DNA from: Rhodothermus sp.
GTDB lineage: Bacteria > Bacteroidota > Rhodothermia > Rhodothermales > Rhodothermaceae
Assembly (NCBI GenBank): GCA_030950375.1
Contig: JAUZRN010000008.1
Span: 1-41,639 of the forward strand
Reading direction: 5' to 3'
DNA: 41,639 nucleotides
Shown: positions 1 through 41,639 of the stretch, in pieces
How positions within the stretch are numbered: position 1 is the first letter of the stretch
Layout of the letters: every line of letters begins with the position of its first letter
Program-made: the position numbers and the translations under genes
The notes under the pieces: generated by a model
What the model was told of the DNA's origin: nothing
What the model saw: only the letters and a program-made list of their open reading frames with translations
Databases searched by the model: none

Positions 1-246
1 ATGCGCATAATGACGCTTCTCCGTCGCATACTCCACATGCGCCGTCGCTATCGTAATCCCACGCTCCCGCTCCTCCGGCGCATTGTCAATCGAATCAAAC
101 GTCCGCGGCTGATTCACCGGATCCGATACCCGCTTCGACAACACCTGCGTAATGGCCGCCGTCAACGTCGTCTTCCCATGATCCACATGACCAATCGTAC
201 CTATGTTCACGTGCGGCTTCGTCCGCTGAAATACCTCCTTCGCCAT
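1..246 (-). CDS. tuf: Elongation factor Tu, N-terminal part (runs off the window)
   Basis: EF-Tu delivers aminoacyl-tRNA to the ribosome as a GTP complex. The 82 visible codons start [20 protein letters not shown] and contain the P-loop [15 protein letters not shown] (about residues 19-33) and the switch I/effector segment with [15 protein letters not shown]. These are near-invariant in the family. The start ATG is at 246-244. The gene lies 86 nt downstream of four tRNA genes on the same strand, the arrangement also known for E. coli tufB. A terminator-like hairpin (280-301) sits between the last tRNA and tuf, so tuf may depend on readthrough or on a promoter I could not see. Confidence 0.97.
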
Positions 247-279
247 GGCTGTTTGCCTTTTTGGTTTGCGTATTTAAGG

Positions 280-301
280 AAAAAGCCCCCCGTTTGGGGG
301 C
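280..301 (-). terminator. Terminator-like hairpin between tRNA-Thr(GGT) and tuf
   Basis: On the minus strand GCCCCC and GGGGGC form a 6-bp all-GC stem (301-296 with 290-285) around a 5-nt loop, followed at once by TTTTT (284-280). This fits an intrinsic terminator for the tRNA transcript, or a partial terminator/attenuator setting the tRNA:tuf ratio. Folding is by eye. Confidence 0.7.
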
Positions 302-332
302 ATGCTCCGACGCCCGCAGGCATCGCCCTTTG

Positions 333-404
<72 letters not shown>

Positions 405-414
405 TCTGACAGTG

Positions 415-486
415 AGCGGGAGACGGGACTCGAACCCGCGACCCTCAGCTTGGAAGGCTGATGCTCTACCACTGAGCTACTCCCGC
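415..486 (-). tRNA. tRNA-Gly (anticodon TCC)
   Basis: The 72-nt cloverleaf has acceptor stem GCGGGAG/CTCCCGC, an anticodon stem TCAGC/GCTGA with loop CTTCCAA (anticodon TCC), and T-loop GGTTCGAGTCC. CCA is not encoded. It is third in the tRNA run, 10 nt before tRNA-Thr(GGT). Confidence 0.97.
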
Positions 487-496
487 TCAAATCCTG

Positions 497-580
497 TGGG
501 CAGGGGAGGATTCGAACCTCCGAAGGCATTGCGCCAGCAGATTTACAGTCTGCCCCGTTTGACCGCTTCGGTACCTGCCC
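497..580 (-). tRNA. tRNA-Tyr (anticodon GTA)
   Basis: An 84-nt class II tRNA with a long variable arm. The acceptor stem is GGGCAGG/CCTGCCC, the anticodon loop CTGTAAA carries GTA, and the discriminator is A. The long variable arm and GTA anticodon identify tRNA-Tyr. It is second in the run. Confidence 0.97.
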
Positions 581-654
581 ACTTCCTACGCAGCCTATTT
601 AAATGTGGGCATAACCACTCGGGTGCCCACCTCCCCGCGAATTTCCAGTTAAGG

Positions 655-727
655 AGCTGGCGGAGGGACTCGAACCCCCAACCTGCTCATTACAAGTGAG
701 CTGCTCTACCCATTGAGCTACGCCAGC
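655..727 (-). tRNA. tRNA-Thr (anticodon TGT)
   Basis: The 73-nt cloverleaf has acceptor stem GCTGGCG/CGCCAGC, an anticodon stem GCTCA/TGAGC with loop CTTGTAA (anticodon TGT), and T-loop GGTTCGAGTCC. It is the first gene of the tRNA-tuf unit and begins about 24 nt downstream of the -10 element of the promoter at 751-782. Confidence 0.97.
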
Positions 728-750
728 TTCCTCAGGCCGTTTCGAGAATG

Positions 751-782
751 CAAATTTAGCCCATGAGTTCCGCTGCTGTCAA
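751..782 (-). promoter_or_regulatory. Promoter of the tRNA-tuf unit
   Basis: On the minus strand a perfect TTGACA (782-777) is followed after 18 nt by TAAATTTG (758-751). The latter matches both a sigma70-like TAAATT and the Bacteroidota TAnnTTTG -7 element. Transcription should start near 745, about 20 nt before the first tRNA. Confidence 0.8.
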
Positions 783-803
783 TAAGATCACTCCGCGAAG
801 CTT

Positions 804-1427
804 CTATAAATGCCTCTTTCGAAGGCGACGGCGCCGCCAGCTCCAGCCGGCCGCCCCCAATGCAATGAGTCCCAACACGCCCAGTACAATCCAGCCGTAC
901 ACCTGCAGGTAGTACCGTACTACCGGCCAGTTCTCGCCGATGGCATAGCCGAGATAGCTGATCAATGTCGTCCATACGAAGGCACTCAGCGTGGCCAGCA
1001 GGGCCGTCTTGCCTGGATGCATGTGGGCCATGCCCACCGTCAGGGAAATGACCGAGCGGGCACCGCTCAGAAAACGATTTGCCGCCACGATCCCATAGCC
1101 CCACCGTCGCATCCAGCGCTGCACCTGATGGATACGGCGTTTGGGTAGCCAGCGCAGGCGATGCGGGTCCAGTACCGCTACTCCGATCCGATAGCCTACC
1201 GCATACATGGTCATAAAACCTGCCGCTCCTCCCAGCGTTGCCAGCAAAATCACCACCCATAGCTCCAGCGTGCCCCGCCCGGCCAGATAACCACAGAACA
1301 CCACAAACAGATCACCCGGAATGGGCGGCACGACATTCTCGCCATACGCAATCACCAGCAATCCCACATAGACCCAGAACGCCGGCACCTGCAGCGCCCA
1401 TTGCGTTAGGTCGGCCAGCCACTCCAT
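804..1427 (-). CDS. DedA family membrane protein
   Basis: DedA proteins are polytopic inner-membrane proteins; several members move undecaprenyl phosphate or phospholipids across the membrane. The 207-residue protein has the family features: an N-terminal hydrophobic segment with GENVVPPIPGDLFVVFCGYL (E and IPG motif), the second conserved loop NRFLSGARSVISLTVGMAHM (FLxGxRS), and a further hydrophobic segment before an Arg-rich tail. I chose ATG 1427 (MEWLADL) because the longer frame would overlap ispF by 40 nt and adds a non-hydrophobic stretch. It starts 7 nt after the ispF stop and is the last gene of queA-ispD-ispF-dedA. The exact substrate cannot be read from the sequence. Confidence 0.9.
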   Translation of the reverse strand: MEWLADLTQWALQVPAFWVYVGLLVIAYGENVVPPIPGDLFVVFCGYLAGRGTLELWVVILLATLGGAAGFMTMYAVGYRIGVAVLDPHRLRWLPKRRIHQVQRWMRRWGYGIVAANRFLSGARSVISLTVGMAHMHPGKTALLATLSAFVWTTLISYLGYAIGENWPVVRYYLQVYGWIVLGVLGLIALGAAGWSWRRRRLRKRHL

Positions 1428-1434
1428 ACGTCTT

Positions 1435-1929
1435 TTACCGTTCGGATGCAACCGGACGCAGCAGGCAGACCGCAAAGGCTACCACTCCCTCCTCCGCACC
1501 GATAAAACCCATGCCTTCGTTGGTTGTCGCTTTCACAGAAACAGCACTGGTCGGAAGCCCCAGCGTCTGCGCAATGTTTTGTCGCATAGTCGTAACATGA
1601 GGTTTAAGGCGTGGTCGCTCAAGTACCACTGTGCTATCCACATTGACTACGGCATAACCGGCCTGAACAACCAGTTGGTGCACCTGGTGCAGCAATGCCA
1701 GGCTGCTGGCATCTTTCCAGCGCGGATCGGTGTCTGGAAAGTGGTGCCCGATATCACCCAGTGCAGCTGCTCCCAACAGGGCATCGGCAATCGCATGCAA
1801 GAGTACATCGGCATCCGAATGGCCGACCAACCCGCGCTCTGAAGGAATGTGTACCCCTCCCAGCATAAGCGGACGGCCTGGCACCAGACGGTGCACATCG
1901 TATCCAAACCCGATGCGAAATGCGGTCAT
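1435..1929 (-). CDS. ispF: 2-C-methyl-D-erythritol 2,4-cyclodiphosphate synthase
   Basis: IspF forms the cyclic diphosphate in the MEP isoprenoid pathway, following IspD and IspE. The 164-residue length is typical. Visible motifs are the metal-binding FGYDVHRL (Asp11, His13), GGVHIP, the [18 protein letters not shown] stretch, [11 protein letters not shown], and C-terminal [21 protein letters not shown]. Its ATG overlaps the ispD stop in an ATGA (1926-1929), so translation is probably coupled. The neighbouring ispD makes this a classic MEP pair. Confidence 0.98.
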
Positions 1930-2669
1930 CTACGCAGCGATTCTTCCGATTGACGACGCAAGCGTGCTTCCCAGTGCGGCCAGATCCACAGAGCCAGCTC
2001 CCAGTCTTCGGCCGTTGTGATTTTGAGATTGAAGCTACTTCCGGGTACGCATACGACCGGATACCCCAGGCGTTGCACCAGCTCCACGTCATCCGTGGCG
2101 GTTTCATGGCCATACTGTCGATGGGCGGCCTCCAGCCAGTCGCGGCGAAAGCCCTGTGGCGTCTGCATTCGGTAAAGGCCCGCCCGGGGCACCGTCTCGC
2201 CCAGCAGGCTGTCGTGCACGCGCCGCACCGTGTCGGTCTCCGGAATGGCCAGTGCGGCTGCGCCTACGCGACGGGTTGCCTCCAGCACAGCCGAGATCTG
2301 TTCGGGCAGAATGAACGGTCGCACAGCATCATGCACCAGCACGATATCGACTTCGGCCGCAAGCGCATCCAGCGCTGCCCGTACCGATTCCTGCCGTGTA
2401 CGCCCACCGGCTACCACCTGCCAGGGCTCGGGAAGCCCGGCTTTCTGCAGCGCCGTCGTGACCTGCTCCACACAGTCGGCCGGCACGGCCACAATCAGCT
2501 CATCTACTTCTGGATGAGCGGCAAACGTCCAAAGCGTCTGCTCCAGCAACGGTCGTCCCCCCAGTCGTCGAAACTGCTTGCGCGTCCCCCCCATACGCAC
2601 CCCCCGACCGGCCGCCGGCACCAGCACGGCTACCCGAGCTACACCTTCCCGCTGTGCCGTCTCGCTCAT
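1926..2669 (-). CDS. ispD: 2-C-methyl-D-erythritol 4-phosphate cytidylyltransferase
   Basis: IspD transfers CMP from CTP to methylerythritol phosphate, the step before IspE/IspF in the MEP pathway. The 247-residue protein shows the nucleotidyltransferase start [20 protein letters not shown] (about residues 12-31), [26 protein letters not shown] and [15 protein letters not shown], all characteristic. A strong Shine-Dalgarno, GGGAGGTG, precedes ATG 2669. The gene starts 14 nt after the queA stop and overlaps ispF by four bases. Confidence 0.98.
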
Positions 2670-2683
2670 ACACCTCCCTCTTC

Positions 2684-3730
2684 TCAGAGAATCAGCATGG
2701 CATCACCAAAGGAAAACAGCCGGTATTTTTCCTGAATAGCAATGCGGTAGGCTTCCATGACAAACTCATGGCCGGCAAAGGCCACAACCAGCGCCAGCAA
2801 CGTGCTGCGTGGCATGTGAAAGTTGGTGATCAATCGCTCGACGATTTTGAAATCGTAAGGCGGATAAATGAATTTGTCGGTCCAACCGGAGCCGGGCTTC
2901 ACCGTACCGGTGGCCGAAATGCTCGACTCCAACGCACGTACGACGGTCGTACCTACAGCCGTAACCGTGTGCTCCGGAGAAAGCAGGGCCCGATTGATGC
3001 GCTCAGCCGCTTCCTCAGTAATGGTAAAGTACTCGGAATCCATTCGATGCTTGGTGAGATCCTCGACCTCAATAGGCCGGAAGGTCCCCAGGCCCACATG
3101 CAAGGTAATCGGTACGATATCCACACCCTTTTGCCGCAACCGCTCGACCAGCTCCGGCGTAAAGTGCAATCCGGCTGTCGGAGCCGCTACCGACCCCGTC
3201 TCCTGAGCAAAAATGGTCTGATAACGCTCCCGATCCTCGGGCTCATCTTCCCGCTTGATGTAAGGCGGCAGCGGCATATGTCCGACCTCTTCGATTTTCC
3301 GATAGAGCTCTTCGTCGCTACCGTCAAATAGAAACCGAATGGTGCGCCCGCGCGAGGTCGTGTTGTCAATGACCTCGGCAATCAACCCGCCATCAAAGTA
3401 AATCTTGTTGCCCACGCGAATCTTTCGGGCTGGATCGACCAGCGCATCCCAGAGCCGACTTTCAGCGTTCAGCTCACGGAGCAGCAGGACTTCGATCCGA
3501 GCACCGGTTTTCTCTTTGCGGCCATAGAGCCGCGCCGGGAAAACTTTCGTATTATTGACGACCAGAACGTCGCCTTCTTTGAAGTAGGCAACAATATCTC
3601 GAAAGATGCGATGCTCGACGGTTTTATGCTTTCGGTCGAGTACCATCAGCCGGGCGCTATCACGCGGCTCGGCCGGATATTTGGCAACCAGACTTTTAGG
3701 ATAATCGTAGTGCAAATCGGATAGCCTCAT
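2684..3730 (-). CDS. queA: S-adenosylmethionine:tRNA ribosyltransferase-isomerase
   Basis: QueA transfers and isomerises the ribosyl moiety of SAM onto preQ1 at the wobble base of tRNA, giving epoxyqueuosine. The 348-residue length is standard. Family motifs include [22 protein letters not shown] at the N-terminus, [49 protein letters not shown] and [18 protein letters not shown]. It is the first gene of the queA-ispD-ispF-dedA unit. Its start is 194 nt from a divergent lipoprotein gene, so its promoter should lie in 3731-3924; I saw no convincing element there. Confidence 0.98.
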
Positions 3731-3924
3731 CGATGCTCCACACGCTTGTATCCACAGGAACCGCTTACAATTCTACCGAGCCCCTTCGGCTTGCCAGGGG
3801 CCTGGCCGACTCGGACAGCAGGATAGCGGTCGAAAATATACATTCACTCGGTGCCTGCGCCAAACGGGCAGTACCGCCTGCAACCCGCCGTGCACTCCTT
3901 CCGTCCCAAATTCACAGACAACCC

Positions 3925-4398
3925 ATGCAAAAAGCCTTAGGCCGGTTATTGTGCGTTATCGTGCTGGCGCTACTGATGGGGTGTGACGGCGGACTGGCTC
4001 CACCGCCTCCTTCTCCTCTGGCCGTCATTGAAGGCACCGTCTATTATAAGGGGCCCTGGCCATCTCCTGACTCCGTACAGGAGTTGCGCTTTGTGGCCAT
4101 GCGCTTTGTGCCCCAGAGTGCCTTGGATTTGCTCCTGCGCTTTAACGAGTTGATCATCAGCGATACCTTGCGGCGCTTTGTCGACTCGGACACGTTTCGG
4201 CTCGTAATCGACCTGGAAGGGGCGGCTGCCGACACGTTTCTATACAGTGGCATTGCCTGGAAATTCGGCCCAGGCCTGCTGGACTGGCGCCCCCTGGTCG
4301 TCTACGATCGCCCGCTCGTTCTTCGAGCCGGCGAACGCCGCCCGATCGTGCTGGAAGCCGATTTTCAGAATCCTGCAAGTTTTCCCGGAACGCCATGA
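3925..4398 (+). CDS. Lipoprotein coupled to a TonB-dependent receptor
   Basis: The 157-residue protein begins with a lipoprotein signal: basic MQKALGR, a hydrophobic stretch, and lipobox LLMGC with the acylated Cys at residue 20. A Pro-rich linker (APPPPSP) and a domain with predicted beta-strands (VIEGTVYYKGPW and LRAGERRPIVLEADF) follow. The frame stays open upstream to 3733, but the signal peptide fixes the start at ATG 3925. Its TGA overlaps the ATG of the next gene (ATGA), so it is co-translated with the receptor and probably sits beside it at the outer membrane, perhaps as a surface ligand-binding lipoprotein. I do not recognise a named family. Confidence 0.75.
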   Translation: MQKALGRLLCVIVLALLMGCDGGLAPPPPSPLAVIEGTVYYKGPWPSPDSVQELRFVAMRFVPQSALDLLLRFNELIISDTLRRFVDSDTFRLVIDLEGAAADTFLYSGIAWKFGPGLLDWRPLVVYDRPLVLRAGERRPIVLEADFQNPASFPGTP

Positions 4399-6638
4399 GG
4401 CTTGCATGGCTCCTGCTTCTGCTCTGCGCGCTGCCGCTGCGGGCCCAGCCCCAACGGGCCGGACTGGAGGGTACCGTGCGCGACATCTATGGCACGCCGC
4501 TAACCGGCGTCAATGTGGTGCTGGTGGGCACGCTCTATGGTGATGCTACCGATGCGGCCGGGCGTTACGTGATCCCCGGCATTCCGGCCGGTACCTACAC
4601 GGTGCGCGCGTCGGCCGTCGGCTATGTGCCGGCCGAGCAGACCATTACGCTGGCTCCGGGCGAACGGCGACGTCTGGATTTTGCCCTGGTCCCTACCGTC
4701 ATCGAAGCGCCCGAGGTGGTAGTGACGGCTGCGCGGCGCGCTCAGCCTCTGGAACAGGTGCCCATCAGCCTCTCGGTACTGTCGCTCAATGACGTTACCG
4801 CTCGGGGACTGTTCACGCTCGACGACGCCCTGCGCTACATTCCCGGGGTACAGATGACCGGTAACCAGGTCAACATCCGGGGCTCATCGGGCTTCACCTA
4901 CAATGCGGGCAGCCGCGTACTGCTCCTGATCGACGGTTTTCCCATGCTGTCGCCTGATGCCGATGGGGTGCCCTTTGAACTGCTACCTATCGCGCAGATC
5001 GATCGGATCGAAGTGCTCAAAGGCCCGGGCTCAGCCCTCTACGGTAGCGGGGCCCTTGGGGGCGTAATTCAGGTCCTTACACGCGACTTTCCAGAGCATC
5101 CCGAAACCGAAATCCGATTCTCCGGAGGCGCCTACGAACCGGTACGCTATGCAACGTGGAAGGCGTTCTGGAAAGGCGCTCGCTACTGGCGTCCCTTCGG
5201 CACAGCAATCTTCACCCATGCCCGGCGCCTGAGCGACCGGCTTGGCGGCTGGATCCATCTGACCTACCTGCGCGATACCGGTCACTTAAGCGCCAACGAG
5301 CGCACCCTGCTCCAGGGCTACACCAAACTGCGCTGGCAGCCGGCAGCCAATGCACACGTGGTGGTCCTTTCGGGGCTGACCTGGCGACGCAACGACGCGT
5401 TTCTGTACTGGAACGGCCTGCGCGACCCGCTCAACCCCGGCCGCATTCCAACCTCCGGGGCCAAAGATGCCGTTGGCGCCAACGATACCGAATCGCTCCA
5501 GTGGACCCTGCTACCCGCCTTTACGCATGCACCCGGTCGCAATCTTGTTTATACCATTGGCGGACGGCTTTACGTACTGGCCCTGCGTCCCATTGATGAA
5601 CAGGGCCGCCCCAAACCCCTCTCCAAGGGAACCCTGGGCTTTCGCTACGGAGGACAGTTCCAGCTCGACTGGCAACCCATCGAGGGCCGCTACCTGACCT
5701 TTGGGGCTTCCGCGGATGCCGTCGCCACACGCTCGTCGTTCTTCCCCGCCGAAAACGGCCGCCCGTTCCGCAGCCAGCCCGAAGTGGCCCTCTTCGGCCA
5801 GTGGGAAGAAGCACTCACAGCACGCTGGCGGATGACCGGCGGTCTGCGCTTCGACGCCTATCAGATCCGCGCCGATCGCTGGATCACCCGGCTCAGCCCT
5901 CGCACCAATCTGCTCTTTCAGGCCCACACCAACCTGACGCTACATGCAGCTTTCGGACTGGGCTTCCGCGTACCCGGCGTGGCCGAACGCTATATCGAAA
6001 ACCAGGAATTTTTCCCGATCGTGGCCAACCCGGACCTGCGCCCGGAAACCAGTACCGGATACGAAATCGGCCTGCGCTATCGTTACCGTGCCGGCTGGCT
6101 GGCCGAACTGAACGGCACGCTGGCGTTGTTCTGGACCGACTACCGAGACCTCGTAGAACCACGCTTTCAGGCCGAACGCCTGGCGTTTCAGTTCGTCAAC
6201 CTGACCCGGGCCCGCATCCGTGGCCTGGAAACTACCCTGAACGTTCGGTTGCTGGACTCCTGGCTGGAAGGACAACTCGGCTATACCCTGCTGGATGCCG
6301 ACGATCTGACCGGCCCGGAACCCCTACCGCTGTCGTTCCGAAGCCGCCATCTGCTTAAGACCAGTCTGACCATGACGCTGCCGGCGCATATGCGGCTGGG
6401 CGCCGACCTGCGGGTAGCCAGCCGACCGGAACGCATCGACACTGAATTTGCCCGCTTTGTGCCAGATGCCGACGTTACCGTACCTGTACGCGTGCTTGAC
6501 CTCCGCCTGAGCTGGCAACGTGCTAACATAGCCCTGACCCTGCTGATCAAGAACGCGCTCGACTACTATTACGTCGAGCGCCCCGCCCTGCTGGCTCCCC
6601 CCCGCCACCTGCAACTTCAACTCCAGTGGCGCCGCTAA
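4395..6638 (+). CDS. TonB-dependent outer-membrane receptor with N-terminal CarboxypepD_reg-like domain
   Basis: This protein should import a scarce ligand (metal complex, cobalamin or similar) across the outer membrane using TonB energy. The 747 residues show a signal peptide (MRLAWLLLLLCALPLRA), a carboxypeptidase-regulatory-like beta domain (about 22-105: GLEGTVRDIYGTPLTGVNVV, DAAGRYVIPGIPAGTYTV), a TonB box (EVVVTAARR, near 108), a plug with VNIRGSSGF and IEVLKGPGSALYGSGALGG, and a long beta-barrel. The barrel has the FRAP-like GFRVPGVAERYIE and NPDLRPETSTGYEIGLRY. It ends in alternating strands (LQLQLQWRR) as an outer-membrane protein should. The ligand cannot be told from sequence. The coupled lipoprotein and the heme operon downstream suggest a metal or cofactor theme. 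Confidence 0.92.
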   Translation: MRLAWLLLLLCALPLRAQPQRAGLEGTVRDIYGTPLTGVNVVLVGTLYGDATDAAGRYVIPGIPAGTYTVRASAVGYVPAEQTITLAPGERRRLDFALVPTVIEAPEVVVTAARRAQPLEQVPISLSVLSLNDVTARGLFTLDDALRYIPGVQMTGNQVNIRGSSGFTYNAGSRVLLLIDGFPMLSPDADGVPFELLPIAQIDRIEVLKGPGSALYGSGALGGVIQVLTRDFPEHPETEIRFSGGAYEPVRYATWKAFWKGARYWRPFGTAIFTHARRLSDRLGGWIHLTYLRDTGHLSANERTLLQGYTKLRWQPAANAHVVVLSGLTWRRNDAFLYWNGLRDPLNPGRIPTSGAKDAVGANDTESLQWTLLPAFTHAPGRNLVYTIGGRLYVLALRPIDEQGRPKPLSKGTLGFRYGGQFQLDWQPIEGRYLTFGASADAVATRSSFFPAENGRPFRSQPEVALFGQWEEALTARWRMTGGLRFDAYQIRADRWITRLSPRTNLLFQAHTNLTLHAAFGLGFRVPGVAERYIENQEFFPIVANPDLRPETSTGYEIGLRYRYRAGWLAELNGTLALFWTDYRDLVEPRFQAERLAFQFVNLTRARIRGLETTLNVRLLDSWLEGQLGYTLLDADDLTGPEPLPLSFRSRHLLKTSLTMTLPAHMRLGADLRVASRPERIDTEFARFVPDADVTVPVRVLDLRLSWQRANIALTLLIKNALDYYYVERPALLAPPRHLQLQLQWRR

Positions 6639-6738
6639 TCGCCCCAACACCCCGCCCGTCAATCCAACGAAATCCATCGCAACCACTCCGGTAAACCAGG
6701 AGTGCCGGGCACTTTCACCACTATTTCACGCTATGGCC

Positions 6739-6770
6739 TTTGCATCAGCATAGCCAGTCTAATAATTTAG
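6739..6770 (+). promoter_or_regulatory. Predicted promoter of the heme-uptake operon
   Basis: TTTG at 6739-6742 and TAATTTAG at 6763-6770 are separated by 20 nt and resemble the Bacteroidota -33/-7 pair. The -7 element overlaps the palindromic operator at 6757-6783, so a bound repressor would block the polymerase. The start codon follows at 6799 with no visible Shine-Dalgarno. Confidence 0.5.
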
Positions 6771-6783
6771 ACAAAGTCTAAAT
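6757..6783 (+). promoter_or_regulatory. Double palindrome, DtxR/MntR-like operator candidate
   Basis: Three half-sites are seen: GTCTAA (6757-6762), TTAGAC (6767-6772) and GTCTAA (6776-6781). The right-hand pair forms a perfect palindrome of 8-bp arms around AAA (6765-6783); the left pair forms a 6-bp-arm palindrome sharing the middle half-site. The TTAGnC...GnCTAA shape recalls operators of the DtxR/IdeR/MntR iron and manganese repressors, in which two dimers can bind overlapping sites. It lies 15 nt before the HmuR-like receptor gene. The regulator assignment is inference. Confidence 0.7.
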
Positions 6784-6798
6784 ATTTATCTTGTTCCT

Positions 6799-8922
6799 AT
6801 GTTTTCGTTCCTGTTGCTGGTGCTGCTACCCCAGGTTGTCATCGACACGAGTCGGGCGGTACCGCTGCCTCCTGTTGTTGTCACCGCTACCCGTTCGACA
6901 CGGGTGGTGAGCGAAGTGCCCGTGCCGGTGCAGCTTGTCTCGACTGAAGACATTCGTCAGAGTGGTACTGCGCGCCTGTCGGACCTGCTGGCCGAACAGC
7001 CCGGTCTGCTGCTTTTCGAAGACCACGGCACCGGCCTCATGATTCAGGGCTTCGAACCTGACTATACGCTGCTGCTGCTCGACGGCGAGCCCATTATCGG
7101 CCGCACAGCAGGTACGCTGGATCTGGACCGATTGACCGTGCAGGGGTTGGATCGTATCGAAGTGGTACGGGGCCCTACCTCGTCGCTCTATGGCAGCGAG
7201 GCGCTGGCTGGCGTCGTCAACCTGATCCGACGCCGACCGACAGCACCGCTGGACGCCACACTGCACGCCCGTATGGAAACGCACGGCACCTACCAGCTCG
7301 GAACGACCACTGAACTGCGACGCGGCCGCCTGGGGGTCTCCCTCTTGCTCGACCATTACCGAACGGCGGGCTACGACCTGGCACCGCAAGTCTTTGGTCC
7401 CACTGCTCCTGCGCTGTGGGACTATACCGCCGATGCCTACCTGACCTGGGACCTGCCTCGCCGATCGCTCCTGGCTCTGGCTATTCGACACCATCAGCAG
7501 CAGCGACGAAGCGCCTTTGCACTGAATGACACGCCGCACGACGCAGCTTATCGCCAGACGAACTGGAGCCTGCATCCACGCTTGCAGCAGCAGCTCACCC
7601 GCCGCCTGCGCCTGGATGCGGTGCTGTATCTGACAGGTTACGAGACGCGCACCCGGATGACCCGGCAGGCGGACGGCACCCTGTACTATGCAGATCGCTT
7701 TGCACAGGCCTATCGTAAGCTTGAGCTGCGTTTGCAACAGCTACTGACAGACCACCAGCTTCTGACGTTCGGTGGCGGTGCGATACAGGAAGTGCTGGAA
7801 GGTGACCGCTATGCTGGTCGTGTTACAGCTCGAAGTGGGTTTCTTCTGCTCCAGCACGAATGGGCTCCCCGATCATGGCTCGAAGTGGTCTCAGGCTTTC
7901 GCTTTGATATGCACAGTGACTATGCCAGCCGCTTCAGCCCACGCCTGGCCGTGCTGATCCGTCCAGCTACGTCCTATCGGTTGCGCGCATCGATCGGGAG
8001 CGGCTTCAAAGCACCGGACTTTCGCCAGCGCTATCTGGTCTTCACGAACACAGTAGCTGGCTATAGCGTGTTCGGCGTTACCCGTTTTCGGGAAGAACTG
8101 GCACGGCTACAGGCCGAAGGTCAGATTGCCCAGCTACTGATCGACCCGGACCGCGTCGCTACGCTGCGTCCGGAAAGCTCGGTCGCGCTCAATGTCGGCG
8201 GCGAGGCAGCCTGGCTCGACGGAGCACTGACCTTTTCACTCAATCTGTTTCATAACGAAGTGCGCGATCTGATCGACACGCAACCGGTCGCGCAGAAGAC
8301 CAACCAGGCATTTGTCTATACCTACTTCAACCTGGAGCGCATCTACACTCGTGGTCTGGAAGTCGCCCTGACGGTCCGTCCTCGAGGCGCCCTGATGCTC
8401 CGTCTGAGCTACCAGTACCTCGAGACGGCCGATCGAGACGTGCTCGACGCCATCAAGGCAGGCCGACTGTTCGGACGTACGGCTTCGGGGCGTGACTACC
8501 GGCTGCAGCGCAGTGACTACGGTGGCCTTCTTGGGCGGTCACGCCATAGCGGCACGCTCCATTTGCGCTGGCAAGCGGCTCCGCTGGGACTGGCCGTGGC
8601 GCTACGCGGCGTCTGGCGCAGCCGGTACGGCTACCGGGACGTGGACGGCAACGGTGTGGTCAATCGCGCCGACGAATACGTCCCCGGTTACAGTCTCTGG
8701 CATCTGACCATCGGGCGTCCTCTGGGCCGCTACCTGACGCTTCAGGGAGGTGCCTTCAACCTGTTGAATCTGCGGCGTCCAGCCCTGATGCCTTTTCAGC
8801 CCGGACGCCGCTGGTTTCTGACGCTTACGTTCCACCTACAACCCCGAAACCCAAAGGAAAGCCATGCCCATGCGTATTCTTTGCCTGCTACTGAGCCTGA
8901 CCTTCCTGATAGCCGCCTGTGA
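6799..8922 (+). CDS. hmuR: TonB-dependent heme/hemoprotein receptor, HmuR-like
   Basis: HmuR-type receptors take heme from hemoproteins or HmuY and import it through the outer membrane. The 707-residue protein has a TonB box (PPVVVTATRS, about residues 24-33), a plug (TARLSDLLAEQPGLLLFED, GLDRIEVVRGPTSSLYGSEALAG), and a barrel. The barrel signature GSGFKAPDFRQRYLVFTN followed by GYSVFG is what I associate with HmuR-like receptors. The only in-frame ATG is 6799; a TAA lies upstream at 6763. The N-terminal hydrophobic stretch lacks a basic residue, an odd signal peptide. The barrel closes at WFLTLTFHL, but the frame continues about 20 residues and overlaps the next gene by 59 nt. The adjacent hmuY supports the call. 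Confidence 0.9.
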   Translation: MFSFLLLVLLPQVVIDTSRAVPLPPVVVTATRSTRVVSEVPVPVQLVSTEDIRQSGTARLSDLLAEQPGLLLFEDHGTGLMIQGFEPDYTLLLLDGEPIIGRTAGTLDLDRLTVQGLDRIEVVRGPTSSLYGSEALAGVVNLIRRRPTAPLDATLHARMETHGTYQLGTTTELRRGRLGVSLLLDHYRTAGYDLAPQVFGPTAPALWDYTADAYLTWDLPRRSLLALAIRHHQQQRRSAFALNDTPHDAAYRQTNWSLHPRLQQQLTRRLRLDAVLYLTGYETRTRMTRQADGTLYYADRFAQAYRKLELRLQQLLTDHQLLTFGGGAIQEVLEGDRYAGRVTARSGFLLLQHEWAPRSWLEVVSGFRFDMHSDYASRFSPRLAVLIRPATSYRLRASIGSGFKAPDFRQRYLVFTNTVAGYSVFGVTRFREELARLQAEGQIAQLLIDPDRVATLRPESSVALNVGGEAAWLDGALTFSLNLFHNEVRDLIDTQPVAQKTNQAFVYTYFNLERIYTRGLEVALTVRPRGALMLRLSYQYLETADRDVLDAIKAGRLFGRTASGRDYRLQRSDYGGLLGRSRHSGTLHLRWQAAPLGLAVALRGVWRSRYGYRDVDGNGVVNRADEYVPGYSLWHLTIGRPLGRYLTLQGGAFNLLNLRRPALMPFQPGRRWFLTLTFHLQPRNPKESHAHAYSLPATEPDLPDSRL

Positions 8923-9535
8923 CAGCGGAGAGCTGATGAACGACGCCCCACCGGTCGAGGCCATCGTGGTCAAAGACCTGCCGGCCGACCCCTTCGTCAC
9001 CCGTGATCCGCAGACGGGGCGGCCGATCGGTACCGGACGCTATACGTTCTTCAGCCTGCGCACCGGCGAAATCGTCCTGCGCTATGACGATCCGGATCGC
9101 AGCGACTCGGCTTCGACCGCCTGGGATCTGGCCTTTCAGGGCACCAACATTCTGATCAACGGCGGCACAAGTGGCCCGGGGCGGGGCGGTGCTGTTGTGC
9201 TGGAAGTGCCTTTTGACGAAGTAACGGAAGCCCCTGCCGACGATCAGTTTCGGGTAGATGGAGAAGACGCATGTCCCAACGGAGTCCAGCGTGCCATCTG
9301 TCCAGGCTCTGGAAACGGCTGGTACAACTACGACCCCGCTACCCACATCGTCACGCCAATTCCCGGCCGCACAATCGTTGTGCGCACCGCCGACGGCCGC
9401 TATGCCAAAGTGCGCATCCTGAGCTACTACAAAGGCGCTCCTGATCCCGGGGCTATCGATCGCGAGGCCAATCCGCCACGCTACTACACCTTTGAGTATG
9501 TCTTTCAACCTGATGGATCCCGCCGTCTTCAATAA
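8864..9535 (+). CDS. hmuY: HmuY family heme-binding lipoprotein
   Basis: HmuY is a surface or secreted hemophore-like lipoprotein that hands heme to HmuR. The 223-residue protein has a lipoprotein signal with lipobox LIAAC (Cys19). Its body carries the family pattern: YTFFSLRTGEIV, TAWDLAFQGTNILINGGTSG, GNGWYNYDPATHIVTPIPG and RTIVVRTADGRYAKVRILSYY. A Shine-Dalgarno AAGGAAA (8854-8860) precedes ATG 8864; ATG 8870 is an alternative. The start lies inside the 3' end of hmuR. In Porphyromonas HmuY the heme ligands are two His; here I cannot assign the axial ligands by eye. Confidence 0.88.
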   Translation: MPMRILCLLLSLTFLIAACDSGELMNDAPPVEAIVVKDLPADPFVTRDPQTGRPIGTGRYTFFSLRTGEIVLRYDDPDRSDSASTAWDLAFQGTNILINGGTSGPGRGGAVVLEVPFDEVTEAPADDQFRVDGEDACPNGVQRAICPGSGNGWYNYDPATHIVTPIPGRTIVVRTADGRYAKVRILSYYKGAPDPGAIDREANPPRYYTFEYVFQPDGSRRLQ

Positions 9536-9556
9536 CCTGACCGAAGGAGTATTACC

Positions 9557-10441
9557 ATGTGGATTCTGCTTTTTGTCTGGACAAGCTTGGTCATGCCCAC
9601 CGACAGCACTCGTCCGGGATTGCTTGTGATGGCGCATGGCGGCTCACCGGCATGGAACCGCGCCGTGCTTGAGGCAGTGGCGCCATTACGTGCCGGACGC
9701 CCCACGGCCGTCGCTTTCGGCATGGCCAATCCTCACACGCTGCAGCAGGCGATCGACTCGCTTCAGGCGCAGGGCGTGCGCCGCGTGGTCGTCGTTCGGC
9801 TGTTCATGGACGGGGCTTCGTTTCTGCACCAGACCGAATATCTGTTGGGGCTGCGGCCAGATCCCCCTGCTCGGTTCCTGCATCACGGGCCGCATGCCGG
9901 GAACGCCCCTCCTCCACCATTGCACCACAACCTGTCGGTTGTACTAAGCAAAACGGGATTGATGGAAGCCCCTGAACTTGGCCCCATCCTGGCCGACCGG
10001 GCACTGGCGCTCAGTCAAAACCCTCCCCGTGAGTCTGTGCTTCTGCTGGCGCATGGCACCGAGGACGATGTGCGCAATGCTCGCTGGATCGCGGCCATGG
10101 AACGACAGGCACAGCTCATCCGCGCCCTGGGCTTCTATGCCGTCCGGGTCGAAACATTACGGGAAGACTGGCCAGCACTCCGGACCCAGGCCGAGCGGCG
10201 CATCCGGGCGTTCGTTGAAGCCGAAACCCGGGCTGGCCGCACCGTCCTGGTGATTCCGTTTCGTGTTTACGGCTTCGGTCCTTACCAGAAGGTACTGGAC
10301 GGACTGTCTTACCGGGCCGACGGTACGGGTCTGCTGCCGCATCCAGCCATCACGGCCTGGATTGAACGCCAGTGGCAACGGCTGAGCCGCGAGGCCGGTT
10401 GGCTACCTGAGACAACGTCCGTATTGTCCACTACCTACTGA
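9557..10441 (+). CDS. CbiX/sirohydrochlorin-chelatase-like protein in heme operon
   Basis: CbiX/SirB proteins are type II chelatases that insert Co or Fe into sirohydrochlorin using His residues in an HG motif. This 294-residue protein has two such halves, GLLVMAHGG (His27) and VLLLAHGTEDD (His166). Between them is a His-rich loop (about residues 108-125, with HHGPH and LHHN). It begins with a hydrophobic stretch (MWILLFVWTSLVM) that could be a weak signal peptide or anchor but lacks Lys/Arg. A good Shine-Dalgarno (GAAGGAG) precedes the ATG, 21 nt after hmuY. No other sirohydrochlorin or cobalamin synthesis genes are nearby, so a role in handling imported heme or a related tetrapyrrole is my inference. 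Confidence 0.75.
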   Translation: MWILLFVWTSLVMPTDSTRPGLLVMAHGGSPAWNRAVLEAVAPLRAGRPTAVAFGMANPHTLQQAIDSLQAQGVRRVVVVRLFMDGASFLHQTEYLLGLRPDPPARFLHHGPHAGNAPPPPLHHNLSVVLSKTGLMEAPELGPILADRALALSQNPPRESVLLLAHGTEDDVRNARWIAAMERQAQLIRALGFYAVRVETLREDWPALRTQAERRIRAFVEAETRAGRTVLVIPFRVYGFGPYQKVLDGLSYRADGTGLLPHPAITAWIERQWQRLSREAGWLPETTSVLSTTY

Positions 10442-10455
10442 AGCCTCCAGATACC

Positions 10456-10803
10456 ATGCCCGCCGCTTCGAGCAACAATCCGTATCTGTTTCAGACCGAG
10501 CAGGGATACGTGCTTCGCTGCACCTGTTGTGGTCGCTTTGAAGTGGCACTTGGACGCCTGTTGCTACAGCTTTCGCCCGAACGCTTTCAGGCGCTCTGCA
10601 AACGCGTGCGCTCAGTGCCCCTGGATGCCTGGAAGCCGGACCATCTGTGTGTGCTGTCGCTGACGGGTCGTCTGGAGACGATCGATGTGCGCTATGCCTG
10701 CACCCGGGCCGAGCTCATCGCACTGCGCAAGCTACTACATGGTGCTCAGGCCAGACTGGAGCTGGAACGCCTGCTTCAACAGGCGTCCGTTACCCGCAAT
10801 TAG
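10456..10803 (+). CDS. Small CxxC protein, DUF6686-like
   Basis: This 115-residue protein starts 14 nt after the chelatase-like gene and ends the heme operon. It has a CTCCGRFEVALGRLLLQLSPE segment (Cys pair near residue 22), a middle RVRSVPLDAW, and a C-terminal TRAELIALRKLL helix. The layout (GY-CxxC, hydrophobic strand, helix, W, EL-LL end) resembles from memory the Bacteroidota DUF6686 family, function unknown. Its TAG overlaps the TAA of the convergent BtuF-like gene. Membership in a heme/iron operon suggests a metal or heme link, but nothing in the sequence proves it. Confidence 0.6.
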   Translation: MPAASSNNPYLFQTEQGYVLRCTCCGRFEVALGRLLLQLSPERFQALCKRVRSVPLDAWKPDHLCVLSLTGRLETIDVRYACTRAELIALRKLLHGAQARLELERLLQQASVTRN

Positions 10804-11750
10804 GCCAGCGCTGTTTCCAGCGGTTGTAACTCCCAGGTCTGCACCTTGAGCGGCTCGGCCAGCAAGCGCTCCGGATGCAGACAGCAGGCCACCAGCTCAA
10901 TGGAACGGTACAGGCGCGGTCCCGGCCGGTTGAAGTAGGCGTGGCCGTCCAGTACGTACACCCGGCCTTCCCGCACGGCACGCAATGTCTGCCATTCCGG
11001 ACGCTGCCTCAACACCGGTAGCTCACGCGACGTCTGGGCGATGGAAAAGCCGCAGGGCATCAGGAGCAGGACATCGGGATCGGCAGCCTGCAGGTCAGCC
11101 CAGGAAATGATCGACGAAGGCTGTCCCGCTTCCACCAGTACGGCCTGCCCTCCGGCCATGGCCACCACATCGGGCATCCAATGGCCCGCCACAATCAGCG
11201 GATCAAGCCATTCCAGACAGGCAACGCGGGGAAGCGTGGTCAGATCACTACGGCGATGCAGACCGAGATCGTTCCGCAACTGGCGCAACCGTTTTTCGGC
11301 CTGTCCCAGATATTTCATGGCCTCGTGCAGCCGACCAATCGCGCGGCCGATCGCCAGTGCTGCATCCAGCACCTGCTTCAGCGTCTGCGGTGCCATGGCG
11401 AGCACGCGCGGCCGCGACGCGGGCCATTCAGACAACCCCGCCTCCAGCTCCGAAATCGACACTGCACAGACCGGACATTGCGCCTGGGTAAGGATAAGGT
11501 CAGGCTGCAGGGCTCGCAACTGTTCCCAGTCGATCTCGTACAGCCCCTCTCCCTGGGCTTGTACGGCACGAACCTGGCGATCAATTTCCCGAGAGGTGCC
11601 CCGGGCATCAACCCGTGGCCGCGTCAACACCGGCCGGTCCAGAATCTCCGGAGGGTAATCACATGCATGTGAGCGTCCAACCAGCATCGTTTGCGCCCCA
11701 AAGACGCAGACCCATTCAGTGGCAGCAGGGAGGAGAGAGACGATACGCAT
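10800..11750 (-). CDS. BtuF-like (helical backbone) substrate-binding protein
   Basis: The family contains the binding proteins of cobalamin and iron-siderophore ABC importers. The 316-residue sequence shows MRIVSLLPAATEW at the N-terminus, ALQPDLILTQAQCPVCAVS, RVACLEWLDPLIVAGHWMPDVV, AADPDVLLLMPCGF and GRVYVLDGHAYFNRPGPR, the pattern of cobalamin-binding-type members. No signal peptide or lipobox precedes the domain, and no permease or ATPase gene is adjacent, so it may be cytoplasmic or be a stand-alone member of unclear role. It converges on the heme operon; the two stop codons overlap. Confidence 0.75.
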   Translation of the reverse strand: MRIVSLLPAATEWVCVFGAQTMLVGRSHACDYPPEILDRPVLTRPRVDARGTSREIDRQVRAVQAQGEGLYEIDWEQLRALQPDLILTQAQCPVCAVSISELEAGLSEWPASRPRVLAMAPQTLKQVLDAALAIGRAIGRLHEAMKYLGQAEKRLRQLRNDLGLHRRSDLTTLPRVACLEWLDPLIVAGHWMPDVVAMAGGQAVLVEAGQPSSIISWADLQAADPDVLLLMPCGFSIAQTSRELPVLRQRPEWQTLRAVREGRVYVLDGHAYFNRPGPRLYRSIELVACCLHPERLLAEPLKVQTWELQPLETALA

Positions 11751-11877
11751 GGGAATGTCTGTTTGACGGAATGTTTTTCACAGTTTTACCGGCCGGAAGC
11801 GCTTGCTATCCCTCGGGTTTTGTTGTATGCTTTAACTACGTAACCCTACTCATAGTTTGTGACGGAGGAGAGGCTCT

Positions 11878-12267
11878 ATGACGACGGAAGCAATGAAGGT
11901 TGCTGTTTCTACGCCTGCTCGGAAGCGCTTTCAGCGCGAACCTGGCCTGAATCCACAGTTGCCCCTCTTGCTGCTAAATGCAGAGGGCGATATCCAGCAC
12001 ATAACGCCGGCCGCCCGCACGTTGCTTGAGTATTCAGAAACGCAGCCTCTTGATTCGTGCTTTTTCACCTACGTCCACAGTCGCAACCTGCAGCAGGTCT
12101 GGCACGATCTGGCGGCCATGGCCCGGGCGCGCAAGCAACAGGCCTCCTGGCTACTTCGGCTGCGTACCGGCCGTGGTCACTGGCGCTGGTTCCAGGTGCG
12201 CGTCCGCAACCTGCTCCCGGAAAAGAAGGGGATGTTACTGCTGCTACAACCCCTGCAGCAGGCCTGA
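11878..12267 (+). CDS. Small single-domain PAS-like protein
   Basis: The 129-residue protein consists of one PAS-like fold from about residue 30: LPLLLLNAEGDIQHITPAAR, LLEYSETQPLDSCFFTYVHS, and GRGHWRWFQVRVRNLLPE before a final strand GMLLLLQPL. No kinase, cyclase or DNA-binding domain is attached. A strong Shine-Dalgarno (GGAGGAG, 8 nt before ATG 11878) supports the start. It is transcribed divergently from the BtuF-like gene. Ligand and partner are unknown. Confidence 0.7.
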   Translation: MTTEAMKVAVSTPARKRFQREPGLNPQLPLLLLNAEGDIQHITPAARTLLEYSETQPLDSCFFTYVHSRNLQQVWHDLAAMARARKQQASWLLRLRTGRGHWRWFQVRVRNLLPEKKGMLLLLQPLQQA

Positions 12268-12459
12268 AGCAACCTCTGGCACGTAGCAGGCCTCCACACA
12301 CCTACCATCGGGAATAATTTACCGGTGGTGGCGGGGATGGTAATTGTGGATGCCCGGCTTTCGAATCACGTTACAGGCGCGCTTTTTCCGGCAGAAGCTA
12401 CGCCGGCATCCGGATGTCCACCCGCATGTTTTGTTAACAACCAGCTCTTCCCTCCTACT

Positions 12460-14160
12460 TTAGCGAATGGGCGGACGGCGGCGGTGGAAGTCCGTCGCCT
12501 GCTGGTAGGCGTGCGCCAGCATAAGCACCTCTGCATCCCGATAGAGCCCCCCGATGAAGGTGATACTACCGGGTTGGCGGCGGGGCGACAGGGGCTTATC
12601 CTTGAGCGGATGAAACGCATTCGGCACGCACACGCAGGGATGCCCGGTCAGATTCGTGATGCGCAGCGTACCGCCGCCATAAGTAGGCGACACGAACACA
12701 TCCACCTCCCGAAACACTTCGGCCATACGCTGCATGAGCAGGGTGCGAATGCGGTTGGCCTGTAAAAACTCAACGGCCGGCACAAAACGCGCCACGCGAA
12801 ACACGTGCGGCCAGGTGTTACGCCCCTGTCGGACCATCTGGTCCACCCCGCCGGTCCGAGTCAGCTCGTCAAAGGCAGCCGCTGCCTCCACCTCCAGGGT
12901 GAGCAGCATAGCCGAGACCGGCAGGTCGTCCGGCAACCGAATGGGCTTCAGTTCGATGCCCAGCTCGCGCAACACCTGCAACGTTTGCAGATCGGCTTCC
13001 CGATTTTCATAGTCTTCTTCGAAGGCCTCGGCCAGATAGCCCACTCGGAGCTGCCGTACATCGAAGTCGGGATCAAAGGGGAAAGGCATATCGCGCGTGC
13101 TCGGATCACGCGGATCGCGCCCTCGGATCGCGTCAAACACGAGCGCGCAATCTTCGGCTGATCGTGCCATCGGACCCAGCTTATCCATGGTCCAGGCCAG
13201 CGTCATCGCTCCGTAGCGACTTACAGCTCCGAACGTCGGGCGGTGGCCCGTCACGCCGTTACGGGTAGACGGTGAAACGATCGATCCCAGCGTCTCCGAT
13301 CCGATCGCAAACGGCACCAGCCCTGCCGCTACAGCCGCGCCAGATCCGGCCGACGAGCCACTCGATCCCTGCTCAATATTCCAGGGATTTTTCGTCTGAC
13401 CGCCGAACCACACGTCGCCCCAGGCCAGGGCTCCCAGTGTCAGCTTGGCTACAAGCACAGCACCGGCAGCCTCCAGTTTCTCGATCACCGCAGCCGTCAC
13501 GTCCAGCACCTGATTTTCATAGGGTTTGGCTCCCCAGGTCGTGCGATAGCCCGGTACAGCCAGCAGGTCTTTGGCGCCGTAGGGCACGCCGTGCAGCGGT
13601 CCACGCCAGCGACCGGCATCCAGCTCTTCGTCCGCTTTTCGGGCCTGCTCAAAGGCCAGCTCTTCGGTATAGGTGATCACTGCCTTCAGCACGGGATCAT
13701 AACGCTTCAAGCGCGCCAGATACAGTTCGGTCAGTTCCACCGAGCGCACCTGTCGGGTTTTAAGCAAATACGAAAGCTCGGCCACCGTCATATAGGCCAG
13801 GTCTTCCTCGTTGCGTGGCCGCTCCACCGGCCGCGGCTCCCACCGCATCCCTTCTGTTCCGACCGGCAGCGGCTCACCGCCAAGGGTTGGATCAAAAACA
13901 AAGGCGGGAATGACCTCGTTGGGCAGCGGGATCTGACGCAACGCCTCGTAATCCTGCAGGCGTTCGGTCAGATCCTCGACCATCATCTGGCGTTGCTCCT
14001 CCGTGAAAGAAAGCCCTGCAATGCGCTCGGCGCAGGCGATCGTCTCGGGCGTAATTGGCTCGCCTTCCTCAATTTTCGCATACAGCACACCGGGAAAGAG
14101 CGTACCGCTCAATCCCAGTGCCGAGCAGTACTGGAGAAACAGGCGACGATCCAACGGCAT
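12460..14160 (-). CDS. Amidase signature family hydrolase, Tat-type signal
   Basis: Amidase-signature enzymes cleave C-N amide bonds with a Ser-cisSer-Lys triad. In the 566-residue protein the Lys is in GVPYGAKDLLAVPG, the cis-Ser in EQGSSGSSAGSGAAVAAG and the nucleophile region is GSETLGSIVSPSTRNGVTG. The last is unusual: most members have GGSIR, here LGSIV. The N-terminus MPLDRRLFLQYCSALGLSG looks like a twin-arginine signal (RRLFLQ), so it is probably exported folded. A 100-residue extension precedes the amidase core. It follows the M28 peptidase gene by 18 nt; both may break down peptides or amides outside the cytoplasm. The natural substrate is not evident. Confidence 0.88.
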   Translation of the reverse strand: MPLDRRLFLQYCSALGLSGTLFPGVLYAKIEEGEPITPETIACAERIAGLSFTEEQRQMMVEDLTERLQDYEALRQIPLPNEVIPAFVFDPTLGGEPLPVGTEGMRWEPRPVERPRNEEDLAYMTVAELSYLLKTRQVRSVELTELYLARLKRYDPVLKAVITYTEELAFEQARKADEELDAGRWRGPLHGVPYGAKDLLAVPGYRTTWGAKPYENQVLDVTAAVIEKLEAAGAVLVAKLTLGALAWGDVWFGGQTKNPWNIEQGSSGSSAGSGAAVAAGLVPFAIGSETLGSIVSPSTRNGVTGHRPTFGAVSRYGAMTLAWTMDKLGPMARSAEDCALVFDAIRGRDPRDPSTRDMPFPFDPDFDVRQLRVGYLAEAFEEDYENREADLQTLQVLRELGIELKPIRLPDDLPVSAMLLTLEVEAAAAFDELTRTGGVDQMVRQGRNTWPHVFRVARFVPAVEFLQANRIRTLLMQRMAEVFREVDVFVSPTYGGGTLRITNLTGHPCVCVPNAFHPLKDKPLSPRRQPGSITFIGGLYRDAEVLMLAHAYQQATDFHRRRPPIR

Positions 14161-14178
14161 GGTACTCCTGAAGTTGGG

Positions 14179-15546
14179 TTAACGGAATCGAGGTACCGGA
14201 AACAGGATGCGGCTTTCGTGCCCCCGGACATCGACCGATTGAATGCCAAAGAAGTAATCGTCCTTCGACCATCCCACGAATGTATAGCTGGTGTCCGTGG
14301 CGGGCACAAACCATTTCTGTTGCCACTGGGGAGCGGTGGTCTCACGCACGAGCACGTAGTAGCCGGCCAGCCGGTCGCGTCCGGCGCGCGGTGGTGACCA
14401 CAGGAGCCGGGTATCGACCGAAAGGCGTCGTGCGTCGATATAGGCAGCTGCAGGGGGTGGAGGCGCCATGGCCAGGCTGGCCAGGGCGGCTGTCATGAGC
14501 CGGGTCACGCGCGCCACGTAGTCAAAATCGACGCGGTCGGGCACGTCGCCATAAGCCACCCCGTCTTCGAGGCGCACATCCTGATGCTGACGCGTGTAGG
14601 CTTCATTCGGCTCGGTAAGCCGCACGGCCGCAAAGCCGCGTTCGTTAAACGGGATATGATCTCCGCCTCGCAGAAAACGGTCGCGCCGGAAAATCAGCTT
14701 CACCCGCAACTCAGGCACATAACGTGCGCCTACCATGTGCAGATAGCGGGCCAGTTGTCGCGACGGACTGTCGTTTTCACCACCGATAGCCTGGCGGAGT
14801 CGGACCTGCTGCGGCGTCTCGGCTGAAGGGACGCCTTCGGAGAAGACGCGCACCGTCCGGTTATCGCGCACGCCGTTGTCCCCCTCCGTATTGCCGATGA
14901 TGTCCAGCGTAAACATTCCTGCCACGTTCCAACCCAGCGAGTCGGCCAGCGCTGCCAGGTGTCGCGCGCCGATCAGCCCTTGCTCTTCAGCGGCCATGGC
15001 CACAAACAGGATCGTGGCAGGAAAGCGTGCATCGGCCAGTACGCGGGCCATCTCCATAACCGCAACCGTTCCACTGGCATCGTCCGAAGCGCCAGGTGCG
15101 TAGGAAAGCGAGTCCATCACGTCGCTTACCCGGCTGTCGTAATGGCCACTGACAATGAAAATGCGATCGTCTGCCGGATCGGTGCCAGGCAACCGGGCAA
15201 TCACATTGACGATCTCCACGCGCCGATCCACGCGACGGCCATCCGGGCCATACCAGAATCGGTCAAAAAACACTTCCATGTGCCCTCCACCGGCCGCGGC
15301 GTAGCGTTCGAGTGTGCGCTTGATCCAGCGTCGGGCCGCGCCAATACCAAAGGTATCGTTGTCGGCCGGCGAAAGCGTGTGGCGCGTGCCAAAAGCAGCC
15401 AGCTGTCGAAGGTTTGCCTCGATGGAATCGGGCGAAACGCGGGCCAGCAACTGCTGAATGTACGGATCGGGTCGATGAGTTACCGGTTGTGTCTGACCCG
15501 CAACGCACAGGCCCAGGACAAGGAACAGCGTCCAGCTTTGCTTCAT
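14179..15546 (-). CDS. Secreted M28 family Zn-aminopeptidase
   Basis: M28 peptidases remove N-terminal residues with two co-catalytic zinc ions. The 455-residue protein has a signal peptide (MKQSWTLFLVLGLCVAGQTQ) and metal ligands in SGHYDSR, APGASDDASGT (bridging Asp), AMAAEEQGLIGA (catalytic Glu and ligand Glu), FTLDIIGN (Asp) and FLRGGDHIPFNERGF (His). After about residue 355 comes a fibronectin-III-like segment (LLWSPPRAGRDRLAGYYVLVR, GWSKDDYFFGIQSVD), which fits an exported enzyme. It lies 18 nt upstream of the amidase gene, probably in one transcript. Confidence 0.93.
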   Translation of the reverse strand: MKQSWTLFLVLGLCVAGQTQPVTHRPDPYIQQLLARVSPDSIEANLRQLAAFGTRHTLSPADNDTFGIGAARRWIKRTLERYAAAGGGHMEVFFDRFWYGPDGRRVDRRVEIVNVIARLPGTDPADDRIFIVSGHYDSRVSDVMDSLSYAPGASDDASGTVAVMEMARVLADARFPATILFVAMAAEEQGLIGARHLAALADSLGWNVAGMFTLDIIGNTEGDNGVRDNRTVRVFSEGVPSAETPQQVRLRQAIGGENDSPSRQLARYLHMVGARYVPELRVKLIFRRDRFLRGGDHIPFNERGFAAVRLTEPNEAYTRQHQDVRLEDGVAYGDVPDRVDFDYVARVTRLMTAALASLAMAPPPPAAAYIDARRLSVDTRLLWSPPRAGRDRLAGYYVLVRETTAPQWQQKWFVPATDTSYTFVGWSKDDYFFGIQSVDVRGHESRILFPVPRFR

Positions 15547-15585
15547 GATTATCGGTTCGATCTACTCCGGCGGTAACTTCCTGCC

Positions 15586-15604
15586 CAAACATACATCAAA
15601 CATA
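15586..15604 (-). promoter_or_regulatory. Tandem TAnnTTTG elements upstream of the peptidase-amidase unit
   Basis: Two exact copies of TATGTTTG (15604-15597 and 15593-15586 on the minus strand) lie 40-58 nt before the peptidase start. Each fits the Bacteroidota -7 consensus. No matching -33 element was seen at the usual distance, so this is only a candidate. Confidence 0.35.
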
Positions 15605-15754
15605 ACAAAATTGCGCGATACGACGCCGGAAAAGGGGCGTGCCCTGTAACCCTTCGCTGTTTCCGGCTCTGTCGCCCGAGGCGGACGGAGATTAGCTGTT
15701 ATCGGGAACTTGTCGAACGTGCGAGAGCGTTTGCCCACAATCTTGTTGCCGCCA

Positions 15755-15951
15755 GGCTGGAAAGGGCGGACCCGCCGAAGGTGTTCGCGGTGCGGGCACG
15801 ATGCTTCGGAGCAGCAAAGAGGGATTCGGTTCCGCGGGGTCGGAAGTGCGGCTACGAAGCCCATGCGGAAGTCGTCGGCGCCCGGAACGTAAGTCGTGCG
15901 ATGAGCGGCCTGACCGGGGCGGCGGTCGGTCGCCGTTCGGGGGCTGCCTGA
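15755..15951 (+). pseudogene. Remnant of an IS200/IS605-type TnpB C-terminus
   Basis: TnpB is the RNA-guided nuclease of IS200/IS605 and IS607 elements; its C-terminus has a four-Cys zinc ribbon followed by the last RuvC Asp. One frame gives RTRRRCSRCGHDASE (CxxC from 15782) and GIRFRGV. After a shift of frame near 15840 a second frame gives KCGYEAHAEVVGARNVSRA, ending at TGA 15949-15951. Together they follow the TnpB pattern, with one ribbon Cys lost and Glu where the catalytic Asp (HADVVGARN) is expected. No intact tnpA, no N-terminal RuvC part and no element ends were seen. It is a decayed relic. Confidence 0.65.
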
Positions 15952-16152
15952 CAGGACAGGCGTCGGGCGTATCGGGCTGCAGCACGGCCGGGGTAGGCCG
16001 ATGCTCTGGCTCCGAGGGTGCTGCGCGAAGGCCGAAGCCTCAGGGCATGAGGCCGAGCAGGTGCCGATTCCGTATGGGCATCCTCGGGATCCATGCCGGA
16101 GAGGCGGTCAACGGTCGATCTCCTGGTTTTCGGTCGCAGCATTCTTCTGCCG

Positions 16153-17445
16153 ATGCAACGCTGGACCTCCATTCTGCTCGGGGCGGTCCTGACAGCGGCC
16201 TTCATTGGGCCGGGCACGGTGACGACGGCGGCGGCAGCCGGTGCTGGCTATGGCCTGACGCTGCTATGGACGCTGGCGTTTTCGACGCTGGCCTGCTGGA
16301 CGCTACAGGAAGCGGCTGCGCGTCTGACCATCTGCTCGGGACGACCGTTGGCCGAAGCGTTACGCCATCAGTTTGGTGGCTGGAAGGGAACGGCTGTCCG
16401 CCTGCTGGCGCTGGGCGCTATTGTACTGGGCAATGCGGCCTTTGAGGTAGGCAACGTGCTGGGGGCCGTGTCTGGGCTGGAGCTCACGTGGCCGCTGCCC
16501 CGCCGCCTGCTGGTACTCGGGGTAGGTCTGGCTACAGGAGTCCTGCTCTGGTTTGGTACGCTCCGGATGCTGCCCCGGGTGCTCGGGGCGTTCGTGGCCT
16601 TCATGGGGCTGGCCTTTCTGGTTACCGCCCTGCGCCTCCATCCACCCGATGCAGTATGGCTTCGGCATCTGGTCTGGCCTGCGCTACCGGAAGGAGCTGG
16701 CCTGCTGGTAGTTGGGCTGATTGGCACGACCGTGGTCCCCTACAATCTGTTTCTGGGATCAGGACTGGCTCGTGGAGAGCCCTTGAGTGCCACGCGTTTT
16801 GGACTGGCCATTGCTATCGTCGGGGGCGGCCTGATCTCGATGGCCATTTTAGTGGTCGGCACGGCGGTGCACGGACCGTTCACCTACGAAGCACTTGCCA
16901 GCACGCTCGGGCAGGCGCTGGGTACCTGGGCCCGCACGCTGTTTGCGCTGGGCCTCTTTGCAGCCGGCTTCACTTCGGCACTGACAGCGCCCATAGCAGC
17001 GGCCATTACGGCTCGTGGCCTGCTGGCCGAACACGACACCTCGGAGCGGGCTCCTATCTATCGAGTTACCTGGCTGTTGGTCTGGGGGAGCGGGATCCTG
17101 TTGAGCCTGCTGGATCTGCGCCCCATTCCCGCCATCATTGCAGCCCAGGCGCTCAATGGCGTGTTGCTTCCTGTAGTGGCCATTTTTCTGTGGATCGCCA
17201 CCAATGATCCACGCCTGATGGGGCGCGAGGGACTTACACCACCCGGGTTGAACGTGCTCGCCGGACTTTCGGTGAGCGTCGCCCTGCTGCTGGGCCTGCG
17301 TAATTTACTGGCAGCCCTTCAAACAGCCGGCCTGGGGCTTGCGCTTTCCGAAGCGTTGCTGCTCAAGCTGGCAGGAGGTCTGACCCTGGTGCTTCTGCTG
17401 CTACTGAGTTGCTATCTGTACCGGTTGCGTCGTCTTGCGTCATGA
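16153..17445 (+). CDS. NRAMP-fold transporter lacking canonical metal ligands
   Basis: The 430-residue protein has about 11 hydrophobic segments and the NRAMP fold signature. However, TM1 reads AAFIGPGTVTTAAAAGAGYG where classical members have DPGN, and TM6 reads GTTVVPYNLFLGSG where MPH is expected. Asp, Asn and Met of the Mn/Fe site are therefore missing. The start MQRWTS (ATG 16153) was chosen because upstream codons fall in relic DNA. The stop overlaps the hyuA ATG (ATGA), so the transporter is tied to the HyuA/HyuB hydrolase. In Bacillus the NRAMP-family gene ycsG sits with 5-oxoprolinase genes, so an organic substrate such as 5-oxoproline or a hydantoin is a reasonable inference. Confidence 0.85.
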   Translation: MQRWTSILLGAVLTAAFIGPGTVTTAAAAGAGYGLTLLWTLAFSTLACWTLQEAAARLTICSGRPLAEALRHQFGGWKGTAVRLLALGAIVLGNAAFEVGNVLGAVSGLELTWPLPRRLLVLGVGLATGVLLWFGTLRMLPRVLGAFVAFMGLAFLVTALRLHPPDAVWLRHLVWPALPEGAGLLVVGLIGTTVVPYNLFLGSGLARGEPLSATRFGLAIAIVGGGLISMAILVVGTAVHGPFTYEALASTLGQALGTWARTLFALGLFAAGFTSALTAPIAAAITARGLLAEHDTSERAPIYRVTWLLVWGSGILLSLLDLRPIPAIIAAQALNGVLLPVVAIFLWIATNDPRLMGREGLTPPGLNVLAGLSVSVALLLGLRNLLAALQTAGLGLALSEALLLKLAGGLTLVLLLLLSCYLYRLRRLAS

Positions 17446-19433
17446 GTATCCGGGTAGGCATCGATATCGGCGGTACGTTCACTGACTTTGTCGTGTTTGA
17501 CAGCACCACAGGCCGCCTGAGCACGTTCAAGGTGTTTTCCACGCCCGACGATCCGGCGCGGGCTGTACTCGAAGGGTTACAGCAGGTACCGTCCGCCGCC
17601 CGGCAGATCATTCACGGCTCGACCGTCGCCACAAATGCCCTGCTGGAGCGTAAAGGCGCACGCACGGCTTTCGTGACTACCGCCGGATTTCGAGATCTGC
17701 TGCATATCGGACGCCAGCACCGAGCCGAACTGTACGACCTGGCGGCGCGCCGCCCTGAACCGCTTGTGCCACGCTCGCGGTGTTTCGAAGTGCCAGAGCG
17801 TATCGGTCCCGACGGCACCGTTCTGGTTCCGCTGGATGATGCGACCTTTCCGCCCCTGATCGAAGCGCTGCGTCAGGCCCGGGTTGAAGCGGTGGCCATC
17901 TGTCTGTTGTTTTCTTTTGCCAACCCGACCCATGAGCAGCGACTGGCTCGTGCCCTGCGAGACGCTGGTTTTGTAGTGGCTGCCTCCTGCGACATCCTGC
18001 CAGCCTTCCGGGAATATGAACGGGCCAGTACCACAACAGCCAGTGCTTATGTAGCGCCTGTACTGGATCGCTACCTGGCCCGCCTCGAAAACGCACTGGG
18101 CACCTCATTGCGAGTGATGCAGTCCAGTGGTGGCCTGATCCAGGCCCGGGAAGCCCGGATGCAGGCGGTGCGCTGCGTGCTCTCGGGACCGGCCGGAGGC
18201 CTGATTGGCGCCCGTTTTGTGGCCAGTCTGGCCGGCGTGCGCCACCTGATCACATTCGACATGGGGGGTACCTCGACGGACGTTGCCCTGGTCCCCGATG
18301 CGCTACCGCTCACTACCGAGGGCACAATCGGCGGCCTACCTATTGGCATTCCCCTGCTCGATATCCACACCGTAGGTGCCGGTGGCGGTTCCATCGCCCA
18401 CGTCGATCCCGGTGGAGCGCTGCGCGTGGGCCCGGAAAGCGCTGGTGCAGATCCCGGACCGGTCTGCTACGGACGCGGTGGTACCAAGCCGACAGTTACC
18501 GATGCCCACCTTGTGCTGGGCCGTCTGCGGCCGGACACCTTTCTGGGCGGACAGCACCGGCTCAATATCGAAGCAGCTGAGGAAGCACTGGCCCGTCTGG
18601 CCCATTCGCTGCGGCTGAACGCCCCCTCCTCGCTGACGCCAGCTCAGGCCGCTGCGCAGGGGATCATTGCTGTGGTTGAAGCTCACATGGCCCGTGCCCT
18701 GCGCGTGATTTCGGTTGAGCGGGGCTACGACCCACGCGACTTTGTGCTCGTCTCGTTCGGGGGGGCCGGAGGCCTGCATGCAGCCACGCTGGCCCACGCG
18801 CTGGGCATCCGCCGCGTGCTCGTCCCGGCCCATGCCTCCGTACTCTCAGCCCTGGGGATGCTGGCCGCCAATGTCGTACGCGACTACGTGCAAACTGTCA
18901 TGCTTCCGGGGACGACCCCCGCGGCCGAACTGCGCCAGCGCTTTCGTCCACTGGTCCGGCAGGGACGTCAGGATTTACGCGCCGAAGGCTTTGCGCCGGC
19001 CCAGATGCAGATCGAACGCCTGCTCGACGTCCGCTATCCCGGCCAGAGCTACGAACTGACCGTTCCGTTCGGACGCAGCTGGATCAGGGCATTTCACCGC
19101 CTGCATCGCCAACGTTACGGCTATGCCGCACCGGACCTTACGCCCGAGATTGTCAACCTGCGCGTACGAGTCACTGGCCCCATCACGCCACCTGAGCTGC
19201 CCACGATCACGCTCGGCCATCCTGCTCCTCCCTCCGATGCGCTGCTGGATACCTGTCCGGTTGTGCTTGAAACGACCCGAACCGCTGTCCCTTTCTTCGA
19301 TGCCACCCGCCTGCAGGCCGGCAACCGGCTGACCGGACCGGCTGTGCTCGTACGCCCCGATACCACTGTTTACCTACCGCCAGCCACCACCGCCCACATT
19401 GACCGCTTTGGTAATGTCTGGATCGAACGCTGA
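17442..19433 (+). CDS. hyuA: HyuA-type hydantoinase/5-oxoprolinase, ATPase subunit
   Basis: HyuA-type subunits use ATP to open cyclic amides such as 5-oxoproline or N-methylhydantoin, together with HyuB. The 663-residue protein starts MSIRVGIDIGGTFTDFVVFD (actin-like phosphate-binding loop). It continues with IIHGSTVATNALLERKGA, FREYERASTTTASAYVAPVL, MQSSGGLI, VLSGPAGGLIGA, TFDMGGTSTDVAL, HTVGAGGGSIAHVD and VSFGGAGGLHA, all family landmarks. The start ATG 17442 overlaps the transporter stop; a longer frame from 17409 is less likely. The exact substrate among 5-oxoproline, hydantoins and acetone-type ketones cannot be fixed by eye. Confidence 0.93.
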   Translation: MSIRVGIDIGGTFTDFVVFDSTTGRLSTFKVFSTPDDPARAVLEGLQQVPSAARQIIHGSTVATNALLERKGARTAFVTTAGFRDLLHIGRQHRAELYDLAARRPEPLVPRSRCFEVPERIGPDGTVLVPLDDATFPPLIEALRQARVEAVAICLLFSFANPTHEQRLARALRDAGFVVAASCDILPAFREYERASTTTASAYVAPVLDRYLARLENALGTSLRVMQSSGGLIQAREARMQAVRCVLSGPAGGLIGARFVASLAGVRHLITFDMGGTSTDVALVPDALPLTTEGTIGGLPIGIPLLDIHTVGAGGGSIAHVDPGGALRVGPESAGADPGPVCYGRGGTKPTVTDAHLVLGRLRPDTFLGGQHRLNIEAAEEALARLAHSLRLNAPSSLTPAQAAAQGIIAVVEAHMARALRVISVERGYDPRDFVLVSFGGAGGLHAATLAHALGIRRVLVPAHASVLSALGMLAANVVRDYVQTVMLPGTTPAAELRQRFRPLVRQGRQDLRAEGFAPAQMQIERLLDVRYPGQSYELTVPFGRSWIRAFHRLHRQRYGYAAPDLTPEIVNLRVRVTGPITPPELPTITLGHPAPPSDALLDTCPVVLETTRTAVPFFDATRLQAGNRLTGPAVLVRPDTTVYLPPATTAHIDRFGNVWIER

Positions 19434-19434
19434 G

Positions 19435-20994
19435 ATGGACCCGGTTCGTCTGGAAATCTTCCGGCACCTGCTGACCGCTGTGGCCGAAGAGATGGGCGCC
19501 GTGTTGCGCCGCACCAGTTTCTCACCCAACATCAAGGAGCGTCGCGACTATTCGTGCGCCCTGTTTACGGCCGATGGAGAGCTGGTGGCTCAGGCCGCCC
19601 ACATTCCGGTTCATCTGGGAGCCCTGCCATTGTCGGTGCAGGCCTGCCGGGAAGCCTTTCCTGAATTGAAACCGGGCGACGCCGTGCTGCTCAACGATCC
19701 CTTCCAGGGCGGCACCCATCTGCCCGACCTGACGCTCGTCTCTCCGGTCTTTGTCGAGGGCCAACTGCTGGGCTTTGTGGCCAGTCGCGCCCATCATGCG
19801 GACATCGGGGGTACAGCTCCGGGCTCGATGCCGCTGGCGCGTGAAATCTTTCAGGAAGGACTGATCATTCCACCGGTCAAACTCATGGAACGCGGCCGCC
19901 CCAACCCGGCGGTATGGGCGCTGCTGTTGGCTAATGTGCGCACCCCTGACGAACGCCGGGGAGATCTGAAGGCCCAGCTGGCGGCCAACACGCGTGGCGT
20001 CCATCGCCTGCAGGAACTGGCCTCCACCTACGGACTCGATACGCTGCGCGCGGCCTTTTCGGCGCTGCTGGATTATGCCGAGCGCCTGATGCGTACTTTT
20101 CTGGCAACCCTGCCGGACGGCACCTGGCACTTTGAGGATGCGCTGGACGACGACGGGCTCGACGACACACCGCTATGGATTCGTGTGGCCTTGACCATTA
20201 CAGGCGACACCGCCACCCTCGACTTCTCCGACACCGATCCCCAGTGTAGGGGAAGCCTGAATGCCGTTCGTGCGATAACCGTTGCCGCCGTGTATTATGT
20301 ATTTCGAGCGTTGCTGGGCTACGAAGCCCCGGCCAACGCAGGATGTCTGCGTCCGCTTCAGATCGTCACACGTCCTGGCACCCTCGTCGATGCCTGTCCG
20401 CCAGCGGCCGTCGCCGGGGGCAATGTGGAGACCTCACAACGCATTGTCGATGTGCTGCTGGGTGCACTGGCCCAGATCTGCCCCGACCGTATCCCGGCGG
20501 CTTCGCAGGGTACCATGAACAACCTGACCATTGGCGGGCACGATCCGCGTACCGGCCGCTATTACACCTACTACGAAACGCTGGCAGGCGGCGCCGGAGC
20601 GATGCCCGATGCCGACGGCACCTCGGCCGTGCATACGCACATGACGAACACGCTGAATACGCCCGTCGAAGCACTGGAGTATGCCTATCCACTGCGCGTA
20701 ACACGCTATGCGATCCGAGACGGATCGGGCGGTGCCGGCTACCACCGGGGGGGCGACGGACTCATCCGAGAGCTTGAGCTACTGGCGCCGGCTCAGGTTA
20801 CCTGGTTGACTGAACGACGGCGACGTGCTCCCTACGGACTGGCTGGTGGCACCCCGGGAAAGCCTGGCCGCAATCTCTGGATCCATCAAGGCAAGCCTCG
20901 CCTGATGCCTGGCAAAACCAGCTTCCAGGCCAACGCCGGCGATCGCATCTGTATCGAAACGCCTGGCGGAGGAGGATGGGGACAGCCAGACTGA
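19435..20994 (+). CDS. hyuB: HyuB-type hydantoinase/5-oxoprolinase, second subunit
   Basis: HyuB is the partner of HyuA; in eukaryotic 5-oxoprolinase the two are fused. The 519-residue protein begins [20 protein letters not shown] and shows [68 protein letters not shown] and [14 protein letters not shown]. The C-terminus carries [15 protein letters not shown] and [16 protein letters not shown], typical of the family. ATG 19435 sits one nucleotide after the hyuA stop; ATG codons upstream within hyuA (19399, 19414) are alternatives. It ends the transporter-hyuA-hyuB operon. Confidence 0.94.
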
Positions 20995-21061
20995 CCCTGC
21001 TCCAGAGCCTACCAACTAAACGCGTCCTGAATACACGCCCCATTCCTTGCGCCTGCTAAGC

Positions 21062-21523
21062 CTAAGGCCGCAACACCCTGACTTGAACTTTGCGCACCCC
21101 CAGCTCAGTAATCAGACGACCATCGCGGAACGGCACCCAGAATAAGCCAGACAGTCCACCCGTACGCATCTCGCCAGCTTGAAGCGTATCGGCTACCCAA
21201 GCCGTCTCTTCACTCCCATCATCCGCCCGAAACACTACCTGAAACTGCAGGGCAACCGGAAAGGCATTCTGGTTATGAAGGCGTAAAACGATACTCCTGT
21301 ACGGCCCTTCCTCTTCTGAATAGAACAGATAGGTGATTTCTACCCCCCGGTAAGTCAGCAGGGGTCTCCAGAGTGCGGTCCACCAGGGTTTCTCCTGGGC
21401 AACCGCCCACGGCCCCATCCACAGCGCGAACCCCGCCTGTATCAGGATGAACTGCAGTATCTGCCGCCCGCTCTTTACCCCACGGTCATCATTCGCTATC
21501 AGAAGCCCCTGCCTGTTGCGCAA
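21062..21523 (-). CDS. Uncharacterised exported protein downstream of VKOR-DsbA
   Basis: I do not recognise this protein. The frame has a basic then hydrophobic stretch (SGRQILQFILIQAGFALW) ending near AVAQE, like a signal peptide. A beta-rich domain follows with ITYLFYSEEEGPYRSIVLRL, ALQFQVVFRADDGSEETAW and a closing KVQVRVLRP. The only usable start ahead of the signal is TTG 21523, which overlaps the 3' end of the VKOR-DsbA gene by 35 nt; a later ATG would remove the signal. Position and strand suggest co-transcription with the thiol oxidase, but there is no Cys in the visible sequence, so it is not an obvious disulfide substrate. Confidence 0.55.
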   Translation of the reverse strand: MRNRQGLLIANDDRGVKSGRQILQFILIQAGFALWMGPWAVAQEKPWWTALWRPLLTYRGVEITYLFYSEEEGPYRSIVLRLHNQNAFPVALQFQVVFRADDGSEETAWVADTLQAGEMRTGGLSGLFWVPFRDGRLITELGVRKVQVRVLRP

Positions 21524-22727
21524 TCAGCTGGCCAAGGCACTCGACGGTGCGGGCAGGGCCTGGCACGAAATGGCCGTTGATCAATACGGTGGGCACGCCG
21601 CGTACCCCGATCATCCCTGCCTGCCGTCGCTGACGCATCATGTACTCGTTAAAGATACCCTCGTTAAGCTGTTCAGCCAGCTGATCTGGATCCATACCGA
21701 TTTCCTGAGCAATCTCCAAAATCTCTTCTACACGTAGCCCTCCCGAGCGCTGGCGAGCAAACTGGGCCTCCAGCATCGCTTCAAACTTTCCCACCCGGGC
21801 GGCCGCATACAGTGCGGCAACCTGCGGAATCGAAAACTCCCACAGCGGAATTGGCTTAAACACGAAGTAAGCCTGCAATCCATACTGCTCCACCACCTGC
21901 TTCATAATCGGATGCAGGTGCTTGCAGTGAGGACAGTTAGGATCCAGGTATTCAATGACCACGACCTTCGCCTCCGGGTTGCCCGCGGTGGGATCATTCA
22001 TCATTATCAGCTCCCGGTAGTAGCGTACCGGAGGCCGCTCCGTATCGAAGGCGCAGGTTTGCGCGGCGGGTTGTGCTTCGGGCGTTTGCTTTGCCACTGT
22101 TGCCGGCGCCTTCGGTGCAAAGGCATCATTCAGATATACATCAGCCCCCATAAGCAGCAGCGTTGCCAGGGCCAGTCCGCTCAGGACCATCCGTTCGCTA
22201 CGCAGACGTTCCGGTCGTTCCATGGTAACCGATCGGAAAGTGAACCATTCATAAGCCTGTAGGCCAGCCATCGTCAGCACCAGCCCGGCCGAAACCAGAC
22301 ATAGCGCACAGAACGTGGCCAGCTCGAATGCCTGATAATAGAGCAAATAGAGCGTATAAAGCAACCCGACGCCGAGCAGCCCGCTGCGGAGCAACTTGTA
22401 GCGCGGGCGATACAACGCTGGACGTGTCAGCGCCAGCGCGCTCAACAATGCCACAGCCGCATAGAATAGCGCCCCCCAGATTGTGTTCGAGACGCCCAGC
22501 AACGTACCGGCGGCACTTTGAACCACCGAAGCGCAATCAAACGCCTTTTCCAGGAGAGCCAGACTGGCCACTCCAAAGCACCCCTCTTCAAACTGACGCT
22601 GCTGCTGCACCCAGAGATGCGTGGTATTGAGCAGGCCAATAAGCGCCAACCCAAAAATCCAGCGGTTCAAGCCTGCCCGTCGACTACGCAAGCGTCCGCG
22701 CAGGTCCGATAGGTTCTGACGAGCCAT
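21489..22727 (-). CDS. VKOR-DsbA fusion, membrane disulfide-forming oxidase
   Basis: The protein joins both halves of an oxidative folding system: a VKOR quinone-coupled oxidase (replacing DsbB) and a periplasmic DsbA-like thioredoxin domain. In the 412 residues the VKOR part (about 20-180) has several membrane helices, loop cysteines in EEGCFG and AFDCASVVQSAAG, and the active CxxC in TFCALCLVSAG. A short linker with a further TM segment leads to the DsbA part with VIEYLDPNCPHCKHLHPI (CPHC) and cis-Pro GVRGVPTVLINGHFVPG. ATG 22727 is preferred over TTG 22736. It is divergent from the ClC gene. Confidence 0.92.
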   Translation of the reverse strand: MARQNLSDLRGRLRSRRAGLNRWIFGLALIGLLNTTHLWVQQQRQFEEGCFGVASLALLEKAFDCASVVQSAAGTLLGVSNTIWGALFYAAVALLSALALTRPALYRPRYKLLRSGLLGVGLLYTLYLLYYQAFELATFCALCLVSAGLVLTMAGLQAYEWFTFRSVTMERPERLRSERMVLSGLALATLLLMGADVYLNDAFAPKAPATVAKQTPEAQPAAQTCAFDTERPPVRYYRELIMMNDPTAGNPEAKVVVIEYLDPNCPHCKHLHPIMKQVVEQYGLQAYFVFKPIPLWEFSIPQVAALYAAARVGKFEAMLEAQFARQRSGGLRVEEILEIAQEIGMDPDQLAEQLNEGIFNEYMMRQRRQAGMIGVRGVPTVLINGHFVPGPARTVECLGQLIAQQAGASDSE

Positions 22728-22819
22728 TGGCTGCAAGCAAAATTTGCGATTTCAGGATTAATGAAGAAAAATACGTCGGGGTTTCAATCGAACGCCCGGT
22801 ATCGATAACTTTTGCAATG

Positions 22820-22827
22820 TATCTTTG
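22820..22827 (+). promoter_or_regulatory. Candidate -7 element of the ClC operon
   Basis: TATCTTTG matches the Bacteroidota TAnnTTTG consensus exactly and lies 35 nt before ATG 22862. It argues against the upstream GTG 22829 as start, which would fall at or before the transcription start. No -33 TTTG was seen at the expected distance. Confidence 0.35.
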
Positions 22828-22861
22828 AGTGCTGGGTGCTGGCACGAACGATCCGCCGGTT

Positions 22862-24739
22862 ATGGCCCGTCGTAATCCCGTTGATCCTGCCCAGGTTTTT
22901 CGCCTGTTCTACCCGCGCACGTTGCTGGCCTGGACGCAAAACTTTGACTGGCGTATTACGGGGCGGTGGATGTTCTACTCAGCCATCATCGGCGTGCTGG
23001 GCGCGCTGGCCGCGCTTGTCTTTGGCGAGCTGGTCACCCTGCTGACGCGGCTGATGCTGATCGAAGGAGCCGGCTATCCGATGCCTTTTCCAAAAGGTGA
23101 AGGGGGCACTGGCAGCTTCGACTTCGAACAGGTATGGCAACCTACCCGACGCTGGCTGCTGCTGATAGCTCCCGCGCTGGGAGGCCTGCTTGCGGGCTGG
23201 ATCGTGTTTACCTATGCACCTGAGGCCGAAGGCCATGGCACCGATAGCGTAATTCGCGCCTTCCATCGCGAGCGAGGCTTCATGCGCTTTCGGGTGGCCC
23301 TGGTCAAAACCATCGCTTCGGCGCTGACTATTGGCTCGGGTGGTAGCGCTGGCCGCGAAGGACCGATCACCCAGATCGGGGCCACCCTGGGATCCTGGAT
23401 GGCTCAGCGACTGCGGATGAGCGAGCGCGAACGGCGGCTGTTTCTGGTGGCCGGCATGGCCGCCGGCCTGAGTAGCATCTTCCGTTCACCTCTTGGCGGC
23501 GCCTTCTTTGCCGTCGAAGTGCTCTACCGCGAAGATATCGAAAGTGAAGCGCTCATGCCCGCCATTGTCGCCAGCATCACCGGCTACTCACTCTACACGA
23601 GCATTGAGCGTTCGGGAACGGTCTTCGTAACCCCGCGCTTCGAGTTTGTCAGTCCACTGGAGCTCCTGCCGCTTATCGGCTTTGCGTTATGCTGCGCCAT
23701 TGTGGGGATCTTTTACGTGCGTGTCTTTTACGGCGCCAAGCGCCGTCTTTTTGATCCAATGCCTTTGCCACCGGCGTTGAAGCCCGCGGTGGGTGGTCTG
23801 CTGGTCGGCGGTATTGCCTTTTTCTTTCCGGCCATTATGGGCTCAAGCTATGGCTGGCTTCAGCAGGCCATCGATGGCAATCTCCCGCTGTGGTTTATGG
23901 CCCTGCTGGCCCTGCTGAAGATCATCGCCACCTCGCTGACGATTGGATCCGGTGGATCGGGCGGTACGTTTGCCCCGTCGCTGGTAATTGGCGGGATGCT
24001 GGGCGGTCTGTACGGTGAAGGCTTGCACCGACTGCTTCCCGAGCTGGTAACGCAACCCGAGGCCTACGTGCTAATTGGCATGGGCACGTTTGTAGGGGGT
24101 GCGGCCAATGTCCCCATTGCCACCACGATCATGATCTCGGAGATGACCGGAAGCTATTCGCTGCTGGTTCCCCTGATCTTCGCTGGCGTCGTCACGCATC
24201 TGGTCGCCCGTCGCTGGAGCCTTTTTGAAGAGCAGGTGCGTACGCATAACGACTCGCCTGCCCACCGCGCCGAGCTGCTGCCCGACCTGCTCCGGCAGAT
24301 CCCGGTAGCCACAGTTGTTGAGCGCGTGCCCTATTTTCATACGGTCGAGCCCGGCCATACACTGCGCGAGATGTTGGATGTGTTCACGCGTACGCGGGAA
24401 GTTGTGCTGCCTGTTGTGGCCCCGGGCGGAGAGCGCCCACCCCACTATCAGGGCCTGGTACTGCTCGAGGACCTACAGTCCCTTCTGCGGGAGGCCGACG
24501 CACTCAGTCCGCTGATCGTCGCTCAGGATGTGCAGGTGCCTTTCGAAGCGGTGCGCCTGTCTGACACGCTTGAAGACGCCTTGAACCGCTTCCTGAAGAC
24601 CCGCTATCCAGAGCTTCCGGTACTGAACGAACGTGGCGAAATTGTGGGTTTTTTGCGTCCGCATCAGCTCATCAGTGAATACCATCGGGCTCTACTGCGT
24701 CACCTGCAGCAAAGCCCGGAAGTCGAAGCCCGTTCATGA
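22862..24739 (+). CDS. ClC family chloride transporter with C-terminal CBS pair
   Basis: ClC proteins move chloride (or another anion), often exchanging it for protons. The 625-residue protein shows EGHGTDSVIRAFH, the gating-Glu motif GSGGSAGREGP, a second acidic site FFAVEVLYRED, and GSGGSGGTFAPSLVIGGMLGG. Both conserved Glu are present, which favours an antiporter. After about residue 470 come two CBS-like repeats (VERVPYFHTVEPGHTLREML and VPFEAVRLSDTLEDALNRFL), which may bind nucleotides. I chose ATG 22862 over GTG 22829 because of the promoter position. It opens an operon with mscS, deoC and recQ; its TGA overlaps the mscS ATG. Confidence 0.92.
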   Translation: MARRNPVDPAQVFRLFYPRTLLAWTQNFDWRITGRWMFYSAIIGVLGALAALVFGELVTLLTRLMLIEGAGYPMPFPKGEGGTGSFDFEQVWQPTRRWLLLIAPALGGLLAGWIVFTYAPEAEGHGTDSVIRAFHRERGFMRFRVALVKTIASALTIGSGGSAGREGPITQIGATLGSWMAQRLRMSERERRLFLVAGMAAGLSSIFRSPLGGAFFAVEVLYREDIESEALMPAIVASITGYSLYTSIERSGTVFVTPRFEFVSPLELLPLIGFALCCAIVGIFYVRVFYGAKRRLFDPMPLPPALKPAVGGLLVGGIAFFFPAIMGSSYGWLQQAIDGNLPLWFMALLALLKIIATSLTIGSGGSGGTFAPSLVIGGMLGGLYGEGLHRLLPELVTQPEAYVLIGMGTFVGGAANVPIATTIMISEMTGSYSLLVPLIFAGVVTHLVARRWSLFEEQVRTHNDSPAHRAELLPDLLRQIPVATVVERVPYFHTVEPGHTLREMLDVFTRTREVVLPVVAPGGERPPHYQGLVLLEDLQSLLREADALSPLIVAQDVQVPFEAVRLSDTLEDALNRFLKTRYPELPVLNERGEIVGFLRPHQLISEYHRALLRHLQQSPEVEARS

Positions 24740-25692
24740 GCGAGTTGTTTTCCTTCCAGGAACAGGATCTGCTTTACCGGCTCGCCCTTGCGGCCGCCGG
24801 CCTGGTTATCATTTTTGTTCTGGTACGGGTGAGCATTCGACTGCTCACCCGGCGCATCGACGATCCGGAACGCGTCTATCGCATCAGCCGCCAGACCCGA
24901 CGCCTCGGGGCCGTTGTCATGCTGGGGCTGCTACTGGTCATCTTTTCCCCTCGACCCGCCGAGCTGGTGGCAATCCTGACAGTCGTCGGAGCAGGACTGG
25001 CTATTGCGCTGCGTGAAGCGCTGCTGAGTATGGCCGGCTGGCTGCGCATCGTGCTGGTGCATCCCTACCAGCAGGGCGACCGCATCGAAATCAACGGCGT
25101 ACGGGGCGACGTGCTCGACATCCGCGTCATGCGCACAACGCTCATGGAAATCGGCGGCTGGGTTGAGGCCGACCAGAGCACCGGACGGCTCGTGCATATT
25201 CCCAATGCCTGGGTATTCCTCTATCCCGTTTACAACTACACGCAGGGTTTTCGCTTTATCTGGAACGAACTATCGGTGACCGTCACCTTCCGGAGCGACT
25301 GGCAGGCCGCTCGAGAAATCATGGAATCGCTGGCCCGCGAATCGACGGCCATCATCGAGCACCAGGTAGCCGAGGAAATTCGCCAGATGTCCCGAGAATT
25401 TCTCGTACATTACAGCATTTTGACGCCGTTTGTCTACGTCCGCATCGTGGAGAACGGCATCCGGCTGACGCTCCGCTACCTGTGCGAGGTGCGCAAGCGT
25501 CGAGGGACCGAGCATGCGCTGACGGTCAGCATCCTGGAGGCCTTCCGCCGCCATGGCGGCATTGAGCTGGCCTATCCCGCCATGCAGGTAGCCCTGCCCG
25601 ATACGCCCCAATTTGGCCCGTTGCCTTCACGCGATCAGAACGACCATGACTGCCCGGGAACTCGCCCGCCTGATCGACCACACAGCGCTTAA
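24736..25692 (+). CDS. MscS family mechanosensitive channel
   Basis: MscS-type channels release solutes on hypo-osmotic shock. The 318-residue protein has hydrophobic segments near residues 13-36, 57-75 and 79-98. The third is Gly/Ala-rich ([19 protein letters not shown]) as expected for the pore helix, followed by the beta-domain motif [20 protein letters not shown] and VHIPNAWVF. The start overlaps the ClC stop (ATGA). The C-terminal 15-20 residues are Asp/Pro/Arg-rich and run 47 nt into deoC, which looks like a drifted tail. Pairing with a ClC suggests shared osmotic or ion balance. Confidence 0.9.
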
Positions 25693-26347
25693 GCCCGACA
25701 CAACCGAAGCACGCATTCGCACGCTTTGCCGCGAAGCCCTGCACTACGGCTTTGCGGCCGTCTGCGTCAATCCCTGCTACGTACCGCTGGCTGCCTCGCT
25801 ACTGCAGGGCAGCAACGTGGCTGTCTGTACCGTAATCGGCTTCCCGCTGGGAGCCAGCCGTACGGCCATCAAAGCGGCCGAAGCCGAACAGGCCATCCGG
25901 GATGGCGCTGCCGAGCTCGATATGGTCCTGAACATCGGCTTTTTGAAAAGCAAGCGGCATCGGGACGTGCGGGATGACATCCGCACCGTAGTGGACGTTG
26001 CCCACCAGGCCGCACCTCCCCCCGGCCGGGACCGAATGCTGGTGAAGGTGATCCTGGAAACGGCCCTGCTGACCGATGCGGAAAAAGAGATCGCCTGCCG
26101 ACTGGCTCTGGAGGCCGGTGCCGATTTCGTAAAGACTTCCACAGGCTTTGCAGGCGGTGGTGCTACCGTCGAAGATGTAGCCCTGATGCGCCGGATTGTG
26201 GGCGACCGTATGGGCGTGAAAGCCGCGGGAGGCATCCGCACCCGCGCACAGGCCGAAGCACTGATAGCCGCTGGGGCCAATCGGCTGGGCACCAGCGCCG
26301 GTGTCGCCCTGGTCCAGGGTGAGGCTTCCACTTCGGACAGCTACTGA
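25646..26347 (+). CDS. deoC: Deoxyribose-phosphate aldolase
   Basis: DeoC cleaves 2-deoxyribose-5-phosphate to glyceraldehyde-3-phosphate and acetaldehyde through a Lys Schiff base. The 233-residue protein shows [73 protein letters not shown] and the catalytic [20 protein letters not shown], then [13 protein letters not shown] 25646 matches the family start; it lies 47 nt inside mscS. recQ begins 4 nt after its stop. There is no other nucleoside-catabolism gene in the window. Confidence 0.97.
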
Positions 26348-26351
26348 GGCC

Positions 26352-28103
26352 ATGAGCGATGCCGCAGCCGACCGGTACGCAATCGCCCGGACCCTGCTCC
26401 GTCGCTACTGGCAACACGAAAACTTTCGTCCAGGCCAGTGGGAAATCATCGAAGCGGTCCTGCAGGGCCAGGATGTGCTGGCCGTGCTCCCGACTGGCAG
26501 TGGCAAGTCGATCTGCTATCAGCTTCCGGCCCTGATGCAGGAGGGGCTGACGCTGGTCGTCTCCCCGCTGATCGCGCTCATCGAAGACCAGGTAGCCCGC
26601 CTGCGAGCACGGGGCATTGCGGCCGCCTTTCTGCACAGCCACCTGACTCCGCACATGGCTGAGCAATGCTGGATCGACGCCGAGCATGGCGCCTATCGGC
26701 TGCTCTATGTAACACCCGAACAGCTCACCTCGGCCCGCTTTGAAGCGCGTGCTGCTCGATTGCGGGTAACCTTGCTGACTGTCGACGAAGCACACTGCGT
26801 CAGCGAATGGGGCCCGCAATTTCGCCCAGCCTATCTGCAACTGCCAGAAGCTCGCCAGCGTCTGGGCCATCCTCCCCTGCTGGCCCTGACAGCCACGGCC
26901 GCGCCCCGCGTGCGGCAGGACATTGTCGCAAAACTGGCTTTGCGCACCCCCCGCATTGTCGTGCACGGATTCGACCGCCCTAACCTGGTCTGGTCCGTGT
27001 TCGAAACCACGGATAAGGTAGCACGCGTCCGTGCCGTACTCCGGGGCGTACCCGGTCCGGGCATCCTGTACTGTGCCACGCGACGAAGTGCCGAACGCTG
27101 GACCGAAACGCTACGACAACTGGGCACTGAAGCAGTCTGCTACCATGGTGGGCTTCCAGCAGCGGACCGAACGGCGGCCCAGCGCACCTGGTGTGAAGGC
27201 CGCGCCCGGATGATCGTGGCCACCAGTGCCTTCGGCATGGGCATCGACCGCCCGGACGTCCGCTTCGTCATCCATGTCGAGCTTCCTCCTTCGCTCGAAG
27301 CCTACTACCAGGAAGCCGGTCGGGCCGGGCGTGACGGCCAGAAAGCCTATGCCGTGTTGCTCTTTCAGGAGCAGGACATCACGCTTCAGCAACAACTACT
27401 TACCCAGAACTACCCCGAACGCGACATCGTGGCCCGCATCTACGAAGTGGCCTGTAGTTTAGCCCAGGTCCCCGTCGGCGTTCGTCCTTCGCACCCCATC
27501 CTGTTCGATGCCGAACGCATTGCCCGCATTGCAGGCGTCCCGATCGGAGCTGTGCGACATACGCTTGAGCTACTCACACGCCAGGAAATCTGGGAGCCGA
27601 TCTGGCTGCCCCCCCACGCTGCATTGATCCGAATGAAAGGCACACCCGCTACGTTTCGCCGCTTTGCAGCCGAAACGAACAATCCCCGCCTGGCCCGTTT
27701 TGTCGAAGCGCTCCTGCGCGCGCTGCCAGCCGAGGCATTTACCACCTGGTGGCCGGTCAGCCTGCGTCGCCTGAGGCGCCACACTGGCCTGCCACCTACC
27801 CGACTGCTGCGCGGCCTGGATTTCCTGCGAGAGCGTGCCCTGCTCGACTGGCTGACGACCGACCGGGCTCGCCTGCTCCGACTCAAAATCGCCCGTCCAC
27901 AGCGTCCCGCCATCGACGATCGCCTGCTTCGGCAGGCACGTGCCCAGGCCCAGGCCCGTCTGGAAGCACTTGTACGCTATGCGCGTGCGCAGACCTGCCG
28001 CCGTCACTTTCTACTAACTTACTTTGGCGAATCGACCGCTGAGCGTTGCAACCGATGCGACGTGTGCCTGAGACACCACGGTCCATCCAGCATGCCTGAG
28101 TAG
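26352..28103 (+). CDS. RecQ family ATP-dependent DNA helicase
   Basis: RecQ helicases unwind DNA 3'-5' in recombination and repair. The 583-residue protein shows FRPGQWEIIEAVLQGQDVLA (Q motif region), Walker A LPTGSGKSICYQLPAL, DEAH box VDEAHCVSEWGPQFRPAY with the RecQ aromatic loop, LTATAAPRVRQDI, YHGGLPAADR, VATSAFGMGIDRPDVRFVIH and QEAGRAGRDG. The C-terminus has the Zn-binding Cys set TCRRHFLLTYFGE and CNRCDVCL preceded by a winged-helix-like region. No HRDC domain is visible. Whether it is the main cellular RecQ or a paralogue cannot be told. It closes the clc-mscS-deoC-recQ operon. Confidence 0.95.
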   Translation: MSDAAADRYAIARTLLRRYWQHENFRPGQWEIIEAVLQGQDVLAVLPTGSGKSICYQLPALMQEGLTLVVSPLIALIEDQVARLRARGIAAAFLHSHLTPHMAEQCWIDAEHGAYRLLYVTPEQLTSARFEARAARLRVTLLTVDEAHCVSEWGPQFRPAYLQLPEARQRLGHPPLLALTATAAPRVRQDIVAKLALRTPRIVVHGFDRPNLVWSVFETTDKVARVRAVLRGVPGPGILYCATRRSAERWTETLRQLGTEAVCYHGGLPAADRTAAQRTWCEGRARMIVATSAFGMGIDRPDVRFVIHVELPPSLEAYYQEAGRAGRDGQKAYAVLLFQEQDITLQQQLLTQNYPERDIVARIYEVACSLAQVPVGVRPSHPILFDAERIARIAGVPIGAVRHTLELLTRQEIWEPIWLPPHAALIRMKGTPATFRRFAAETNNPRLARFVEALLRALPAEAFTTWWPVSLRRLRRHTGLPPTRLLRGLDFLRERALLDWLTTDRARLLRLKIARPQRPAIDDRLLRQARAQAQARLEALVRYARAQTCRRHFLLTYFGESTAERCNRCDVCLRHHGPSSMPE

Positions 28104-28105
28104 AC

Positions 28106-28450
28106 TCAATGAGGCACGGCTTCATAGCCGTAGCGCTCACTCATCAGTCGCTCGTGGACCTGCCGATAAAGCTGACGAAAAGCCTCCGGATCACGGACAT
28201 AGACTTCCAGCCGACGCGCCACTGTGGCCGAATCCAGGCCATAGTGCATCAATACCGAATCTCGCATCGTCGACGTTACGTCGCCCACCAGCGTCTGCCG
28301 GGCCGAGAGCAAGTGCAGCTCAACCAGCACGTCAACGAGTGTACTGTCAACAGTCGCCTGACCTGACTGCTCTCCATTGCACCCGACCAGCAGTAACCCA
28401 ATGGCCAGGCACATGGTGGTTATCCCTCGCTTGCTGCCACTTATGGCCAT
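28106..28450 (-). CDS. Small lipoprotein, DUF4296-like
   Basis: The 114-residue protein has a lipoprotein signal (SKRG basic region, lipobox LLVGC, Cys24) and an alpha-helical domain: LVDVLVELHLLSARQTL, RDSVLMHYGLDSATVARRLEVY and DPEAFRQLYRQVHERL. Short lipoproteins with this helix pattern (repeated hydrophobics, Y-x-hydrophobic in the middle, VhERL-like end) are common in Bacteroidota as DUF4296; I assign it from memory. Its stop is 2 nt from that of convergent recQ. Function is unknown. Confidence 0.7.
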   Translation of the reverse strand: MAISGSKRGITTMCLAIGLLLVGCNGEQSGQATVDSTLVDVLVELHLLSARQTLVGDVTSTMRDSVLMHYGLDSATVARRLEVYVRDPEAFRQLYRQVHERLMSERYGYEAVPH

Positions 28451-28663
28451 ACGCGTCTTGTCATACCCCCGGTCATTTAATCAGAGATACCTGTGAACAA
28501 AATACACGTTCAATTCTCCAGATGCTTCACCCGATGCAGTCCGGCGTTCCCTCTCCGCCTGGCGACAACAGCCACCGTGCGCTTTATCAATGAAGACCTG
28601 GCACGCCCTGCCCGGAGGAAAACCGCTGGACACATCATGGCGACGGCAGACTCTCCTTTCGAC

Positions 28664-29878
28664 TCATCGGCGGCCTACCCACACCAGCGGCGAGCGCTCC
28701 AGAAATTCCTCCAGCGGCACGCCCCCGGTCCCGACTACCAGCACCCGATCTGGGCAGAACCGCTGTCGAAACGCTTCTAGCCCCGAACGTCGCTCGCTGT
28801 GTCGTCCGCTCTTAACCTCAATGGCCGTTAGCGTCCGACCCGCCTGCACTACAAAGTCTACTTCATACTGGCGTTCTCTCCAGTAGTAGACCTGATAGCC
28901 TCCTTCCCAGGCGCCGTTCACCAGATGGGCACCCACCGCCGTCTCTACCAGACGGCCCTGCCAGGATGGCTCCGCTTGTACCTCCTCCGGTGTCAACCCG
29001 ATCACTGCCGTCAGCAATGCCGTATTGGGCACCAGCCACTTCGGACTGGACGAACGCCGTCGATGCACTTGACCGGCATACTTGAAGAGGCCCACCAGTA
29101 GCCCGGCCGCTTCCAAAAGCTCCAGGTAATGAGCCAGCGTCGTTGTGTTGCCAACCTCCTGAAGCTGCCCCAGCATTTTTGTATAGGACAATACCTGCCC
29201 TGAATAGTGACACCCCAGTTCAAAAAGACGGCGCAATAGCGCAGGCTTTTCGATCCGACGCAAAAGCAATACATCCCGTGAAAGGGTGGTCTCGATCAAA
29301 CTGTCACGCACATAGCGCATAAAACGCAACGGCTCGCCACGCAGCACGGCCGCTCCGGGATAACCGCCATAGTAGAGATAATCCTCCAGCGTATACCCGA
29401 AAGCATCCCGCATCTCCGCATACGACCAGTGGGGCAGATAAAGCACTTCAAAGCGTCCGGCCAGGCTCTCCGACAATCCCTGTTGCATCAGCAGCGGTGC
29501 CGATCCCAGCAATACGACCTTTACCGGACGCCCCGCCCGCGTATCTTCGTCCCAGAGCCGCTTGACCGACTCGGCCCAGCCTATCGCTTTCTGCACTTCG
29601 TCAAGCACAAGCACCACCTCCTCAGCAGCGGCCAAATGGGCCCGGGCTCGTTCCCATTGCGTAGCCACCCACGCAGGCCCCTTAAGCGTCGGTTCATCCG
29701 CACTGGCATACACCACCGACCCCGGCCACACCGCCAGCACCTGACGTACCAGCGTGGTCTTTCCCACCTGTCGTGGCCCGGCTACTACCTGCAAAAAACG
29801 ACGGGGCTCCTGCAGTCTCCGAAGTAATAGCGCATAGTACGGACGCTGGTAAGCCGGAAGCGTGTGAACTTCATTCAT
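28664..29878 (-). CDS. AAA ATPase with C-terminal DUF4143 domain
   Basis: The 404-residue protein is of the stand-alone AAA_14/DUF4143 group found sporadically in bacteria, of unknown role. It has Walker A VAGPRQVGKTTLVRQVL, Walker B VVLVLDEVQK, sensor LLGSAPLLM, then the DUF4143 part with YLYYGGYPGAA, TTTLAHYLELLEAAGLLVGL and a nuclease-like tail YYWRERQYEVDFVVQ and LTAIEVKSGR (D and ExK pattern as in restriction-endonuclease folds). I preferred ATG 29878 (MNEVHTLPAYQ); ATG 29902 is possible but lies within the palindrome cluster at 29893-29933. It stands alone, and such genes are often horizontally moved. Confidence 0.9.
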   Translation of the reverse strand: MNEVHTLPAYQRPYYALLLRRLQEPRRFLQVVAGPRQVGKTTLVRQVLAVWPGSVVYASADEPTLKGPAWVATQWERARAHLAAAEEVVLVLDEVQKAIGWAESVKRLWDEDTRAGRPVKVVLLGSAPLLMQQGLSESLAGRFEVLYLPHWSYAEMRDAFGYTLEDYLYYGGYPGAAVLRGEPLRFMRYVRDSLIETTLSRDVLLLRRIEKPALLRRLFELGCHYSGQVLSYTKMLGQLQEVGNTTTLAHYLELLEAAGLLVGLFKYAGQVHRRRSSSPKWLVPNTALLTAVIGLTPEEVQAEPSWQGRLVETAVGAHLVNGAWEGGYQVYYWRERQYEVDFVVQAGRTLTAIEVKSGRHSERRSGLEAFRQRFCPDRVLVVGTGGVPLEEFLERSPLVWVGRR

Positions 29879-29892
29879 TGAAGCACACAATC

Positions 29893-29933
29893 TACTCAAC
29901 ATATTGAGTAAATTTACTCACTGTATTGAGTAA
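29893..29933 (-). promoter_or_regulatory. Cluster of four TACTCA/TGAGTA half-sites before the DUF4143 ATPase
   Basis: Within 41 nt there are four half-sites: TACTCAA (29893-29899), TTGAGTA (29904-29910), TTACTCA (29914-29920) and TGAGTAA (29927-29933). The central pair makes a perfect 16-bp palindrome, TGAGTAAA/TTTACTCA (29905-29920); each flanking pair forms another inverted repeat. The AT-rich block ends 15 nt from ATG 29878. It looks like an operator for a dimeric or tetrameric repressor, possibly autoregulatory. Confidence 0.6.
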
Positions 29934-30014
29934 TTTGCAAGATCATCCCTGCACGGTCTGCCGGTCTGATAGGGAAACGAGAAGCACCAGAATGCACTGA
30001 AGCGATGATGCCCG

Positions 30015-30047
30015 AAAAACAGCGGCGGTCCGCCGAAGCGGACCGTC
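30015..30047 (-). terminator. Intrinsic terminator after hisG
   Basis: On the minus strand a GC-rich stem pairs ACGGTCCGC with GCGGACCG around a TTCG tetraloop (30026-30033 with 30038-30045, extendable by a wobble and one pair). TTTTT follows after 5 nt (30019-30015). It lies 29 nt past the hisG stop and probably ends the whole trp-hisG transcript. Confidence 0.75.
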
Positions 30048-30075
30048 ACCAAAGAAGTGTCCGATGAAACGACGG

Positions 30076-31008
30076 TCAGGGGATCACCTTGTTGAGCGGG
30101 TATTCGATAATGCCTTCGGCGCCGGCCCGTCTGAGTTCAGGGATCAGCCGGCGCACCTCTTTCTCTTCAATAATGGTTTCGATGGCTACCCATTCTTCTC
30201 CGTCGGCCGCCAGCGGCGAGATCGTCGGGCGTCGCATGGCTGGCAACATGCGGATGATCTTATCCACGTCGGCCTTTCGGGCGTTCATCTTCAGGCCCAC
30301 GCGATTTTCGGCCCGGATGGCCCCCTCCATCAGCATCGCAATGTTTTCAATCTTGCGGCGCTTCCAGGGGTCCTGCCAGGCCTGCTTGTTGGCAATAAGC
30401 TGCGTGTTCGACTCCATGAGCACTTCCAGAATGCGCAGCCGGTTAGCTCGTAGCGATGCACCGGTCTCGGTAACCTCCACAATGGCATCGACCAGCTCCG
30501 GGCATTTGGCTTCGGTAGCGCCCCAGGAAAACTCCACTTCGGCTTCCACGCCCCGCTCGGCCAGCCAGCGTCGCGTCAGGTTGACAACCTCGGTGGCAAT
30601 GCGCTTGCCCTGCAGGTCCTGCACCGAACGAATGTCGGAGTCTTCGGCCACAGCCAGCACCCAGCGCACCGGCCGCATACTCTGCTTCGAGTAGATCAGA
30701 TCAGCCACCGTGATCACGTCAGCGCCGGTCTCCATCACCCAGTCTTTGCCAGTGATCCCCGCATCGAAGACGCCATCTTCGACGTAGCGGGCCATTTCCT
30801 GAGCGCGCACAAGCATGGCGCGCAGCTCTTCGTCATCGGTCGAAGGAAAGTAGGAGCGCTCTCGGATGCTGAACTTGAATCCGGCTTTTTCGAGCAATTC
30901 CAGGGTGGCCTGCTGCAGGCTCCCTTTGGGCAGGCCCAGCCGCAACACGCGGCGTGGTTGTTCGTCAGCTCGTTCCGTTCGGGTCAGCGTAGCTGTCTCG
31001 GTGGACAT
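30076..31008 (-). CDS. hisG: ATP phosphoribosyltransferase, long form
   Basis: HisG joins ATP and PRPP in the first step of histidine synthesis and is feedback-inhibited by His. The 310-residue length with a C-terminal ACT-like regulatory part (about 230-310: [40 protein letters not shown]) marks the long form, which needs no HisZ. Catalytic-domain motifs include [39 protein letters not shown] and [19 protein letters not shown]. It follows the DUF4837 gene by 25 nt and no other his gene is near, so it seems to ride at the end of the trp operon. Confidence 0.97.
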
Positions 31009-31033
31009 AGGGCAACGTAGGGTTTATCGTTGA

Positions 31034-32143
31034 TTACAGGGCTGCCGGCGTTTCGGACGCCATGTCTTCACGTGTTCGGAAGGTATAGGCAATGACTTCC
31101 ATTTGACGCAGAAACTCCCGCTTTTCAAAACCAGGAGCGAACACCATCCCATCAATCATGTAGATGCGGCCGCTTTGCTGGTCGTAAAACGTGTAGTTGA
31201 CGAAGGGTCCTCCCATGCCGGCCGGAAACAGTCGGCCATCGGGTAGCTCGGTCACCATATGCCAGAGCCCCCGCGTCTCGTAGCCATAGCGTCCCAGAAA
31301 GTCGATCTGGCGCGTTTCGAGCGGCTGGCGATAGTCAATCAGTACAAAACCGCCGGCGTTGCCCTGCAGGTAACGTTGCGTCAGCGAGTCGCGCGTGGCA
31401 TAGATCCACGCCGGCGTTAGCTTCGCCGGGTCAGCATTTTCCTCATAGTACACGAACAGGCTGCGCCAGGTGTCGGGCAACACACGCCGTAGCCAGACAA
31501 AACGTGTCGTATCGAATACCAGCACGTAGTCGTGCTGCACATTCACCGCAAAGCCGTGATGGGCCATCAGCGTGTCTTCGAGGTCGAACTGGCGGCCTTT
31601 TTCGAACATCTCGGTGGCCAGTCGCGTGCGAGCGATCTCGTTAAAAGCTTGCTGCAGCTTCGAGGCCTCCCGGCGAATCGCTTCGACGAGTTGCGAATCG
31701 GTCTCCGCTACGATGAAATAGACGAGTTGGCGCCGTCGCCACAGATTTCTGCGGGGCACGACCGCAGCCGATCCTTCACGCACAGCCTGTAATGCTTCGG
31801 CCGAAAATGCCTGTTGCACCAGGCGCGATACGCGGCTCGAATCGCGCAGTGCTGCTACAAACACAACGTTTTTGAATTTTTTGATGCGATCCAGATCATT
31901 CTGCGTACGCGGTTCAATAGCGCGCAGGGTAAACAACGGCTCTGGATTGGGCAGGGTCTGCACATAGTAGCCCAGCGCCATACGTAGCGCGTCTCCGGCA
32001 GGTCCAGCCCACAGAGTCGAGTCGGCCACCACGATGATTTCTCCGTTTTCGCCGATCGCAAGCGGCCGGTAGTCCACGTTGCCACAGCCGAAAATGATCG
32101 GCAGGCCAGCAATCCAGAGCCAGGCAAAAAAGCACCGGGGCAT
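31034..32143 (-). CDS. DUF4837 family lipoprotein
   Basis: The 369-residue protein has a lipoprotein signal (MPRCFFAWLWIAGLPIIFGC, Cys20) that fixes the start at ATG 32143 rather than further upstream. The body shows PLAIGENGEIIVVADSTLW, FTLRAIEPRTQNDLDRIKKF, VVFVAALRDSSRVSRLVQQAF, RRNLWRRRQLVYFIVAETD and GLWHMVTELPDGRLFPAGMG, the pattern I associate with DUF4837 of Bacteroidota. Function is unknown. It lies 58 nt after trpA and 25 nt before hisG on the same strand, an odd place for an envelope lipoprotein. Confidence 0.8.
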   Translation of the reverse strand: MPRCFFAWLWIAGLPIIFGCGNVDYRPLAIGENGEIIVVADSTLWAGPAGDALRMALGYYVQTLPNPEPLFTLRAIEPRTQNDLDRIKKFKNVVFVAALRDSSRVSRLVQQAFSAEALQAVREGSAAVVPRRNLWRRRQLVYFIVAETDSQLVEAIRREASKLQQAFNEIARTRLATEMFEKGRQFDLEDTLMAHHGFAVNVQHDYVLVFDTTRFVWLRRVLPDTWRSLFVYYEENADPAKLTPAWIYATRDSLTQRYLQGNAGGFVLIDYRQPLETRQIDFLGRYGYETRGLWHMVTELPDGRLFPAGMGGPFVNYTFYDQQSGRIYMIDGMVFAPGFEKREFLRQMEVIAYTFRTREDMASETPAAL

Positions 32144-32201
32144 GAGTTTTTTTGGGTCGAGTGCTACGAACAATTCGGACGTAGAACGTTGGCACATTTG
32201 C

Positions 32202-33044
32202 TCAAGTGCCCGGCACTGGGACCGAAGCCCCGTACTTCAACGCATGTACAAACCGCCGCACAGCCGCCAACCGCTTGTCCGGTGCACACGTCGGATCATC
32301 CCAGAGTTGTTCAACCAGTCGGATCAGGGCCGACCCTACGATGAAACCGTCGGTGTGCCGGCTCAACCGCCGAGCGTCTTCGTGCGATTTGATTCCAAAG
32401 CCCACCAGGAGTGGATTGTGCCGGACCTGACGACGTGCCCGCTGCAGGTAAGCTTCAACCGCCGCATGATCAGGCAGTTGGCTTCCGGTCAGCCCTGTCA
32501 CCGAAACGGCATAAACGAAACCGGTAGCACGCTCGTCGATAGCGCGGATACGCGCGTCCGGCGTGTTCGGAGCGATCAGGTAAACCATAGCCAGACCGGC
32601 CGCCCGGGCAGCTTCGGCCAGCGGCGCGCTCTCTTCCAACGGCAGGTCAGCCAGGATCAATCCGTCCACACCAGACGCAGCGGCATCGCGGCAGAAGGCT
32701 CGATAGCCGTAGCGATAAATCGGATTGACGTAGCCCATAAGCAGTAGCGGCGTCTGGCTCCGCGCCCGGAACCATTCGGCCGTACGGAACGCATCGGTCA
32801 GCCGCACGCCATGACGGAGCGCCCGCTCGCTGGCCCGCTGGATCGGCACCCCTTCGGCCAGCGGATCGCTGAAAGGCATGCCCAGTTCGATGAAATCCGC
32901 GCCGGCGGCGTCGATGACCTCCAATAGCGGACGTGTGCTTGTCGGATCCGGGAAACCATTTGTTAGAAACAGTCCCATGGCCTTTTCGCCACGAGCCCGA
33001 AGCGTCTCGAACAGCAATTGCAGGCGATCGATCATACGATACAT
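32202..33044 (-). CDS. trpA: Tryptophan synthase alpha subunit
   Basis: TrpA splits indole-3-glycerol phosphate and channels indole to TrpB. Motifs in the 280-residue protein: [41 protein letters not shown] (catalytic Glu and Asp region), [49 protein letters not shown] and LLVGFGIKS. The start is uncertain: ATG 33044 (MYRMIDRL), 33035 (MIDRL) or 33074; the last has the best Shine-Dalgarno-like stretch but adds a non-conserved tail. The gap from trpB is about 60 nt. Confidence 0.97.
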
Positions 33045-33105
33045 GAACTTTGCGGGGCCATTCCGGCCTCCCATTTTTTCTCTTCCGATCAACGGGTGAA
33101 CCCGA

Positions 33106-34314
33106 TTACAGATACTGTGCGATCGTACCCATGTCTTTGTCGCCGCGGCCGGACAGATTGACTACCACGACAGCATCTGGTCCCAGCTCACGTGCCAGAC
33201 GCGGCAGGAAGGCGATGGCATGGGCCGTCTCCAGCGCCGGGATGATGCCTTCGGTGCGGGCCAGCAGGCGCACGCCTTCCAGCGCCTCTTCGTCGGTGGC
33301 CGTCACGTAGGTAACACGGCCCAGATCTTTCAAATAGGCATGTTCAGGTCCCACGCCGGGATAATCCAGTCCGGCCGAGATGGAGTGAGCCAGTTGCACC
33401 TGCCCGTCGTCGTCCTGCAGCAGGTAGCTCATCGTTCCGTGCAGGATGCCGGGTCGTCCGCAGGTCAACGTGGCCGCATGCCGCCGGTTGAGTCCTTCGC
33501 CAGCTGCTTCGACGCCGTACATGCGCACGTGCTGGTCGTTGAGAAACGGGAAAAAGAGCCCCAGGGCATTCGAGCCACCGCCCACGCAGGCCACCAATGC
33601 GTCGGGCGTTTCCCGGCCAAGGTGCGCGGCCAGCTGCTGCCGCACCTCATCGCCGATCACGCGCTGAAAATCACGTACGAGCATCGGGTACGGATGGGGC
33701 CCCACCACCGAACCGATCAGATAGAACGTATTATGGACGTTTGTCACCCAGTCGCGAATAGCCTCGTTCGTCGCGTCTTTGAGCGTGCGGCTACCGCTTT
33801 CGACGGGCCGCACCTCGGCCCCCAGCAGCTGCATTCGCAGTACGTTCAGGTGCTGACGCTCCACATCCTCGGCTCCCATGTACACGACGCACTGCATACC
33901 GAAACGGGCGCAGACCGTCGCCGTCGCCACGCCATGTTGCCCGGCGCCTGTCTCGGCAATAATGCGCGTTTTCCCCATGCGCCGAGCCAGCAAGATCTGG
34001 CCGACCGTGTTGTTGATCTTGTGCGCGCCTGTATGGCAGAGATCTTCGCGCTTCAGATAGACCTGCATGCCGCCCAGCGCCTCGCTGAGTCGCGGCGCAA
34101 AGGTCAGCGGCGTCGGCCGCCCCACGTATTCCTGAAGCAACGCGTGGTACTCCGTCCAGAAGTTTGCATCCTGTCGCGCTTCGGCATAAGCGGCCTTCAA
34201 CGCCTCCAGGGCCGGCACCAGCGTCTCCGGCACAAAGGCCCCTCCGTATGGTCCGAAGTGGCCGGCAGCATCCGGCGCGTCGTAAGTCAACAGATCGGTC
34301 TCAGCGGTCGGCAT
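33106..34314 (-). CDS. trpB: Tryptophan synthase beta subunit
   Basis: TrpB condenses indole with serine using PLP. The 402-residue protein has [39 protein letters not shown] (PLP Lys in HKINN), [54 protein letters not shown] and [18 protein letters not shown]. It is the standard TrpB1 type. The start MPTAETDLL (ATG 34314) was chosen by family alignment; the frame is open farther upstream. It follows a 198-nt stretch after trpF that contains a small ORF. Confidence 0.98.
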
Positions 34315-34391
34315 GGTGCTTCCAAGATTCAGCGCCTGTACAGAACCAGCCTTCATCCACAACAATGACACCGGCCACGGTGTCGACGGCA

Positions 34392-34499
34392 TTATGCCTT
34401 CGAGGACACCTCCCCCTCCTGTTGAGGGCATGCCGCTTCCCGCAGGAAGTCCGGCCCCTGAGTAAGGAGCTCTGGGATTTTTCCTGCCCGCACACTCAT
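34392..34499 (-). CDS. Small ORF of 35 residues between trpF and trpB
   Basis: An ATG at 34499, 13 nt after the trpF stop and 3 nt after an AAGGAG Shine-Dalgarno, opens 35 codons ([20 protein letters not shown], then [15 protein letters not shown]) and stops at TAA 34392. It has no Trp codon, no signal peptide and no motif I know. It could be a genuine small protein, a device to keep ribosomes on the mRNA between trpF and trpB, or a remnant. Expression is unproven. Confidence 0.4.
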
Positions 34500-34512
34500 G
34501 GTCTCCTTGGTC

Positions 34513-35169
34513 CTACTCCATCGCTTCCGCTTCGAGCTGTCTGCGGAGCGCATGAAACACGTCAAAGAAGCGGGCCAGTTTGTCGAAATCCTTTTTGCCC
34601 GGTGCGGCTTCGACACTGCTTGAGAGATCCACGCCCAGCGGCCGCATGGTGCGGACAGCCTCCTCCAGGTTATGCGCACCGATCCCCCCCGCCAGCAAAA
34701 TCGGATAGTCGGCCGAAAGCTCGCGGGCCAGCCGCCAGTTGAATGACTCACCCGTCCCACCCCACAGGTTCGTTTTGTGCGTGTCGAGCAGGAAGTAGGT
34801 GACCCACGGGCAGTAGGGTTCCATGAGCGCGCGCAGTTGCTCGGCCGAAGCATCGTGCAGCACAGGAATAGCTTTAATGATCGGAGCGTCGATCTCGGCG
34901 CACCACTCGGGCGGCTCCGTGCCATGCAGTTGCACCATGGTAAAGCCCACCGTTTCGATGGCCCGGTTCACTTCGTCGGGGGAGGCATTCACGAACACCC
35001 CCACCTTCTCGGGGCCGTGGATCCATTCGATGATTTCCCGGGCCACTTCGGAGGCCACGTAGCGTGGACTTTCCGGGTACTGAATGAACCCCAGAAAGTC
35101 CGCGCCGGCCGCTGCACAGTAGCGCGCATCTTCCAGATTGGTAATGCCGCAGATTTTAACCTTCAGCAT
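34513..35169 (-). CDS. trpF: Phosphoribosylanthranilate isomerase
   Basis: TrpF performs the Amadori rearrangement of phosphoribosylanthranilate. The 218-residue protein begins LKVKICGITNLEDARYCAAA (catalytic Cys7 region), then GADFLGFIQYPESPRYV, VGVFVNASPDEVNRA, MVQLHGTEPPEWC, LLDTHKTNLWGGTGESFNW (catalytic Asp), PILLAGGIGAHNLEEAV and GVDLSSSVEAAPGKKD. The start ATG 35169 is fixed by the family N-terminus, 13 nt after trpC. It is a separate gene rather than a trpC-trpF fusion. Confidence 0.97.
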   Translation of the reverse strand: MLKVKICGITNLEDARYCAAAGADFLGFIQYPESPRYVASEVAREIIEWIHGPEKVGVFVNASPDEVNRAIETVGFTMVQLHGTEPPEWCAEIDAPIIKAIPVLHDASAEQLRALMEPYCPWVTYFLLDTHKTNLWGGTGESFNWRLARELSADYPILLAGGIGAHNLEEAVRTMRPLGVDLSSSVEAAPGKKDFDKLARFFDVFHALRRQLEAEAME

Positions 35170-35182
35170 AGCCCTTACCCTC

Positions 35183-36004
35183 TTAAACTGCCAGGCGTAG
35201 CGCGTCGGACGCCGTAAGCCGTTGGTGCACTTCCTGGCGTAGTCGCTCAAGCGCCTCACCTGGATGGGACGCCCGCATCAACGCTTCCCCAATCAGCACG
35301 GCATCCACACCGTGGCGACGTAGATAGGCGAGCTCATTGGCGGTACGCAGGCCGCTTTCGGCTACCCGAACAATCCGGTCGGGCACCTGTCGTAGCACCT
35401 GCACTGCCCGCCTGAGATCCACCTCGAACGTGTGCAGGTCGCGGTTGTTAACACCCAGGATCTCAATCTTATCCAGATCGAGTCGGTCCAGCTCCGCCTC
35501 TGTGTGCACCTCTACCAGGCACGACAGACCCAGCTCGGTAGCCTGGGCATACAGTTCGTGCAACTGGACCGGATCGAGGAGTGTCGCAATCAGCAGCACC
35601 GCATCGGCTCCGTAGGCCCGCGCTTCAATGAGCTGATAGGGATCCAGAATGAAGTCTTTCCGGAGCAGTGGCAGATCGACAGTGCGCCGTGCCATCTCCA
35701 GGTGCTCCAGGCTCCCCTGAAAGTAATCAGGCTCAGTAAGCACCGAGATGGCCTGCGCGCCATGCCATTTATACTGGCGCGCCAGCTCCGGCACGTTGAA
35801 TTCCCGTCGGATAATGCCCTTGGAAGGGGACGCTTTTTTGATTTCGGCGATGATGGCCAGTTCGTTGGTACGCAGGGCTGGTGCCAGCGGCAGAGTTGGA
35901 CTCTGATAATGGGTACGCTCTTCCAGCAACGAGACAGGAACGCGTTGCTTGCGCTTTTCCAGGCGTTCGCGTACGGTCTGGACAATCTGTTCTAAGAGGG
36001 TCAT
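35183..36004 (-). CDS. trpC: Indole-3-glycerol phosphate synthase
   Basis: TrpC closes the indole ring with loss of CO2. The 273-residue protein shows IIAEIKKASPSKGIIRREF (substrate Lys), ISVLTEPDYFQGSLEHLEM, LPLLRKDFILDPYQLIEARA (catalytic Lys), ADAVLLIATLL, LVEVHTEAELDRL, ILGVNNRDLHTFEVDL and VAESGLRTANEL. ATG 36004 (MTLLEQIVQ) has an upstream GGAG and matches family starts; the open frame to 36148 runs through the intercistronic hairpin and is rejected. Confidence 0.98.
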   Translation of the reverse strand: MTLLEQIVQTVRERLEKRKQRVPVSLLEERTHYQSPTLPLAPALRTNELAIIAEIKKASPSKGIIRREFNVPELARQYKWHGAQAISVLTEPDYFQGSLEHLEMARRTVDLPLLRKDFILDPYQLIEARAYGADAVLLIATLLDPVQLHELYAQATELGLSCLVEVHTEAELDRLDLDKIEILGVNNRDLHTFEVDLRRAVQVLRQVPDRIVRVAESGLRTANELAYLRRHGVDAVLIGEALMRASHPGEALERLRQEVHQRLTASDALRLAV

Positions 36005-36080
36005 GGCGGTTTTCTCCTGGCTACGGTGAACGATTGCAAACGACGAGGTCACAAAACACATAGATCGTATCCTAACCTGC

Positions 36081-36113
36081 GCTTTACTGGCCCCGGCGGG
36101 GCCAGTAGTAAGC
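36081..36113 (-). promoter_or_regulatory. Intercistronic hairpin between trpD and trpC
   Basis: ACTGGCCCC and GGGGCCAGT (36086-36094 with 36098-36106) form a perfect 9-bp stem with a 3-nt loop, extendable at its base (GCTT/AAGC). It lies in the only long gap of the trp operon (200 nt). No T-tract follows on the operon strand, so it is more likely an RNA-stability or processing element than a terminator. Confidence 0.5.
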
Positions 36114-36204
36114 CCATCGTCCCCTAAATCGCTCATCGTAGCCGGCACGTCGCGCTACCGGATCTGAAACCAGGTCATACCTGAGCACTGCTTGTTTCAT
36201 GGTG

Positions 36205-37254
36205 CTATGCAGCGGGTTGACGCGTGACTTCATGGGCTATCTGGTTCGACACGGCAATCAGGCGTTCCAGTCGTTCCAGCGCCGCGCCGCTGTCAATGCT
36301 CTCGCGGGCGGCTTCCAGACACGCATGCAGATCGTCTCCAAAGCGGCCGCTCACATAAAGCGCATAGGTTGCATTAAGCAGCACCACGTCGCGGTGCGGA
36401 CCGCGTACGCCTTCGAGCACCTGGCGCAACAGCCGGGCATTGGTCCGGGCATCACCTCCGCGCAGCTGTTCTTTCGACACCCGTTTCAGTCCCAGCGCCT
36501 CCGGCTCAACACGCCCCGTACGGGGCGCCTCGTCCCCCCTCTGGTATTCGTAGGTGGTTGTGGGGGCAGCAAGCGAGAGCTCATCGAGCCCATCTTCGGC
36601 ATGGACGGCCACCACGTGCTCGGCGTCCAGGCGGGCCAGAATGGCCACCATCGTGGCGGCTACGTCGGACCGAAACGCGCCCACAAGCTGACGACGCACG
36701 CCGGCCGGATTGCAGAGGGGCCCCAGAATGTTGAAAAACGTACGCACCCCCAGCGTCCGGCGTATGGGCATTACATGCCGCATGGCCGGATGAAAACGCG
36801 GCGCGAAGGCGAAGGCGATGCCTACGTCTTCCAGACAACGCTCGACTCCTTCCGGCCCCAGGTCGATAGCCACACCCAACGCCTCCAGTACGTCGGCCGA
36901 ACCAGCCCGAGACGATACCGAACGGTTGCCATGCTTGACCACGGTCACCCCGGCTCCTGCACAGACAAAGGCAGCAGTCGTCGAGATGTTGAACGTGCCC
37001 GAGCGATCGCCTCCCGTACCGCACAGGTCGATTGCGTGTGGATCATCGACGCGCACGGGCCGGGCATACTGGCGCATCACCCGCGTAAAGCCTACCAGCT
37101 CGTCAAGGGTCTCACCGCGTGCCCGCAATCCCATCAGTAGCCCTGCGATTTGCTCAGGCGCTGCTTCGCCGCGCATCATTAGATGCATGGCCGCTTCAGC
37201 CTCTTCCTGGGTCAACGTGCGGCCTTCAGCCAGTGCCGTCAGGTAGGGTTGCAT
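36205..37254 (-). CDS. trpD: Anthranilate phosphoribosyltransferase
   Basis: TrpD transfers the phosphoribosyl group of PRPP to anthranilate. The 349-residue protein has LTQEEAEAAMHLMMRGEA, LLMGLRARGETLDELVGF, the PRPP loop IDLCGTGGDRSGTFNIST, VVKHGNRSVSSRAGSADVLE, FAFAPRFHPAMRHVMPIRR and TFFNILGPLCNPAG, all diagnostic. It starts 6 nt after the trpG stop. Confidence 0.98.
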   Translation of the reverse strand: MQPYLTALAEGRTLTQEEAEAAMHLMMRGEAAPEQIAGLLMGLRARGETLDELVGFTRVMRQYARPVRVDDPHAIDLCGTGGDRSGTFNISTTAAFVCAGAGVTVVKHGNRSVSSRAGSADVLEALGVAIDLGPEGVERCLEDVGIAFAFAPRFHPAMRHVMPIRRTLGVRTFFNILGPLCNPAGVRRQLVGAFRSDVAATMVAILARLDAEHVVAVHAEDGLDELSLAAPTTTYEYQRGDEAPRTGRVEPEALGLKRVSKEQLRGGDARTNARLLRQVLEGVRGPHRDVVLLNATYALYVSGRFGDDLHACLEAARESIDSGAALERLERLIAVSNQIAHEVTRQPAA

Positions 37255-37260
37255 GACGCT

Positions 37261-37875
37261 TTATCGTTGCATTTGCGGGATCGACGTTGCACGCCTATGA
37301 TGCCATGCCTGCACCTGGCGCAACCAGTTGGCGATCAGACGTGGTCCTTCGGTCGTGAGCACGCTCTCCGGATGAAACTGCACGCCTTCGATCGGATAGG
37401 TGCGATGGCGCAGCCCCATGATCACCTCGTCTTCGGTCCAGGCCGTGATCTCCAGCACGTCGGGCAACGTGTCGCGGTCCACCACCAGGGAGTGGTAGCG
37501 CGTAGCGGTGAACCCCTGGGCCGCCCCCTCAAACAGCCCGGTTCCTGTGTGGAAAATGCGGCTGGTCTTGCCATGCATAAGCGAAGGAGCATGCACCACA
37601 CGCCCACCGAAGACTTCTCCGATCGCCTGATGTCCCAGGCATACGCCCAGAATTGGCGTGGTCGGCCCCAGCTCGGCAATGACTGCTTCCGTGATGCCCG
37701 CTTCGGCCGGCCGACCGGGTCCCGGCGAGATCAGAATCGCCTCGGGTTGCATGGCCCGCACTTCGTCGAGCGTGACCGCGTCGTTGCGCACCACGCACAG
37801 GTCCTGCGTGTGCCGCCCCAGTAGATGCACCAGGTTGTAGGTAAACGAATCGTAGTTGTCGATCACCAGAATCAT
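37261..37875 (-). CDS. trpG: Anthranilate synthase component II (glutamine amidotransferase)
   Basis: TrpG supplies ammonia from glutamine to TrpE. The 204-residue class I amidotransferase has MILVIDNYDSFTYNLVHLLG, ILISPGPGRPAEAGI, the nucleophile motif PILGVCLGHQAIGEVFGG (Cys) and IEGVQFHPESVLT (His, Glu). The ATG overlaps the trpS stop in an ATGA (37872-37875). It could also serve folate synthesis (PabA role), but the operon argues for Trp. Confidence 0.97.
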   Translation of the reverse strand: MILVIDNYDSFTYNLVHLLGRHTQDLCVVRNDAVTLDEVRAMQPEAILISPGPGRPAEAGITEAVIAELGPTTPILGVCLGHQAIGEVFGGRVVHAPSLMHGKTSRIFHTGTGLFEGAAQGFTATRYHSLVVDRDTLPDVLEITAWTEDEVIMGLRHRTYPIEGVQFHPESVLTTEGPRLIANWLRQVQAWHHRRATSIPQMQR

Positions 37876-38936
37876 GACGCCTCCGGTCGATAGGTGGCGT
37901 AGTTGAGCCCGACCAGATCCCGCACCTGCTCCATGATCTCCTGCGCACGTTGGCGTCCCTTGCGTCCGCCCTCGCGCAACACATCCATCACATAGTCCGG
38001 ATGCTTCAACAGCTCCCGCCGCCGCTCTCGGGCTTCGGCAAAGTGTTCGTCGATGAGCCGGATCAGCTCTTTTTTCGCATCACCATAGCCGTAACCGCCT
38101 CGCCGGTAAGCTTCGGCAATGCGATTGCGCGTCTCCTCGTCGGCAAACAGCTTGATCAGCGCAAATACGTTACAACGATCTGGATCTTTGGGGGCTTCCA
38201 GCGGCGTCGAGTCGGTTACGATCGACATCACCTTTTTGCGCAGCGTCTTGCCTTCGTCAAAGATGCCGATCGTGTTGCCGTAGCTTTTGGACATTTTGCG
38301 CCCATCGATGCCGGGCACCACGGCTACTTCTTCCCGAATAAGCGGTTCGGGCACAGGAAACAGAGGTCGATCCGGCGGGCAGAAGGTCCGATTGAAACGT
38401 TGCGCGATGTCCCGGCAAATTTCGATGTTCTGCTTCTGATCGGCACCGACGGGTACCAGCGTGCCTCCGTAAATCAGGATGTCGGCCGCCTGGAGTACGG
38501 GATAGTTGAACAAGCCGGCGTTGGCCGACAGTCCCTGCGCCACCTTGTCCTTGTAGGCCACGCCTTTTTCGAGCGTGGAGACCGGCACCAGGTTGTAAAA
38601 AATCCAGGCCAGCTCAGTCACCTCTGGCACATCGCTCTGCACAAAGAGCGCCGCTTTTTCGGGGTCAAAGCCCAGCGCCAGATAGGTGACGGCCGCCTCG
38701 AAAGTGTAGCGCCGCAGCGCCTCGCGGTCGTGAATCGTGGTCAGCGCATGGTAATTGACAATGAAGAAGTACGATTCGTACTGCTCATGCAATTCCAGGT
38801 GCTGCCGGATTGCGCCAAAATAGTTACCCAGGTGCAGCTCGCCGGAGGGTTGAATGCCCGAGACCACAATGGTCCGCATAGCTACGCTGTTTGGCGGCAC
38901 CGTTTGTGGGGATGTTGCGGTTGCACTTGCACTCAT
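37872..38936 (-). CDS. trpS: Tryptophanyl-tRNA synthetase
   Basis: TrpRS charges tRNA-Trp. The 354-residue class I enzyme shows VVSGIQPSGELHLGNYFGAI (HIGH-like), FIVNYHALTT, LFVQSDVPEVTELAWIF, NAGLFNYPVLQAADILIYG, LVPVGADQKQNIEICRDIA, and PGIDGRKMSKSYGNT (KMSKS). The start at 38936 forms an ATGA overlap with the upstream gene; MRTIVVSG (38879) is the conserved core start. Its place inside the trp operon means the enzyme that sets the charged tRNA-Trp level is controlled by an attenuator that reads that level. Confidence 0.97.
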   Translation of the reverse strand: MSASATATSPQTVPPNSVAMRTIVVSGIQPSGELHLGNYFGAIRQHLELHEQYESYFFIVNYHALTTIHDREALRRYTFEAAVTYLALGFDPEKAALFVQSDVPEVTELAWIFYNLVPVSTLEKGVAYKDKVAQGLSANAGLFNYPVLQAADILIYGGTLVPVGADQKQNIEICRDIAQRFNRTFCPPDRPLFPVPEPLIREEVAVVPGIDGRKMSKSYGNTIGIFDEGKTLRKKVMSIVTDSTPLEAPKDPDRCNVFALIKLFADEETRNRIAEAYRRGGYGYGDAKKELIRLIDEHFAEARERRRELLKHPDYVMDVLREGGRKGRQRAQEIMEQVRDLVGLNYATYRPEAS

Positions 38937-39424
38937 GACGCCGTTGCGCTGGCTGGTTTCGGATAACGTCGGGCCACTTTCTGCAAGTAGCGCAAACGTT
39001 CTTCACTGTGCTGACGCACCAGGTTGAGCGTAGCTTTGGTACGGATCTGATGGTTCAGCTTAAGCTCTTCTGCGACCAGCTGAAGAAAGTGCTGTTCGGC
39101 CTGCAGCAACCGGTGGATCATTTCAGCCGGGTCCGTGCCCAAGTTGAAGTCGTCCGGTTCCATGTCCACCCCACTGTAGGCTGTCCCTCCCGCGCTGAAG
39201 ACCACCTCGGCCAGCTTGCCAACGTCTACACGGGCAATTTTCTGGAACTGCTCCAGCCGATCGGCCAACTCCGCATTGTCGATCGTACGAATTACGTAAT
39301 CATGTTGATGATTGAGCGCAATATGCTCGCGGATGAGTGGATTGATCCGCTCGACCGTCTCCTGACGGGAGAGCGACTTTCCAATGCCACCTTTGTTGAA
39401 GATCAGTTCTTTCAGCGAAGCCAT
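38933..39424 (-). CDS. Uncharacterised helical protein in the trp operon (orfX)
   Basis: I do not recognise a named family. The 163-residue protein (start MASLKELIFNKG, ATG 39424) looks mostly helical. It has NPLIREHIALNHQHDYVIRT, a central segment KLAEVVFSAGGTAYSGVDME with DDFNLG, then MIHRLLQAEQHFLQLVAEEL and HQIRTKATLNLVRQHSEERL. The His/Glu spacing in paired helices is faintly ferritin-like, but that is only an impression. It starts 19 nt after trpE and its stop overlaps the trpS start (ATGA), so it is made with TrpE and TrpRS. No signal peptide is present. Confidence 0.75.
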   Translation of the reverse strand: MASLKELIFNKGGIGKSLSRQETVERINPLIREHIALNHQHDYVIRTIDNAELADRLEQFQKIARVDVGKLAEVVFSAGGTAYSGVDMEPDDFNLGTDPAEMIHRLLQAEQHFLQLVAEELKLNHQIRTKATLNLVRQHSEERLRYLQKVARRYPKPASATAS

Positions 39425-39443
39425 GGTCGGTTCAGGGTTGGTT

Positions 39444-40934
39444 TTACAGCAGGCCGGACGCGGCGACGCGCATGGCCTCGACCAGCGCCCGGGCTTTGTT
39501 AACGGTTTCCTCGTATTCGCGTTCGGGGTCACTATCGGCTACGATGCCTGCCCCGGCCTGCACATAGATGGTGCCGTTACGGACCACCATGGTACGGATG
39601 GCAATGCAGGTGTCCAGGTTGCCTGAAAAATCCATATAGCCCACAGCCCCGGCATAGATACCCCGACGCGTGGGTTCCAGCTCATCGATAATCTCCATGG
39701 CCCGTACCTTGGGAGCCCCGCTGACCGTGCCGGCCGGGAAGCATGCTGCCAGCGCATCGAGTGCATCATAACGTGGATCGAGCTCACCGGACACCAGCGA
39801 GACCAGATGCATCACGTGCGAATAGTGCACCACAAAAGCGAAACGCTCGACCTGGACCGTACCGAAGCGGCAGACACGCCCCAGATCATTTCGCCCCAGA
39901 TCGACCAGCATCAGGTGTTCGGCCTGCTCCTTCGGATCAGCCTCCAGCTCAGCCTCCAGCGCTCGGTCCTCTTCGGGCGTGCGTCCTCGGGGTCGTGTGC
40001 CGGCGATAGGCAACACTTCGGCCCGCCCCTGCTCGACACGCACCAGTACTTCGGGCGACGAACCGATCAGCGCCAACTCACCGAAATCGATGTAGAACAG
40101 GTACGGCGACGGATTGACCTGGCGCAGCGCCCGGTACAGATTGAAGCGATCGCCCGCATACGGCGTGGCGAACCGCTGCGAAAGCACCACCTGGAAGATA
40201 TCCCCTTCGTAAATATAGGCTTTGGCGCGGCAGACCGCCTCGCAGAAGGCCTGGCGGGTGAAGTTCGAGGCAAGCGGTGTCTCGGGTAGCGCGACCGGTT
40301 CAGGCACTTCCAGCGATGCCTGTGCCAGGGTGTTGGTCAGCCCATCCAACCGGGTAACGGCTTCGTCGTAGGCGATCCGTAGATCGGTGTCGGGCGCCAC
40401 AAAGACACCGGCCATGAGCACAAGCTGGTGCCGCACGTGGTCAAAAGCTACAACGGTGTCGTAGAAGTTCCAGCAGGCCTCAGGCAATCCCAGATCATCA
40501 GGCGGTGAAGAGGGCAGGTGTTCCAGCTGCCGGATCATGTCGTAACCCAGGTACCCCACAGCCCCCCCGGTAAAGCGCGGAAGCTCAGACACCTGCACCG
40601 GATGATACCGGCGGAGCAGCCGCCGCATGGTGTCGAAAAAGCCCTCGGTCGCCCTCTCAGGCTCCGCATCCGACCGTCTGAGCACCACCTGTCCGTCGCG
40701 TACCTCTACGGTCAGGTATGGCCGCACGCCCAGGAACGAATAGCGTCCCAGCTTTTCGCCGCCCTCGACGCTTTCCAGCAGGAAGGCACCGGGTTCATGC
40801 CCGCGCAGCTTCAGAAAGGCCGACACCGGCGTGAGCAGATCAGCCCCCAGCCGTCGAAAGACCGGCACGAACAGGTGGGTGTGGCCGGCGGCCCGGTGCG
40901 CGTCGATCAACCTGTGGAACGCCTCGAACGTCAT
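39444..40934 (-). CDS. trpE: Anthranilate synthase component I
   Basis: TrpE makes anthranilate from chorismate with ammonia from TrpG. The 496-residue protein carries the Trp-feedback motif AFLLESVEGGEKLGRYSFLG, AVGYLGYDMIR, YEGDIFQVVLSQRF, NPSPYLFYIDFGELALIGSS, LPIAGTRPRGRTPEED, MLVDLGRNDLGRV, HYSHVMHLVS and CFPAGTVSGAPKVRAMEIID. ATG 40934 (MTFEAFHRL) lies 11 nt after the T-tract of the attenuator terminator; the open frame from 41048 runs through the attenuator and is not the start. It is the first structural gene of the operon. Confidence 0.98.
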   Translation of the reverse strand: MTFEAFHRLIDAHRAAGHTHLFVPVFRRLGADLLTPVSAFLKLRGHEPGAFLLESVEGGEKLGRYSFLGVRPYLTVEVRDGQVVLRRSDAEPERATEGFFDTMRRLLRRYHPVQVSELPRFTGGAVGYLGYDMIRQLEHLPSSPPDDLGLPEACWNFYDTVVAFDHVRHQLVLMAGVFVAPDTDLRIAYDEAVTRLDGLTNTLAQASLEVPEPVALPETPLASNFTRQAFCEAVCRAKAYIYEGDIFQVVLSQRFATPYAGDRFNLYRALRQVNPSPYLFYIDFGELALIGSSPEVLVRVEQGRAEVLPIAGTRPRGRTPEEDRALEAELEADPKEQAEHLMLVDLGRNDLGRVCRFGTVQVERFAFVVHYSHVMHLVSLVSGELDPRYDALDALAACFPAGTVSGAPKVRAMEIIDELEPTRRGIYAGAVGYMDFSGNLDTCIAIRTMVVRNGTIYVQAGAGIVADSDPEREYEETVNKARALVEAMRVAASGLL

Positions 40935-40945
40935 AGGACCTAACG

Positions 40946-40976
40946 AAAAAAGCCCACCGCCAAGCTCGCGGTGGGC
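40946..40976 (-). terminator. trp attenuator terminator (segments 3:4)
   Basis: On the minus strand GCCCACCGC (40976-40968) pairs perfectly with GCGGTGGGC (40960-40952) around a 7-nt loop, followed directly by TTTTTT (40951-40946). It sits after the leader peptide stop and 11 nt before the trpE start codon: a textbook intrinsic terminator in an attenuator position. Confidence 0.92.
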
Positions 40977-41005
40977 CGTCTTGTCTTCCGTAACAGGATG
41001 CACCA

Positions 41006-41089
41006 TCAGGCACGTGCGCGGCCCACCGCGGCGGGGGTAAACCACCACCAGCCGTAATAGTGGGCGCTATGATACGCAACGTGCCGCAT
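41006..41089 (-). CDS. trpL: trp operon leader peptide
   Basis: An 84-nt ORF from ATG 41089 to TGA 41006 encodes 27 residues: MRHVAYHSAHYYG, three consecutive Trp (residues 14-16, TGG TGG TGG), then FTPAAVGRARA. Such a Trp run in a short ORF just upstream of a terminator hairpin and trpE is the hallmark of a trp leader peptide. No Shine-Dalgarno is seen; the predicted promoter would place the transcript start only a few bases before the ATG, so it may be translated leaderless. The peptide itself has no further expected function. Confidence 0.9.
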   Translation of the reverse strand: MRHVAYHSAHYYGWWWFTPAAVGRARA

Positions 41090-41097
41090 CGTGGCGC

Positions 41098-41129
41098 TAA
41101 AGATACAACGCAGATGCCCTGTTCCACAA
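41098..41129 (-). promoter_or_regulatory. trp operon promoter
   Basis: On the minus strand TTGTGG (41129-41124) and TATCTTTA (41105-41098) are separated so that TTG and TA are 21 nt apart, the same spacing as in the tRNA-tuf promoter (TTG 782-780, TA from 758). Transcription should begin near 41091, next to the trpL start codon. Confidence 0.6.
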
Positions 41130-41327
41130 GCCTTTCTTTGAAAAATCGGCAAACGATGGTAACAGCTTAAGCAATCGATAACCCGGCTCCCGTTGCACAG
41201 GCGACAGCTCAACACGCTGACCACATCCAGCTCTCCTCTGAGCTATCAGCCAGCGCGCCCGTCAACCGATGCGCCTTTCTTCCCATAAGCTGCTGAAATT
41301 TCAGTCATTCCTCCCCCATCGCCCCCC

Positions 41328-41362
41328 TTGACATTGTGTGTGGGTGTGTGTGTGTTAATTTG
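41328..41362 (+). promoter_or_regulatory. Promoter with TG-repeat spacer for the Cys-rich peptide gene
   Basis: A perfect TTGACA (41328-41333) and a TAATTTG element (41356-41362) flank an almost pure TG-dinucleotide tract (41335-41354, one GG interruption). The TTG-to-TA distance is 25 nt, four longer than in the trp and tRNA promoters, i.e. two TG units. Confidence 0.5.
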
Positions 41363-41394
41363 GGGGTGCGGTCGGTCGTCCGGCCCGCACCCCC
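41362..41394 (+). repeat. Strong 5'-UTR hairpin
   Basis: GGGGGTGCGG (41362-41371) and CCGCACCCCC (41385-41394) form a perfect 10-bp GC-rich stem with a 13-nt loop, about 57 nt before the start codon at 41451. At the very 5' end of the predicted transcript it could protect the mRNA from decay. Confidence 0.6.
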
Positions 41395-41450
41395 GACGGC
41401 CGGCCCGGGACCCATCGGGTGCGAACTACAAAGCACAAAGGAGGTGGGTT

Positions 41451-41639
41451 ATGAAGCGCCTGCTACTTCCCATCGCCCTGATTTTCTCGTTGCTAGGCAG
41501 CCTGTTGTTGCTTGACACCGCAACACGCACGGAAGTAGTTACCAACGCAGCTGCTCTGATCACACCTACGGAAGCCTGTGCAGGAGGCTGCGCAGAAGCC
41601 GACTGCCCTAGTAGTGGCGCTCCATGTTGCGAAGAGTCG
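41451..41639 (+). CDS. Exported Cys-rich small peptide (3' end outside window)
   Basis: A near-perfect Shine-Dalgarno (AAAGGAGGTG) precedes ATG 41451. The 63 visible codons encode a signal-like start (MKRLLLPIALIFSLLGSLLL), a short Thr/Ala-rich spacer (TRTEVVTNAAALITPTEA), then a Cys-rich tail CAGGCAEADCPSSGAPCCEE with five Cys. The frame is still open at the window end. Short exported peptides with this plan occur in Bacteroidota (for example the NVEALA group); whether this one is a modified peptide precursor, a metal binder or a structural peptide cannot be told. It is divergent from the trp operon. Confidence 0.7.
   Translation, partial: MKRLLLPIALIFSLLGSLLLLDTATRTEVVTNAAALITPTEACAGGCAEADCPSSGAPCCEES

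Follow-up and report, generated by a model that had tools for sequence, protein, structure and literature searches.

A predicted ribosome-mediated trp attenuator ahead of trpE in Rhodothermus and related bacteria

The trp operon in the window (the whole 41,639-nt stretch of Rhodothermus sp. contig JAUZRN010000008.1 that was analysed) lies behind what is very probably a ribosome-mediated transcription attenuator, which would make the operon, trpS included, respond to charged tRNA-Trp. Four hallmarks of a leader-peptide attenuator are found together here: an open reading frame (ORF) with a Trp run before trpE, an intrinsic terminator, a compensated antiterminator that shares a segment with it, and a geometry in which a stall at the Trp codons would free segment 2 and a ribosome at the stop codon would cover it. 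From these parts, their conservation, their compensatory changes and their spacing we infer the transcription start, the translation of the leader, the stalling of the ribosome and the response to tryptophan. An earlier note on this DNA had proposed the mechanism, and it is strongly supported by the anatomy, the conservation and a three-way compensatory change.

Leader architecture

The attenuator region runs from 41129 to 40946 on the minus strand and comprises a predicted promoter, a 27-codon leader ORF, an antiterminator segment and an intrinsic terminator ending in T6. The ATG of trpE is at 40934, 11 nt past the T6 tract. The earlier note had described this layout, with three TGG codons in the leader, and all of its checkable details hold. 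The features are as follows.

41127–41129, minus strand: −33/−35-type element TTG (TTGTGG), conserved in the genus and held at 21 nt from TATCTT across a diverging spacer
41100–41105, minus strand: −10/−7-type element TATCTT (TATCTTTA), invariant in the genus and separated by 10 nt from the leader ATG
41092–41093, minus strand: predicted transcription start, 3–4 nt upstream of the leader ATG, placed from the position of the −10-type element
41006–41089, minus strand: trp leader peptide ORF, 27 codons plus TGA (stop codon 41008–41006), reading MRHVAYHSAHYYGWWWFTPAAVGRARA*; counterparts in 88/118 class loci
41060–41067, minus strand: segment 1 (GCGCCCAC), able to pair with segment 2; pairing invariant in the genus, with no covariation
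41042–41050, minus strand: three tandem Trp codons (TGG ×3), TGGTGGTGG; WWW or WW kept in relatives
41019–41030, minus strand: segment 2 (CGCGGTGGGCCG), 5′ arm of the antiterminator, within the leader ORF
40967–40977, minus strand: segment 3 (GGCCCACCGCG), common to antiterminator and terminator
40951–40961, minus strand: segment 4 (GGCGGTGGGCT), 3′ arm of the terminator
40946–40951, minus strand: T6 tract of the intrinsic terminator

The terminator (40977–40951, minus strand) has a stem of 10 bp followed by T6. Segment 3 has GCCCACCGC, and the 9-mer GCGGTGGGC occurs in segments 2 and 4 alike, in agreement with the identity noted previously. When the leader was folded, as had been suggested, the 151-nt fold was better than those of dinucleotide shuffles (z = −2.87; 2/200 shuffles as good) and the minimum free energy (MFE) structure contained the 1:2 pairing.

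In the proposed mechanism, RNA polymerase would start 3–4 nt ahead of the leader ATG and a ribosome would load on the near-leaderless 5′ end and follow the polymerase while translating the leader peptide. With charged tRNA-Trp in short supply, this ribosome would stall at the three Trp codons and leave segment 2 free, so that segments 2 and 3 would pair, no terminator would form and trpE would be transcribed. If Trp-tRNA were plentiful, the ribosome would reach the stop codon and cover segment 2, in which case segments 3 and 4 would pair and transcription would end in the T6 tract before trpE.

The spacing of the parts is consistent with this scheme. The 8-base core of segment 2 in the window starts 12 nt past the last Trp codon and ahead of the stop codon; at this distance from the Trp run and within the ORF, segment 2 would be covered by a ribosome that has reached the stop codon. 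Across 101 relatives, segment 2 starts a median of 13 nt past the last Trp codon and stops a median of 12 nt short of the stop codon's end. We also folded the leader with the nucleotides beneath the ribosome masked. With the ribosome stalled at any of the three Trp codons the remainder folded into the antiterminator (−34.3 kcal/mol), and with the ribosome at the stop codon into the terminator (−23.3 kcal/mol); the outcomes for the stall at the first Trp codon and for the stop-codon position were unchanged at 65 and 75 °C. Without translation, the terminator formed alongside the 1:2 hairpin. For the fully transcribed leader in the same model, the antiterminator was still the minimum in the window. 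The terminator was the minimum in the four relatives tried, and the outcome in those would thus depend on the order of synthesis.

The operon downstream

The gene order after the attenuator is trpE-X-trpS-G-D-C-F-B-A, then a gene with a DUF4837 domain, all on the same strand, which is followed by a frame that by sequence look is hisG-like.

39447–40934, minus strand: trpE, anthranilate synthase component I, first structural gene (Pfam PF04715 and PF00425)
38933–39532, minus strand: protein X, between trpE and trpS, with no Pfam match
37872–38936, minus strand: class I tRNA synthetase (W/Y family), taken as trpS (Pfam PF00579)
32202–37875, minus strand: trpG, trpD, trpC, trpF, trpB and trpA in series

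Since the trpS candidate lies within the trp operon, a Trp sensor before trpE would also govern the gene for TrpRS.

Conservation across trpE loci

We gathered trpE loci from the genus, the class and the phylum and extracted their upstream regions, in which a locus was scored as positive by one scripted definition: it had to carry a short ORF containing WW or W.W and, between this ORF and trpE, a hairpin with its T run. Leader and terminator were found together in 104 of the 148 real upstream regions (88/118 in the class and 16/30 in other classes), compared with 3/2960 dinucleotide shuffles and 0/148 opposite strands; these counts are of related genomes and not of independent events, and 'class' and 'order' as used here are kinship labels. 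The leader starts were picked by rule, and a start may in some cases be one or two codons out. A WWW run was present in 66 real leaders versus none in shuffles, and a W-run leader is also present in 15 of 25 additional loci drawn from other families of the phylum. The alignment of orthologous trpE upstream regions that the earlier note had called for bears out both the Trp codon run and the compensatory pairing as conserved.

Within the genus, the leader, the Trp run, the segments and the terminator are kept in all six members (window included), while the spacer from the stop codon to segment 3 diverges. The nearest named trpE relative found is a metagenome-assembled genome (MAG) of the Balneolaceae, and a named Balneolaceae contig has a WWW leader. 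Outside Bacteroidota, a Calditrichota MAG (L033, contig JAADJD010000059.1) carries a WWWW leader, MNGFLFKYTPKKSWWWWTLTRSGWRW, and a terminator, ACCCACTCC..GGAGTGGGT plus T6.

There are several examples of divergence. In family f3, 14/16 loci lack a W-run leader by the script; two of these, L114 and L120, retain the hairpins with their Trp codons separated (MQRALTHASWDLRRGYWRRLHPAVGP and MHLWPTHSWCYPLNGAVGRFEF, respectively), and most of the other f3 loci have lost the element. In family f14, three loci (L123, L133 and L140) have a single-Trp leader frame about 150–250 nt upstream of trpE (MVKHYISSVVNWQSLLTT in L123), followed by a hairpin and a T run; this may be a degenerate attenuator or one that works with a single Trp codon. 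In a number of loci of families f13 and f15 (L108, L113, L115, L121, L138, L147, L153 and others) there is no attenuator and trpE directly follows a gene whose C-terminus appears by eye to be like that of a mechanosensitive channel; the leader of these loci may have been replaced through operon capture.

As for the genome of the window itself, TGGTGGTGG occurs in 116 places, which is not clearly above the reversed pattern (57/59 versus 38/63). A lead to a his attenuator, obtained with a His-run pattern, was rejected as its single match sits in an apparent long coding frame.

Pairings and covariation

The variable columns of the 3:4 helix take GC, AT, TA, CG and GU pairs and also show covariation with segment 2; column 4 of the core shows GC, AT, TA and CG pairs in both terminator and antiterminator. 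As the best segment 2 was chosen in each locus, the same choice was repeated on shuffled spacers as a control. Across the class, none of 200 such re-optimised shuffles matched as well for segments 2 and 3 and none of 200 reached the mutual information of the segment columns. When each family is represented by a single locus, the match score remains above that of 200/200 shuffles, but the mutual information is reached by 19/200. In family f12 and in the other classes the antiterminator is not above chance, as judged on the 8-column core.

Within the genus, one member alters segments 2, 3 and 4 together, from GCGG/CCGC/GCGG to GCAG/CTGC/GCAG, with all pairs kept. Taken on their own, the six genus sequences give covariation of one pair per helix, which shuffles reach in 84–89 of 500, so that one such change alone falls short of significance. 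Three pairings, 1:2, 2:3 and 3:4, had been claimed from the window. Those of 2:3 and 3:4 are kept by compensatory change. The 1:2 pairing is in the MFE structure and invariant in the genus. It lacks covariation, and in most relatives it does no better than shuffles; as a conserved feature it has no support beyond the invariance.

The absence of covariation for 1:2 would suit another reading, in which the region holds a constitutive or leaky 5′ terminator and the W-rich ORF is not a sensor. We consider this very unlikely, because the Trp codons, the antiterminator and the terminator are conserved together at fixed geometry across the class and because segment 2 has kept its complementarity to segment 3, a constraint that a simple terminator would not impose. 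Still less probable is an arrest peptide like TnaC, which would respond to free tryptophan in the ribosome and not to uncharged tRNA-Trp. TnaC also has a short Trp-containing leader ORF, but this is a resemblance only: the Trp codons here are in tandem with surrounding residues that vary between families, the antiterminator is directly downstream, and the genes are biosynthetic and not degradative, all of which fit tRNA sensing. The remaining candidate, a T-box or riboswitch-like RNA that would sense Trp directly by metabolite or tRNA binding, draws on the general knowledge that such elements regulate trp genes in Firmicutes and is the least probable of all, given that the window has no Rfam riboswitch or T-box match and that the conserved part is a Trp-codon ORF with alternating hairpins, the spacer being little conserved.

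Promoter and 5′ end of the leader message

The very short predicted 5′ untranslated region (UTR) of the attenuator is a point absent from the earlier note. The predicted promoter is not reported by a default σ70 scan of the window. Among the attenuator-positive loci, however, a TAnnTT motif ends 6–10 nt before the leader ATG in 62/103 (about 60%), versus about four expected from shuffles. The usual distance from a −10 box to the transcription start is 6–7 nt, which would place the start 0–4 nt before the leader ATG in these loci (3–4 nt in the window). With a start so close to the ATG, the leader message is probably near-leaderless. A terminated RNA that starts at the trpL ATG has been described in S. 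meliloti (PMC7298713).

We extend this to a broader proposal, to which we give about equal chances of proving right or wrong: that trp leaders of the class usually start a few nucleotides from the AUG, that attenuation would be driven by the first ribosome, loading on the near-leaderless 5′ end as the RNA emerges, with no Shine–Dalgarno sequence, and that leader-peptide attenuation in much of Bacteroidota and neighbouring groups would descend from this form. In two genomes of family f49 a tRNA-Pro (cgg) gene (L256:3103–3177 and L259:3117–3191) ends about 20–40 nt upstream of the ATG of a WWW leader, and at this distance the leader may be co-transcribed with the tRNA.

Relation to known systems

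The suggestion that attenuation might be new in this lineage largely fails and is true only in a weak sense. A 2010 paper already lists the Bacteroid-trp motif among the cis-regulatory RNAs of Bacteroidetes (Weinberg et al., 2010; PMC2864571), and RF01692 is the Rfam entry for the Bacteroidete tryptophan peptide leader RNA. Its covariance model (cut-off 49 bits) matches four trpE leaders of our survey, similar in design to that of the window, at 56–76 bits, and it is on these matches that our label 'flavobacterial' for them rests. Because the same kind of switch has already been predicted in other Bacteroidota, the element in the window extends a known system. A paper of 2004 by Vitreschak is also said to mention predicted attenuators in Bacteroidetes/Chlorobi. 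According to a survey of 2010, Proteobacteria and Actinobacteria were the only groups with demonstrated leader peptide systems until the Firmicutes case that the survey itself presented (PMC2965389). We found no description of attenuation in Rhodothermus or Salinibacter in the collection of open-access papers searched.

The window element does not match RF01692 even at E values of up to 10, nor does it match RF00513 (cut-off 41 bits), and membership of either family was rejected on score. The best scores among ten class members tried were 30.1 bits for RF01692 and 29.2 bits (E = 0.017) for RF00513, both below threshold. The mechanism is thus known in the phylum, and the class appears to lie outside the curated Rfam models.

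The window element resembles RF01692 in being from the same phylum by kinship and in having, upstream of trpE, a short WWW leader ORF and a terminator, but its leader and segments diverge in sequence. It shares with the E. coli-type trp leader (RF00513) a tandem-Trp leader peptide, alternating 2:3 and 3:4 hairpins and a terminator before trpE; in contrast, its predicted 5′ UTR of 3–4 nt has no room for a Shine–Dalgarno sequence and its promoter is different. The closest parallel for the 5′ end is trpL/rnTrpL of Sinorhizobium meliloti (PMC7298713), with a Trp-codon leader peptide, attenuation at trpE and a transcript that starts at the leader ATG (predicted at 0–4 nt here). This is an alphaproteobacterium with a 14-codon leader and another operon, in which the leaderless start is established, whereas that of the window is predicted.

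What the present analysis adds is that the attenuator is general in this class, with further cases in other parts of the phylum and on a Calditrichota contig, and that a −10 box lies 6–10 nt before the leader ATG in about 60% of cases. The first of these places trp attenuation firmly in the class of this genome and in Balneolaceae, past the reach of existing Rfam models. The predicted near-leaderless leaders would offer a naturally replicated case for how transcription–translation coupling starts in bacteria that rely little on Shine–Dalgarno sequences.
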